A stretch of DNA of 40,833 nucleotides, taken from contig JBAXGN010000052.1 in assembly GCA_037139415.1 (NCBI GenBank), forward strand, positions 1 to 40,833. Direction: 5' to 3'. This stretch comes from Verrucomicrobiota bacterium (lineage in GTDB: Bacteria > Verrucomicrobiota > Verrucomicrobiia > Limisphaerales > Fontisphaeraceae). Position 1 is the stretch's first letter, and each line of letters starts with the position of its first letter. Below are positions 1-40,833 of this stretch, in pieces. The notes under the pieces are model-generated. The model had not been told where the DNA came from. It worked only from the letters and a program-made list of their open reading frames with translations, and did no database searches. The position numbers and the translations under genes were made by a program.

Positions 1-126
1 TGGCGGCATCGGCAGAGGCTTTGGCGGCATCGGCAGAGGCTTTGGCGGCATCGGCTGAGGCTTTTGCGTCATCAGCTATGACTTTTGTGTTATCCGCTAT
101 AACCTACTAATTGGCAATGGCTTTTG
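1..126 (+). repeat. 21-bp tandem array (array 1)
   Basis: Five to six units of 21 bp. The first three are nearly identical (core GGCGGCATCGGCAGAGGC) and later units decay. Read on the plus strand in frame 3 the units give the heptad A-A-S-A-E-A-L, then A-A-S-A-E-A-F, A-S-S-A-M-T-F and V-L-S-A-I-T-Y before a TAA at 108-110. The minus strand also reads as heptads (A-S-A-D-A-A-K), so the coding strand, if any, is uncertain. The array is cut by the left window edge. It lies directly in front of a fibronectin-III-like gene fragment, as array 2 does at 17385-17929. Confidence 0.85.
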
Positions 127-501
127 CTGCGCAAGGAACTCTTGGCCCTCATCCGTCAAGTTGGCGTGTACTTGCAGGCCAAGTCCGGCGGCGACCGTAC
201 CATCCTGGAAAGCACCGGTTATGATCTGGCCAAAGACCGCGTACCGTATCCCAACCCGCCCGCCGCGCCGCAGAGTTTAAAGATCGTCGCCGGCACGTTG
301 CCCGGCACGGTGGTTGCCAGCGCCAAAAGCCCGCGCGGAGCGCGCATGTTCGAGTTGGAATATTGCCTGGGCGATGCGTCCGTGCCCGCCAATTGGAAGC
401 TCGGCGGGCAGCACAGCTTCTGCCACAAAATTAAGCTTGCCGGCCTGGAGCGCGGCAAGGATTACTCGTTCCGCATCCGCGCCTTTGGCACACTTCTTTG
501 A
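124..501 (+). pseudogene. Fibronectin type III-like protein, damaged fragment
   Basis: An open frame of 125 codons (TTG start assumed). It begins with an amphipathic segment (LLALIRQVGVYLQAKSGGD), then a proline-rich linker (NPPAAPQSLK), then one fibronectin-III-like beta domain ending in G-L-E-R-G-K-D-Y-S-F-R-I-R-A-F-G-T. This layout is familiar from the many verrucomicrobial proteins with an N-terminal helical module followed by Fn3. Two things look broken. The N-terminal module expected before residue 1 is missing, and array 1 stands in its place in another frame. The frame also ends right after AFGT, where relatives continue with a GPWSD-like Fn3 end. I therefore call it a truncated or frameshifted gene. 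The function of the family is unknown to me. 502-736 holds no gene I can support. Confidence 0.6.
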
Positions 502-736
502 ACTTTACCACGCCACCCGCACGTCGCCCTCCGGCTCATCCTCAAGGCTCATCCCGTTCTATGAGCCTGCAAACCAAACGCCCTGGACGAAACAACGCGC
601 GCCGAGTATTAGCCAGCATAACGTTTTACAAGGGGAAATTCACAGCGGGTTTCATGGAATTTGATGCAAAATCGTTTGGCTTGCATTTTCTAGAACGTCC
701 CCGCAAGCTCGCCATGAACGTCAACCATAGCTGCCT

Positions 737-1573
737 ATGTATAAAATCATCGGGGCCGATAAACAGGAATACGGACCGGTCACTGCGGACTTGATCAACC
801 AGTGGATCACCCAGGGGCGGGCCGATGGGAATACGATTGCCAAGGCCGAAGGGACTGAAGATTGGCAGCCACTCGCCGCCTTTCCGGAATTTTCCGCCGC
901 CTTGGCCACCAAGACCTCGCCCACGCAACGTCCGCCAGCAGTGTTATCGCCGCCCGCCGGTGCGCAGTTCGTTGACGTCGAGGCCATGGCGCAACAGATC
1001 AATGCACGGATCGGCCAATTGCAGGTTTTTGATTGCCTGAGCCGTGGGATGGATCTGGTCTTCAAGAATTTCTGGCTTTCGGTAGGGGTGTGCTTTGTCG
1101 GGACCCTCATCATTAATGTGCCCGTGGCGGGCACCGTATTATTCGGCACGGTCCACGCCGGTTTTTTCTATCTCTTCCTGAAGTTGTTGCGCGGCGAGAA
1201 AGCGGAGTTTGGCGATGGTTTTGCCGGATTTTCCTTCGTGTTTGTGCCCAGCCTGTTGGCGGGCATATTAACGATGGTACTGGTCAGTCTGGGGTTGTTG
1301 TTTTGCATCATTCCCGGAATTTTTCTGATCGTGGTCTGGATGTTCACATGGCCGTTGATCATGGATAAACGACTGGATGCTTGGCAGGCGATGGAGGTGA
1401 GCCGCAAGATTTGCACGCCGCAGTTCTGGCCCCTGCTGGGTTTGCTGATCATGAACGTATTGGTGTATTGTTTGGGTATCCTGGCCTGCTGTGTGGGTAC
1501 GCTGGTGGCGTATCCCATTATGATTGCAGCAACTGCGATTGCTTATGAATCAGTGGTTAACCCGCAATCCTGA
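737..1573 (+). CDS. GYF_2-domain multi-pass membrane protein
   Basis: 278 residues. The N-terminus (about 1-55) is a GYF_2/DUF4339-type domain: YKIIGADKQEYGPVTADLINQWI with the usual G-P-V and a WQPL near the end. A Pro/Ala linker (about 58-80) follows, then about five hydrophobic segments between residues 110 and 270, with the cytosolic-looking pair LLRGEKAEFGDGF and DKRLDAWQAMEVSRK. The latter resembles the membrane domain found in DUF975 and glycerophosphodiester phosphodiesterase membrane regions (inference). GYF_2 domains are usually taken as protein-interaction modules; the actual role is unknown. The 3' end overlaps the next gene by 29 bp, so the two are probably translated together. 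Confidence 0.75.
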   Translation: MYKIIGADKQEYGPVTADLINQWITQGRADGNTIAKAEGTEDWQPLAAFPEFSAALATKTSPTQRPPAVLSPPAGAQFVDVEAMAQQINARIGQLQVFDCLSRGMDLVFKNFWLSVGVCFVGTLIINVPVAGTVLFGTVHAGFFYLFLKLLRGEKAEFGDGFAGFSFVFVPSLLAGILTMVLVSLGLLFCIIPGIFLIVVWMFTWPLIMDKRLDAWQAMEVSRKICTPQFWPLLGLLIMNVLVYCLGILACCVGTLVAYPIMIAATAIAYESVVNPQS

Positions 1574-1895
1574 CCATCCATTGGATCGGTCCAAAGCCTG
1601 GGCCTGCGCGGCGGTGAACCTGCTGCTCTGGCCGGGGATGGGCACCATCGTGGCTAAGCGTCTGACTGGTTTGGTGCAAATGGGGGTATCGGGTGCCGGA
1701 GTGGTAATGGTGTTGATCAGCTTCGCTTGGTTTTGCCTGCAATGGCTGAACTCCACGCAAGTTCCTTCTTTCACCGGGCGCGAAATTCGTTTTGGCCTTG
1801 CCGGAGTGGCGCTCTTTGTCCTGGCATGGATTTGGTCAGCCTTCAGCAGCATCACGATCGTCCGCGCCTCGGTCGCCAAGCCGCCCAAACTTTGA
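1545..1895 (+). CDS. Small membrane protein, unknown function
   Basis: 116 residues from the ATG at 1545 (MNQWLTRNPDHPLDRSKAW). An upstream ATG at 1524 is possible but lies deeper in the preceding gene. It has three hydrophobic segments: about 20-38 (ACAAVNLLLWPGMGTIV), 46-66, and 85-105 (LAGVALFVLAWIWSA). The pattern WPGMGTIVAKRLTGLVQMG is like small verrucomicrobial membrane proteins with a PGLG-xxxxGR turn. It overlaps the GYF_2 gene by 29 bp in another frame, which suggests a coupled pair. No enzymatic motif is visible. Confidence 0.65.
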   Translation: MNQWLTRNPDHPLDRSKAWACAAVNLLLWPGMGTIVAKRLTGLVQMGVSGAGVVMVLISFAWFCLQWLNSTQVPSFTGREIRFGLAGVALFVLAWIWSAFSSITIVRASVAKPPKL

Positions 1896-1925
1896 CGACC
1901 TATGCTGCCGCTGCGTTGATCGAGG

Positions 1926-1957
1926 ATAAAAAAGCTGAAGGCCATGACGCCTTCAGC
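1926..1957 (-). terminator. Rho-independent terminator of the 1985-2914 gene
   Basis: A perfect 9-bp stem, GCTGAAGGC (1934-1942) with GCCTTCAGC (1949-1957), and a 6-nt loop. On the minus strand the stem is followed by TTTTTTATCC, a good U tract. It lies 28 bp past the stop codon of the minus-strand gene. The plus strand follows it with a weaker T-rich stretch, so it may act in both directions between the convergent genes. Confidence 0.85.
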
Positions 1958-1984
1958 CTTGTATAAATCTGATTTTGTTTAGGA

Positions 1985-2914
1985 TTACACGTCGCACAAG
2001 GTCACCGCTTCGCGTAGCCCCTGGTAGGCGTCGCGCGTGGGGATGAACTCCTGGCCGACATAACCGGTGTAGCCCACATCCAGCAGCGCCTGCATGATGG
2101 GCGGATAATTGATCTCCTGCTTGTTATCCAGTTCGCCACGGCCCGGATTGCCTGCGGTATGCACATGTCCAATGTATTCCTTGATTTCGCCGATGCGGCG
2201 GATGATGTCGCCGTCCATGATCTGCACGTGGTAGATGTCGAACAGCAGCTTCATACGCGGGGAACCCACGCGTTTAAGGATATCTATGCAGTAATCCACA
2301 TGATCGCCCTGGTAGCCGGGATGGCCCTTCATGGGATGCTTGGTCTCGCGACTGTTCAGGATCTCCATGCACAGCGTCACGTTCTTTTTCTCCGCGTAGC
2401 CGATGACTTTCTTCAAGCCTTCCACGCTGTTTTTGGCGCCCTCGTCGTTGGGAATGAGCGGGCTCTTGGGATCATCCGGATTGCGGGCGCTGTAGCCCGT
2501 GAAGCAGATGACGTTCGGGAAGCCGAACGTGGCGGCGTCATCAATCGCCTTGGTGGTAGCCTGGATCAGGCGGGGCCAATGATCCGGGTTATTGAACCCC
2601 TTGAGGAAGGGCGGGGCCGGGCTCATATCAATCTGGCAGATGGCGTTGGTGAGCCCGTATTTTTTCAAGACCGGGTAATGTTGGGCGGCGATTAACTCCA
2701 CACTCTGGCAGCCAAGCTCCTTGGCGATCTGGCAGGTGCGTTCGATGTCCCATTTGCCGCCAAATGCTTCAAAGCACCAATGGACAATGGATTGCTTGAT
2801 GCGTCCGTTCTTCACGGCGAGGCCGGTTTTAGCCGCCCCCACAGAGGCGCAGCCGGTGACTGCGGCGGCGGAAACGCCCAGCGAGGAGGTTTGGATAAAT
2901 TCGCGTCGGTTCAT
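1985..2914 (-). CDS. Exported hydroxypyruvate isomerase-like TIM-barrel protein
   Basis: 309 residues. The N-terminus MNRREFIQTSSLGVSAAAVTGC is Tat-like (RREF) and also has a lipobox-like V-T-G-C, so the protein is probably exported and may be lipidated. The body is an AP-endonuclease-2/sugar isomerase TIM barrel. Likely metal ligands are Glu184 (CMEIL), Asp226 and His229 (LLFDIYHVQ), His250/His252 (GHVHTAGNPGRGELD) and Glu289 (GYVGQEFIPT), the pattern of hydroxypyruvate isomerase (Hyi)-type enzymes. Exported members are very common in Verrucomicrobia and Planctomycetes, usually without known substrate. It follows a ManA-like cupin gene on the same strand (54-bp gap), which suggests a shared role in sugar conversion (inference). 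Confidence 0.85.
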   Translation of the reverse strand: MNRREFIQTSSLGVSAAAVTGCASVGAAKTGLAVKNGRIKQSIVHWCFEAFGGKWDIERTCQIAKELGCQSVELIAAQHYPVLKKYGLTNAICQIDMSPAPPFLKGFNNPDHWPRLIQATTKAIDDAATFGFPNVICFTGYSARNPDDPKSPLIPNDEGAKNSVEGLKKVIGYAEKKNVTLCMEILNSRETKHPMKGHPGYQGDHVDYCIDILKRVGSPRMKLLFDIYHVQIMDGDIIRRIGEIKEYIGHVHTAGNPGRGELDNKQEINYPPIMQALLDVGYTGYVGQEFIPTRDAYQGLREAVTLCDV

Positions 2915-2927
2915 AGATGATTCAGGT

Positions 2928-2954
2928 TCTCCCTCCGTGGTTGCCGGAGGGAGA
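2928..2954. other. Intergenic hairpin
   Basis: A 10-bp perfect stem, TCTCCCTCCG with CGGAGGGAGA, and a 7-nt loop between two minus-strand genes. On the minus strand no T run follows, so it is not a convincing terminator there. It could be a processing or attenuating structure, or a repeat remnant. Confidence 0.5.
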
Positions 2955-2968
2955 GATTTTGTTGGATA

Positions 2969-4234
2969 TTAGAATTTGTTCTTGCGATAGGCGCCCATCT
3001 TCGGGGCATTGGGATTCACCTCGGGGCCGAAGTAGCGCAGCATGACCATCGGTTCTACCGGTGAGGTGTTTTCGAAGGTGACACCGGCCTTGGCGGCGGC
3101 TTCCGTGCAGAACACTTCGTCCTCGGTCGCTTCATGGAAGCGGATGAGTTTGGGGCAATCAATGGGCAGGTTGTTCATCTTGCCGCTGCCTTGCACGCAG
3201 ATCATGCCATACGCGCCGTTGTCCTTGATGGTGCATTTGGCGCCCGGATCAACGGTCAGTTCTTTCGCTGAGAAATATTGGAAGCCGTCCACATCGCCAT
3301 AGACAATCCAGCGGTCCACGTAGCCTTCGCTGCGGGTATCGGCCACCGGCACGGGTTCGAGATAGTGGTTGTCCTTGAAATCCGGATCCACGTTCGATTC
3401 CCAATCCAGTTGTTCGACCAGGTAATCCAGATCGTGATGCTTGTCCTTGGGGACGTCCTTCACCAGCAAATCCCACGGTACCATGCGGCCTTCGACCAGC
3501 GATTGGTACATGCCGAACACGTCCGAACCCCATTGCGGCTCATAGGTGCAGAGCGAACCGGGAGCGTGCAGGATGCACGGACCGACGAGCCATCCGGTGC
3601 CGGGCTTCAGACGATACGCCTTGGACAAGTCCAGGATACCGTTGTCGCCCTTGTTCCAATCCTCCAGGCATTTGCGCACTTGCGCCTTGGTGGTGCCGGG
3701 TTCCAAACCGAAGAACGTGTACGGGAAATTGTTGCCGACGTTATTGTGTTGCGGCGGGAAATAGTACGATTCCGGTTTGCCTTCCAAACCGAGCAGTTTC
3801 GCCTGCTTGGCATTCTGGTGCATGTGGTGCGGGATCGGTCCCATGTTATCGAAGTATTTGGAATAGACCGGCCAGCGCTTGTACTGTTTCCAGAGGCGGT
3901 CGCCGATGAGGGTCGCGCCGCATTCTTCGACGGCTTGCGCCAGAGTGAACCGGTTGCCGCCGGCTACCACATAGCTTAACCCTTCGTCGGGTGTGCGGTT
4001 ATCATTGGCCGCCGGGGTAGTGGAGGCGAACCAGCGTTCATCAATGCCGCCGCGATGAAGCCCGAAAGCGTAAAGATCATCGGGATGCAGCTTCAGGCGT
4101 TTGCCGGGCTGCAAGAATGAGCGGGGCACCCAGCACGGGGCGAGGCGCAAAAGCCCGCCGCTATCCTGAAGTGCGGCTTCCGCAAGTTTCTTGACGTTCT
4201 TCTTAACCGTTTTGAGTGAGGTTACGGTGTTCAT
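2969..4234 (-). CDS. Mannose-6-phosphate isomerase-like cupin protein
   Basis: 421 residues from the ATG at 4234 (MNTVTSLKTVKK). The open frame extends further upstream, but that part looks non-coding. Motifs resemble class I phosphomannose isomerase-type double cupins: PHHMHQNAKQ (about 140), FGLEPGTTKAQVRKCLEDW (about 175), then GTGWLVGPCILHAPGSLCTYEPQWGSDVF (about 215-243), where the His, Glu and Gln are likely metal ligands. A second cupin follows around ELTVDPGAKCTIKDNGAYGMI. No signal peptide is visible, so it should be cytosolic. It is upstream of the exported isomerase-like gene. The substrate is unknown and the family assignment is by motif memory only. Confidence 0.6.
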   Translation of the reverse strand: MNTVTSLKTVKKNVKKLAEAALQDSGGLLRLAPCWVPRSFLQPGKRLKLHPDDLYAFGLHRGGIDERWFASTTPAANDNRTPDEGLSYVVAGGNRFTLAQAVEECGATLIGDRLWKQYKRWPVYSKYFDNMGPIPHHMHQNAKQAKLLGLEGKPESYYFPPQHNNVGNNFPYTFFGLEPGTTKAQVRKCLEDWNKGDNGILDLSKAYRLKPGTGWLVGPCILHAPGSLCTYEPQWGSDVFGMYQSLVEGRMVPWDLLVKDVPKDKHHDLDYLVEQLDWESNVDPDFKDNHYLEPVPVADTRSEGYVDRWIVYGDVDGFQYFSAKELTVDPGAKCTIKDNGAYGMICVQGSGKMNNLPIDCPKLIRFHEATEDEVFCTEAAAKAGVTFENTSPVEPMVMLRYFGPEVNPNAPKMGAYRKNKF

Positions 4235-4476
4235 AATTTGGTGACTGTTTATTTTATATTTCGTTTCGGCGTACGGAGACAAGAAAACAGATTTGCCGCC
4301 GGCTAGCAAGCCAATTCCATAAAATGAACGAAGAAATGATGGCGCAGCTGGCAGTGATGAACACCTGGCGTTCAACAAGCCAAACGCGGATCTGTGCCTG
4401 GGCAGCCCGGTGAATGTGCAACCGCAAAGCGCAGAGCACGGCTAAAAAAACTGGAGAGAAAGACGGGCCGATCCCC

Positions 4477-4935
4477 TTAAGCCGATTGCGGCGGTTGTGG
4501 CGGGGCTGCCTTGGCTGGCGGAGCGCCGGGCGGTTGCGGCGGCGGCACCACAGCCAGATGAATGGGGTAGCGGATTTTCATCACGTCATCCACAAGGACT
4601 TCAGCAAAATACACCCCCGGGGTGTTGAAGGTGACGTTACCAAAGACGGCCACGTTCATGGCATGCACGGCGGGATCAGGCAGCTCAAACCCAACTTCAC
4701 ATTTACCCATGACGGTATTTTGGTCGGGCGCAATCAGCCGCATGGTTTCTTTGAAGCGTCCGAAGCCAGCCGTCCAACGGTTGAAAAACATGAGGCGCGG
4801 CGCAGTAATGGGCAGTTGCGGCACGCGAATGGCGTTGACGACCCCAAGCAGGATCATGTTGCCGTTGATTTCCTGGCGGACGTCCTCCACCAGCAGGGAG
4901 CATTGTAAATCAGGGAGTATTCGAGTGGGATTCAT
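4477..4935 (-). CDS. DUF6941-type protein of unknown function
   Basis: 152 residues. The N-terminal part reads CSLLVEDVRQEINGNMILLGVV, typical of the small DUF6941-type proteins, followed by a beta-rich domain that ends in PGVYFAEVLVDDVMKIRYPIHL. The last 25 residues are a Pro/Ala-rich tail (PPPQPPGAPPAKAAPPQPPQSA) likely to be disordered. No catalytic residues stand out. It stands alone: 242 bp separate it from the ManA-like gene downstream and 128 bp from folD upstream, and neither gap contains a gene I can support. Confidence 0.65.
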   Translation of the reverse strand: MNPTRILPDLQCSLLVEDVRQEINGNMILLGVVNAIRVPQLPITAPRLMFFNRWTAGFGRFKETMRLIAPDQNTVMGKCEVGFELPDPAVHAMNVAVFGNVTFNTPGVYFAEVLVDDVMKIRYPIHLAVVPPPQPPGAPPAKAAPPQPPQSA

Positions 4936-5063
4936 TTTGTTTAGTAGTGACTCCCCCCGACGGTAGCCACTGCGGGAAGGGGGCGAAAGTGAGGGAGAGA
5001 TTCATTTTGGTCTAACGGAGCACCAGCCAAAGCCAGCGTCTATTGTTAAATGGTTTACTTGAT

Positions 5064-5951
5064 TTAGCGGGTGGCAATTTCAGCGGCACGCACGGTATTC
5101 TGCATCAGTATGGCAATGGTCATCGGGCCCACGCCACCAGGGTTGGGAGTAATTTTACCGGCAATCGGTTGAATATCAGCAAAGACAACATCGCCCACCA
5201 AGCGCGAACCGCCTTTGGCAGCAGGGTCTGCAATCCGGTTGACGCCCACATCCACCACCACAGCCCCCGGCTTAACCATGTCCGCCTTGACAAAATGAGC
5301 CACTCCGATGGCGGCGATGAGGATGTCCGCCCGCAGGCAATGCGCGCGAATATCGCGCGTGCGCGAATGACAGATCGTCACCGTGGCATTGGCATGTTTG
5401 GCCTTCTGGCAGAGAATGGCGGCCATGGGTTTGCCAACAATTTCACCGCGCCCGAGAATGACAGCTTCGGCCCCCTCGGTCTTTACCCCGCTACGAATCA
5501 ACAATTCCTGAACCCCCGCCGGGGTGCAGGGGCGAAAACCCGTCGCATCACCCAGCATGAGTTTGCCGACATTAAACGGATGAAAACCATCCACATCCTT
5601 GTCTGGCGCAACCGTGGCATAGACAATTTCCTGGCGAATCTGGTCCGGCAACGGGGCCTGAACGAGGATACCATGGACAGCAGGATCAGCATTCAGTTTA
5701 TGAATAAGCGCCAGCAGTTCGGCCTCCGGGGTGGTAGCGGGCAGTACGTGGGTGGTGGATGAAATCCCCAACCGCGCCGAGGTTTTCTCCTTCATGCCCA
5801 CATAGACTTTGGAGGCCGGGTCTTCCCCCACCCGCACAAAGACCAAGCCCGGCTGAATGCCACGCGCCTTCAAGGCGGCGACACGTTGCGCCGTTTCAAC
5901 GTGGATTTGCTCGGCAATGGCGCGCCCGTCTATCAAATTATTGGCGGTCAT
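5064..5951 (-). CDS. folD: Bifunctional methylenetetrahydrofolate dehydrogenase/cyclohydrolase FolD
   Basis: 295 residues, the usual length. It makes 10-formyl-THF from 5,10-methylene-THF through an NADP-dependent dehydrogenase step and a cyclohydrolase step in the cytosol. Family signatures are all present: Y50-V-G-M-K54-E-K with the catalytic Tyr and Lys, DKDVDGFHP (about 117), the nucleotide-binding GRGEIVGKP (about 170; the usual Ser after GR is Gly here) and the C-terminal PGGVGPMT. It is the third gene of an operon with the pseudouridine synthase and the SH3 protein; only 5 bp separate it from the SH3 gene. Confidence 0.97.
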   Translation of the reverse strand: MTANNLIDGRAIAEQIHVETAQRVAALKARGIQPGLVFVRVGEDPASKVYVGMKEKTSARLGISSTTHVLPATTPEAELLALIHKLNADPAVHGILVQAPLPDQIRQEIVYATVAPDKDVDGFHPFNVGKLMLGDATGFRPCTPAGVQELLIRSGVKTEGAEAVILGRGEIVGKPMAAILCQKAKHANATVTICHSRTRDIRAHCLRADILIAAIGVAHFVKADMVKPGAVVVDVGVNRIADPAAKGGSRLVGDVVFADIQPIAGKITPNPGGVGPMTIAILMQNTVRAAEIATR

Positions 5952-5956
5952 GGCAA

Positions 5957-7003
5957 TTACTCGATTTTTTCGATGGCCAGCACCGGCAGGTTGGGCCAGC
6001 GTTTGTCAATGGCTTCCTCGCCAGTAACGAGAACGCGGCGGTCCAGCATATCCTTAAGCACCACGTTCGTATCTGTGGTGTATAGGAAGTTGATGGTTTT
6101 GCCGGTATCAATACTTTTCAGGACGTAAAAGCTGGGCGTATTGGGGGTAATGGAAAGCTTCACTATCCCCTCTCGTAACACAATCCGGCGCGGGGGGGGC
6201 TCGATGGTGACGTTCACTGCCAAATTAGGCAACACGGGCGCCACGGCAACCGGCGGTGGGGTGGGCACAGAGGCAACCTCTTCCGGCTTGGGCGGAGAAG
6301 TTACGACTGGCGCGACTGGCGGCGCGGGCATCGGCTCATTCGTCGGCATCGCCACCACGGGCGGTTGGTTTGTGAGCGTGACAACTTCAGTGGGCATCGG
6401 GACCGGTGGTGGAACGGGCGGCGTTTCCGTCACTACCGGCACGGACGGTGCAACACTCGGTGTCACGCCTTCCTTGACCGTGAAGAAATCTGCGGCAACA
6501 TAGGCAAACGCATCCACTGGCGGCTCAATTTCCAGCCAGGCTTCTTTGGCGCGTCGCACGATCATCGGCGCGTCTTTTTTCATTGTACCGACCTTATTGA
6601 ACTCCTCGCCCGGACCAGCGCGCAAGTTCAACGCGGTCTTCACCTTCACGGTCATGGCGTTGGTGTTCACGTACAGGCTGTGTACCCACACGTTAAAATT
6701 CGTCCCCAGCGCGATTTTATACCAGACCGCCGGCTCATGCTTGTTGGTCGTCGTGTGTGTGACCGTTTCCAGCACCGTGACGGCATCCCCTTTCTTGAGC
6801 TTGCCAAGCCGGTCGCCGCGCAACGACGGCAAACCGCGCACCATAATGTTAGCGCCCTTGGCCACGGCGTTAAACGGCGCCGATTTCTCCACCACCGCGT
6901 TGATGCCGGTAGTGATGGTTGCATTGGTTTCGGCCCCCGTCACTTGCCCGCCGAGGCCGTGCGCCAGAAACGCGATTAACGCCAGCCGAACAGTCATTTT
7001 CAT
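5957..7003 (-). CDS. Exported bacterial SH3-domain protein with proline-rich linker
   Basis: 348 residues. A signal peptide covers about 1-24 (MKMTVRLALIAFLAHGLGG, cleavage near VTGAE). Two SH3b-like domains follow: about 48-112 (ANIMVRGLPSLRGDRLGKLKKGD ... VWVHSLYV) and about 116-172 (VKTALNLRAGPGEEFNKVGTMKKD ... AYVAADFF). Then comes a Pro/Val/Thr-rich linker of some 90 residues and a small C-terminal domain (about 275-348: GIVKLSITPNTPSFYVLKSIDTGKTINFLY). SH3b domains often bind cell-wall peptides; here the role is unknown. The start ATG overlaps the stop of the pseudouridine synthase gene (ATGA), a clear sign of translational coupling. Confidence 0.85.
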   Translation of the reverse strand: MKMTVRLALIAFLAHGLGGQVTGAETNATITTGINAVVEKSAPFNAVAKGANIMVRGLPSLRGDRLGKLKKGDAVTVLETVTHTTTNKHEPAVWYKIALGTNFNVWVHSLYVNTNAMTVKVKTALNLRAGPGEEFNKVGTMKKDAPMIVRRAKEAWLEIEPPVDAFAYVAADFFTVKEGVTPSVAPSVPVVTETPPVPPPVPMPTEVVTLTNQPPVVAMPTNEPMPAPPVAPVVTSPPKPEEVASVPTPPPVAVAPVLPNLAVNVTIEPPPRRIVLREGIVKLSITPNTPSFYVLKSIDTGKTINFLYTTDTNVVLKDMLDRRVLVTGEEAIDKRWPNLPVLAIEKIE

Positions 7004-7713
7004 AACGAAGAGAGTAGAGTTTTTATCTCAGTTTCAGTCAATGTCCGCCATTTGCCGATCGGCAACTCGCCAAGCTTGATCGCCCCGATCTTCACCCGTC
7101 GTAGCCGCGCCACATTCAACCCCAACGCGGCCAGCAAACGCCGGATTTCCCGATTCTTACCCTCGGCCAGTTCCACTTCAAGCAAACTATGCGAATTATT
7201 CGCCGTAATAATCCGCGCCTTTTCCACCTTGAGCAAATCCCCGCAATCCCGTACCCCATGCAACATCCGGGCGGTCACCGACGCCTCGACCCGGCCCCGC
7301 ACCGTAACTTCGTACGTTTTGCGAATGCCGTACCGGGGATGCGTCAGCTTTAGGCAAAAGTCCCCGTCATTGGTCACGAAGATCAGCCCCTCGCTCTCGC
7401 GATCCAGCCGCCCGACATTGTACAGGTTATCCCACTCGCGCGGCAACAGCTCGCCGATGGTTAAGCGTCCCTCGGGATCGTTGCGGGTACAGAGGTAACC
7501 GGGCGGCTTGTGAAGTGCCACATACAGCTTGCGACGAACCTTGACCGGCTGGCCATCCAAGGTCACCCGGTCGGTCGCCGGGTCCACCTTGGTACCCAAG
7601 GCGGTGACCACTTGGCCATTGACGCATACCTGCCCCTCACGAATGCACAGCTCGCCTGCCCGGCGGGAAACCGCACCGGCATCGGCTAAAAACTTTTGTA
7701 AACGGACCTGCAT
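7000..7713 (-). CDS. RsuA/RluB-family rRNA pseudouridine synthase
   Basis: 237 residues from the ATG at 7713, chosen because the S4 RNA-binding domain begins at once (MQVRLQKFLADAGAVSRRAGE). The catalytic domain has the motif GRLDRESEGLIFVTNDG with the catalytic Asp, and the later KNREIRRLLAALG. The enzyme isomerises specific uridines in rRNA to pseudouridine; RluB-, RluE/RluF- and RsuA-like members cannot be told apart safely here. It is the first gene of the operon with the SH3 protein (4-bp ATGA overlap) and folD. Confidence 0.93.
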   Translation of the reverse strand: MQVRLQKFLADAGAVSRRAGELCIREGQVCVNGQVVTALGTKVDPATDRVTLDGQPVKVRRKLYVALHKPPGYLCTRNDPEGRLTIGELLPREWDNLYNVGRLDRESEGLIFVTNDGDFCLKLTHPRYGIRKTYEVTVRGRVEASVTARMLHGVRDCGDLLKVEKARIITANNSHSLLEVELAEGKNREIRRLLAALGLNVARLRRVKIGAIKLGELPIGKWRTLTETEIKTLLSSL

Positions 7714-7794
7714 GGCGCAGGTTAAAACACGAAGTGCGGAATTCAGGACCACGCCTGCAAAACTTCCGCACTTCGCGTAAATGCTCGAATGGAA

Positions 7795-7950
7795 CTAATC
7801 ACCCGGCTTCGTTTTTACCAAGCCGGTGACGCGGTCCCCCGTCTTCCATTGCCCGCGTTTCTTGAGCGTTTCCACACGTTCAAACCGTTTCAGAACATTG
7901 CGCTTGCCACCGGTTGAGGCGGCCGCGCGCAGACTACGATGTTGCGACAT
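7795..7950 (-). CDS. Small basic protein (Verrucomicrobia/Chlamydiae type)
   Basis: 51 residues, beginning MSQHRSLRAAASTGGKRNVL and ending GDRVTGLVKTKPGD, very rich in Arg and Lys. The pattern M-S-Q-H-R-S-L-R, K-R-N-V-L-K-R-F-E-R-V and K-K-R-G-Q-W-K is that of the conserved small basic protein known from Verrucomicrobia and Chlamydiae, whose role is unknown but which is suspected to be ribosome- or RNA-related. It has its own intergenic space on both sides (81 bp to the pseudouridine synthase start, 189 bp to aroC) and is divergent from aroC. Confidence 0.9.
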   Translation of the reverse strand: MSQHRSLRAAASTGGKRNVLKRFERVETLKKRGQWKTGDRVTGLVKTKPGD

Positions 7951-8139
7951 AAGCTATGTTTCTATTTTACCGCTTCCATGTTATCCGAAAGCGGGGGTCA
8001 CTTCTATCACGCCCCCGGCCTGCTGCCAATGGCTAATTTCGCTTTTTTGCAGAGTAGCTGCAGCCGTTCATTGAAATATTACAAACTCGCCCTGCAAGTC
8101 TGCTCGACAAACCGGTCGGTTTCGCAGTAGATTAACGGC

Positions 8140-9237
8140 ATGGGCAACACTTTTGGCCATTTATTTCGGATTACGACATGGGGTGAATCCCATGGCGGCG
8201 GGGTGGGCGTGGTGGTAGATGGATGCCCGCCGAGACTTGAACTCACCGAGGCGGATGTGCAACCGGAACTCGACCGTCGTAGGCCCGGCCAATCCGCAAT
8301 CGTCACTCCCCGCAAGGAGAGCGACACCGTACAAATCCTTTCCGGCACCTTCGAGGGGAAAACCCTGGGTACTCCCATCCTCCTGTGGGTGAAGAACGAG
8401 GACGCCCGGCCCGAATCATACTCCGAGATGGCCCTCAAGTTTCGCCCGTCCCATGCGGATTATACATACTTGGCCAAGTATGGTATCCGCAACTGGCAGG
8501 GGGGCGGGCGTTCCAGCGCACGAGAGACCATCGGGCGCGTTGCGGCGGGTGCGATTGCCAAAAAATTGTTGCGCGAACATTATGGCGTGGAGGTGCTGGC
8601 TTACGTCAAGCAGGTCCATAAAATCACGGCCAAGATTGATCCGGAGAAAGTACGCTTCGCGGACGTGGAGTCCAACATTGCGCGCTGCCCGGACCCGGCG
8701 GTGGCGGAGAAGATGATTCGATTGATCGAGCGTACACGCAAAGCCGGCGACAGCGTGGGCGGCGTGGTGGAAGGCATTGCGCGCGGCGTACCAGCGGGTT
8801 GGGGCGAGCCGGTATTTGACAAGTTGGAGGCTGATCTTGGTAAAGCCATGCTGAGCCTCCCAGCCGCCAAGGGATTTGAAGTTGGTTCCGGGTTTGGCTC
8901 GGTGCTCCTCACCGGGTTGCAGCATAACGACCCCTTCCGCATGAAAGGCGGACGGGTGCGCACCACGACGAATTTCTCCGGCGGCATCCAGGGCGGCATC
9001 TCCAATGGGGAAACCATTATCTTTCGCGTCCCGTTCAAACCGGTGGCCACCGTCATGCATGAACAAGATACGGTGGACGTGCATTTCCAGAATACCACGC
9101 TCAAGGGCCGGGGGCGGCACGATCCTTGTGTCTTGCCGCGCGCGGTGCCAATTGTCGAAGCGATGACCGCCTTGGTGCTGCTTGACCATGCGTTGCGCCA
9201 GGCTGGACAGTGCGGCAGCGACGAAGCCGAGGCGTAA
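8140..9237 (+). CDS. aroC: Chorismate synthase
   Basis: 365 residues, normal length. It converts 5-enolpyruvylshikimate-3-phosphate to chorismate with reduced FMN, the last step of the shikimate pathway. The signatures are present: [19 protein letters not shown] at the N-terminus, the [15 protein letters not shown] motif (about 46-60), the RPSHADYTY and [20 protein letters not shown] motifs (about 103-142), and the late [14 protein letters not shown] and [20 protein letters not shown]. Cytosolic, single-copy housekeeping gene. It is followed 85 bp later by an unrelated coiled-coil protein. Confidence 0.97.
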
Positions 9238-9322
9238 TCAAAAAATAATCCTTGCGGCAACGCACCGAAAGCACTAGGAAACACCCATCGCCACGGATGC
9301 CGGTATCCGTCAGGCATACAAC

Positions 9323-10198
9323 ATGAATCCATTTGGACAACGCCAGTCGCCGCCGCCCCAGCCGCCCGCTACGGTGGCCGCGTACGCTGTGAACACGCCC
9401 CAGCCGCCACGGAACGTGACGACGCATGTCGCAGATACACCCAAGCAGACGTCTGCGGTCCTGATCGTACTGGCGATCCTCCTGCCGCTGGCCATCTGCG
9501 GCGTGACGGTCTGGTTCACTTACGATTATGTGAAGAAGGCCAGCCGCGACATTGATTCCAACCGCGCCACCGTCACCAGCGACGTCAGTAAGATCGTGGC
9601 CACCGTCACCACCATTCATGAGAATGTGCGCAAATTAAAGGTGCAGACCGAACTGCGGGCGGACGAATCGCGCAAGCATTATGAAGCCGTGATCGGCATG
9701 CGCGTCGCGGCGGAAAACAGCCTCACTAATATCTCGCTCGAATTGCAACGTCAGGTCGCCCGCCAACTCAACGAATACACCCAGAACAAAATTGCCCAAC
9801 TGGACACCAACTACACCGCCCGGGCGCGCGACCTCGTCCAGGACCACGCGCAACTCGAACAATTGCTGCAAAAGGATTACCAGGAGAAACTGAAACAAAT
9901 CGGCATTGCGCTGCAAAAGTACGATAAACTTTTGACCCTGGAGCCGGACTTGGATCATCAGGTCGAACACGTGCGCACGAACCTCCTGGCCGTGACGGAA
10001 TACATGACCAATCTGTTTGCCGAATTCCAGACCTCCTCCGAACAGCTCATTCGCATTACGAATAAACTGAATCAACTCGACGCCCGCCTCTCGATCCTGA
10101 CTACCGTGTTGACCCAGCCGCCACCCGCGCCGCCCGTAACCCCGGCCCCCACGTCCACACCCGCGCCTCAATCGCTGATCGCGCCGCGAAATCAGTGA
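9323..10198 (+). CDS. Membrane-anchored coiled-coil protein, unknown function
   Basis: 291 residues. The N-terminal 45 residues are Pro/Gln/Thr-rich and probably cytosolic and disordered. One membrane segment follows (about 45-70: SAVLIVLAILLPLAICGVTVWFTY is its core). The rest is charged and helical, about 70-255, with heptad-like spacing (ELRADESRKHYEAV, LEQLLQKDYQEKLKQIGIAL), so a long coiled coil is likely. The C-terminus is again Pro/Thr/Ala-rich (PPPAPPVTPAPTSTPAP). No family is recognised. It could be a scaffold or cell-envelope spacer (inference). Neighbouring genes give no clear hint. Confidence 0.75.
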   Translation: MNPFGQRQSPPPQPPATVAAYAVNTPQPPRNVTTHVADTPKQTSAVLIVLAILLPLAICGVTVWFTYDYVKKASRDIDSNRATVTSDVSKIVATVTTIHENVRKLKVQTELRADESRKHYEAVIGMRVAAENSLTNISLELQRQVARQLNEYTQNKIAQLDTNYTARARDLVQDHAQLEQLLQKDYQEKLKQIGIALQKYDKLLTLEPDLDHQVEHVRTNLLAVTEYMTNLFAEFQTSSEQLIRITNKLNQLDARLSILTTVLTQPPPAPPVTPAPTSTPAPQSLIAPRNQ

Positions 10199-10375
10199 TT
10201 AACCCGCCTGCCTCGCCAAGGACGACAGCTGCATCGGGTACGAAGATGGCCAGACTTTTCCCAGCCGACTCAGCGTCCTCATTTGCAGGACACGCCAGTT
10301 TACGCCATGTTCTTTCCTCGGCATTGTTCTGCTTTATAAATTGACACAAACCGTTCCCAACGCCAGAATTCGCCC

Positions 10376-12601
10376 ATGATTTATCCATACATGACAGCGT
10401 CAAGAATCTGCCAAACAGCCCGCCAGACGGTGGCAGCTTGGACCATCAGTTTGTTGTTCGCCGGCTCGCTGGCCGCCGAGGTGAGTCTGCCAAAAATCTT
10501 CACCAGTCACATGGTGTTGCAACGGGACAAACCTGTGATCATCTGGGGTTGGGCACAGCCGGGTGAGTCCGTCAGCGTGCAAATCCTCAATGAGAAGAAA
10601 GTGTCCAAGGCCAATGACAAAGGCGAATGGAAAGTGACCCTCGCTCCGTTGAAAATCGGCGAGCCCTTCGAAGTCACCGTCAGCGGTTCCAACACCATCA
10701 AGCTGGAAGATGTGTTGGTGGGCGATGTGTGGGTCTGCTCGGGACAGTCCAACATGGAAATGGGCATCAAACAGTGCCTGAACGCCGAGGCGGAAATCGC
10801 GGCGGCCAATTATCCCAAAATCCGGTTATTCCTGATTCCCAAGACCACCAGCCCCACGCCCAACAAGGATGTGGATGCCTTGTGGAAAGTATGCACCCCC
10901 GAAACAGTGGTGGAAGGGGGCTGGGGCGGCTTTAGCGCGGCGGCTTATTATTTTGGCCGGGAAATTCACAAGACACAGAATGTCCCCGTTGGTCTGATTG
11001 CCACTTCCTGGGGCGGCACACGCATCGAACCTTGGACCCCGCCGGAAGGTTTCGGATTGGTGCCGGCGCTGCAAAAAATATACAACCTCGTGATGCTCAG
11101 TAATCCCCGCACGACCCTGCACAAACAGCGCTTGGACCAGTTGGTCAAAGAAACTGAGAGCTGGCTGGACGCTGCGCGCAAGTCGCTCAACGAAGAAACC
11201 ATGGTGCCGGCGATGCCTGTTCCGCCACCGGAAATGATGCAAATGCCAACCGGCCCCGGCGCCCCAACCACGCTGTACAATGGCATGATTTACCCCATCG
11301 TGCCGTTTGCAATTCGCGGGGCCATCTGGTACCAGGGCGAATCCAATCACACCGAAAAAGATTATGCGGAAAAAACCAAGGCGCTGGTCGCCGGTTGGCG
11401 CAAGGTCTGGGGCCAGGATGAGTTTCCATTCTTTTACGTGCAGATCGCCCCATTCATCTACGGCAGCGAAAACCCGGCGGTCCTCGCAGAGTTCTGGGAG
11501 CAGCAGGCCAACGCGCTGGCCATCCCCAACACCGGCATGGCGGTGATCCACGATGTCGGCGATCTCAAAGACATTCATCCCAAGAACAAACAGGAAGTAG
11601 GCCGCCGCCTGGCGTTGTTGGCACTGGCCAAAACCTACGGACAGGCGAACCTCGTATGCTCCGGGCCGACCTTCAAAGCGATGGCGATCGAGGGTAATCA
11701 AATCCGCGTAACCTTTGACAATGTGGGCGGCGGGCTCGCCGCGCGCGATGGCAAACCGTTGAATTGGTTTGAAGTCATTGACGCCGATGAAGGCGGCTTC
11801 GTCAAAGCCCAGGCGGAAATCAGCGGCTCCAGCGTGTTGGTTTCCGCGCCCGAGGTAAAAAAGCCCGTGTCCGTGCGCTTCGGCTGGCACAAGCTGGCCG
11901 AGCCAAATCTCATGAACAAGGAGGGTCTTCCCGCCGTGCAATTTCGCGCGGGAACCGAACCGGCACGGGATTTTCTGACCCAGCGGGTGCCGGAGGCCAA
12001 GGACTACGCGCTCGTCTATGACTTGGACCTGGCCAAGGTCGGGCCCAAAACCGTCTATACCGTGGATAATCGCGCTCAGATCACAAAGCCGTTTGATCGC
12101 ATTGCCTATTTCCTGGAACTGCAAGCGGGCAGCGGCGACGTGCAGTATGTCTATGTTTCGGTGGATGCTTTCACTAAGGAATTAGGAAAAATCGGAGTGC
12201 CCACTGCGGAGACAAAGGCGTTCTTTCAACAAGATCTGACCAACATGAATGTTTTGTCTAATGTCAAAGGCGTGGTGACCGGCGTCGGATTGACGGGGGG
12301 CAATATTGAGTTCTGGCCGCACAATTATGGGCCGGTTAATTCAAAGAAAGTGGCCAATGCCTCGGAGCAACTGTATGATTTTGGCGACCAACCAACGGAC
12401 CCGGTGGACGGCTACGGCTCCATGCAGATTCATAACCACGAGGCGAAGCAGACCATTTTCGCTTTCAACAATTTCCGGGGCGGGCCGGGTGCCGATCTGG
12501 GCATCGGTAACGCCCCCACCGGAAACCCAGACTGGACCTTTGCGAAGAACGCGGGGAACTACTCGGTAAAGCGGCTGCGCGTCTTGGTTCATTGCAAATA
12601 A
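10376..12601 (+). CDS. Exported sialate O-acetylesterase-like SGNH hydrolase
   Basis: 741 residues. A signal peptide is at about 15-34 (VAAWTISLLFAGSLAAE); an alternative start is the ATG at 10391. The enzyme removes O-acetyl groups from sialic acids or, in environmental bacteria, from acetylated polysaccharides. SASA-type motifs: VWVCSGQSNMEMG with the nucleophile Ser125, GAIWYQGESN (about 317) and the DLKDIHPKNKQEVG block (about 395-405) that supplies the catalytic Asp/His. The C-terminal 220 residues or so (from about 525) form an extra beta-rich domain not in the short family members, ending in SVKRLRVLVHCK. The next gene starts 12 bp later and encodes another esterase, so the pair probably works on one acylated glycan. 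Confidence 0.9.
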   Translation: MIYPYMTASRICQTARQTVAAWTISLLFAGSLAAEVSLPKIFTSHMVLQRDKPVIIWGWAQPGESVSVQILNEKKVSKANDKGEWKVTLAPLKIGEPFEVTVSGSNTIKLEDVLVGDVWVCSGQSNMEMGIKQCLNAEAEIAAANYPKIRLFLIPKTTSPTPNKDVDALWKVCTPETVVEGGWGGFSAAAYYFGREIHKTQNVPVGLIATSWGGTRIEPWTPPEGFGLVPALQKIYNLVMLSNPRTTLHKQRLDQLVKETESWLDAARKSLNEETMVPAMPVPPPEMMQMPTGPGAPTTLYNGMIYPIVPFAIRGAIWYQGESNHTEKDYAEKTKALVAGWRKVWGQDEFPFFYVQIAPFIYGSENPAVLAEFWEQQANALAIPNTGMAVIHDVGDLKDIHPKNKQEVGRRLALLALAKTYGQANLVCSGPTFKAMAIEGNQIRVTFDNVGGGLAARDGKPLNWFEVIDADEGGFVKAQAEISGSSVLVSAPEVKKPVSVRFGWHKLAEPNLMNKEGLPAVQFRAGTEPARDFLTQRVPEAKDYALVYDLDLAKVGPKTVYTVDNRAQITKPFDRIAYFLELQAGSGDVQYVYVSVDAFTKELGKIGVPTAETKAFFQQDLTNMNVLSNVKGVVTGVGLTGGNIEFWPHNYGPVNSKKVANASEQLYDFGDQPTDPVDGYGSMQIHNHEAKQTIFAFNNFRGGPGADLGIGNAPTGNPDWTFAKNAGNYSVKRLRVLVHCK

Positions 12602-12613
12602 CTGTCAGACGTC

Positions 12614-13561
12614 ATGAAGAAGCACTTGATTGCAGTCGGGCTGTTCGTGTCCGCGTTGTGTGGTTGGGACGCGGCAGCAGCGGCACCTCAATTTCCACCG
12701 ATCCCCTCGCCGATGTTTCCGTTTGGCGAGAATGTCGAAGTCCTTCGCGATGTCGAGATTGGTACCGGCGGTGGCCGACCACTGCGGGTCATGATCGCCC
12801 GCCCCAAGAACCCGCCAGTATCCCCCACGCCCGCGGTATTGTGGATTCATGGCGGCGGATGGGAAAGCGGTTCGCACAGGCTCAACCCGGCGGCCCCGCT
12901 AGCGTCGAAGGGTTACTTCACCGCCTCGATCGAGTACCGTTTGAGTGGCGAAGCCAAATGGCCGGCGCAGATTGAGGATTGCAAGCTGGCGGTGCGCTGG
13001 CTGCGGGCGAATGCCGCCAAATACAACGTGGACCCAAACCGGATCGGTTGCTGGGGACATAGCGCGGGCGGCCATTTGGCGGTCTGCCTGGGAACCATGG
13101 GTGAGCAGGCCGCGCTTGAGGGCAAAGGCGGTTTCGCCGGTGTCAGCAGCCGCGTGCAAGCGGTGGTTGATTATTGCGGGCCGGTGGATTTCACGCGCGG
13201 CAGCCAGGGCATCACCGGCGCGGTGACCAATGATGCGCCGGTATTGGTGAAACTGTTTGGCGGCACCTTCAAGGACATGCCGGACACCTGGCGCAACGCC
13301 AGTCCAATCATTTACGCCAGCGCGAAATCCGCCCCCTGCCTGATTGTGCAAGGGGATAAAGACACTCTGGTGCCCATGGCGCAGTCCGAAAGCCTGTTCG
13401 CGGCGATGAAAAAAGCCGGCGCCCCGGTGGAACTGATCGTCATCAAAAATGGCGGGCACGGTTTAAAAGAAGCCCCCGGTGATCCCCCCGCCGAGCCAAA
13501 TCAAAAAGCCATTCAGGCGGCGGTGCAGGCGTTTTTTGATACGCATCTGAAGGCAAAGTAG
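12614..13561 (+). CDS. Exported alpha/beta-hydrolase esterase (BD-FAE-like)
   Basis: 315 residues with a signal peptide (MKKHLIAVGLFVSALCGWDAAAAA without its last residue). The oxyanion-hole motif HGGGWESG is at about 77, the nucleophile elbow GHSAGGH has Ser150, the acid is probably the Asp in VQGDKDTLVP (about 247) and the His lies in NGGHGL (about 281). This layout is that of carboxylesterases and acetyl-xylan or feruloyl esterases of the BD-FAE/esterase_3 kind. It follows the sialate O-acetylesterase gene by 12 bp, which argues for a two-gene deacylation operon. The substrate is unknown. Confidence 0.88.
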   Translation: MKKHLIAVGLFVSALCGWDAAAAAPQFPPIPSPMFPFGENVEVLRDVEIGTGGGRPLRVMIARPKNPPVSPTPAVLWIHGGGWESGSHRLNPAAPLASKGYFTASIEYRLSGEAKWPAQIEDCKLAVRWLRANAAKYNVDPNRIGCWGHSAGGHLAVCLGTMGEQAALEGKGGFAGVSSRVQAVVDYCGPVDFTRGSQGITGAVTNDAPVLVKLFGGTFKDMPDTWRNASPIIYASAKSAPCLIVQGDKDTLVPMAQSESLFAAMKKAGAPVELIVIKNGGHGLKEAPGDPPAEPNQKAIQAAVQAFFDTHLKAK

Positions 13562-13639
13562 CGGGCCCTTCACATCCCAAAGGTGATTCCATCCGATGAC
13601 GGCTGGAACTGCGCCGCAGAACGTCGCTCCCTTCGCCCT

Positions 13640-15004
13640 TCACTCGTAGCGTAAAGCGACAATCGGGTCGAGCCGTGAGGCGCGAAACGCGGGAATCAAC
13701 CCGGCAATGACACCCGTGATGGCGCTGAACGCAAACGCAACGAGCATCGCCTCAACGGTGATGATGGGCGTGTTGGCGGAGGGGGTCAGGATTTGCAGCA
13801 GTTCGACAAATCCGTACGATGTCCCCATCCCCATGGCACCACCGAGGAGGGAGATGACCACGCTTTCGACGAGGATTTGAGAGAAGATGGCGAAGGTGCT
13901 GGCGCCAATCGCCTTGCGCAGGCCGATCTCGCGCACCCGCTCCGTGATGCTGGCGAGCATGATATTCATGATGCCGATGCCGCCCACCAAAAGGCTGATG
14001 GCCGCAATAATGCCGCCGCTCATCCGGGCGTTGCGGATGGCGATATTAATGTTTTCGACCGCGGTTTCCTGCGTTTGGAAGGTAAAGTCCTCGATGCCGC
14101 TGTGGGTCAGCATCATCACGTTGCGCGCCTGCTGCAAGGCGGTGTCCATTTTTTCCAAGCCGGCCACCTTGATATCAATATCGGTCAGGCGCGGATCGGG
14201 AACGTTATTCGTGCCGGTGGAGGCGCGAAACCGCAGCCACATGGTGTTCAGGGGAATATAGGCGGTGTAATTCTTGCGTTTGAACGCCCAGCCACTTCCG
14301 CCCTGCCCGTGGCCACGCCGACGCGCCACGCCGGTGGCTTGTTTTTCTTCTAACTCCCCGCGCGCCTTCATTTCCCGCAGCTTGCGATCCGTCTCGCTTT
14401 CATAAAGTTGAAGCATGCCGACAATAAAAAATGGCTGGCCATTGATAAACACGCTCTCGCCCAGCGGCACGATTTCCCGGCCAGTCTCCTCCGGCGAGCC
14501 GAATAATTCATCCCGCAGGCCGGTACCGATCACGCAGACGTTTTGCGCCAGTTCGTCATCGAGATCCGTGAAAAATCGGCCGTGTTCAACCACATGCAGG
14601 TTCATGTCCAACACCGCGGGCCAGACGCCCACCAGTTCGCTGGGGGCCACCGATTTGCCATTGCGGGTCAGCAACGCACCGCGCAAGGCCATTTCCGGAG
14701 AGATGCAGGTCAGCAGCGGCGCGCTTCGCTTGAGGGCATAAACATCCCGGATGGTGCGCCCGGGCGCTTGGTCGGCCTTGTATTCCTGATAGGGGGGGAC
14801 TTCCTGATCCTGGGTCAGCGCCTTATCCAAGCCGCCCATGGCGATCAGCGCCTCTTTCATGCCGTTCTCCATGCCTTTGACAATGGCCGACATGCCCACC
14901 AAGCTGGAGACACCCAGGATAATGCCCAGCATCGTCAGGAGTGAGCGGAATTTATGCGCCCAAATCTCCTTCAACCCAACCACCATGGCATTAAATAGGT
15001 ACAT
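13640..15004 (-). CDS. MacB/FtsX-family ABC transporter permease
   Basis: 454 residues with the MacB topology. A first membrane helix lies at about 18-40 (KFRSLLTMLGIILGVSSLVGMSAI), a large periplasmic domain at about 45-320, then three helices near 325-350 (IIAAISLLVGGIGIMNIMLASITERVREIG), 375-400 and 415-435. The conserved cytosolic E-R-V-R-E-I-G-L-R-K-A-I-G-A motif that contacts the ATPase is present. No ATPase gene lies next to it in this window. The gene 46 bp upstream is a cupin, so either the ATPase is elsewhere or the protein partners with a shared one. The periplasmic domain has a basic stretch (VARRRGHGQGGSGW). Confidence 0.9.
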   Translation of the reverse strand: MYLFNAMVVGLKEIWAHKFRSLLTMLGIILGVSSLVGMSAIVKGMENGMKEALIAMGGLDKALTQDQEVPPYQEYKADQAPGRTIRDVYALKRSAPLLTCISPEMALRGALLTRNGKSVAPSELVGVWPAVLDMNLHVVEHGRFFTDLDDELAQNVCVIGTGLRDELFGSPEETGREIVPLGESVFINGQPFFIVGMLQLYESETDRKLREMKARGELEEKQATGVARRRGHGQGGSGWAFKRKNYTAYIPLNTMWLRFRASTGTNNVPDPRLTDIDIKVAGLEKMDTALQQARNVMMLTHSGIEDFTFQTQETAVENINIAIRNARMSGGIIAAISLLVGGIGIMNIMLASITERVREIGLRKAIGASTFAIFSQILVESVVISLLGGAMGMGTSYGFVELLQILTPSANTPIITVEAMLVAFAFSAITGVIAGLIPAFRASRLDPIVALRYE

Positions 15005-15050
15005 CGTGCAGTCTATCTTCGCTATACTGACGTTTGGCGGCGGAGAAAAT

Positions 15051-15446
15051 TCAGCTCTCGATCAATACTTCCCGCACCGTATCGGGGTTGGCGGGGTCAT
15101 GCGCCTCGGAGTTGAAGCCGATGGAGAGAGTGGCGCGCGTGCCGGTGTTTTTTGAGGCGTGCGGCAAACCGGCGGGCAGATAAAACTTCCAGGCCTGCCC
15201 TTCAGGCACCTGGTAATCCTCGATTTTCCCGGCGCGCTTGATCCGTACCAGCATCGGCCCGTTCATCACGGCGATTTCCGCCCCGCGTACGTGATAGTGG
15301 TTGCCCCGAACCGTGCCGGGCTCGAACGTCACCACATGTACATTCCGCTGCATCCGAATTTCCTCTTCGGTCAACGGTTCAAACAACATCCCGCGCGCAT
15401 CGGCGAACGTCTTCAGCGGGCGGACGGCAAATTCATTAAACGACAT
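15051..15446 (-). CDS. Small cupin protein, WxcM/FdtA-like
   Basis: 131 residues, one cupin barrel. Metal or substrate residues are suggested by GNHYHVRGAEIAVMNG (about 48-63) and LPAGLPHASKNTG (about 91-103). The beginning (RPLKTFADARGMLFEPLTEEE) is like sugar-nucleotide isomerase-type cupins (RmlC/FdtA/WxcM group). It is divergent from an SDR of the sugar-nucleotide epimerase type (84-bp gap), which fits a role in sugar modification (inference). It may be co-transcribed with the MacB-type permease 46 bp downstream. Confidence 0.7.
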   Translation of the reverse strand: MSFNEFAVRPLKTFADARGMLFEPLTEEEIRMQRNVHVVTFEPGTVRGNHYHVRGAEIAVMNGPMLVRIKRAGKIEDYQVPEGQAWKFYLPAGLPHASKNTGTRATLSIGFNSEAHDPANPDTVREVLIES

Positions 15447-15530
15447 AGCGAGGAGAAAGTAGCCGATGCCCGGCGGAACAAAAGTTAAAAATTTGGTGTC
15501 CGCAACGCGAAGCTTGGGTTATCGTGCGTC

Positions 15531-16442
15531 ATGCGCGTATTAATTATAGGTTGTGGTTATGTCGGGCTACCGCTGGGGGCGGCCCTCGTAAAGTTGGGCC
15601 ATGAAGTCCACGGCGTGCGCCGGTCCGCCGGTGGCGAAGAGGCGTTGACCGCCGCCGGGATTCAGCCGCACGTGGCGGATATTTCCGTCGCCGCGGATTT
15701 GCAGCAATTACCCGGTCCGTTTGACTGGGTCGTGAATTGCGTGTCTTCCACCAAAGGCGGCGTGGACGAGTATCGGCAGGTTTACCTGGACGGCACGCGC
15801 AACCTGATCGCCTGGCTGGCCCCGCAGCCGCCGAAGAAATTTGTCTTCACCAGCAGCACGAGCGTTTACGGGCAGACCGATGGCTCGGCGGTGAAGGAAG
15901 AGAGTTCCACCCGCCCGAGCAGCCCCACCAGCCAATTGCTATTGGAGACGGAGCGGCTGCTCCAGACCGCCGCCCGGCTCAAGCAACTACCCGCCGTGAT
16001 CCTGCGCGTCGCCGGCATTTACGGGCCCGAGCGCGGCCACTTGTTTTTGCAATATTTGCGCAACGAGGCGCGCCTTTACGGCAAGGGCGAGCGCTATATC
16101 AACATGATTCATGTGGACGACGTAGTGGGCGCCATCATCGCCGCGCTGAAAAGCGGGCGCGCCGGGGAAATTTACAATACTGCCGATGATGAACCGGTCA
16201 CCCAGTTGCATTTCTTTCAATGGCTATCCCAGACCCTGGGCAAATACCCCCCGCCCCAAGCCACGGCGGAGGAGGACGCCGCCCGGAAGCGCGGGCTCAC
16301 CCATAAGCGCGTCTCCAACCGCCGGCTTAAGATGGAGATGGGCTATCCTTTCAAATACCCCACCTTTCGCCAGGGGTACACCGCAGAGATTCAGCGCTTG
16401 TACGACCTGGGCGTGATCGAGGTCTCCCGCGATCCGCGCTGA
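15531..16442 (+). CDS. NAD(P)-dependent SDR, sugar-nucleotide epimerase-like
   Basis: 303 residues. The Rossmann motif GCGYVGLPLG is at residues 7-16, followed by VVNCVSSTKGG and KKFVFTSSTSVYGQ (about 100). The Tyr-xxx-Lys expected for extended SDRs is not found: the corresponding stretch reads SPTSQLLLETERLL. The later motifs are normal (LRVAGIYGPERG, NMIHVDDVVGAI, GEIYNTADDEPV). This resembles the YeeZ-like atypical SDRs, which may bind NAD(P) without being classic epimerases. The reaction is unknown. Confidence 0.8.
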   Translation: MRVLIIGCGYVGLPLGAALVKLGHEVHGVRRSAGGEEALTAAGIQPHVADISVAADLQQLPGPFDWVVNCVSSTKGGVDEYRQVYLDGTRNLIAWLAPQPPKKFVFTSSTSVYGQTDGSAVKEESSTRPSSPTSQLLLETERLLQTAARLKQLPAVILRVAGIYGPERGHLFLQYLRNEARLYGKGERYINMIHVDDVVGAIIAALKSGRAGEIYNTADDEPVTQLHFFQWLSQTLGKYPPPQATAEEDAARKRGLTHKRVSNRRLKMEMGYPFKYPTFRQGYTAEIQRLYDLGVIEVSRDPR

Positions 16443-16466
16443 AATATAGATAACTTAAATGCGCAT

Positions 16467-16626
16467 CGTGCGCTCCCGCCGCTTCCGTATTTTGCGCCGG
16501 ACGCCAACGACTCACCAGCAACCCATCATCCGCTCCCTCAGCCGCAGAACGGACCTCCTCTCCCTGAGGGAGAGGAAAGAGGTGAGGGGGTATGAAACTC
16601 TGGGAATTTCCCCACCGTCAAATTCC
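16467..16626 (+). repeat. 160-bp direct repeat, copy 1
   Basis: First copy of a duplicated intergenic element; the second copy is at 16761-16920, exactly 294 bp away, without gaps and with only scattered mismatches. It starts CGTGCGCTCCCGCCGCTTCC and ends in CCCCACCGTCAAATTCC. It contains the palindrome CTCTCCCTGAGGGAGAG and the stretch AGAGGTGAGGGGGTATG, which recurs inverted at 16685-16722. It does not look coding. Confidence 0.9.
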
Positions 16627-16684
16627 ATCGCCTCGCTGAAGGTCCGCCGCGCAATCCTGAATGTTGGGAGCGTTATATAGCTCC

Positions 16685-16722
16685 ATACCCCCTCACCCTA
16701 GCCCTCTCCCTTGGGGAGAGGG
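16685..16722 (-). repeat. REP-like palindrome, inverted copy
   Basis: The sequence ATACCCCCTCACCCTAGCCC, followed by CTCTCCCTTGGGGAGAG, is the inverted counterpart of 16554-16594. Sequences of the form CCCTCACCCTAxCCCTCTCCC are common dispersed palindromes in many bacterial genomes. It lies between the two 160-bp repeats, so the cluster is repeat / inverted palindrome / repeat. Confidence 0.75.
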
Positions 16723-16760
16723 AATGCCGCTCGCGGCGTGGTGATAATCCCAATGTCATC

Positions 16761-16920
16761 CGTGCGCTCCCGCCGCTTCCGTATTCTGCGCCGGACGCCA
16801 ACGACTCACCAGCAACCCATCATCCGCTCCCTCAGCCGCAGAACGGTCCTCCTCTCCCCAAGGGAGAGGAAAGAGGTGAGGGGGTACGGAACGCTGGGAA
16901 TTTCCCCACCGTCAAATTCC
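16761..16920 (+). repeat. 160-bp direct repeat, copy 2
   Basis: Second copy of the element at 16467-16626. Differences include GTATTCTGCG for GTATTTTGCG, CTCTCCCCAAGGGAGAG for CTCTCCCTGAGGGAGAG (a changed loop with the stem retained), and GGTACGGAACG for GGTATGAAACT. Retaining the stem while the loop changes suggests that the hairpin matters or that the two are copies of a dispersed family. Confidence 0.9.
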
Positions 16921-17384
16921 TCCGCGCCGTTATATTTGAGACTCCTTACGTCGTCACCTACATTCGGATTTGCTTCCTTGGGCGCTGGGAGGGGTGGATT
17001 TTGGGCTGGAATCGCGTGGTTTTGGAGCTTTATGGCGGGTTTCAATGCAGGAATTAAGCGGTTCCAGATGGCCATGAAAAGATTTTTGAAAATATTTCTT
17101 GCGCCGTTCCGGGCACTTCCGGTAAAGAATCCGTGTTCCTTAAAAATGAAGCTCGTAGTTCAGGTGTCCGGCGGCAAAACGCAAGAGCCCTTGGAGCGCT
17201 CTACGCCGCAGCCGGTTGGAAGTTTAAGATTGCGGGTTTATGGGTCGGTGGTTGGACATTTTACGGCAGGGTTTGGTTCGGTGGCCGAGATTCGTGGATC
17301 GGAGCCAAGCCGCGCTGCGTTGCATTTCTCCCCTTGGGCGGTTCTCCCGCGCAGTTCCAGTCCTCATCGTCCCCGTTCCAAGGC

Positions 17385-17929
17385 GCAAGGTCAGATTTCT
17401 CGCCCGGAACTCCGGGGGTTTGGGTTGATCCCCCGGAGTTCCGCCTTAGTTCTCCCAGATTCTGCCGTTTCTCCCCGGAGTTCTGCCGTCCAACCCCCAG
17501 GAAGTGCGGCGGAACCCCGGAGAATTATCGCGGAACCCCCAAGAAGTGCGGCATTTCTCCCAAGAAGTATCGTAGAACCCCGGAGAAATACGGCGCAACC
17601 CCCAAGAAGTGCGGCAAAACCCCCGAGAAGTGCGGCACTTCTCCCGAGAAATATGCCGGAACCCCCGAGAAGTGCGGCAGAACTCCCAGGAAGTGCCGCA
17701 GAACCCCGGAGAAACAGGGCGGAACCCTCGGGAAGTGCGGCGGAACTCCCGAGATGTGCGGCAGTTCTCGCAGGAAATAGGGCGGAACCCCGCCGCTCCA
17801 GCCCGGAATCCCGGCCCGCCAAGGCAAAAATTTCACATTTTGGGGCGCAACACCGCAGTTTTGCCCCCCAACCGCGCACTTCCGACCGGGAACGGCGCGG
17901 TTTACCCCCATTTCAGCCCGCATAAACCT
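17385..17929 (+). repeat. 21-bp tandem array (array 2), in phase with the next start codon
   Basis: About 26 units of 21 bp, best conserved at 17489-17782, with consensus CGGAACCCCCRAGAAGTGCGG. Counting from 17531, 19 units of exactly 21 bp end at 17930, the ATG of the next gene. In that gene's frame the units read as heptads: R-N-P-Q-E-V-R, H-F-S-Q-E-V-S, Q-N-P-G-E-T-G, R-N-P-R-E-V-R, decaying near the ATG to R-N-T-A-V-L-P, G-N-G-A-V-Y-P and H-F-S-P-H-K-P. One TAG (17573) breaks the frame; downstream of it the frame is open through to 18751. A 2-nt slip occurs near 17487. No spacers, so not CRISPR. The stretch 16921-17384 in front of it shows nothing I can name. Confidence 0.9.
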
Positions 17930-18751
17930 ATGAGTAACCCATGGCTGCCACGGTTCGACGACGGTGTGGTCCGATTAGACGCGGGCTGGAGGTTCCCCAC
18001 CGCCGAAGAAATCCAGGCCGCCGCAATGCAGAAGTTCGAAAGCGGACCTATGAAAAAACAAAAATGGTATCCAACGCGGGCCGGCGACCAAGTGCTTTGG
18101 CTCGATAACTTCGGGCCCAAATACGCCATCCGTGGCCCCCAGGTCGGCATGCTCCAGGCAAACGTGGACGCCACGGTGGCCGGGGTGCGCTACCTTTCCC
18201 ATGCCATCTCGGCATGGCTGCCCGCCGTCCGCGCCTTTGGCCATTCCGGCACCGAGACGCTGGATTTGCTGGCCAACGGCAGCGGCCCCTCCGCGCTGGT
18301 GCTGCCGGTCTTCACCCCGCCCGCGCTGCCCAATGGAGTGGTGCCGGTGCCGCCCGGCGTGCTGGTGCGCCTGTTTGCGGAAGTGGCCGAGTTCAAGACC
18401 AAGCCCGGCTACACGGAAGCCATCGGCAAGGACCTCGGGATCGTGGCCGCGGAAGACACCTCGGTGCATGCCGCGCCGACCATTCACTTGGAGACGCAGG
18501 CCGGTCAAACCTGCCAATTGGTCAAAGTGGTTTTCGTCAAGTACGGCCACATGGGCGTCTATATCGAGAGTCGCCGGAACAACGGCGCTTGGGAATTCCT
18601 GGCCATTGACACGCATTCGCCGTACCTCGACGAGCGTCCGCTGCTGGTCGCGAGCGCGGCGGAGACCCGCGAATACCGCGTGCGCTTCTGGGATAAGGGC
18701 GAGCCCACCGGCGATTGGTCGGACGTGGCCAAGATCGCGATTTCAGCCTAA
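17930..18751 (+). CDS. Fibronectin type III-like protein, unknown function
   Basis: 273 residues from the ATG at 17930 (MSNPWLPRFDDGVVRLDAGW). GTG or other starts inside array 2 (for example 17609) would add a heptad-repeat N-terminus and cannot be excluded. The N-terminal half is helical and resembles the amphipathic module that precedes Fn3 in verrucomicrobial relatives (YPTRAGDQVLWLDNFGPKY). The C-terminal part (about 185-273) looks like an Fn3-type beta domain (VFVKYGHMGVYIESRRNNG ... EYRVRFWDKGEPTGDWSD). No signal peptide is seen. Together with the fragment at 124-501 this is the second such gene preceded by a 21-bp array. Confidence 0.75.
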   Translation: MSNPWLPRFDDGVVRLDAGWRFPTAEEIQAAAMQKFESGPMKKQKWYPTRAGDQVLWLDNFGPKYAIRGPQVGMLQANVDATVAGVRYLSHAISAWLPAVRAFGHSGTETLDLLANGSGPSALVLPVFTPPALPNGVVPVPPGVLVRLFAEVAEFKTKPGYTEAIGKDLGIVAAEDTSVHAAPTIHLETQAGQTCQLVKVVFVKYGHMGVYIESRRNNGAWEFLAIDTHSPYLDERPLLVASAAETREYRVRFWDKGEPTGDWSDVAKIAISA

Positions 18752-18793
18752 AGAAAAGTATTAAGGATTAAGGATTAAGTATAAAAGCCAAGC

Positions 18794-18826
18794 CATGGGG
18801 CGCTGGGAACTTCCCGGCGCCCCATG
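18794..18826 (+). terminator. Long hairpin after the Fn3-like gene
   Basis: A 10-bp perfect stem, CATGGGGCGC with GCGCCCCATG, encloses a second short stem GGGAA/TTCCC. It starts 43 bp past the stop codon of the plus-strand gene. No clear T run follows, so termination is only probable. Just before it is a short direct repeat of ATTAAGG units (about 18761-18778). Confidence 0.5.
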
Positions 18827-18870
18827 TTGCATTTCAGCGGGGGCGCGGGGGATTTTTGCCGAAAGATTCA

Positions 18871-18886
18871 GACTCCTTACGTCGTC
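18871..18886 (+). repeat. 16-nt repeat shared with 16940-16955
   Basis: GACTCCTTACGTCGTC occurs here and again at 16940-16955, both in non-coding DNA. Probably part of a dispersed genomic repeat; the flanks do not match. Confidence 0.6.
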
Positions 18887-18913
18887 TGCTACGGGGAAAG
18901 GAGACGGCTTCCC

Positions 18914-20242
18914 CTACTCTGCTTTCTCGGGGGCGTCCGGCGCGGTGCCGGTGGCGGTCAGGTCGTTGACGATGTAGGGCTCGAATTCGGCGCGGAGATG
19001 CGGCGGGATGCGCACCTTGAAGCGGGCCTTGGGGCCGCCGTATTTAACGTCGGTGATCTGGGCGGCCTGGTGCAGAATGGAGATGGCGTGGGCGTGGCTG
19101 TGCGGGATCGCGAGTTCCAAATAAAGCCGCACGGGGCGCAGGCGGATGCCCAGTTCGGCGAGCAGGGCCGCGACGCCTTCGCCGGTCTTGGCGGAGAGGA
19201 AGACGGAGTTCGGAAAGAGTTCGCGGTAGTTCTGGCAGATGCCGCGGTCCTCGAAGCGATCAAGTTTGTTGAAGACCATCAGGATGGGCTTGTGCGCCGC
19301 GCCGATCTCGTTGAGCACTTCGTTGACGGCGAGGATTTGCTCCTTGGCCTGCGGGTGGCTGAGATCGGCGACGTGCAGCAAAAGATCGGCCTGGACGACT
19401 TCCTCGAGGGTGGCCTTGAACGCCTGCACGAGGCCGTGCGGCAGTTTGCGGATGAAGCCGACGGTATCGGAGAGGAGGACGTTCTGATTGGTGGGCAAAT
19501 GGAGCCGCCGCGTGGTGGGGTCGAGCGTGGCGAAGAGTTTATCCTCCGCCAGCACGCTCGCGCCCGTCAGAGTATTGAGCAGGGTGGATTTGCCGGCGTT
19601 GGTGTAGCCCACAATGGAGGCGAGCGGCCAGAGATTACGCTGGCGGCCATTCCGCTGCGTGGCGCGCTTGTTGCGGACGTGGTCCAACTCCTCCCGGATG
19701 GTGTCAATGCGTTCCTGGGTGCGGCGGCGGTCGGATTCAAGCTGCGACTCGCCCTCGCCCGCGCGCATGCCGATGCCCCCAGCCTGGCGGGAGAGGTGGC
19801 TCCAGAAGCGGGTGAGGCGCGGGAGAAGATACTCCAACTGCGCCAGCTCAACCTGGAGCTTGCCCTCGCGGGTGCGGGCGCGCTGGCCGAAGATCTCCAG
19901 GATCAGCGCGGTGCGGTCGAGGATTTTGCAGCCGAAGATCTGCTCCAGGTTGCGGCCCTGGGAGGAGCTGAGTTCATCGTCGAAGATGATTGTGTCCACG
20001 TTGTTCTCCTCGCAAAACTTGGCGAATTCCTCCGCCTTGCCGCGCCCGATGTAAGTGCCGCTGGTGGGCGTCTCCATTTTCTGCGCCCCCTGCCCCACGA
20101 CGACCGCGCCCGCCGTGACGGCCAGCTCGGCGAGTTCAGCGAGGGAATCCTTGACCTCCAGCCCGGTGCGCGCCTTGAGTTCAGCCCCGATGAGGAAGAC
20201 GCGGCGCGTGCGCTTCGTGGCGATGTCAATGAGTGCTTTCAA
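18914..20242 (-). CDS. hflX: Ribosome-associated GTPase HflX
   Basis: 442 residues. The N-terminal HflX domain includes TSGTYIGRGKAEEFA (about 60) and the ILDRTALILEIFGQRARTREG block (about 107), then the glycine-rich linker GGIGMRAGEGESQLESDRR (about 155) that belongs to the family. GTPase motifs: G1 GYTNAGKST (212-220), G2 region FATLDPTTR, G3 DTVGFIRKLP and G4 NKLD. HflX rescues or splits stalled ribosomes. It begins 36 bp after the DUF5069 gene on the same strand, so both may be one transcript. Confidence 0.96.
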   Translation of the reverse strand: MKALIDIATKRTRRVFLIGAELKARTGLEVKDSLAELAELAVTAGAVVVGQGAQKMETPTSGTYIGRGKAEEFAKFCEENNVDTIIFDDELSSSQGRNLEQIFGCKILDRTALILEIFGQRARTREGKLQVELAQLEYLLPRLTRFWSHLSRQAGGIGMRAGEGESQLESDRRRTQERIDTIREELDHVRNKRATQRNGRQRNLWPLASIVGYTNAGKSTLLNTLTGASVLAEDKLFATLDPTTRRLHLPTNQNVLLSDTVGFIRKLPHGLVQAFKATLEEVVQADLLLHVADLSHPQAKEQILAVNEVLNEIGAAHKPILMVFNKLDRFEDRGICQNYRELFPNSVFLSAKTGEGVAALLAELGIRLRPVRLYLELAIPHSHAHAISILHQAAQITDVKYGGPKARFKVRIPPHLRAEFEPYIVNDLTATGTAPDAPEKAE

Positions 20243-20278
20243 AGGCGCGGGATATTTTTAGGGCGGCGGGTCGCCGGC

Positions 20279-20728
20279 TCAGGCGCGACCGCCAAAGGAG
20301 ACGTAATCGTCCAGGTCCAGGAGTTCAAACCAGGAACTCAGGTCCTCGCGCTTGGGGGCGAGCTTCTGATGGCATTCCTGGTAGAACTCGCGCATCTCGA
20401 CGGCCATGGGACCGCGGCGTTCCTGGCTGGCAGACCAGCCCTCGATAGCCGCAAGGTTGGGTTTGGCGGTGGAATTAGCGATGATCCAGGCCAGCACGTC
20501 GCCATCGCCCGCGCCGGTGGCGACCTGCGCCTTGAGGGCGTCGGCGTCAATCCCGGCAAAGGTGAGGAACTGCTGATCCAGCGGGCAGTTGTAATGGTAC
20601 TCGCCGATCTTGCCGCCCAGCAGGGCGCGGCATTTGTCCAGCATACGCGGGAGGATGACGAATCCGCCGAGCTTGACGCGCGCGCTGCGGGGGGCTTGCT
20701 TGGTGAGGTCCACTTTGAGGAGTTTCAT
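20279..20728 (-). CDS. DUF5069 protein
   Basis: 149 residues. The start reads LTKQAPRSARVKLGGFVILPRMLDKCRALLGGKIGEYHY in segments typical of DUF5069: an LTK-x-PRS opening, GG-x-x-ILPRMLDK-x-RA, and the CPLDQQFL motif. The function is unknown and no catalytic site is evident. No signal or membrane segment. It lies 81 bp from the large coiled-coil gene upstream and 36 bp from hflX downstream. Confidence 0.85.
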   Translation of the reverse strand: MKLLKVDLTKQAPRSARVKLGGFVILPRMLDKCRALLGGKIGEYHYNCPLDQQFLTFAGIDADALKAQVATGAGDGDVLAWIIANSTAKPNLAAIEGWSASQERRGPMAVEMREFYQECHQKLAPKREDLSSWFELLDLDDYVSFGGRA

Positions 20729-20809
20729 AGTAGTATTATTGGGTTACACGGTTCAGACGGGCGCCGGAACGGGGCCGGGAAAAACGGGAGGCGGATGGGC
20801 GGGGCTGGC

Positions 20810-23800
20810 TCAATTGACTTTTTCCACCGCATTGAAGTAGTTCTGGAGCGCCTCGCGGTACTCGGAAGGCAGCACGCGGCCGGAGCCGCCCGCGCTGCCC
20901 TTATCCACCTTGCGCGCGCCGCCGGTCTTGCCGCGGACGTCGCCGGTGTAAGGCGTGTTGGGCCGCTCGGAGCCGTAATTACCGGTGTTGCCGCCGGGCG
21001 ATTGGGCGTTGGGATCCTTGCCCTCGCCCATCTGCGGCTTGCCTTGTCCCATGGCGAGCATTTGCATGAAAGCCATCATCCCCTGCTGCTGGCCCTGGCC
21101 CTTACCTTGCTTGGAATCCGGCATCATCTGCTTGATGGCTTCGTCAAGCAGGTTCATGGCGTCGCTCTGCGCGTTGTAGGCGGGGTCATCGGTGCGGGGG
21201 CGCTTGAGATGTGAGGCGGCGTCATCCATGGCCTCGTTGGCGTCGTTCATACGCTCGCGGGGCTTGTCGAAAAGACGGTCTTTCTTGAGGCGCTTCAGTT
21301 CCTTGCTGGCCCCCTGCTGACGGTCGGCGAGCTTGGCGGTGTCCTGCGCGTAATTTTCCTTGCCCTTGCGGAGCTGCTCCATGAGGCGGGTTTGTTCACG
21401 CAGGGTTTCCTGCGTCTCGCGGATGCGCAGGAGGGCGAGCATCTTCTCCAAATCCTCCTCGGACATCTTCTTATCCCCGCCGCCGCCACCGCCGCCGCCG
21501 TCATCGTCCTTCTTCTCGCCGTCGAGCTTCTCGGCCCATTGGAAAAACTTCCCGGCGAGCTGCTTGCTCTGGGCCATGGCCTGGGAACCGATGTTCTCCT
21601 TGATCAGATCGCCGACTTGCGCGACGCCCTCGATGGCCTTGACTTCCTCCATGTCCTTGTGGACTTCGCCATGCCGCTCGATGCCGGTGCGCTGAAAGAA
21701 GCGCTGGATTTCATCCTGCACGCGCTTGACCTGTTTGCTGGTCTTTTCCTGGTCTCCGGAGAGGCGGTCGAAATTCTTGCGGACGACGGGCGGCAGTTGG
21801 TCCTTGGTGAGGCCGATGGTTTCGGGGAGGGACTTCTGGAGTTCATCGCCGGTTTCCTTCTCAACCTGGCCGAGGGCGCGGAGACGGTCGGCGAGGCTCT
21901 TGGCCTGCATCTTGTCCATGGTCGTGGCCATCTTCTTGAGCAGATCCTGCATGTTCTGGAGCGCCTCCTGCTCCTGCTGGAGTCCCTCGTCGGTCTTTTC
22001 CTTGCGCTCCTGCGGGCTCTGCTTGGCCTGGGCGTTCTTGAGGGATTGGCTGGCGGGCTGCATCTTCTGGCGGGCGATGTCCTGCATCTTCTCGACGTTC
22101 TCGGTCCAGTCCTTGACGATGTCGGTGGGGATGGATTTGTTGCGGAGGGCCTCCTTGGTGTTCTTCAGGGTGTCCTGCGCGAGGCGCTCGAGCTGCTGCG
22201 CGTAATCCTGCTGCTCATTGGCCTGCTCGCCGAGCTGCTTGGCGGTCTCCTCGTTGGCGAGCTGCTCGGGCTTGAGGTCCTTGACCTGCTTGGTGTCCCC
22301 GGCCAGGTTCTCCTGCCGTCGCGTCAGTTCCTCGAGGGCGGCGCGAAGCTTCTCGAATTCCTCCTGCACCATCTTGGCGTGCTCCTCTTTGCTCATGACG
22401 AAGATGCGGTGCATGATGGATTCCGAAGGCTGGCGGTCGGGCAGATAATCCAGGGCGGTGGCGCGCAGACCCACGAGCGTGCCGGGCGGCAACTGGAGCA
22501 CGAGCGGCGAGAAGTCGTATTTGCCGTCCAGCTTCTTCATCTGGTAGCCGCCGGCCTTGACCTCGAACACGCGGGTGGCGACTTCGTCAGGCTTCGCGGG
22601 CAGCGCGATGTCCAGCCGCACGCCGATATTCTTGACGCCGTAGTCGTCCTGGCTGGTCACGCGAATGGCGAGGACCTCATCCTCGAGAACGGCGACCGCG
22701 CGGGCAAGGTCGGGGAATTCCACTTGCGGCGGATTATCGCGCTGGGCGGCGAGCGTGAGCAGCGCCGGGGCCTTGACCTCCAGCCCCAGTTCGTCGCGCC
22801 ACGTCAGGCGCAGCTTGACATCCCCCGAGAGCGTGAAGGCGGGCGTGGTGAACTCATCGCCCTTGACGGGCAGCGGCACCAGCTTGTCGCCCACCATGGC
22901 GGCACTGGCGAGACGGCGGGTGGCGTTGGCAGTGAGCGTGAGCTTGCTACCCTCGACGGCGGTGTAACGGCCATTCTTCACCTCGCCGTCCAGATCCGGG
23001 TAATGCAGGTAGGGCGGCACCTGCACATGGGCGGTGAGCTTGCGCAAGGCGGGGCGATAGGTGGGCTCGACCTGGACCGTGCGCTGATCATCCCCCACGC
23101 TCAGGCGCAATTTCCCCGGCTGCGTCTGCGGCGGGATCTTGAAGATCACCTTGTCGCCCGTAACGGGGAAGGTGATCGGCACCTGGCGGTCGTACTGGAA
23201 GGCGGCTTCCTTGGGGCGGATTTTCGAGCGAACGATGAGCCCGCATTCGACTTCGAACGGTTCGCCATGCGCGACGATGAGCTTCTCCGGCAGCGCGGAA
23301 AGGGTCACAAAGGTGTAGCGCGGCGTGGCGCTGACGGGCCAGATCCAGCGAGCGAAGGCGTTGGCGCCGGCATCCGGCACCAGCACGCAGGGCGTGAGAA
23401 TCAGGAGCAGCAGCACCACCGCAATCAGGGAATATATCTTGGGCTTGCGCGTCGCGACGGCGAGGCGGAAGTCGAACTTCAGCGCCTCGGAGGAAACTTG
23501 CGCAATAGCGGCGCGGCACAGGCCGGCGGAGACATTCGCAGGACGCGTGGATTCATTGGCCAGCTCGACAATGCCGAGCAGGCGGTCGCCGAGGCGGCGG
23601 TGACTCTTCTGGACGATGTTCGCCAAGGCGCGGGTATCGCGCTTGCTAAGGACCCAGAGCTTCACCCAGCTATAGGTGAAATAAACCACGAGGGCGAGGC
23701 CGAGCGCGGTGATGGCCAGGCGCAGCCAGATCGGCGTATCCCAGAAGCGGTCGGAGATGAACTGCAGCGCATAGGAGACCACGAGGCCGCTGATGGAGCC

Positions 23801-23908
23801 GGCCACGGCGATAATGGTGTCCACCCGCCAGAGCCGACGCTCGAGCACGGCGAATTGCCCGCGCAACTCCGGCGGTAACTGCACCAAATGTTCTGCCTGC
23901 GAATGCAT
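20810..23908 (-). CDS. Large membrane coiled-coil protein of the MoxR/BatA operon (DUF4175-like)
   Basis: 1032 residues. Three membrane helices: about 30-50, 62-88 and 158-177 (YSLIAVVLLLLILTPCVLV). A periplasmic beta-rich part follows (about 190-520), then a very long charged, Gln/Lys/Glu-rich coiled coil (about 520-900: EFEKLRAALEELTRRQENL and similar). A polyglycine run of eight residues near 805 and a Gly/Gln/Met-rich C-terminus (about 960-1032) are low-complexity. The layout resembles DUF4175-type proteins, which have the same helix/periplasm/coiled-coil order (inference). It is the last of five genes, 15 bp after the vWA/GATase-like gene, so it probably works with the MoxR ATPase and the vWA proteins in an envelope complex. 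Confidence 0.8.
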   Translation of the reverse strand: MHSQAEHLVQLPPELRGQFAVLERRLWRVDTIIAVAGSISGLVVSYALQFISDRFWDTPIWLRLAITALGLALVVYFTYSWVKLWVLSKRDTRALANIVQKSHRRLGDRLLGIVELANESTRPANVSAGLCRAAIAQVSSEALKFDFRLAVATRKPKIYSLIAVVLLLLILTPCVLVPDAGANAFARWIWPVSATPRYTFVTLSALPEKLIVAHGEPFEVECGLIVRSKIRPKEAAFQYDRQVPITFPVTGDKVIFKIPPQTQPGKLRLSVGDDQRTVQVEPTYRPALRKLTAHVQVPPYLHYPDLDGEVKNGRYTAVEGSKLTLTANATRRLASAAMVGDKLVPLPVKGDEFTTPAFTLSGDVKLRLTWRDELGLEVKAPALLTLAAQRDNPPQVEFPDLARAVAVLEDEVLAIRVTSQDDYGVKNIGVRLDIALPAKPDEVATRVFEVKAGGYQMKKLDGKYDFSPLVLQLPPGTLVGLRATALDYLPDRQPSESIMHRIFVMSKEEHAKMVQEEFEKLRAALEELTRRQENLAGDTKQVKDLKPEQLANEETAKQLGEQANEQQDYAQQLERLAQDTLKNTKEALRNKSIPTDIVKDWTENVEKMQDIARQKMQPASQSLKNAQAKQSPQERKEKTDEGLQQEQEALQNMQDLLKKMATTMDKMQAKSLADRLRALGQVEKETGDELQKSLPETIGLTKDQLPPVVRKNFDRLSGDQEKTSKQVKRVQDEIQRFFQRTGIERHGEVHKDMEEVKAIEGVAQVGDLIKENIGSQAMAQSKQLAGKFFQWAEKLDGEKKDDDGGGGGGGGDKKMSEEDLEKMLALLRIRETQETLREQTRLMEQLRKGKENYAQDTAKLADRQQGASKELKRLKKDRLFDKPRERMNDANEAMDDAASHLKRPRTDDPAYNAQSDAMNLLDEAIKQMMPDSKQGKGQGQQQGMMAFMQMLAMGQGKPQMGEGKDPNAQSPGGNTGNYGSERPNTPYTGDVRGKTGGARKVDKGSAGGSGRVLPSEYREALQNYFNAVEKVN

Positions 23909-23923
23909 ATCTTTCCGAACGCT

Positions 23924-26140
23924 CTAAATCATACCGAACAACTTGCGCCCCGTCCAATAGATACCGAACAATAATATGAGCAGACCGGCCCACCAGGGAC
24001 TGGCCCAGAGCTTGATCCGCTGCTCGAGCGGCTTCAGCTCCGGCAGGGCGTTGATCTGCTTCACAATGGCGTCCAAGTCCTGGACGGTGCCGGTCTTGGC
24101 GCGCGTCAGGTCGGCAATCTCGCGCAGCACCGAGGCGTTGACGGGCTGCCCGAGCTTCTCGCGCTGGACGCGCGCGACCAGGATTTCCGCCTCAAAGCTC
24201 TTCGCCATCTTATCGCTGGAAATGGTGATCTTATATTTGCCGCTTTCGCGCGCCAGGAAGCCGCCCTTGAAGACGCCCCAGCCGCCGGAAGCCATCGCGA
24301 GTTCCTGCCGCTCCGTCTGGCCGGTGGGGGAAACCAGCACGGCGTTGGCGGTGCCGCGCTCAATCGGGAAACCGCCCGCATCGAACAGCGTGGCGTTCAG
24401 ATAGACGTTGTCGCCGACGCGCGGGTTCTCCGGCGTGAAGACCAGGCGCACATTCTGCCCCGCCGCAAGGTGGCGCTTGTGCGACATCCAGCGCACGACC
24501 TGCCCCCAGAAGCGGTAATGATATTTATCCTCGACGCCGCGCCGCCATCGCCACGCCGCGTCGGTGCCCATGAAGAGGGTTTCCCCGCTGCCGTACGGGC
24601 GGGTGACCAGCAGCGGCAGGCGGCCGCTGTTATTGCGCAGCGCGGAATGCACCGCGAGCACCTCGGACCCGGCACGGCTCTTCAAGACGCCCGCGCACCA
24701 GTAGAAGCCCGGCAGATTCTTCCACACGCCTTCGTTCTGCTGCTCGTCGTTGGCCAGCATGGTGAGGAAATGCCCGCGCCCGACGCTGGTGAGCAGCAGC
24801 GAGGACTCGGTGGGCAGCCCGATGCCCTGCGGCTTGGCCGGGTCATAGACCACCGGCAGCAAATCGGCGAGCACGCTGTTGGTGAGCGTGAGCTGGCGGC
24901 CCCGCGCGCCGGGCAGGAAGACCAGTCCGCTGCCCTGCTGTTCCACCAGGCCCTTGAGCAGCGCCACCTGCGTCTCGGTGAGTTCCTTGTCGCCAAGGCC
25001 GACGTCGCCAAGGAAGACCACGTCGTATTTGGAGAGAACTTCCTTGGTCTCCGGGAACGCCTTCAAATAGTTCGTGCCGCCGCCCATGGGCTGGCCGGGA
25101 TGATAGAGCAGGCAATTCACCTCGACGCCGGGATCGCGCTCCAGGGCGTTGCGCAGATAGCGGTATTCCCAGCGCGGCAGGCTGTCAATGACGAGCACGC
25201 TGAGCTTCTCGGAGCGGATGGCGATGCGGAATTTCTGCTCATTGTTGTCCTCGAGGCTTTCCCCTTCGGCCACCGGGAAGCTCATGCGCAGATTATAATC
25301 GCCCAGCGCTTTGGGCAGCCACACCATGGTGTCCTGGATGAGCGTGTACGCGGGGATCACAACTTCCTTGCGCGCCTCCTCGCCGTCCGTGCTTTGCAGG
25401 GTGACGACCGTCTTCACCTCGCGCGGCAGATAGCTCTGGATCTTGAACGGAATGGAGACCTGCTCGCCCAGCAGACCGTACGCGGGCGCGGAAACCTGTT
25501 GCAGAATCAGGTCGGGCAGCGGCGTCTCGCTGCCGACGGCGACGGAATAAACCGGAATCTCGCGCATACGGTAGCGCGTGGCGGCGCTGACGGGCGAAGC
25601 GCCCAGATTCCAATCGCCATCCGTGAGCATCAGGACCGCCTTGAGCCGGCGATGCCGCTGCAGCGAGGCGTCGAGCGCCTCATTGAGATCGGTGCCGACT
25701 TCCCGAATCGCCGCGCCGGCCGCCGTCTCGCCCGGGGGCGTGGCCATATCCTCCACGGAAACCTTGGCGTTCTTCTCCAGCACCTTCCAGAACTTGTTGG
25801 TGCGCTGCTTTTCCAGCCACTGCTCGCGCCGCACGATGGTGTGGTCGCCCAGGGTCAGATCGCGCGTCGTCATCGAGGCGGATTTATCCATCAGGATGGC
25901 GATTTCCGGCGGGTCCTTTTCCTCGATGATCTTGACGAACTCCGGCTTGAGCAGCGTGAAGCCGACCAGGAGCAGAATCAGCAGGCGGAAACCTTCCAGC
26001 AGACCGACGGCGCGCAGATTGCCCCGGCGACGCCAGTTCAGGAAGCTCAGCCAGCCCGCGCCGAGCCACAGGAGCACGCCCAGCGCGACGATGCCGAGCG
26101 GCGCGTTCAACTCCAGGTGGGTGGCGGCAACGATGAACAT
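23924..26140 (-). CDS. Membrane protein with vWA and glutamine-amidotransferase-like domains
   Basis: 738 residues. Two N-terminal membrane helices (about 14-34 and 48-65), then a vWA domain whose MIDAS motif is D85-K-S87-A-S89 (EIAILMDKSASMTTRD) with AVLMLTDGDWNLGA further on. From about 310 to 560 a GATase1-like fold is suggested by VLVIDSLPRWEYRYLRNAL, VVFLGDVGLGD and GLVFLPGARG; no catalytic Cys-His-Glu triad is obvious, so it is likely non-catalytic. One C-terminal helix (about 713-732). The gap to the BatA gene upstream is 3 bp, and 15 bp to the 1032-residue gene downstream. It is a usual member of MoxR/BatA clusters in Verrucomicrobia and Planctomycetes. Confidence 0.85.
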   Translation of the reverse strand: MFIVAATHLELNAPLGIVALGVLLWLGAGWLSFLNWRRRGNLRAVGLLEGFRLLILLLVGFTLLKPEFVKIIEEKDPPEIAILMDKSASMTTRDLTLGDHTIVRREQWLEKQRTNKFWKVLEKNAKVSVEDMATPPGETAAGAAIREVGTDLNEALDASLQRHRRLKAVLMLTDGDWNLGASPVSAATRYRMREIPVYSVAVGSETPLPDLILQQVSAPAYGLLGEQVSIPFKIQSYLPREVKTVVTLQSTDGEEARKEVVIPAYTLIQDTMVWLPKALGDYNLRMSFPVAEGESLEDNNEQKFRIAIRSEKLSVLVIDSLPRWEYRYLRNALERDPGVEVNCLLYHPGQPMGGGTNYLKAFPETKEVLSKYDVVFLGDVGLGDKELTETQVALLKGLVEQQGSGLVFLPGARGRQLTLTNSVLADLLPVVYDPAKPQGIGLPTESSLLLTSVGRGHFLTMLANDEQQNEGVWKNLPGFYWCAGVLKSRAGSEVLAVHSALRNNSGRLPLLVTRPYGSGETLFMGTDAAWRWRRGVEDKYHYRFWGQVVRWMSHKRHLAAGQNVRLVFTPENPRVGDNVYLNATLFDAGGFPIERGTANAVLVSPTGQTERQELAMASGGWGVFKGGFLARESGKYKITISSDKMAKSFEAEILVARVQREKLGQPVNASVLREIADLTRAKTGTVQDLDAIVKQINALPELKPLEQRIKLWASPWWAGLLILLFGIYWTGRKLFGMI

Positions 26141-26143
26141 GCG

Positions 26144-28111
26144 TTAATCCTCCCCCTTGGCGTTGGCGCCTGCCAGCTTGGGCGGAAGCACCAGGATGGA
26201 TTCGACCAGCAGGAACCCGAGCATCAGGAAAAGCAGGGTCCGCCACAGTTCCGATTGCAGCCGGGTTTCCCCCTGCTTGCCTTCGGAAAACAATTGCACC
26301 TTCACGGAGCCGAGCAGCGCGCGCGCCTTGGAGGGCTCGACGGTCTCCGGGTCATTCTCCGCGAGCGGACGGTTGACGGCCACCAGGCGCGTCTGGGATC
26401 GGTACACGCCGGCTTGCACGCGGATATCCTTGACGCCTTCCAGCGAAGTCCAAGCCTCCGCGCCGTCACCGGCCCCCGTCTCGCCGCACTCCACCAGGCT
26501 GGCCTGCGTGAAGCGCCTTCCGCCGCTCTGCACCAGGCGCTGCACCAGCGGTACCAGCACCACGCCATCGCGCAGGTCGGACCATTCGCCCTGCGGCGAA
26601 GTCGCGCAGAACAGAATCTGGCCGCGCCCGACCACCCGCCGGGTCAGGAACGCGCTGCCATCTTCAAACGTGGCCACGATGCCCTTCTCGCCGCCGATGG
26701 TTTGGCGGCGCGTCACCAGCAATTCGCCGAGCGGCAGGCTCAGGCCTTCCTCGGTTTTAACGAGCGGGCCTTCCTTCTCTTCCCAACGGGCCACTTTCCA
26801 ATTCTTGTCGGCCTCGGCATTTTCCACCGGCCCCCAGAGGACGGAATCAAACCGGCCCTGGCCGGACGGCGGGAAGACCAGCACGCTGCCGCCCGCCTTG
26901 GCGTAATCCATGAGCTTGGCCGCCACGCTCTCGGACGGGCTGGGGCCCGCCCAAAGCACGGCGGCATACGGGTTCCAATTCACGCTCTCCGCTTTATCAG
27001 GCGCGAGCACATCCGCGACGCGGTTGGTGTCGGAAGGAATCGGCGCGGCCGCGAGCGCCAGGATACGCCCCACGGCGTCCTCGCTGGCCACCACGGCCGA
27101 GCGCACCGCCACGGGCGGGCCATAGACAAAATAAGCGGTGTTGTCGCGCGGGTTGTCATCCGCCGGGATTTCCACCTTGCCCCAACCGGTCGCCTGGGCG
27201 TTTTCGAGCAAAATCTTGTGGCGATAGCGGAAGCTCTGCCCCTGGAGTTGCAGTTCGGTCTGCGAGCGATTTCCGTCCACCGAGAACACGAGCGGCAGCG
27301 TGACGGGCGCGGGGTTATTGCGCTCAATATCCAGGACCACCTCGACTTCCGGCGGCTGGGAACGGTAGCGGCGATTGACCTCCAGCACGGAGATGCTCGC
27401 GCTTTCGCCCGTCGGCGGTTGGTCCAGCGCCAGCAGGCGCACCCGCACGCTCTGCGGAAACGCCGCCAGTTGCGCGCTGAGCGCCGTCCACCGCTCGCTC
27501 TCGGGCCGCCAGTTACTACGTTGCAGATCGGAGGCGATCCAGATTTCCACGTTGCCGGGCTTGTTGCGCTGCAGCCAATCGAGAACGACCTGAAGCGTCG
27601 CCGGCAAATCCGCTGCGGTATCCGTGGCCGCCGCCAAGGATAATTGCGGCAGGGATAACGAGTCCCCGATTTCCTGCGGCGTGCGCAGGGCGGAATCAAA
27701 CAGCACCAGGCGGCTGGTATCCTGGAACGTCTTGGCGGCCTGCCCCAGCAGGCGCAAGGCGTCTTCCCGCTTGGAGATTTGTCCGTTCGCCAGACGGGCC
27801 TCCATGCTGGTGGAGCGGTCCAGCACCAGCAGAATGGCGTCCGGCGCCGGGCGCAGCGCCCAACCCACCCAACCGCCGGCCAGTGGCCGCGCGACGGCCA
27901 GAATCAGCACCAGCAGGGCCAGGACCCGGAACAGCAGAATGAGCCATTGCCGCAGCTTGGCGAACCGCGTCGATTTGCGGGTCATGGAAAGCAGGAACAT
28001 CATCGCGCCCCAATCCACGGAGCGATGGCGCAGCCGGTTGAACAGGTGAATGATCACCGGCAGCAGCGCCAGGGGAATGCCCCACAGGATGAAAGGTTCG
28101 AGAAACGTCAT
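26144..28111 (-). CDS. BatA-type vWA membrane protein
   Basis: 655 residues. The N-terminus is the BatA signature (FLEPFILWGIPLALLPVIIH, then LRHRSVDWGAMMFL). Helices at about 5-25 and 56-76. The vWA domain carries a complete MIDAS D98-R-S100-T-S102. The periplasmic middle part (200-600) includes TLPLVFSVDGNRSQTEL and a GATase-like VLVFPPSGQGRFDSVLWG. A C-terminal helix is near 622-642 (LLFLMLGFLLVESILVL). BatA proteins act with MoxR-type AAA ATPases; the cargo is not known. Only 3 bp separate it from each neighbour in the operon. Confidence 0.9.
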   Translation of the reverse strand: MTFLEPFILWGIPLALLPVIIHLFNRLRHRSVDWGAMMFLLSMTRKSTRFAKLRQWLILLFRVLALLVLILAVARPLAGGWVGWALRPAPDAILLVLDRSTSMEARLANGQISKREDALRLLGQAAKTFQDTSRLVLFDSALRTPQEIGDSLSLPQLSLAAATDTAADLPATLQVVLDWLQRNKPGNVEIWIASDLQRSNWRPESERWTALSAQLAAFPQSVRVRLLALDQPPTGESASISVLEVNRRYRSQPPEVEVVLDIERNNPAPVTLPLVFSVDGNRSQTELQLQGQSFRYRHKILLENAQATGWGKVEIPADDNPRDNTAYFVYGPPVAVRSAVVASEDAVGRILALAAAPIPSDTNRVADVLAPDKAESVNWNPYAAVLWAGPSPSESVAAKLMDYAKAGGSVLVFPPSGQGRFDSVLWGPVENAEADKNWKVARWEEKEGPLVKTEEGLSLPLGELLVTRRQTIGGEKGIVATFEDGSAFLTRRVVGRGQILFCATSPQGEWSDLRDGVVLVPLVQRLVQSGGRRFTQASLVECGETGAGDGAEAWTSLEGVKDIRVQAGVYRSQTRLVAVNRPLAENDPETVEPSKARALLGSVKVQLFSEGKQGETRLQSELWRTLLFLMLGFLLVESILVLPPKLAGANAKGED

Positions 28112-28114
28112 GCG

Positions 28115-29020
28115 CTATTTGGCCTTCATGGCGCGGCCTTTCAGGAACTCCCGCAGCACCGCCTCGTAACTTTGATCCGTCACCACCGACATGAGCTCGA
28201 CCGCGAAGCGATTGCAGCCCTCGCGCAGCGCCGTCATGTGCTGCTTGAGCTGCTGCTGGTATTGCGCGCGGATGATCGCCGGCTCCGCCAGGAGAGTGGC
28301 CGGGGATTCCAGATCCACGAACCGCGTCGGGCGATCGAACGGGAAATCAATCTCCATCGGGTCCATCAGATGGAACAGCGCCACGTCGTGTTTTTCAAAC
28401 CGCAGATGCTGGAGGCAGTCCAGCAGCGGCTCCACCGGGCAAAAGAAATCCGAAAAGACAACCACCAGGGCGCGCTGGCGGATCTTCTCTGAAAAATCGT
28501 GCAGCGCCGACACCAGCGCGGTCTCGCCGCCGACCGGCACCGTTTCGACCATGTCGAAAATGGTTTGCAGATGCGTCGGGTTGCGCTTGGGCGGCACATC
28601 CTGGACCACCTCTTTGCCCACGCACATCAGCCCGGCGGCGTCGCCTTGCTGGATCAGCATGTAGGCGAGGCTGCAAATCAGGCGGCGGGCGTAATCAATC
28701 TTGGCGTCGCCCGCGCTCTTGAAGCGCATGGAGTTGCTGCAATCCAGCACGAGGTAACAGCGCAGATTGGTGTCCGCCTCGTATTCCTTCATGTAGAAGC
28801 GGTCGGTGCGGGCATAGACGCGCCAATCGAGCCGGCGGATGTCATCCCCCGGCACATACTTGCGGTATTCGGCAAACTCCACGCTGGAGCCGCGATGCGG
28901 GCTCTTGTGCAGCCCCGCCACGGTGCCCACCATGGGCAGACGCGTCCCCAGCGGCTGTTGCATCAGCCGGGCCACGACCTTCGGGTCCAGGAAGCGTCTT
29001 TCCTTGTTAGTCGCCTGCAC
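28115..29020 (-). CDS. DUF58 protein with vWA-like fold
   Basis: 301 residues. The DUF58 signature RKYVPGDDIRRLDWRVYARTD (first 20: RKYVPGDDIRRLDWRVYART) lies at about 53-73, followed by a vWA-like motif D93-C-S95-N-S97 in YLVLDCSNSM. Then come ALVSALHDFSEKIRQRALVV and FSDFF. No membrane helix, so this is a soluble cytosolic member. It sits between moxR (9-bp gap) and batA (3-bp gap). In studied systems DUF58 proteins are partners of MoxR ATPases. Confidence 0.92.
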   Translation of the reverse strand: MQATNKERRFLDPKVVARLMQQPLGTRLPMVGTVAGLHKSPHRGSSVEFAEYRKYVPGDDIRRLDWRVYARTDRFYMKEYEADTNLRCYLVLDCSNSMRFKSAGDAKIDYARRLICSLAYMLIQQGDAAGLMCVGKEVVQDVPPKRNPTHLQTIFDMVETVPVGGETALVSALHDFSEKIRQRALVVVFSDFFCPVEPLLDCLQHLRFEKHDVALFHLMDPMEIDFPFDRPTRFVDLESPATLLAEPAIIRAQYQQQLKQHMTALREGCNRFAVELMSVVTDQSYEAVLREFLKGRAMKAK

Positions 29021-29029
29021 GGGATTCGC

Positions 29030-30097
29030 TTACTTCTTGCCGCCTTGCGCGCATTCCGCCCAGAGCCGCGTGATGATTTCCTCGCTGGTCACGCCTTCGG
29101 ACTGCGCCTGGAAATTGGTCAGGATACGGTGCATGAGCACGGGCTGCGCCACCGCTTCCACGTCTTCGAGACGCACCAGGTAACTGCCATTCAGCACGGC
29201 GTGCGCCTTGGCGCCCTTGATCAAATACTGCACCGCGCGCGGGCCGGCCCCCCAGGTGACCCAGCGGGTAATCCAGTCCGGCGTCTTTTCGCCTTTGGGG
29301 CGGGACATCCGCACCAGGTCCACCACGAAATCATACACATGATCCGGCACCGGCACGCGCTGCACGAGTTCCTGGTACTCCATCACCTTGGCGCCATCAA
29401 TCAGCTTGCGCAGTTTGGCGGGCGGTGCGCTGGTGGTTTCCCGCGCGATGCGGCGCTCTTCCTCGATGCTGGGGTACTTCACATTGATGAAGAACATGAA
29501 GCGGTCCAACTGCGCTTCCGGCAGGGGATACGTGCCTTCCTGCTCAATCGGGTTCTGCGTGGCCAGCACGAAGAACGGCAGCGGCAGCGGGAAGTTCTTG
29601 CCGACGGCGGTGACTTTGAATTCCTGCATGGCCTCCAGCAAGGCGGACTGCGTCTTGGGCGGCGTGCGATTGATTTCGTCCGCCAGTACAATGTTGGCGA
29701 ACACGGGGCCCTTCACGAACTCGAAGGCGCGCCGACCGGGCTGGTCGGTCTCCTGCAAAATATCGGTGCCGGTGATATCGGACGGCATCAGGTCGGGCGT
29801 AAACTGAATGCGGCTGAAATCCAGCGACATCACATTGGCCAGGGAATGCACCATCAGCGTCTTCGCCAATCCGGGCACGCCCATCAATAGACCATGTCCG
29901 CGCGACAGGACGCAGATTAATAGTTTCTCGATCACTTCATCCTGGCCGATGATGACCCGGGCGATCTCCTGGCGCAGTTCGCCATAGAGCTTGCGCATCT
30001 CGTCCACCGCCGCGACATCGCGATCGGAAAATACCTGGCCCGCCTCCCCGTTTTTCAGGGATGCATCGGCTACCGTTCTGGCATTGTTTTCACTCAT
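29030..30097 (-). CDS. MoxR-family AAA+ ATPase
   Basis: 355 residues, usual length. Walker A GVPGLAKT is at 73-80 and Walker B VLADEINR has Asp140-Glu141. Other MoxR signatures are present: RIQFTPDLMPSDITG, TPPKTQSALLEAMQE, and the sensor ATQNPIEQEGTYPLPEAQLD. It probably acts as a chaperone that remodels complexes together with vWA proteins in the cytosol. It is the first gene of the five-gene operon reaching 20810, and it is divergent from the agarase-like gene, with a 154-bp gap that should contain promoters for both. Confidence 0.95.
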   Translation of the reverse strand: MSENNARTVADASLKNGEAGQVFSDRDVAAVDEMRKLYGELRQEIARVIIGQDEVIEKLLICVLSRGHGLLMGVPGLAKTLMVHSLANVMSLDFSRIQFTPDLMPSDITGTDILQETDQPGRRAFEFVKGPVFANIVLADEINRTPPKTQSALLEAMQEFKVTAVGKNFPLPLPFFVLATQNPIEQEGTYPLPEAQLDRFMFFINVKYPSIEEERRIARETTSAPPAKLRKLIDGAKVMEYQELVQRVPVPDHVYDFVVDLVRMSRPKGEKTPDWITRWVTWGAGPRAVQYLIKGAKAHAVLNGSYLVRLEDVEAVAQPVLMHRILTNFQAQSEGVTSEEIITRLWAECAQGGKK

Positions 30098-30251
30098 AAA
30101 GGCTTTCTAGCTAAAAAGTTGGGTCACACTATCTTGTGGCAGACGGTGTGGCAAGTTGAAAGCTCCCCGTTTTTTGGAAAAATCAAGCGCCAGAACGAGG
30201 GCGCATCAATAACTGTTGAAAGGTTTGGCATTCCATACTATCAATGCTCAC

Positions 30252-32351
30252 ATGTTAAGCAATTCAACGACCATCACATGGCGGCAGACCGCTGTCGCAA
30301 TCTTTGTTGCTGTCTCCAGCCTGGCTACGGCCGCCCCGGTGGAGAAGGCGACCACGCTCTTTGACTTCACCACCAAGACCGATGTCTCCGGCATCAGCAC
30401 CACCGACGCCACCGTCGCCTGGAAAGCGGGCCAGGGCCTGGTCGTCCAAACCGGGCAGAAGAACAGTTGGCCCGGCATCACCCTCAAGGCGCCGAATGGC
30501 AAATGGGACCTCTCCGCCTGCCAAGCCGTGTCGGTGGAGCTGAAAAATACCGGCACCGAGAAGGTGACCATCTCCTGCCGCGTAGATAATCAGGGGGCGG
30601 ATGGCAACAAGAACTGCATCACCACCGGCCTCGCGCTGGAGCCGGGTGCCAGCGGCACCCTGCGCGCCAGCCTGAACAGCACTCCGTGGCGGCTTTCCGA
30701 AAACATCAAGATCATCGGCATGCGCGGCGCGCCGGGCCGCAGCGACAAGCTGGACCCTGCCGCCGTGACGCAACTGCTGCTCTTCATCGGCAAGCCCACC
30801 GCGAAGCATTCCTTTGAAGTGACGCGCATCAGCGGCACCGGCTCCTTGACCACCCTGGACATCAAGACCTTCTTCCCGTTCATTGATGAGTTCGGTCAAT
30901 TCAAGCATATTGATTGGCCGGGCAAAACACATTCCCTGGAGGACATGGCCGCCAAACGCCAAGCGGAAGTCAAAGAGTTGGCCGCCCAGCCCGGCCCGAA
31001 GGATCGCGATCAATACGGTGGCTGGACCGCCGGGCCAACGCTCAAGGCCACCGGCTTTTTCCGCGTGGAGAAGCACCAGGGCAAATGGTGGCTCGTGGAC
31101 CCGGAGGGCCGCCTCTTCTGGTCGCACGGCGTGGATTGCGTGCGCCTGGAGGCCAGCACGCCGATCTCGGATCGCGAGAATTATTACCAGAACCTCCCCG
31201 CCGAAGGCTCGCCGTTCGCGAAGTTCTATGGCACCGGCAATTTTGCCGCGCACGATTATTATGAGAAAATCCCCAAGTACCGTACCTACGACTTTTCCAA
31301 GGCCAACCTGCTGCGCAAGTACGGCGAGACCTATCCCGACCAGTTCGCGGACATGACCCACCGGCGCCTGCGAAGCTGGGGCATGAACACGATCGCCAAC
31401 TGGTCCGACAGCAAGGTCTATAACCAGCGCCGCACGCCGTACACCGCCACCATTGGTTTCGGCTCCAAATCCATCCAGGGTTCCTCGGGCTATTGGCGCA
31501 AGTTCTTCGATGTCTTTGACACCTCCTTCCGCGACAACGCCCGCAAAGCGATGGAGAAGGAAAAAGACACTTCCGCCAACGACCCGTGGTGCATCGGGTA
31601 TTACGTCCATAACGAGGAAAGCTGGGGCTCGGAAACCTCGCTGGCCAGCGCCGCGCTGTCCTCGCCCCCGGACCAGCCCGCCAAGCTGGTGTTCGTTGAG
31701 GATTTGAAAAAGAAATACACCACCATCGCCGCGCTGAACCAGGCGTGGGGAGTTTCCCATGCCTCCTGGGACACCCTGCTGCAAAGCACCAACACCCCGA
31801 GCGTCAAGCTGGCGGGCGACGACCTCCGCGCGTTCTACCAGAAGCTCGCCGAGACCTACTTCCAGATCGTGAAGGAGGAAATCAAACGCGCCGCCCCCAA
31901 CCACCTCTACCTCGGCTGCCGCTTTGCCTGGGTCAACGACATCGCCGCACGCGCCGCGACGAAGCATTGCGACGTCATCAGCTACAACCGGTACGAGTAC
32001 AGCGTGGAGAAGCATCACCTGCCGGACAGCATTGACCTGCCCATGATCATCGGTGAATTCCATTTCGGCGCGCTCGATCGCGGCATGTTCCACACCGGCC
32101 TCAAGCGCACCGAGAACCAGAATGACCGCGCCCTCAAGTACAAGGAATATGTCCAGGGCGCGCTGCGCAACCCGTACTTCGTCGGCACCCACTGGTTCCA
32201 GTACAAAGACCAGGCCACCACCGGTCGCAGCGACGGCGAGAATTACCAGATCGGCTTCCTCGACATCTGCGATAACCCGTATCCCGAAACCATCCAGGCC
32301 AGCCGCGAAGTCGGCTACGGCATGTACGAGTACCGCCTGAAAAACAACTAA
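30252..32351 (+). CDS. Exported glycoside hydrolase, beta-agarase (GH50)-like
   Basis: 699 residues from the ATG at 30252, chosen because it places a good signal peptide at the N-terminus (WRQTAVAIFVAVSSLATAAP). An ATG 36 bp upstream is possible. The first 200 residues form a carbohydrate-binding-like beta domain (TTLFDFTTKTDVSGI ... KATGFFRV). The catalytic (beta/alpha)8 part has KWWLVDPEGRLFWSHGVDC, MTHRRLRSWGMNTIANWSD, the acid/base Glu near 455 (YYVHNEESWG) and the nucleophile Glu near 602 (MIIGEFHFGALDRG). These match GH50 agarase-like clan GH-A enzymes. The substrate may be another galactan. It probably forms an operon with the oxidoreductase 21 bp downstream. Confidence 0.85.
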   Translation: MLSNSTTITWRQTAVAIFVAVSSLATAAPVEKATTLFDFTTKTDVSGISTTDATVAWKAGQGLVVQTGQKNSWPGITLKAPNGKWDLSACQAVSVELKNTGTEKVTISCRVDNQGADGNKNCITTGLALEPGASGTLRASLNSTPWRLSENIKIIGMRGAPGRSDKLDPAAVTQLLLFIGKPTAKHSFEVTRISGTGSLTTLDIKTFFPFIDEFGQFKHIDWPGKTHSLEDMAAKRQAEVKELAAQPGPKDRDQYGGWTAGPTLKATGFFRVEKHQGKWWLVDPEGRLFWSHGVDCVRLEASTPISDRENYYQNLPAEGSPFAKFYGTGNFAAHDYYEKIPKYRTYDFSKANLLRKYGETYPDQFADMTHRRLRSWGMNTIANWSDSKVYNQRRTPYTATIGFGSKSIQGSSGYWRKFFDVFDTSFRDNARKAMEKEKDTSANDPWCIGYYVHNEESWGSETSLASAALSSPPDQPAKLVFVEDLKKKYTTIAALNQAWGVSHASWDTLLQSTNTPSVKLAGDDLRAFYQKLAETYFQIVKEEIKRAAPNHLYLGCRFAWVNDIAARAATKHCDVISYNRYEYSVEKHHLPDSIDLPMIIGEFHFGALDRGMFHTGLKRTENQNDRALKYKEYVQGALRNPYFVGTHWFQYKDQATTGRSDGENYQIGFLDICDNPYPETIQASREVGYGMYEYRLKNN

Positions 32352-32372
32352 AACTGAATCCATAACAACTCT

Positions 32373-33722
32373 ATGAACACCACCTGCAATCGCCGCCATT
32401 TCCTCCGCGCCTCCGGCCTGCTCGCCGCCGCGGGGACCATCCAATTCCTGCCCGGCCACGTGCTGGGCCTCAACGGCGCCACCGCGCCCAACGCGAAACT
32501 CAACCTCGCCGGCATCGGCGTCGGCGGTCAGGGCGGCAGCGACATTGCCCAGTTGGCCTCCGAAAACATTGTCGCCCTCTGCGATGTGGACTGGGATCGC
32601 GCGGCGGGGACCTTCAAGAAAAACCCCAACGCCAAAAAGTACAAAGACTACCGCAAGCTGCTCGACGAACAGAAAGACATTGACGCCGTGGTCGTCGCCA
32701 CGCCGGACCACATGCACGCGTTCGCCACCACGGCCGCCTTGCAACTCGGCAAACACGTCTATTGCGAGAAACCCCTCACCCACGACGTCTGGGAAGCCCG
32801 GCAAGTCGCCGAGCTGGCCCGCGCCAAGAAAGTCGCCACCCAAATGGGCAACCAGGGCCAGGCCTCCGAAGAAACCCGGCGCCTGTGCGAATTCATCTGG
32901 GATGGCGCCATCGGCCCGGCGCGCGAGGCGCACATCTGGACCGATCGCCCCGCCAAGGGCCTCTTCAAGGAATACTGGCCGCAAGGCATTGACAAACCCG
33001 CCGACACCCCGCCCCCGCCCGCCAACCTCGATTGGGATCTCTGGATCGGCAGCGCCCCCATGCGCCCCTACAACCCCGCCTATATGCCGTTCAAATGGCG
33101 CGGCTGGTGGGATTTCGGCACCGGCGCCCTCGGCGACATCGGCTGCCACGCCATGGACCCCGTTTTCCGCGCCCTGAAACTCAAAGTCCCGCTCAGCGTC
33201 CAGGCCTCCTCCAGCCGCGTCAACACCGAGGCCTATCCCGCCGCCTCCATGGTCACCTACGAATACCCGGCCCGGGGCGAATACCCGGCGCTCAAACTCA
33301 TCTGGTACGATGGCGGCCTGCGTCCCCCGCGCCCGCACGGCTTGCCGGAAGGCGAATTCATGGGCGACAACGGCCGCATGATCATCGGCGACAAAGGCTT
33401 CATCCTGGGCAACAAACTCTTCCCCCTCGAACGCCGCGCCGAATACCCCGAACCGGCCAAGACCATCCCGCGCTCCCCCGGCCATCACCTGGAATGGATC
33501 AACGCCTGCAAGGGCGGGCCTGCCGCCGGCTCCAACTTCGACTGGGCCGGACCGCTGACCGAAGCCGTGCTGCTGGGCAACGTCGCCCTGCGCGTGCAAC
33601 TGCGCGAAGACCTCACCCGCGCCAAGCTCCTGTGGAACTCCGAGAAACTCCAATTCACCAACCTCCCCGAAGCCAACGAATTCCTGCGGCGCAAATACCG
33701 GGACGGCTGGAGCCTGGGCTAA
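32373..33722 (+). CDS. Tat-exported Gfo/Idh/MocA-family oxidoreductase
   Basis: 449 residues. A Tat signal (CNRRHFLRASGLLAAAGTI) is followed by a Rossmann domain: LNLAGIGVGGQGGSD (about 45-60), ALCDVDWDRA, VVVATPDHMHAFATTAALQ, and the conserved GKHVYCEKPLTHDVWEAR with the Glu-Lys-Pro triplet. The C-terminal domain contains WWDFGTGALGDIGCHAMDP, typical of the exported verrucomicrobial and planctomycete subgroup (WHW-like). It likely oxidises a sugar or cyclitol using tightly bound NAD(P). It follows the agarase-like gene by 21 bp, so it may act on the released sugar. Confidence 0.93.
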   Translation: MNTTCNRRHFLRASGLLAAAGTIQFLPGHVLGLNGATAPNAKLNLAGIGVGGQGGSDIAQLASENIVALCDVDWDRAAGTFKKNPNAKKYKDYRKLLDEQKDIDAVVVATPDHMHAFATTAALQLGKHVYCEKPLTHDVWEARQVAELARAKKVATQMGNQGQASEETRRLCEFIWDGAIGPAREAHIWTDRPAKGLFKEYWPQGIDKPADTPPPPANLDWDLWIGSAPMRPYNPAYMPFKWRGWWDFGTGALGDIGCHAMDPVFRALKLKVPLSVQASSSRVNTEAYPAASMVTYEYPARGEYPALKLIWYDGGLRPPRPHGLPEGEFMGDNGRMIIGDKGFILGNKLFPLERRAEYPEPAKTIPRSPGHHLEWINACKGGPAAGSNFDWAGPLTEAVLLGNVALRVQLREDLTRAKLLWNSEKLQFTNLPEANEFLRRKYRDGWSLG

Positions 33723-33800
33723 GCCTGCGAATGGGGAAACTTTTGCAGAAATATTGCTGGGCAGAAAAATTATGGCCAGAAGATGGAAGCTGGGAGCCAC

Positions 33801-33900
33801 GGCTTTTTCCCATTGACCGGAGGGGCCTTTTTATGGATGGTCGGTGCTATGATAATAAACTGGCTGCAGAAAACGATGAACGAGCAGGGCGTTCAGGAAT
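33801..33900 (+). repeat. Repeated leader, copy 1
   Basis: 100 bp that align without gaps to 34851-34950, about 73% identical by hand count. In the frame of the following lipoprotein it reads F-F-P-L-T-G-G-A-F-L-W-M-V-G-A-M-I, then I-N-W-L and later M-N-E-Q-G-V-Q-E, matching copy 2. An upstream ATG (33772) begins M-A-R-R-W-K-L-G-A-T-A-F but is one base out of frame with it. The repeat stops shortly before a new MKR-type start codon in both places. Confidence 0.8.
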
Positions 33901-33914
33901 ACTGTTATGCATCC

Positions 33915-34544
33915 ATGAAACGCATCCTGTCATTCGGAGCGCTTGTGCTCGTGACCGCGAGTTGCAGCCGGGATAGTTCTCCGGTGGTGCCGAGTCTTTC
34001 TGGCCACTCGATCTTCGATACCCTTCTGTCGCGTCCAAGCGTCAGCGAACGAGTAAAGCAGGCCGAGCTCGACTTGCCAGGTGATGTTTACAAATCTGCC
34101 GGGGTGGGCACTGCTAGACCCATGCACTGGAATGATTCCCGCCAGACGCGAGAGCTCGACATTGGCCGTGAATTGCTGCGCGAGCTTCAACCTGCATTAA
34201 AGCGGATGAGTGTGAGCGATCTAATTTCAGCAATGAAGCTGTATCCCAGATTAACGCCCACTTGTCCAAGCGGGGTCGCCTATGTGCTCTATGGCGAAGG
34301 AAACAAGATGATTATTGATGAGATTGAGTCACGGCCTGTCCAGCAGTTGGCACCATTGAATTCATTGGCGAAAGATCAAAAGTACGAGGTATTCCTGAAC
34401 GGGACCTATTCCGAAGACCTTGGCATCCTGTGCCAAATGATTTTGAAAAAAAAGGAGTTGTGGTGCCCGATATCTAACCCCTGCGTGCAGGCGACGCCGG
34501 ATTGCGCTCTGCGCTCCGCTGTGCGGCTTTCGCCTTGTGGCTGA
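33915..34544 (+). CDS. Putative lipoprotein, unknown function
   Basis: 209 residues from the ATG at 33915 (MKRILSFGALVLVTASCSRD), chosen because it gives a clean lipoprotein signal with lipobox V-T-A-S-C and Cys17. The frame is open for another 44 codons upstream through the repeated leader, so a longer product is possible. The mature part is mixed helix/strand with no family I recognise (ELDIGRELLRELQPALKRM, SGVAYVLYGEGNKMIIDEIE). The last 24 or so residues are encoded by the hairpin at 34472-34556 and are Cys-rich, probably not original. Base composition is visibly more AT-rich than the neighbouring housekeeping genes, in keeping with acquired DNA. Confidence 0.6.
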   Translation: MKRILSFGALVLVTASCSRDSSPVVPSLSGHSIFDTLLSRPSVSERVKQAELDLPGDVYKSAGVGTARPMHWNDSRQTRELDIGRELLRELQPALKRMSVSDLISAMKLYPRLTPTCPSGVAYVLYGEGNKMIIDEIESRPVQQLAPLNSLAKDQKYEVFLNGTYSEDLGILCQMILKKKELWCPISNPCVQATPDCALRSAVRLSPCG

Positions 34545-34556
34545 GTGCAGTTAAAT
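34472..34556 (+). other. Possible attC-like recombination site
   Basis: The 85-bp stretch begins ATCTAAC (fits RYYYAAC) and ends GTTAAAT (fits GTTRRRY), and these ends are inverted repeats at 6 of 7 positions. Inside there are further pairings: GGCGA with TCGCC, and GCCG with CGGC. It lies at the end of one small gene and 10 bp before the next, where an integron cassette junction would be. No integrase gene is in the window and the inner boxes are weak, so this is only a candidate. Confidence 0.3.
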
Positions 34557-34566
34557 TCTAACGATC

Positions 34567-34836
34567 ATGATTACATATCCGGACGGAAGGATGGTGTGCA
34601 TTGGCGACAAGGTTCTCATGAACCGAGGCCGCGAGTCTGGAACTATCCATGCTATTATCGACTCAACAGAGGCGATGGCAGCATGGGGCCACGAGGAGAC
34701 GGGCTTGGTCATTGACGTTGCCACGAGTGGCTTGAACTTCTGGCCCGAGTGGTCTTTGAGGAGTTTTAACGACGAGATTCGATTTATTTCCAGCCCCATG
34801 GCCGGACCAGATGTTTCAGCAGCCGACAACGCATGA
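34567..34836 (+). CDS. Small protein, unknown function
   Basis: 89 residues (MITYPDGRMVCIGDKVLMNR ...). The opening I-T-Y-P-D-G-x-x-V-x-x-G-D-x-V and the following G-T-I-H-A-I-I-D-S resemble a group of small beta-rich proteins often found as orphan or cassette genes (from memory). A middle part reads EETGLVIDVATSGLNFW. No signal peptide. The stop codon overlaps the next small frame (ATGA at 34833). It stands between the attC-like hairpin and repeated-leader copy 2, in more AT-rich DNA. Confidence 0.6.
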   Translation: MITYPDGRMVCIGDKVLMNRGRESGTIHAIIDSTEAMAAWGHEETGLVIDVATSGLNFWPEWSLRSFNDEIRFISSPMAGPDVSAADNA

Positions 34837-34970
34837 GCAGGAATGCCAAGGCCTTTTTCCGATTGACCGGTCGGGCGTTCCGGTGGAATGTCAGCGCCAT
34901 GATAACCAACTGGCCAACGGCAACCATGAACGGGAAGGGCGTTCAAGAAGACTGGTCACCTACAAAATGA
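34833..34970 (+). CDS. 45-residue frame over repeated-leader copy 2
   Basis: Begins MSRNAKAFFRLTGRAFRWNV and ends in GVQEDWSPTK. It overlaps the stop of the gene before it and the start of the gene after it, both by ATGA, so ribosomes could pass through all three. The peptide matches that read from copy 1 (FFxLTGxAFxW, AMI, NW, MN, GVQE). It may be a real small peptide, or simply an open frame in a repeat that helps coupled translation. Confidence 0.4.
   Translation: MSRNAKAFFRLTGRAFRWNVSAMITNWPTATMNGKGVQEDWSPTK
34851..34950 (+). repeat. Repeated leader, copy 2
   Basis: Aligned without gaps to 33801-33900. It starts GCCTTTTTCCGATTGACCGG and ends GGGCGTTCAAGAAG. Like copy 1, it stands just upstream of an MKR-type signal-bearing small protein. 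Confidence 0.8.
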
Positions 34971-35392
34971 AGCGCGCCATTATCGTGGTTTTTATGCTGG
35001 GTCTTTCCGGCCTGTTTCTACTGGGCTGGGGCATGTTTGGAGATCATGCCTCGTTCCAGACCGGGCTTGACCAGTACGAGGGCTTACCTCCCAAAGCCTC
35101 GGACATCACGGTTTACCAGAACAAGAATATCAGCGGTATTTTCGTCGCAGATTTCAAGATCACTGAGCCTGATTTTCGTTCCTTCGCCGCTGAGAAGCAT
35201 TGGCCTGTTCAGCCAATATCTGGTTCAACATTTGTCTTTCAAGCTAGGGCTTTCCATGAAGATCGGGCGAATGACAAGAAAGTAATCACTGATGGACTTG
35301 TTTATTCGCAGAGAGCCGCAAACGGCGGTGGTGTGACTGTAACCTACGATCGCAAGGATAGTCGTGCATACATTGACAGTAGTTCCCGATAA
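34967..35392 (+). CDS. Small membrane-anchored or secreted protein, unknown function
   Basis: 141 residues from the ATG at 34967, which overlaps the TGA of the 45-residue frame. The N-terminus MKRAIIVVFMLGLSGLFLLG is a signal anchor or signal peptide. The rest (ASDITVYQNKNISGIFVADF, ITEPDFRSFAAEKHWP, VTVTYDRKDSRAYID) is a small soluble domain I do not recognise. It is the third of three coupled small genes. The following 168 bp up to the IS110 element hold no gene that I can support. Confidence 0.6.
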   Translation: MKRAIIVVFMLGLSGLFLLGWGMFGDHASFQTGLDQYEGLPPKASDITVYQNKNISGIFVADFKITEPDFRSFAAEKHWPVQPISGSTFVFQARAFHEDRANDKKVITDGLVYSQRAANGGGVTVTYDRKDSRAYIDSSSR

Positions 35393-35527
35393 TACGGCGA
35401 ACAAAGCGGCTGCACCAAATGCCGCGATAGCGCTCTAGTTTCATTCGGCAGACCTCTTGCTCGGCGCACCCATTGCCGCAACCACCTTCGGGGTTGGCCG
35501 GGCACGGGAGACGGGGGACTCAAGGTG

Positions 35528-35555
35528 GAATTGGCCCCATTGCCCCTGCCAATTC
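35528..35555 (+). other. Hairpin at the IS110 insertion site
   Basis: Inverted repeat GAATTGGC (35528-35535) and GCCAATTC (35548-35555) with a 12-nt loop. The left flank recognised by the bridge RNA (ATTCGACCC, 35552-35560) starts inside the 3' arm, so the element inserted at the foot of this hairpin. Confidence 0.7.
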
Positions 35556-35573
35556 GACCCTGTATAGCTGCTC

Positions 35574-35815
35574 CGGACTTATTCACCGGCTGGGCGGGAA
35601 ACGTCCAGAGCATTCCCCAGCCCGGACGGTGAATAAGTCCGTCCGCGAAACCGATTTTATTATGCTAACTTTATTCCGGCTCCGGTACGAACATTCGACC
35701 CTGCGCGCCCGACGCGCTCAGCCCAAAGTCTCGACCGGAGCCGGAACTCGGACACGGATACGCATCCTCAGGTGCCGACGCCCGACGTCTAGCACTATAC
35801 GATCTGCGACCCGTG
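35574..35815 (+). ncRNA. Candidate IS110 bridge RNA
   Basis: Three hairpins in the transposase leader. Hairpin 1: a 15-bp stem (35574-35588 with 35627-35641) and an inner 6-bp stem. Hairpin 2: a 13-bp stem (35674-35686 with 35734-35746), then facing internal-loop strands 35691-35702 and 35718-35730, then a GCGCG stem with a CCCGA loop. Hairpin 3: stem 35753-35757 with 35811-35815, an internal loop, and inner stems with a second CCCGA loop. Hairpin 2 behaves as the target-binding loop: its left strand matches the left flank for 11 nt and its right strand complements the right flank for 8 nt. Hairpin 3 behaves as the donor-binding loop: 8-nt and 6-nt matches to the element ends. Exact RNA ends are unknown. 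Confidence 0.85.
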
Positions 35816-35837
35816 ACCAAACTCAGAAAGGCATCGT

Positions 35838-37115
35838 ATGAACGACCTAAATATAGCTCACCTCTCCCAAGCGGAAAACCCCGAATTCGTGGCTTTCATC
35901 GGCCTCGATTGGGGTGACGAAAAACATGAGCTGGCCTTGGTGGCTGGCCAACAGCCCATGGAGTGCCGCACCCTCAGCAATACTCCGGAAACGCTGCATG
36001 CCTGGTTGGAAGAACTGGGCCAGCGGTTCCAAGGACAGCCGGTGGCGCTGGCCGTGGAAACCAGTCGTGGTCCACTGATCCATGTGTTCTGTGCCTATCC
36101 CTGGCTGACGATCTATCCCATTCACCCGGCTACCAGCGCCAAGTATCGGGCTGCATTCAAGCCCTCGGGTGCCAAAGATGACCGTCCGGATGCGATCATC
36201 CAATTGGAACTGCTGCGCCTCCATCGCGCCAAACTGCGCCCGCTCCAACCCCAGGAGGAAGCCACCCGTCAACTGGCGGGCATGGTGGAGTTACGCCGCG
36301 ACGCGGTCGATCGGCGCACCCAAGTCCTCAACCAACTGACCAGCCTGTTGAAATCGTATTATCCCCAGGCCCTGTGCTTGATCGGACCGGAGTTGTCCAC
36401 CAAACTAGCCCTGGATTTTCTGGACCGTTGGCCCGATCCCTTGGCGCTTAAAATAGCCCGCCCCAGCACGCTGAAAAGTTTCTATTACCAGCATGCGGTG
36501 CGTTCGGAAGCGTTGGTCGATGAACGACTGGCGGTCCATAAAAATCTGCGGCCACTGACGACGGAACTGGCCACCCTGGAGCCGGCGCGGATGCAGTTGG
36601 CGCTGTTGGTGGCCCAACTGCGGGTGTTTCAAAAACATATTGCGGGCATGGAAAAGCAAATTGACGCCCGGTTCAGTCAGCATCCCGAAGCCGAGCTGTT
36701 CCGGCATCTGCCGGGGGCTGGCCCCGCGCTCCGGCCGCGGTTGTTGGTGGCGTTTGGGGAGGACCGCACGCTGTATCCAGATCCCGCGGCGTTGCAAAAA
36801 TATGTGGGGGTCGCGCCCGTCGTGGAAAAGAGCGGTAAACAGTGTTGGATTCACTGGCGCTGGCGGGCCCCCCGTTTTCTGCGCCAAACGTTCATCGAGT
36901 GGGCGGTTCACACCGTGGCGAATTCGGCGTGGGCCAAAGCTTATTATGACCACATGCTGGCCCACGGCAAACGCCGCCAAGTCATCTTGCGTGCGCTCGC
37001 CTTCAAATGGATTCGCATTCTCTGGAAATGCTGGCAGACCCGCACGCCCTATGATGAAGCACGTTACCTGGCGGCTTTAGCTCGACGCAAGAGCCCTTAC
37101 GCGGTAAACAAATAA
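35838..37115 (+). CDS. IS110-family transposase (DEDD recombinase)
   Basis: 425 residues. The N-terminal RuvC-like DEDD domain has Asp24 (FIGLDWGD), a Glu near 74 (AVETSRG) and the Asp pair of SGAKDDRPDA (about 112-120). A helical coiled-coil region follows (about 130-280). The C-terminal transposase_20 domain has the helix-hairpin-helix-like PGAGPALRPRLLVAFG and the APVVEKSGKQ motif with the likely nucleophile Ser332. Full length and with no frameshift, so the element may be active. A purine-rich AGAAAGG lies about 7 bp before the ATG. The enzyme should use the bridge RNA encoded just upstream to pair donor and target DNA. Confidence 0.95.
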   Translation: MNDLNIAHLSQAENPEFVAFIGLDWGDEKHELALVAGQQPMECRTLSNTPETLHAWLEELGQRFQGQPVALAVETSRGPLIHVFCAYPWLTIYPIHPATSAKYRAAFKPSGAKDDRPDAIIQLELLRLHRAKLRPLQPQEEATRQLAGMVELRRDAVDRRTQVLNQLTSLLKSYYPQALCLIGPELSTKLALDFLDRWPDPLALKIARPSTLKSFYYQHAVRSEALVDERLAVHKNLRPLTTELATLEPARMQLALLVAQLRVFQKHIAGMEKQIDARFSQHPEAELFRHLPGAGPALRPRLLVAFGEDRTLYPDPAALQKYVGVAPVVEKSGKQCWIHWRWRAPRFLRQTFIEWAVHTVANSAWAKAYYDHMLAHGKRRQVILRALAFKWIRILWKCWQTRTPYDEARYLAALARRKSPYAVNK

Positions 37116-37174
37116 TGGTGACTTTTATGCAAATTCCCTTGCGCAGCCAGGCTCAGGTGTTGGGCTGGAGTCCG

Positions 37175-37191
37175 GAATCCCTTTGGGATTC
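37175..37191 (+). other. Short hairpin beyond the IS right end
   Basis: GAATCCC-TTT-GGGATTC, a perfect 7-bp stem, 16 bp to the right of the mapped element end, hence in host DNA. It also contains CT-TTGGG, which partly resembles the right target; I judged the site at 37160 the better match. Confidence 0.5.
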
Positions 37192-37304
37192 TTCCGATCC
37201 ACCTGGGCGATTGGCTGATTTCTTTATCCCTGAGGTTGGTTTTTGTTCGGCAAGGATGGCATGACGTGTTCGGCAGCACTTCCAGAACTTCACTCCAATC
37301 TTCT

Positions 37305-37577
37305 TATTTTCGGCCTGATGCCCGGAACTTTCCGGGTGGAACGGGCTCCATTCCGGGTAGAACGGAGTCCATTCCGGGGGAATTAGCCTCCAATTCGGGG
37401 GAATCGGCGTCCATTCCGGGGGAATCGGCGTCCATTCCGGGGGAAATGGCTTCCGATTCGGGGGAATTTAAGCCCATTTCGGGGGAATTGGCCTCCAATT
37501 CGGGTGAAACGGAGTCCAATTCGGGTGAATTGAGGTCCGTTTCGGGTGAAACGGAGTCCGATTCAGTCGGCCTAAAT
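37305..37577 (+). repeat. 21-bp tandem array (array 3)
   Basis: Thirteen units of exactly 21 bp starting at 37305, clearest from 37347 on, with consensus TCCAATTCGGGGGAATYGGCG. On the plus strand they read as heptads S-I-P-G-E-S-A, S-N-S-G-E-T-E and similar, and the frame is open from 37236 to 37673. The pattern (Asn/Ile at 2, Ser/Pro at 3, Gly at 4, Glu at 5) is close to array 2 units such as Q-N-P-G-E-T-G. No Fn3-like gene follows here. 37578-37733 contains only a small imperfect hairpin (AACCCG/CGGGTT). Confidence 0.9.
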
Positions 37578-37733
37578 ATGGCGTGTCCGCAATCCTTTTA
37601 TTCGAACCCGTTGAAAATAAGCGGGTTGGAAACTTTTAACCATTTTAACCAGAATTCCCCGGTGGATTCATAGAGAAAGTCAACATAGATGGCCCTCGAC
37701 TAATCGCCGGGGGTTCGCAATATTGGACGTCCG

Positions 37734-37895
37734 ATGAAGCGAGTGTGTGTGCAATGCGGTTCGAATCCCGGTTTTGCGCCCGTCTATCTGGAGGCGGCGC
37801 GTGAGCTGGGCCGCGTGCTGGGCCGCCAGCGCCTGGCCGGTTATCATCCGCCGCAGGTGGATAAGTGGATGGAGAAAAACAAGGTCACGACATGA
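37734..37895 (+). pseudogene. LOG-family (TIGR00730) gene remnant with a large internal deletion
   Basis: A 53-codon frame. Its first 33 or so residues (MKRVCVQCGSNPGFAPVYLE, then AARELGRVLGRQ) are the unmistakable start of LOG-type nucleoside 5'-monophosphate phosphoribohydrolases. It then jumps to GYHPPQVDKWMEKNKV, like a LOG C-terminus. The middle, with the GGG-x-x-G-x-M-G and PGG-x-GT-x-x-E active-site motifs, is absent, so the product cannot be active. The stop overlaps the next gene's start (ATGA), which shows that the two formed an operon before the deletion. Confidence 0.75.
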
Positions 37896-39151
37896 AACGA
37901 TTACGCAATATTCTCGGCCCCCTGCTCTCGGCGGTGGTGATGGCCAATGCCGCAGCCGCCGAAAAGGAGACTGCCCCTGAAACCAACGCGCTGCCCTTCA
38001 AGGTGAAGAACCCATCCATGACGGAAGGGGAGGCGCAGCCGAAGCATTGGACGGATAAATGGATCGCCTCGGGAAAAATCAGCATCCGCCGCGACGCGCA
38101 GGTGTTCAAGTCCGCCCCCGCCGCGCTGGCGGTGGAAAGCATCGGCGGCGCCGCGCAGGCGCAGGCGATGCAATTCATTGAAGCGCCCGCGGGCACCCGC
38201 TTCCGGCTGACCGCCTGGGCGCGGGCCACGGGCAAAGCCAATGCCCTCGTCGGCATTCAATCGTACACCGCCGATTGGAAAGGCATCGAGTTTAAAGCCG
38301 TGGGCAATGCCATGGCGGGACTCGATTGGCAAAGGGTCTCAGGGGAAATCACGCTGCCAGCCAAAACCGCGCGCTTCGGCATCCTGCTGATGATCCAGGG
38401 CGACGGCAAGGTCTGGCTGGATGATGTCGCGGTCGAGCCCGCCGGAGGCGCAGCCGGTGATGCGGCGGGCGCGGGCACAACGGCGGCCAAGCCCAAAGTG
38501 GTCGCCCCACCCAAACCGGCAAATGCCTGGAGTCCCGGGGAAGGCTTCTACCCGGATTACCCGCAAGCGTGGCGCCAGGTGTTGCAAGGGCAGTTGGACC
38601 GCGCCAAGCAGGGCAACGTCAACCTGTTGTTTATTGGTGATTCCCTCACGCAAGGCTGGGATAAGGCGCTTTGGAAAGAGCGCTTCGAGCCGTTGGGCGC
38701 GGTGAACTTTGGCGTCGGCGGCGATGGCACGCCCCAGGTGCTGTACCGCATCGAGCACGGCATCCTCGACGGCCTTGCCCCCAAAACCGTGGTGCTGATG
38801 ATCGGCATCAACAACACCTGGCCGGGATACTCGGCGGCGGATACGGTGAAAGGCATCACGGCCTGCGTGCAGGCCATCGCACAAAAGCTTCCGCAGACCC
38901 GCATCCTGCTGCTGGGCGTGCTGCCCATCTTTGACCGGCAGGATGGCGTGCGCAACACCATCAAGGCGATCAATGCGGAGATCGCCAAATTGGCGGATGG
39001 CCAGCGCGTGCGGTTCCTGGATTTCGGGGATAAGTTCTTGAACGCGGACGGGAGCCGGATCACCGAGCTTTACCAGCCGGATCGCCTGCACCTCACGCCG
39101 AAAGCGTACCGGATTTGGGCGGATGCCCTGGCGCCGCTGCTGACGCCGTGA
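37892..39151 (+). CDS. Exported SGNH/GDSL hydrolase with N-terminal carbohydrate-binding-like domain
   Basis: 419 residues from the ATG at 37892, which overlaps the LOG remnant stop and starts a signal peptide (MKRLRNILGPLLSAVVMANA). Residues about 40-190 form a CBM4/9-like jelly roll (GKISIRRDAQVFKSAPAALA ... GKVWLDDVAVEP). After an Ala/Pro/Lys linker comes the SGNH domain: block I FIGDSLTQGW with Ser251, block II FGVGGDGT, block III GINNTW and block V DRLHLTPKAY with the catalytic Asp/His. Likely an acetylesterase or lipase acting on plant or algal glycans (inference). Confidence 0.9.
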   Translation: MKRLRNILGPLLSAVVMANAAAAEKETAPETNALPFKVKNPSMTEGEAQPKHWTDKWIASGKISIRRDAQVFKSAPAALAVESIGGAAQAQAMQFIEAPAGTRFRLTAWARATGKANALVGIQSYTADWKGIEFKAVGNAMAGLDWQRVSGEITLPAKTARFGILLMIQGDGKVWLDDVAVEPAGGAAGDAAGAGTTAAKPKVVAPPKPANAWSPGEGFYPDYPQAWRQVLQGQLDRAKQGNVNLLFIGDSLTQGWDKALWKERFEPLGAVNFGVGGDGTPQVLYRIEHGILDGLAPKTVVLMIGINNTWPGYSAADTVKGITACVQAIAQKLPQTRILLLGVLPIFDRQDGVRNTIKAINAEIAKLADGQRVRFLDFGDKFLNADGSRITELYQPDRLHLTPKAYRIWADALAPLLTP

Positions 39152-39235
39152 CCGGCCGGGTCATTCTCGTTGCGAGCGGATTTTAGCTTAGATGGAAAGA
39201 TGGGGCGTTCCTAACGTGCGAAACAAAGGAAGTAG

Positions 39236-39376
39236 CTGGCATGGGATAACCGATTGCATGAGCAATGCGGTAACATCGCTTTTGCGGATGGCAGTGTTCA
39301 GCAATTAACAATCACAAACTTAAACCGCCAACTTCAATTCAGCGGCATCGCCACGAATCGTTTCGTAATTCCGTGA
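39236..39376 (+). pseudogene. 3' remnant of an H-X9-DG prepilin-like gene
   Basis: An open stretch reading L-A-W-D-N-R-L-H-E-Q-C-G-N-I-A-F-A-D-G, then SVQQLTITNLNRQLQFSGIA and TNRFVIP-stop. The motif is exactly His, nine residues, Asp-Gly, the hallmark of the C-terminus of the prepilin-like proteins abundant in Verrucomicrobia and Planctomycetes. The rest of the gene, including the prepilin leader, is missing; a TAG precedes it in frame at 39233. So this is the leftover of a deletion. Confidence 0.7.
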
Positions 39377-39398
39377 GTGCGGGAGCGTAGTTTTCTGT

Positions 39399-39524
39399 CA
39401 TCCCTTCAGGATGCGTCGGGTAATTGGGCGCGTTACCGGTGGTCAGCCCCTGTTTCCCTTACTGACTCACCGGCTACTGTATGGCATCCCTGCTGGGATG
39501 CGCGCTCCAACTCCAACGGAGTTG
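39399..39524. repeat. Cluster of three short palindromes
   Basis: CATCC-CTTCA-GGATG (39399-39413), GCATCCC-TGCT-GGGATGC (39484-39501) and CAACTCC-AAC-GGAGTTG (39508-39524). Such ATCCC/GGGAT and ACTCC/GGAGT hairpins are dispersed repeats in several environmental phyla. They fill most of the gap between the prepilin remnant and rnpB. Confidence 0.7.
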
Positions 39525-39614
39525 CGGTCTTCGGAGTTCGGATTTCCCCTGGCTCCCCTGTTTTTTTCCGGATGTTCGCTTGTTATCGCGGCGCAGTTCG
39601 AGTAGGTTAACGGC

Positions 39615-40016
39615 GGTTTCAGGAGGGCGGAGAATCGCTCCTGGCGCAAGCCGGGGGAGGAAAGTCCGAACTCCATAGGGCGCGATGCCGCGTAACCCGG
39701 CCTGGCTGGGATACACGCGGGCAGTTTGGCGGCGACGCCGGCTGACGGATAGTGCCACAGAGAATATACCGCCGAAATCCGGGTAACCGGGTTGGTAAGG
39801 GTGAAAAGGTGCGGTAAGAGCGCACCGCGTCACGCGCAAGCGGGACGGCATGGAAAACCCCATCGGGTGCAAGGCCAAATAGGGGACCTCGGAGCGGCCC
39901 GTTCCAAGTCTCACTTCGGTGAGACGGGTCCCGGGTACTGGCTGCTTAGACAAATGATTCTCTCCCCCGTGGCAACACGGGGCAGACAAAAATCGGCTTA
40001 TAGCCTTCCTGAAACC
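39615..40016 (+). ncRNA. rnpB: RNase P RNA, bacterial class A
   Basis: The catalytic RNA of RNase P, which cuts the 5' leader from tRNA precursors. The P1 ends pair: GGTTTCAGGAGGGC at 39615 with GCCTTCCTGAAACC ending at 40016 (13 Watson-Crick pairs and one G-U). Conserved core: GAGGAAAGTCCGAACTCC near 39656, ACAGAGAATATACCGCC near 39759, GGTAAGGGTGAAAAGGTG followed by CGGTAAGAGCGCACC near 39795, and GCTTAGACAAATGA near 39945. About 402 nt, complete. Confidence 0.96.
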
Positions 40017-40037
40017 ATTATTTTAAAACCTGATATT

Positions 40038-40661
40038 ATGTTGGATACCGAGCTTATTCCCGCGCGGGAACGCGCCTCAAAACGGCTGATGGTGGTAATG
40101 CACGGCTTGGGTGATAGCATGGATGGCTATCGCTGGTTGCCGGAGGAATTGAATTTCCCCTGGCTGAATTACCTGCTGGTCAACGCGCCCGATCCGTATT
40201 ACGGCGGGTATTCCTGGTTTGATTTCCCCGGTGACGCCACCCCCGGCGTGCAGCGCAGTTACCAGTTGCTGAGCCAACTGCTGGACGTCCAGCGCGCCGC
40301 CGGTTTCCCCACGGAATCCACGTTCCTGTTTGGTTTTTCCCAGGGTTGCCTGATGGTTTGGGAAGCCGGCCTTCGGTATCCGCAGAAATTCGCGGGGCTG
40401 ATTGGCATCAGCGGCGCGGTGTGGAACCACGAGCAGTTGTTGAAAGAACGTTCACCGGTCGCGGATAAACAAAAGTTTTTGATCACGCACGGCAAGTTTG
40501 ATCCAGTTATCCCGTTTAATACCTCACAGAGCCAAGTCCAGCGCCTGAAGCAGGCGGGTATCAACGTGGAATGGCATGAGTTCGCCAAGGAACACACCAT
40601 CGCAGGAGCGGCGGAGCTTTCTGTCATCAGACGTTTTGTGGAAAAACAGGTTATCGGGTAA
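40038..40661 (+). CDS. Phospholipase/carboxylesterase family alpha/beta hydrolase
   Basis: 207 residues from the ATG at 40038. The frame is open further upstream but that part is rnpB. The family is that of YpfH-like and acyl-protein-thioesterase-like carboxylesterases: RLMVVMHGLGDSMDGYRWLP (oxyanion region), the nucleophile elbow GFSQG with Ser101, acid Asp in THGKFDPVIPF (about 155) and His in KEHTIAG (about 187). No signal peptide, so cytosolic. It starts 21 bp after the RNase P RNA, probably on its own or by read-through. The substrate is unknown. Confidence 0.9.
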   Translation: MLDTELIPARERASKRLMVVMHGLGDSMDGYRWLPEELNFPWLNYLLVNAPDPYYGGYSWFDFPGDATPGVQRSYQLLSQLLDVQRAAGFPTESTFLFGFSQGCLMVWEAGLRYPQKFAGLIGISGAVWNHEQLLKERSPVADKQKFLITHGKFDPVIPFNTSQSQVQRLKQAGINVEWHEFAKEHTIAGAAELSVIRRFVEKQVIG

Positions 40662-40765
40662 GGCGCATGAACGCATCGCGTGTCAACCGATGGCGATGGC
40701 ACAAAGCGGAAGCCACCCCTCGATAACACTTCAAACCTGCTCCCAAGCACCACAAAACCTCTTGG

Positions 40766-40833
40766 TTACTTGGCAGAACGGATGCGCAGGAAGCCGGCGG
40801 ACGGGACGGTCAGGGTTGCGTTGGTCGTCCGCA
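40766..40833 (-). CDS. C-terminal end of a gene cut by the window edge
   Basis: 22 codons, read as RTTNATLTVPSAGFLRIRSA then K and a stop (TAA at 40766-40768). The pattern LTVPSAGFLRIRSAK looks like the end of a large secreted repeat or beta-rich protein common in Verrucomicrobia (PSAGFxRxR-type ends). Too short for a firm call. Confidence 0.45.
   Translation of the reverse strand, partial: RTTNATLTVPSAGFLRIRSAK

Follow-up and report, generated by a model that had tools for sequence, protein, structure and literature searches.

A dispersed element ending in an integron core site, probably a promoter-attI unit, precedes unrelated small genes in a Verrucomicrobiota genome

Integrons are usually described as having one integrase, one promoter and a single attI beside intI, with strong expression of the attI-proximal cassettes (available text of PMC8618304 and, except for the position of attI, of PMC8876359). 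The closest described relative of the locus reported here is the platform of sedentary chromosomal integrons (intI-Pc-attI), in which the promoter reads into an attI ending in GTTRRRY and each cassette consists of one small gene followed by attC. A similar order was found here, with a putative promoter, a core site and small genes, some of them with attC-like tails; in two related genomes, G013 and G199, intI has the element or a counterpart of it just upstream, in divergent orientation. Unlike a sedentary platform, however, the genome studied carries dozens of scattered copies without an adjoining intI. Clusters of attC lacking an integrase (CALIN) likewise hold cassettes without a neighbouring intI, but here every short group opens with its own putative promoter and attI, and complete attC sites are few per group. 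In the delta-attI-type cassettes of class 1 and 2 integrons, an attI-derived end replaces attC and keeps the core, which may correspond to the succession of a 5' half-attC and the putative attI seen by eye at several places in this genome. The published sites of that type keep mostly 14-18 nt of attI, with one type keeping 244 nt (PMC12901181, in the part available), whereas the scattered chromosomal copies of this genome retain the entire putative Pc-attI. Promoter-bearing ORF-less cassettes deliver a promoter within the cassette system (PMC6557892, available text); in contrast, the putative promoter unit described here lies left of the core and shares homology with the intI-side region. Finally, ORF-11 of attI1 is a short attI frame whose stop is supplied by core positions 3-5 (PMC8876359, available text). 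A short frame that can likewise take its stop from the cassette core is present in our element, but it is not conserved and contains many early stops. The literature searched contained no account of attI or Pc-attI units dispersed in large number through one genome; most subscription papers lay outside that search, and the absence of such an account is thus unproven.

Two copies in the window and the dispersed element

The window, that is, the whole stretch of DNA analysed, comprises 40,833 nt (contig JBAXGN010000052.1 of assembly GCA_037139415.1, forward strand, from a Verrucomicrobiota bacterium of the order Limisphaerales). An earlier note, made from the letters alone, had reported a 100-bp leader repeated at about 73% identity without gaps before two small signal-bearing proteins. 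The ungapped copies were recovered at 33803-33904 and 34853-34954, with 75% identity across 102 nt. MKR-type starts directly 3' of both (33915 and 34967) were also found, as were the two ATGA junctions of the second copy: on one side an 89-aa ORF ends in a stop that overlaps the ATG at 34833, and on the other the ATG at 34967 shares bases with the stop at 34970. The extent of the repeat needed revision, since the conserved unit is a DNA unit of about 107 bp whose right edge lies a few bases further, at the core site (33904-33910 in copy 1 and 34954-34960 in copy 2). The features, all on the + strand, are as follows.

33804..33910, +: copy 1, probable Pc-attI element (model R1, 92.8 bits)
33813-33818 and 33836-33841, +: putative -35 (TTGACC) and -10 (GATGGT) hexamers of copy 1, counted over 45 copies
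33878-33894 and 33904-33910, +: imperfect inverted repeat and core site GTTATGC of copy 1
33915..34544, +: first cassette gene, 209-aa lipoprotein-like product without a Pfam family; overlaps the attC at its 3' end
34472..34556, +: attC-like site ATCTAAC...GTTAAAT closing the first cassette, below the threshold of the strict detector
34567..34836, +: second cassette gene, 89 aa, no Pfam family
34822..34850, +: possible attC 5' half right before copy 2, recognised by eye against other tails, unscored
34853..34960, +: copy 2, probable Pc-attI element (model R1, 85.9 bits)
34863-34868 and 34886-34891, +: putative -35 (TTGACC) and -10 (GAATGT) hexamers of copy 2
34928-34944 and 34954-34960, +: inverted repeat and altered core GGTCACC of copy 2
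34967..35392, +: third cassette gene, 141 aa, hydrophobic N-terminal segment, no Pfam family
35396..35437, +: attC 5' half (GGCGAAC...) behind the third gene, recognised by eye
35838..37115, +: IS110-family transposase gene just past the cassettes (NF033542, 154.4 bits; cut-off 140)

The attC-like site at 34472..34556 is a weak example, with R''/R' pairing of 6/7 and poor L arms, and a 3' half for the site at 35396..35437 was not found downstream. Copy 1 starts 80 nt after what we take to be a Gfo/Idh/MocA-like chromosomal gene and has no cassette gene on its left. IS110/IS1111 elements target attC. On the 3' side of the IS110 transposase, a nine-copy direct-repeat family with 21-nt spacing (37309-37581) sits in an ORF rich in PGE/SGE-type repeats.

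A six-frame search of the window's own genome (G000) with the copy-2 peptide, which the earlier note had proposed, gave 47 matches (tblastn, E<=10), far above chance. With the sequence-only DNA model R1, 67 matches were obtained at E<=0.1, of which 63, on 44 contigs, had E<1e-6. Fifty-seven matches were at least 70 nt long, and 22 of these were separated from each end of their contig by 5 kb or more, indicating that the copies are not one broken array; many other copies lay near contig ends. Several copies were nearly identical to each other.

Omission of two incomplete copies from the 47 left an alignment of 45, whose consensus is a single unit of about 107 bp, TTTTCGCATTGACCCGAGGGGCCTTTTTAGGGATGGTCGGCACCATGATAACCAACTGGCCACCGGAAACCATGAACGAAAAGGGCGTTCAAGAATACTGTTAGGC. 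Its left edge was sharp (identity 0.43 outside and 0.83 inside), as was its right edge, where identity dropped from 0.84 (the 20 nt up to and including GTT) through 0.64 (the 4 nt that follow) to 0.37 (the 20 nt beyond these). The right edge is GTTRGGC-like, with GTT in 32/45 copies, an exact GTTAGGC in 7 and an altered core in 13; it is the integron core site GTTRRRY, in which recombination occurs between the first and second base (PMC8876359, in the text available). The hexamer TTGACC was present in 41/45 copies, separated by a 17-nt spacer from GATGGT (29/45) or a close variant, and these promoter-like hexamers sit 60-90 nt upstream of the core. The copies also retain an inverted repeat, GAACG-N7-CGTTC, at a distance of 9 nt from the core on its upstream side. 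The suggestion of a mobile expression leader was thus borne out as far as promoter-like hexamers in nearly all copies are concerned; the activity of the promoter and the mobility of the unit are putative only. We also considered a promoter cassette with its own G/TT left edge and rejected it, as the base left of the element was, by eye, not consistently G. Longer common left flanks were seen within two sub-families, one on contigs C35, C277, C110 and C59 and the other on C81, C174 and C147 (CTGAAACGATTTTCCAGCAACGAC and AATCAATAACCAAACCACAGGCC), so the left end of the element may differ between lineages.

Genes and attC sites behind the copies

The earlier note had made its proposal depend on further copies that stand before genes. 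Such copies exist and are tied to gene starts: among 52 ORFs read after copies, the start lay a median of 12 nt past the core, and 47 began within 40 nt of it. Judged by eye, these ORFs encode unrelated small proteins, many with signal or membrane sequences. Ten ORFs were scanned against Pfam (nine directly after copies and the second cassette gene of the window), and families were assigned to five at E<=0.01, namely PNPOx_N, DUF1801, CdiI_3, DUF4279 and, below its cut-off, Thioredoxin. None was assigned at that threshold to any of the window's three cassette genes. The gene following the copy at C78:29702 (locus L133) encodes a CdiI_3-type immunity protein (E 2.6e-16). The earlier idea that small exported proteins are shuffled at a recombination site came close: the copies look like attI-type sites followed by unrelated cassettes, many of which, to the eye, appear to encode signal-bearing or membrane proteins.

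Many tails behind the stop codons resembled attC, among them those at C78:31245-31370 (R''/R' 7/7), on C277 and, in G013, on C421 (score 26). With the strict detector (score>=19), attC sites were detected in 7 of 69 gene tails and 1 of 156 control ORF tails (Fisher p=0.0012), a threshold chosen after the score table had been seen. By genome, these were 4/54 tails of the window's genome and 3/15 of G013, with controls of 1/151 and 0/5. At thresholds of 14, 15, 16, 17, 18, 19 and 20, the tails gave 18, 13, 10, 8, 7, 7 and 4 of 69 and the controls 29, 19, 12, 7, 3, 1 and 1 of 156, so that no excess was present at thresholds of 14-16 (18/69 vs 29/156 at 14). With an initial loose attC search and with a loosened finder, hits were likewise not clearly more frequent in these tails than in those of control ORFs. 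A complete attC by the strict detector was thus absent from 62/69 tails; two strict sites were found on C78, and most groups had one or none. What an EM motif search recovered from the 54 tails was not attC but a REP-like repeat that occurs genome-wide.

Many more of the tails listed carried, by eye, only the 5' half of attC. At C118:19189, C78:29702, C35:5819 and C287:533 and at a degenerate copy on C189, such a half follows a gene and the element follows directly (by eye). The lost 3' halves of five half-attC sites were searched for and not found within 3.6-4.4 kb downstream.

Integrases and attI regions in related genomes

The window's own genome (98% complete) gave no match to the integron integrase profile TIGR02249 over the cut-off, and with the G013 integrase as query only two Xer-like genes were found in it. 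These recombinases (C101 and C32) were not taken as intI because their TIGR02249 matches were below the cut-off. A divergent intI beside the site, as in other integrons, was thus not found in this genome; such a gene is present beside the homologous region in G013 and beside the attI of G199 and of G282.

Among 320 genomes of the order, R1 matched two at E<=1e-5, the window's own and G013 (MAG Loclat_bin-16082, an uncultured Verrucomicrobia bacterium), which encodes an IntI of 425 aa (332.7 bits; cut-off 265). A second model, R2, was built from 16 dispersed G013 copies with the intI-side site left out of the training. In the G013 genome it gave 43 matches at E<=0.1, including 39 below 1e-4, and it matched the intI contig (C120:2053-2127, - strand) at a genome-wide E of 6e-10. 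This match lies 111 nt upstream of intI, is divergent and reads away from it, which is the position of a Pc. It spans positions 6-79 of the 119 of R2, and the inverted repeat and core are absent there.

Some further features of G013 were noted. The IntI ORF on C120 (2238-3515) has about 110 aa ahead of the profile match, and the attI belonging to it seems altered or lost. On C213 (1338-3497), a tyrosine recombinase adjoining a presumably IS91-like ORF has a copy of the element, with cassettes, next to it. This recombinase gave the other TIGR02249 match in G013; it probably belongs to an IS91-like element and was not used as evidence because of its sub-cut-off score (175.9 bits; cut-off 265) and this neighbour.

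We then turned to the remainder of the order, where intI was found at E<=1e-70 in 99 of 313 genomes (97 over the cut-off). Thirty intI loci were fetched, of which 25 were used and 5 dropped for too little upstream DNA, and the regions were scored with a weight matrix derived from the 3'-terminal 21 nt of the copies in the window's genome. At a score of at least 14, the matrix matched 4 of the 25 intI-adjacent regions (L154, L155, L157 and L162), 0/50 coding controls and 0/500 shuffles; the other 21 lacked a match at this score. The 3'-end site of G199 is CATTCAAGAACAATGTTCGGC, compared with CGTTCAAGAATACTGTTAGGC in the window's genome. R1 itself gave nothing convincing in seven intI-bearing genomes (best E 0.017), since the promoter part differs between lineages.

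When the Pc-attI of G199 was searched in its own genome, two extra copies (91% and 88%) were found, and no intI was found at either; the copy on C105 is followed by a cassette-like gene and an attC-like site. The Pc-attI of G282 had one extra copy (97%), which forms part of a 222-bp block at 96% identity reaching 27 nt into the intI profile match. This copy, on C205, is without intI and is followed by a cassette-like unit with an attC-like site. Extra intI-less copies were thus present in 2/2 genomes probed with their own attI, which suggests, from these two, that such copies may be widespread among genomes of the order and have merely been overlooked.

Taken together, we consider that each copy is an integron platform reduced to Pc and attI, without intI, with gene cassettes following (probability about 0.85). 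This reading rests on the gene starts directly after the core together with some clear attC sites, on the divergent region that the model of G013 copies finds upstream of the G013 intI, on the match of the 3' end to intI-adjacent attI in 4/25 relatives, and on the extra intI-less attI copies of G199 and G282. Counting against it are the missing intI in the window's genome, the few complete attC sites with no enrichment at looser thresholds, the incomplete homology on the intI side of G013, the 21 intI-adjacent regions without a 3'-end match and the altered core of copy 2. The identity of the unit as Pc-attI with following cassettes is well supported; the ingredient is an ordinary one for integrons, and its arrangement is unusual.

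From this we infer promoter activity, recombination by IntI and action of IntI in trans. An integron integrase encoded elsewhere, now or in the past, would integrate circular cassettes between the G and the TT of the core, and the promoter in the element would read into whichever small gene had been captured. The kept ATG of the short frame could aid translation, as ORF-11 does in attI1. Precedent suggests that the platforms may have spread partly by fusion into unusual delta-attI-type cassettes and partly by plain duplication of a fragment comprising the intI end, Pc and attI. The settings are mixed: some copies stand behind a 5' half-attC, copy 1 of the window stands behind a chromosomal gene, and in G282 a block was duplicated. 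IntI is also able to insert cassettes at non-classical attG sites (work cited in the available text of PMC12901181).

More tentatively, and at less than even odds, the system may work as a distributed integron, in which a promoter-attI unit disperses and one integrase acting in trans loads dozens of landing pads. Each pad would then be expressed at once from its own promoter, as opposed to one attI with a strong first position. Dozens of promoter-attI units per chromosome would let many captured genes be expressed simultaneously and would make the capture of cassettes independent of where the integrase gene lies. The Pc-attI also offers a sequence handle for finding cassettes where few attC sites are complete.

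Other explanations of the copies

The first competitor, to which we give roughly one chance in three, is a cassette end of the delta-attI type, either gene-less or hybrid, in which Pc-attI replaces the 3' half of attC and moves within cassettes with no fixed landing site. Published cassettes of this type recombine with IntI1 (PMC12901181, available part), several copies here stand (by eye) directly behind a 5' half-attC that follows a gene, and the matching 3' half was missing downstream in all five places searched. The 80-nt distance of copy 1 from a chromosomal gene, with no cassette gene to its left, does not fit this explanation, nor do the many solitary copies. Moreover, the 222-bp block of G282 takes in the start of intI, indicating duplication and not a cassette.

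A little less probable, and in our judgement unlikely, is a graveyard of cassettes, that is, functionless relics of arrays broken by rearrangement and insertion sequences after the loss of intI. The lack of a detectable intI, the many half-attC tails, the altered core in 13 of the 45 copies and the IS110 element adjoining the window's array speak for such relics. However, the hexamers and the neighbourhood of the core are conserved while both flanks are random, and 22 copies lie far inside contigs. The near-identity of several copies indicates that some of the multiplication looks recent.

The short frame itself had led the earlier note to propose a coupled small peptide. As a conserved peptide this did not hold up, for an in-frame stop lies between the ATG and the core in 17/45 copies. 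Entropy in that frame was flat over codon positions (45 copies), and the synonymous fraction was not above that of frame 2 (0.27 vs 0.26 in the window's genome; 0.33 vs 0.40 in G013). A conserved protein was ruled out by the early stops and the lack of codon-level conservation. Yet the ATG was kept in 42/45 of the window genome's own copies and in 16/16 G013 copies, and because of this a weaker role like that of ORF-11 is possible, in which the frame from the ATG to the core is translated as a leader and recruits ribosomes for the cassette genes. A core reading GTTAG would end the frame at TAG, core positions 3-5, as in ORF-11 (PMC8876359, available text). Given the stops and the synonymous fractions, and a ribosome-binding motif that is not obvious by eye, we regard such a leader as improbable.

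The check for covariation that the earlier note had proposed did not favour a structured RNA: the pairs of the inverted repeat covary no more than shuffles do. An Rfam match was not found within 33600-37800 of the window at E<=0.5, and an RNA family was rejected on these two results. An unrelated dispersed intergenic repeat (REP-like or an RNA element) preceding genes by chance is very improbable. Other dispersed palindromic repeats do occur near copies in this genome, but the element has no Rfam family and no covariation in its hairpin, keeps a fixed orientation and distance to gene starts, and is homologous to the region beside the G013 intI.

A palindromic repeat found throughout the genome (CTCTCTGGCACCCGCTCCGGGGTGCATTCG) follows many genes, including the cassette genes at loci L107, L112 and L134, and a hairpin related to it lies immediately left of some copies of the element.

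What the first reader, a model, noticed from the sequence alone, without database searches (positions are those of the whole stretch)
35561..37159. An IS110 element whose bridge RNA predicts its own ends and current target
Seen directly: the leader folds into hairpins with two internal loops, and all four loop strands match the DNA at the places an IS110 bridge RNA should recognise. Left target strand 35693-35703 equals 35552-35562 (11 nt). Right target strand 35719-35726 is the complement of 37160-37167 (8 nt). Left donor strand 35767-35774 equals 37152-37159 (8 nt). Right donor strand 35795-35800 is the complement of 35562-35567 (6 nt). Each match meets at a TG. Known: IS110 transposases use such a target-binding and donor-binding loop RNA (IS621 work). 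Inferred: core TG, empty site ATTCGACCC-TG-TTGGGCTG. This appears to be an intact natural RNA-guided recombinase with readable guides.
Basis: partly seen in the sequence, partly recalled or inferred. Interest (0 to 1): 0.85.

Follow-up and report, generated by a model that had tools for sequence, protein, structure and literature searches.

The report
RNA-guided IS110 element, unusual core
A bacterial jumping gene (IS110 family) that carries a readable guide RNA naming its own ends and its landing site; it is a known kind of system, but its lineage joins DNA at a TG/CG core instead of the usual CT, and its copies keep a natural record of which DNA strand decides the junction.

Summary
35563-37160 is an IS110-group element with an intact recombinase gene and a folded bridge RNA in its left end, whose four guide strands match target and donor DNA. 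Relatives support fold, guides and joints: 29 of 64 base pairs show compensatory changes, and guides match their own targets better than other elements' targets (1 of 720 permutations on the left, 2 of 720 on the right). Paralogous empty sites exist in the window's own genome and in two relatives.

One part of the reading is wrong. The right-hand core is TG at 37161-37162, not 37158-37159, and the empty site is ATTCGACCY-TG-GGCTSS, not ATTCGACCC-TG-TTGGGCTG. The extra T of the 8-nt right-target match is the donor base before the core.

The element belongs to a well-supported clade (100/99) whose core is TG/CG, where sister elements have CT. In members that use CG targets, every left junction carries the target's CG and every right junction the donor's TG (7/7 and 9/9 in three genomes). 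The guide core CG could read both by G-T wobble. This is a new variant of a known kind, inferred from sequence only.

The parts
35552..35560 (+). Left target half (ATTCGACCC), part of an intergenic repeat
   Evidence: Equals left target guide 35693-35701; same repeat empty on contigs 26 and 121 as ATTCGACCT-TG-GGCTCC
35561..35562 (+). Left core TG, derived from the target
   Evidence: Aligned with CT in CT-core relatives and CG in G083, G148, G313
35563..35837 (+). Left non-coding end, 275 nt, encoding the bridge RNA
   Evidence: Seven aligned leaders, 29 of 64 pairs with compensatory change
35563..35568 (+). Right donor sequence TATAG(C), also the -10 box of the junction promoter in the circle
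   Evidence: Pairs with right donor guide; TTGCGC-18-TATAGC when ends are joined
35574..35641 (+). 5' stem-loop of the bridge RNA
   Evidence: z = -6.5; 13 of 26 pairs with change on both sides
35674..35746 (+). Target-binding hairpin
   Evidence: z = -5.7; outer helix 10 of 16 pairs with change on both sides
35693..35703 (+). Left target guide ATTCGACCC-TG
   Evidence: 11 nt identical to 35552-35562; guide-target permutation 1 of 720
35719..35726 (+). Right target guide CAGCC-CA plus one A that faces donor base T37160 (handshake position)
   Evidence: Complement of 37160-37167; permutation 2 of 720; handshake role by analogy with PMC11208158
35754..35813 (+). Donor-binding hairpin
   Evidence: Helices 4-6, 95-100% of cells paired over 7 sequences; alone z = -2.0
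35767..35774 (+). Left donor guide CTCAGGTG
   Evidence: Equals 37152-37159; the variable base covaries with the right end in relatives (CTCAGATG in G148, CTG in G083)
35795..35801 (+). Right donor guide CTATA-CG
   Evidence: Pairs with TG-TATAG with one G-T wobble; CTATA-AG in CT-core relatives, CGATA-CA facing TG-TATCG in G501
35838..37115 (+). IS110-family recombinase, 425 aa; D24, E74, D115, D118, S332 align with the IS621 catalytic residues
   Evidence: PF01548 and PF02371
37139..37144 (+). TTGCGC, -35 box of the junction promoter in the circle
   Evidence: TTG at the same 18-nt spacing in 7 of 8 clade members; function inferred
37152..37160 (+). Left donor sequence CTCAGGTGT, the last bases of the element
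   Evidence: CTCAG-NNNN-core in all full right ends read
37161..37162 (+). Right core TG, derived from the donor
   Evidence: Homologous ends and empty sites
37163..37168 (+). Right target half GGCTGG, part of an intergenic repeat
   Evidence: Empty paralogues with CCC-TG-GGCTGG on contigs 44, 64, 205, 238, 251 and 331

Best explanation
An IS110-group insertion sequence that moves by bridge-RNA-guided recombination. Shown by sequence: element 35563-37160 between TG cores at 35561-62 and 37161-62; an intact recombinase gene; a left-end RNA with a 5' stem-loop and two guide loops whose guides match left target, right target, left donor and right donor. Inferred from IS621: after excision the joined ends make a TTGCGC-18-TATAGC promoter that transcribes the RNA from about 35574; RNA-loaded recombinase dimers bind the circle (CTCAGGTGT-TG-TATAG) and a repeat-borne target (ATTCGACCY-TG-GGCTSS); top strands are cut 3' of the core and exchanged, and the bottom strand is later brought into line. 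The clade uses a YG core. Its usual donor guide core CG pairs with a CG core and, by G-T wobble, with a TG core, so a TG donor can enter a CG target; the left junction then keeps the target core and the right junction the donor core.
For: Pfam, PDB sequence and fold matches and catalytic residues; exact guides against shuffles; RNA covariation; guide-target permutation; different targets of near-identical sister elements follow their guides (G237 and G207); two G148 copies fit the same guides; empty sites in the own genome, G083 and G148; YG clade at 100/99; left CG 7/7 and right TG 9/9.
Against: One full copy in the own genome, so activity now is unproven; two relics show loss. The left donor guide mismatches the donor at the base before the core and at the first core base, though this holds in multi-copy relatives too. 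The left target guide of G501 fits only with a 2-nt shift. Genomes are drafts.
Confidence: 0.93

Rival explanations
1. One reading: core TG at 37158-37159, right target TTGGGCTG, empty site ATTCGACCC-TG-TTGGGCTG. A GT core at 35562-63 and 37159-60 gives the same joint.
For: TGT is repeated at both ends, and the left donor guide CTCAGGTG ends in that TG.
Against: TTG follows CTCAG-GTG (or ATG, CTG) in the clade whatever the target; CT-core relatives have CT four bases after CTCAG; empty paralogues lack the TGT.
Confidence: 0.04
2. The leader is only a structured 5' untranslated region or attenuator, and the matches are chance or copies of the flanking repeats.
For: The flanks are repeats, so some resemblance within the genome is expected.
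Against: Guides follow targets across elements in different genomes; donor-side compensatory change in G501; guides always sit in the same two internal loops.
Confidence: 0.02
3. The unequal cores (left CG, right TG) are an accident of few, related copies or of loss of other products, not a property of the reaction.
For: Few copies; draft assemblies; left and right ends in G083 and G313 lie on different contigs.
Against: Flanks differ between copies, the pattern recurs in three genera, and both junctions lie in the same copy twice in G148 with a CG empty paralogue.
Confidence: 0.2

Closest known systems
IS621 and ISCro4 (IS110 group bridge recombinases; PMC11208160, PMC11208158, PDB 8wt6-8wt9, 9t56)
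   Same: Recombinase fold and DEDD plus Ser residues; bridge RNA in the left end with 5' stem-loop, target loop and donor loop; guides that include the core; promoter formed at the right-end/left-end junction; insertion into intergenic repeats
   Different: About 22% protein identity; core TG/CG instead of CT; right guide with 5 matching bases plus core; 425 aa against about 330; target and donor core may differ by one base in the clade
CT-core IS110 elements of the same bacterial order (L017, L018, L037, L038, L039)
   Same: 34-47% protein identity, same end layout core-TATAG ... CTCAG-NNNN-core, same RNA layout
   Different: Core CT at both ends and right donor guide CTATA-AG instead of CTATA-CG
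seekRNA-guided IS110 element ISEc21 (PMC11187229)
   Same: Upstream non-coding region gives an RNA that names both target strands; natural redirection by guide changes reported (ISMch6)
   Different: Not compared by sequence here; the paper does not treat the core as a variable

Membership tests
IS110 family, IS110 group | DEDD RuvC-like domain and C-terminal Tnp domain with catalytic Ser | tested here: met
   PF01548 1.1e-23 and PF02371 3.8e-14; D, E, D, D, S aligned with IS621 and invariant; IS621/ISCro4 best folds
IS110 family, IS110 group | Long left end that encodes the RNA, short right end | tested here: met
   275 nt left of the gene, 45 nt right of it
IS110 family, IS110 group | RNA with target and donor loops complementary to target and donor, core included | tested here: met
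   the core is fully paired in both target guides, and by one wobble in the right donor guide
IS110 family, IS110 group | Insertion at a short core without target duplication; no terminal inverted repeats | tested here: met
   Empty paralogues in G000 and G148 rejoin at the core with nothing lost or gained
IS110 family, IS110 group | Circular intermediate with a junction promoter | tested here: inconclusive
   TTG-18-TATAG motif present in sequence; circle and transcript not observable here
IS621 and its near orthologues | CT core with near-invariant T | tested here: not met
   TG in the window, TG/CG in the clade
IS1111 group | RNA in the right end and long sub-terminal inverted repeats | tested here: not met
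   Right end is 45 nt; the RNA lies in the left end

The most novel reading that the evidence does not exclude
In this clade donor and target cores can differ by one base (TG against CG), bridged by G-T wobble with the guide RNA, and the junctions show that the reaction resolves to the top-strand product: the target core stays at the left end and the donor core at the right end. Bottom-strand heteroduplex is corrected to the top strand or does not persist, and the element keeps its own core through repeated moves.
Probability: 0.65. Interest if true: 0.65.

Novelty: new variant of a known kind. Interest (0 to 1): 0.52.

Why it matters
Core choice limits where bridge recombinases can be aimed, and IS621 with its orthologues is reported as CT with a near-invariant T (PMC11208158). 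A natural clade that works with TG/CG offers recombinases for other cores and sequences to compare. The unequal cores act as a natural strand label for a step the structural work left open: what happens to mismatched bottom strands after exchange.

Tried and rejected
Rfam: no bridge-RNA match; only a weak miRNA hit on the 5' hairpin at E 0.13, taken as chance. Core at 37158-59 or a GT core: rejected by empty sites and homologous ends. Distant plasmid relatives (L111-L114) were read to root the core change, but their cores could not be read with confidence and are not used. A sub-clade (L078-L081, L087, L088; left ends AA/GA-TATAGG, right ends CTCAGAGGT-GA where present) may have a third core type, but guides and ends gave no single core, so it is left open and its 'RA' label is provisional. 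A sigma-70 scan of the integrated copy finds no promoter at the left end, as expected if it exists only in the circle. Handshake pairing of the donor loop with target position 7 fits G237 and G207 but not the others and is not claimed. The residue aligned with IS621 G63 does not separate TG/CG from CT elements.

Full report
OBSERVATION. The four strand matches are exact: 35693-35703 = 35552-35562; 35719-35726 = reverse complement of 37160-37167; 35767-35774 = 37152-37159; 35795-35800 = reverse complement of 35562-35567. Shuffled leaders reproduce them singly at 5e-5, 0.010, 0.0035 and 0.056. The leader folds far better than shuffles (z = -6.9, none of 200 as good) into a 5' stem-loop (35574-35641) and two hairpins with the guides in their internal loops.

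PROTEIN. 35838-37115 encodes 425 aa with PF01548 and PF02371. The nearest solved proteins by sequence are ISCro4 (9t56, 1.8e-7) and IS621 (8wt6, 1.8e-6). An AlphaFold2 model (mean pLDDT 85) has IS621 and ISCro4 chains as its first eleven PDB matches (E about 1e-13 to 1e-12). D24, E74, D115, D118 and S332 align with IS621 D11, E60, D102, D105 and S241 and are invariant in the 14 aligned proteins.

RELATIVES. Protein searches of genomes of the same order and phylum gave close relatives at 51-61% identity (G137, G237, G207, G148, G083, G501; parts in G313 and G085) and more distant ones at 34-47%. In a maximum-likelihood tree the window and the close relatives tested form one group with 100/99 support (G501 was found later and G313 and G085 are partial, so they are not in it). 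One named relative is a Verrucomicrobia subdivision 3 MAG (L045).

RNA. Seven leaders aligned (A1) give one consensus; on 64 of its pairs, 95.2% of cells are paired (shuffled 83.2%, slid 32-39%) and 29 pairs show a change on both sides (shuffled mean 11.3, none of 500 as high). A covariance model built from them finds matches in 39 of 320 genomes of the order; the strongest are the training set itself plus G143.

GUIDES AND TARGETS. Over six elements, left guides match their own left flanks at 47.5 of 54 positions (permutation mean 22.2, 1 of 720 as high) and right guides at 29.8 of 36 (mean 17.4, 2 of 720, the tie being a swap of the two sister elements). G237 and G207 have nearly the same leader but AACATTGGC and AACAATGCC as left guides, facing GACAATGGC and GACAATGCC. 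Two copies in G148 with different outer flanks both fit the guides. Two elements were found after the rule was set: G143 has CAATCCT-CG in both flank and guide; G501 has TATCG at its left end and CGATA-CA in its donor guide, a compensatory change on the donor side, but its left target guide fits only with a 2-nt shift.

BOUNDARY. In CT-core relatives the right end reads CTCAG-NNNN-CT, then the sequence that the right guide names (L017, L037, L038, L039, L044). The window clade reads CTCAG-NTGT-TG with varied sequence after it. So the core is 37161-62, and the eighth base of the right-target match, T37160, is the donor base before the core, the place of the 'handshake' pair described for IS621 (PMC11208158). 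Empty sites agree. In the own genome, contig 205 has CCCCCGGCG-ATTTTACCC-TG-GGCTGGAGGTCGAAA empty; its paralogue on contig 101 holds a relic of the element's last bases, CCCCCGGCGATTTAACC[CTTGCGCAGCCAGGCTCAGGTGT]TG-GGCTGGAGGTCGAAA. On the left, contigs 26 and 121 have ATTCGACCT-TG-GGCTCC empty, and contig 132 has ATTCGACCT-TG-TATAGCT-GCTCC, best read as the scar of a deletion between GCTCCG in the element and in the flank. G148 has GGAGCGCTGGTTTCCAAAC-CG-GCTTAA empty, where its copies have GGAGCGCTGGTTTCCAAAC-CG-[element]-TG-GCTTAA. The target repeats look intergenic and partly palindromic; IS110 elements are known to enter such repeats (PMC11208160; PMC1525189, title and start of abstract only).

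CORE. PMC11208158 states that IS621 and orthologues have CT cores, the T almost invariant and contacted by the main chain at G63. Here the core is TG or CG. The residue aligned with G63 is Arg in most of the clade (Lys in G148, Gly in G137) but also Arg in CT-core elements of the order, so it does not by itself explain the change. The right donor guide ends CTATA-CG in the clade apart from G501 and the truncated G137 (both CA), and CTATA-AG in CT-core elements. CG pairs a CG core by Watson-Crick and a TG core with one G-T wobble (inference).

UNEQUAL CORES. In G083, 12 of 15 matches to the target pattern are CACCC-CG-GCTAA repeats. The 4 left junctions, found by a pattern that starts inside the element, are all CG; the 6 right junctions, found with that base left free, are all TG. 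G148: left CG and right TG in both copies, empty paralogue CG. G313: left CG and right TG, on different contigs. This is the product expected if top strands are cut 3' of the core and the final duplex follows the top strand. PMC11208158 reports bottom-strand cleavage several bases away and only suggests that mismatches are repaired. If products segregated at random, about nine independent copies would agree with probability near 2^-9 (own estimate; it assumes independence, and left and right ends in G083 cannot be paired across contigs).

PROMOTER. Joining 37162 to 35563 creates TTGCGC-18-TATAGC; TTG at that spacing occurs in 7 of 8 clade members. The integrated copy shows no such promoter. 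Transcription from the circle is inferred from IS621.

VERDICT. A genuine, probably intact IS110-group bridge-RNA element of a known kind. The new points are a clade with a non-CT core and unequal junction cores. No experiment supports activity; every step beyond sequence anatomy is inferred from IS621. Core diversity elsewhere in the IS110 family may be described in papers not held here, so novelty is stated against the two 2024 Nature papers and PMC11187229 only.

Noticed in passing
window 39619-40016 (+): RNase P RNA, bacterial class A, strong Rfam match (227 bits).
   Followed up: no
window 37330-37564: Tandem array right of the element: about 11 copies of a 21-bp unit (TTCCGGGGGAATCGGCGTCCA, 63-bp higher period), inside an open frame 37236-37673 that matches no Pfam family.
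   Followed up: partly
L037 (own genome, contig 151): A second IS110 element in the same genome, 47% identical in protein, with CT core at both ends.
   Followed up: partly
L078-L081, L087, L088: A related sub-clade with left ends AA/GA-TATAGG and right ends CTCAGAGGT-GA, perhaps a third core type; guides and ends did not give one consistent core.
   Followed up: partly
L050, L052, L054, L057, L060-L065 (genome G083): A multi-copy TG/CG-core IS110 element that breaks this draft assembly at ten or so contig ends; a good subject for long-read sequencing.
   Followed up: yes
L002 240-290 (own genome, contig 132): Target repeat with a 7-nt remnant of the element's left end (TATAGCT) between TG and GCTCCG, best read as a deletion scar.
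   Followed up: partly
window 35574-35641 and relatives: The 5' stem-loop has near-constant TTATTCAC / GTGAATAA arms across both TG/CG-core and CT-core relatives; it may be a protein-binding site.
   Followed up: no
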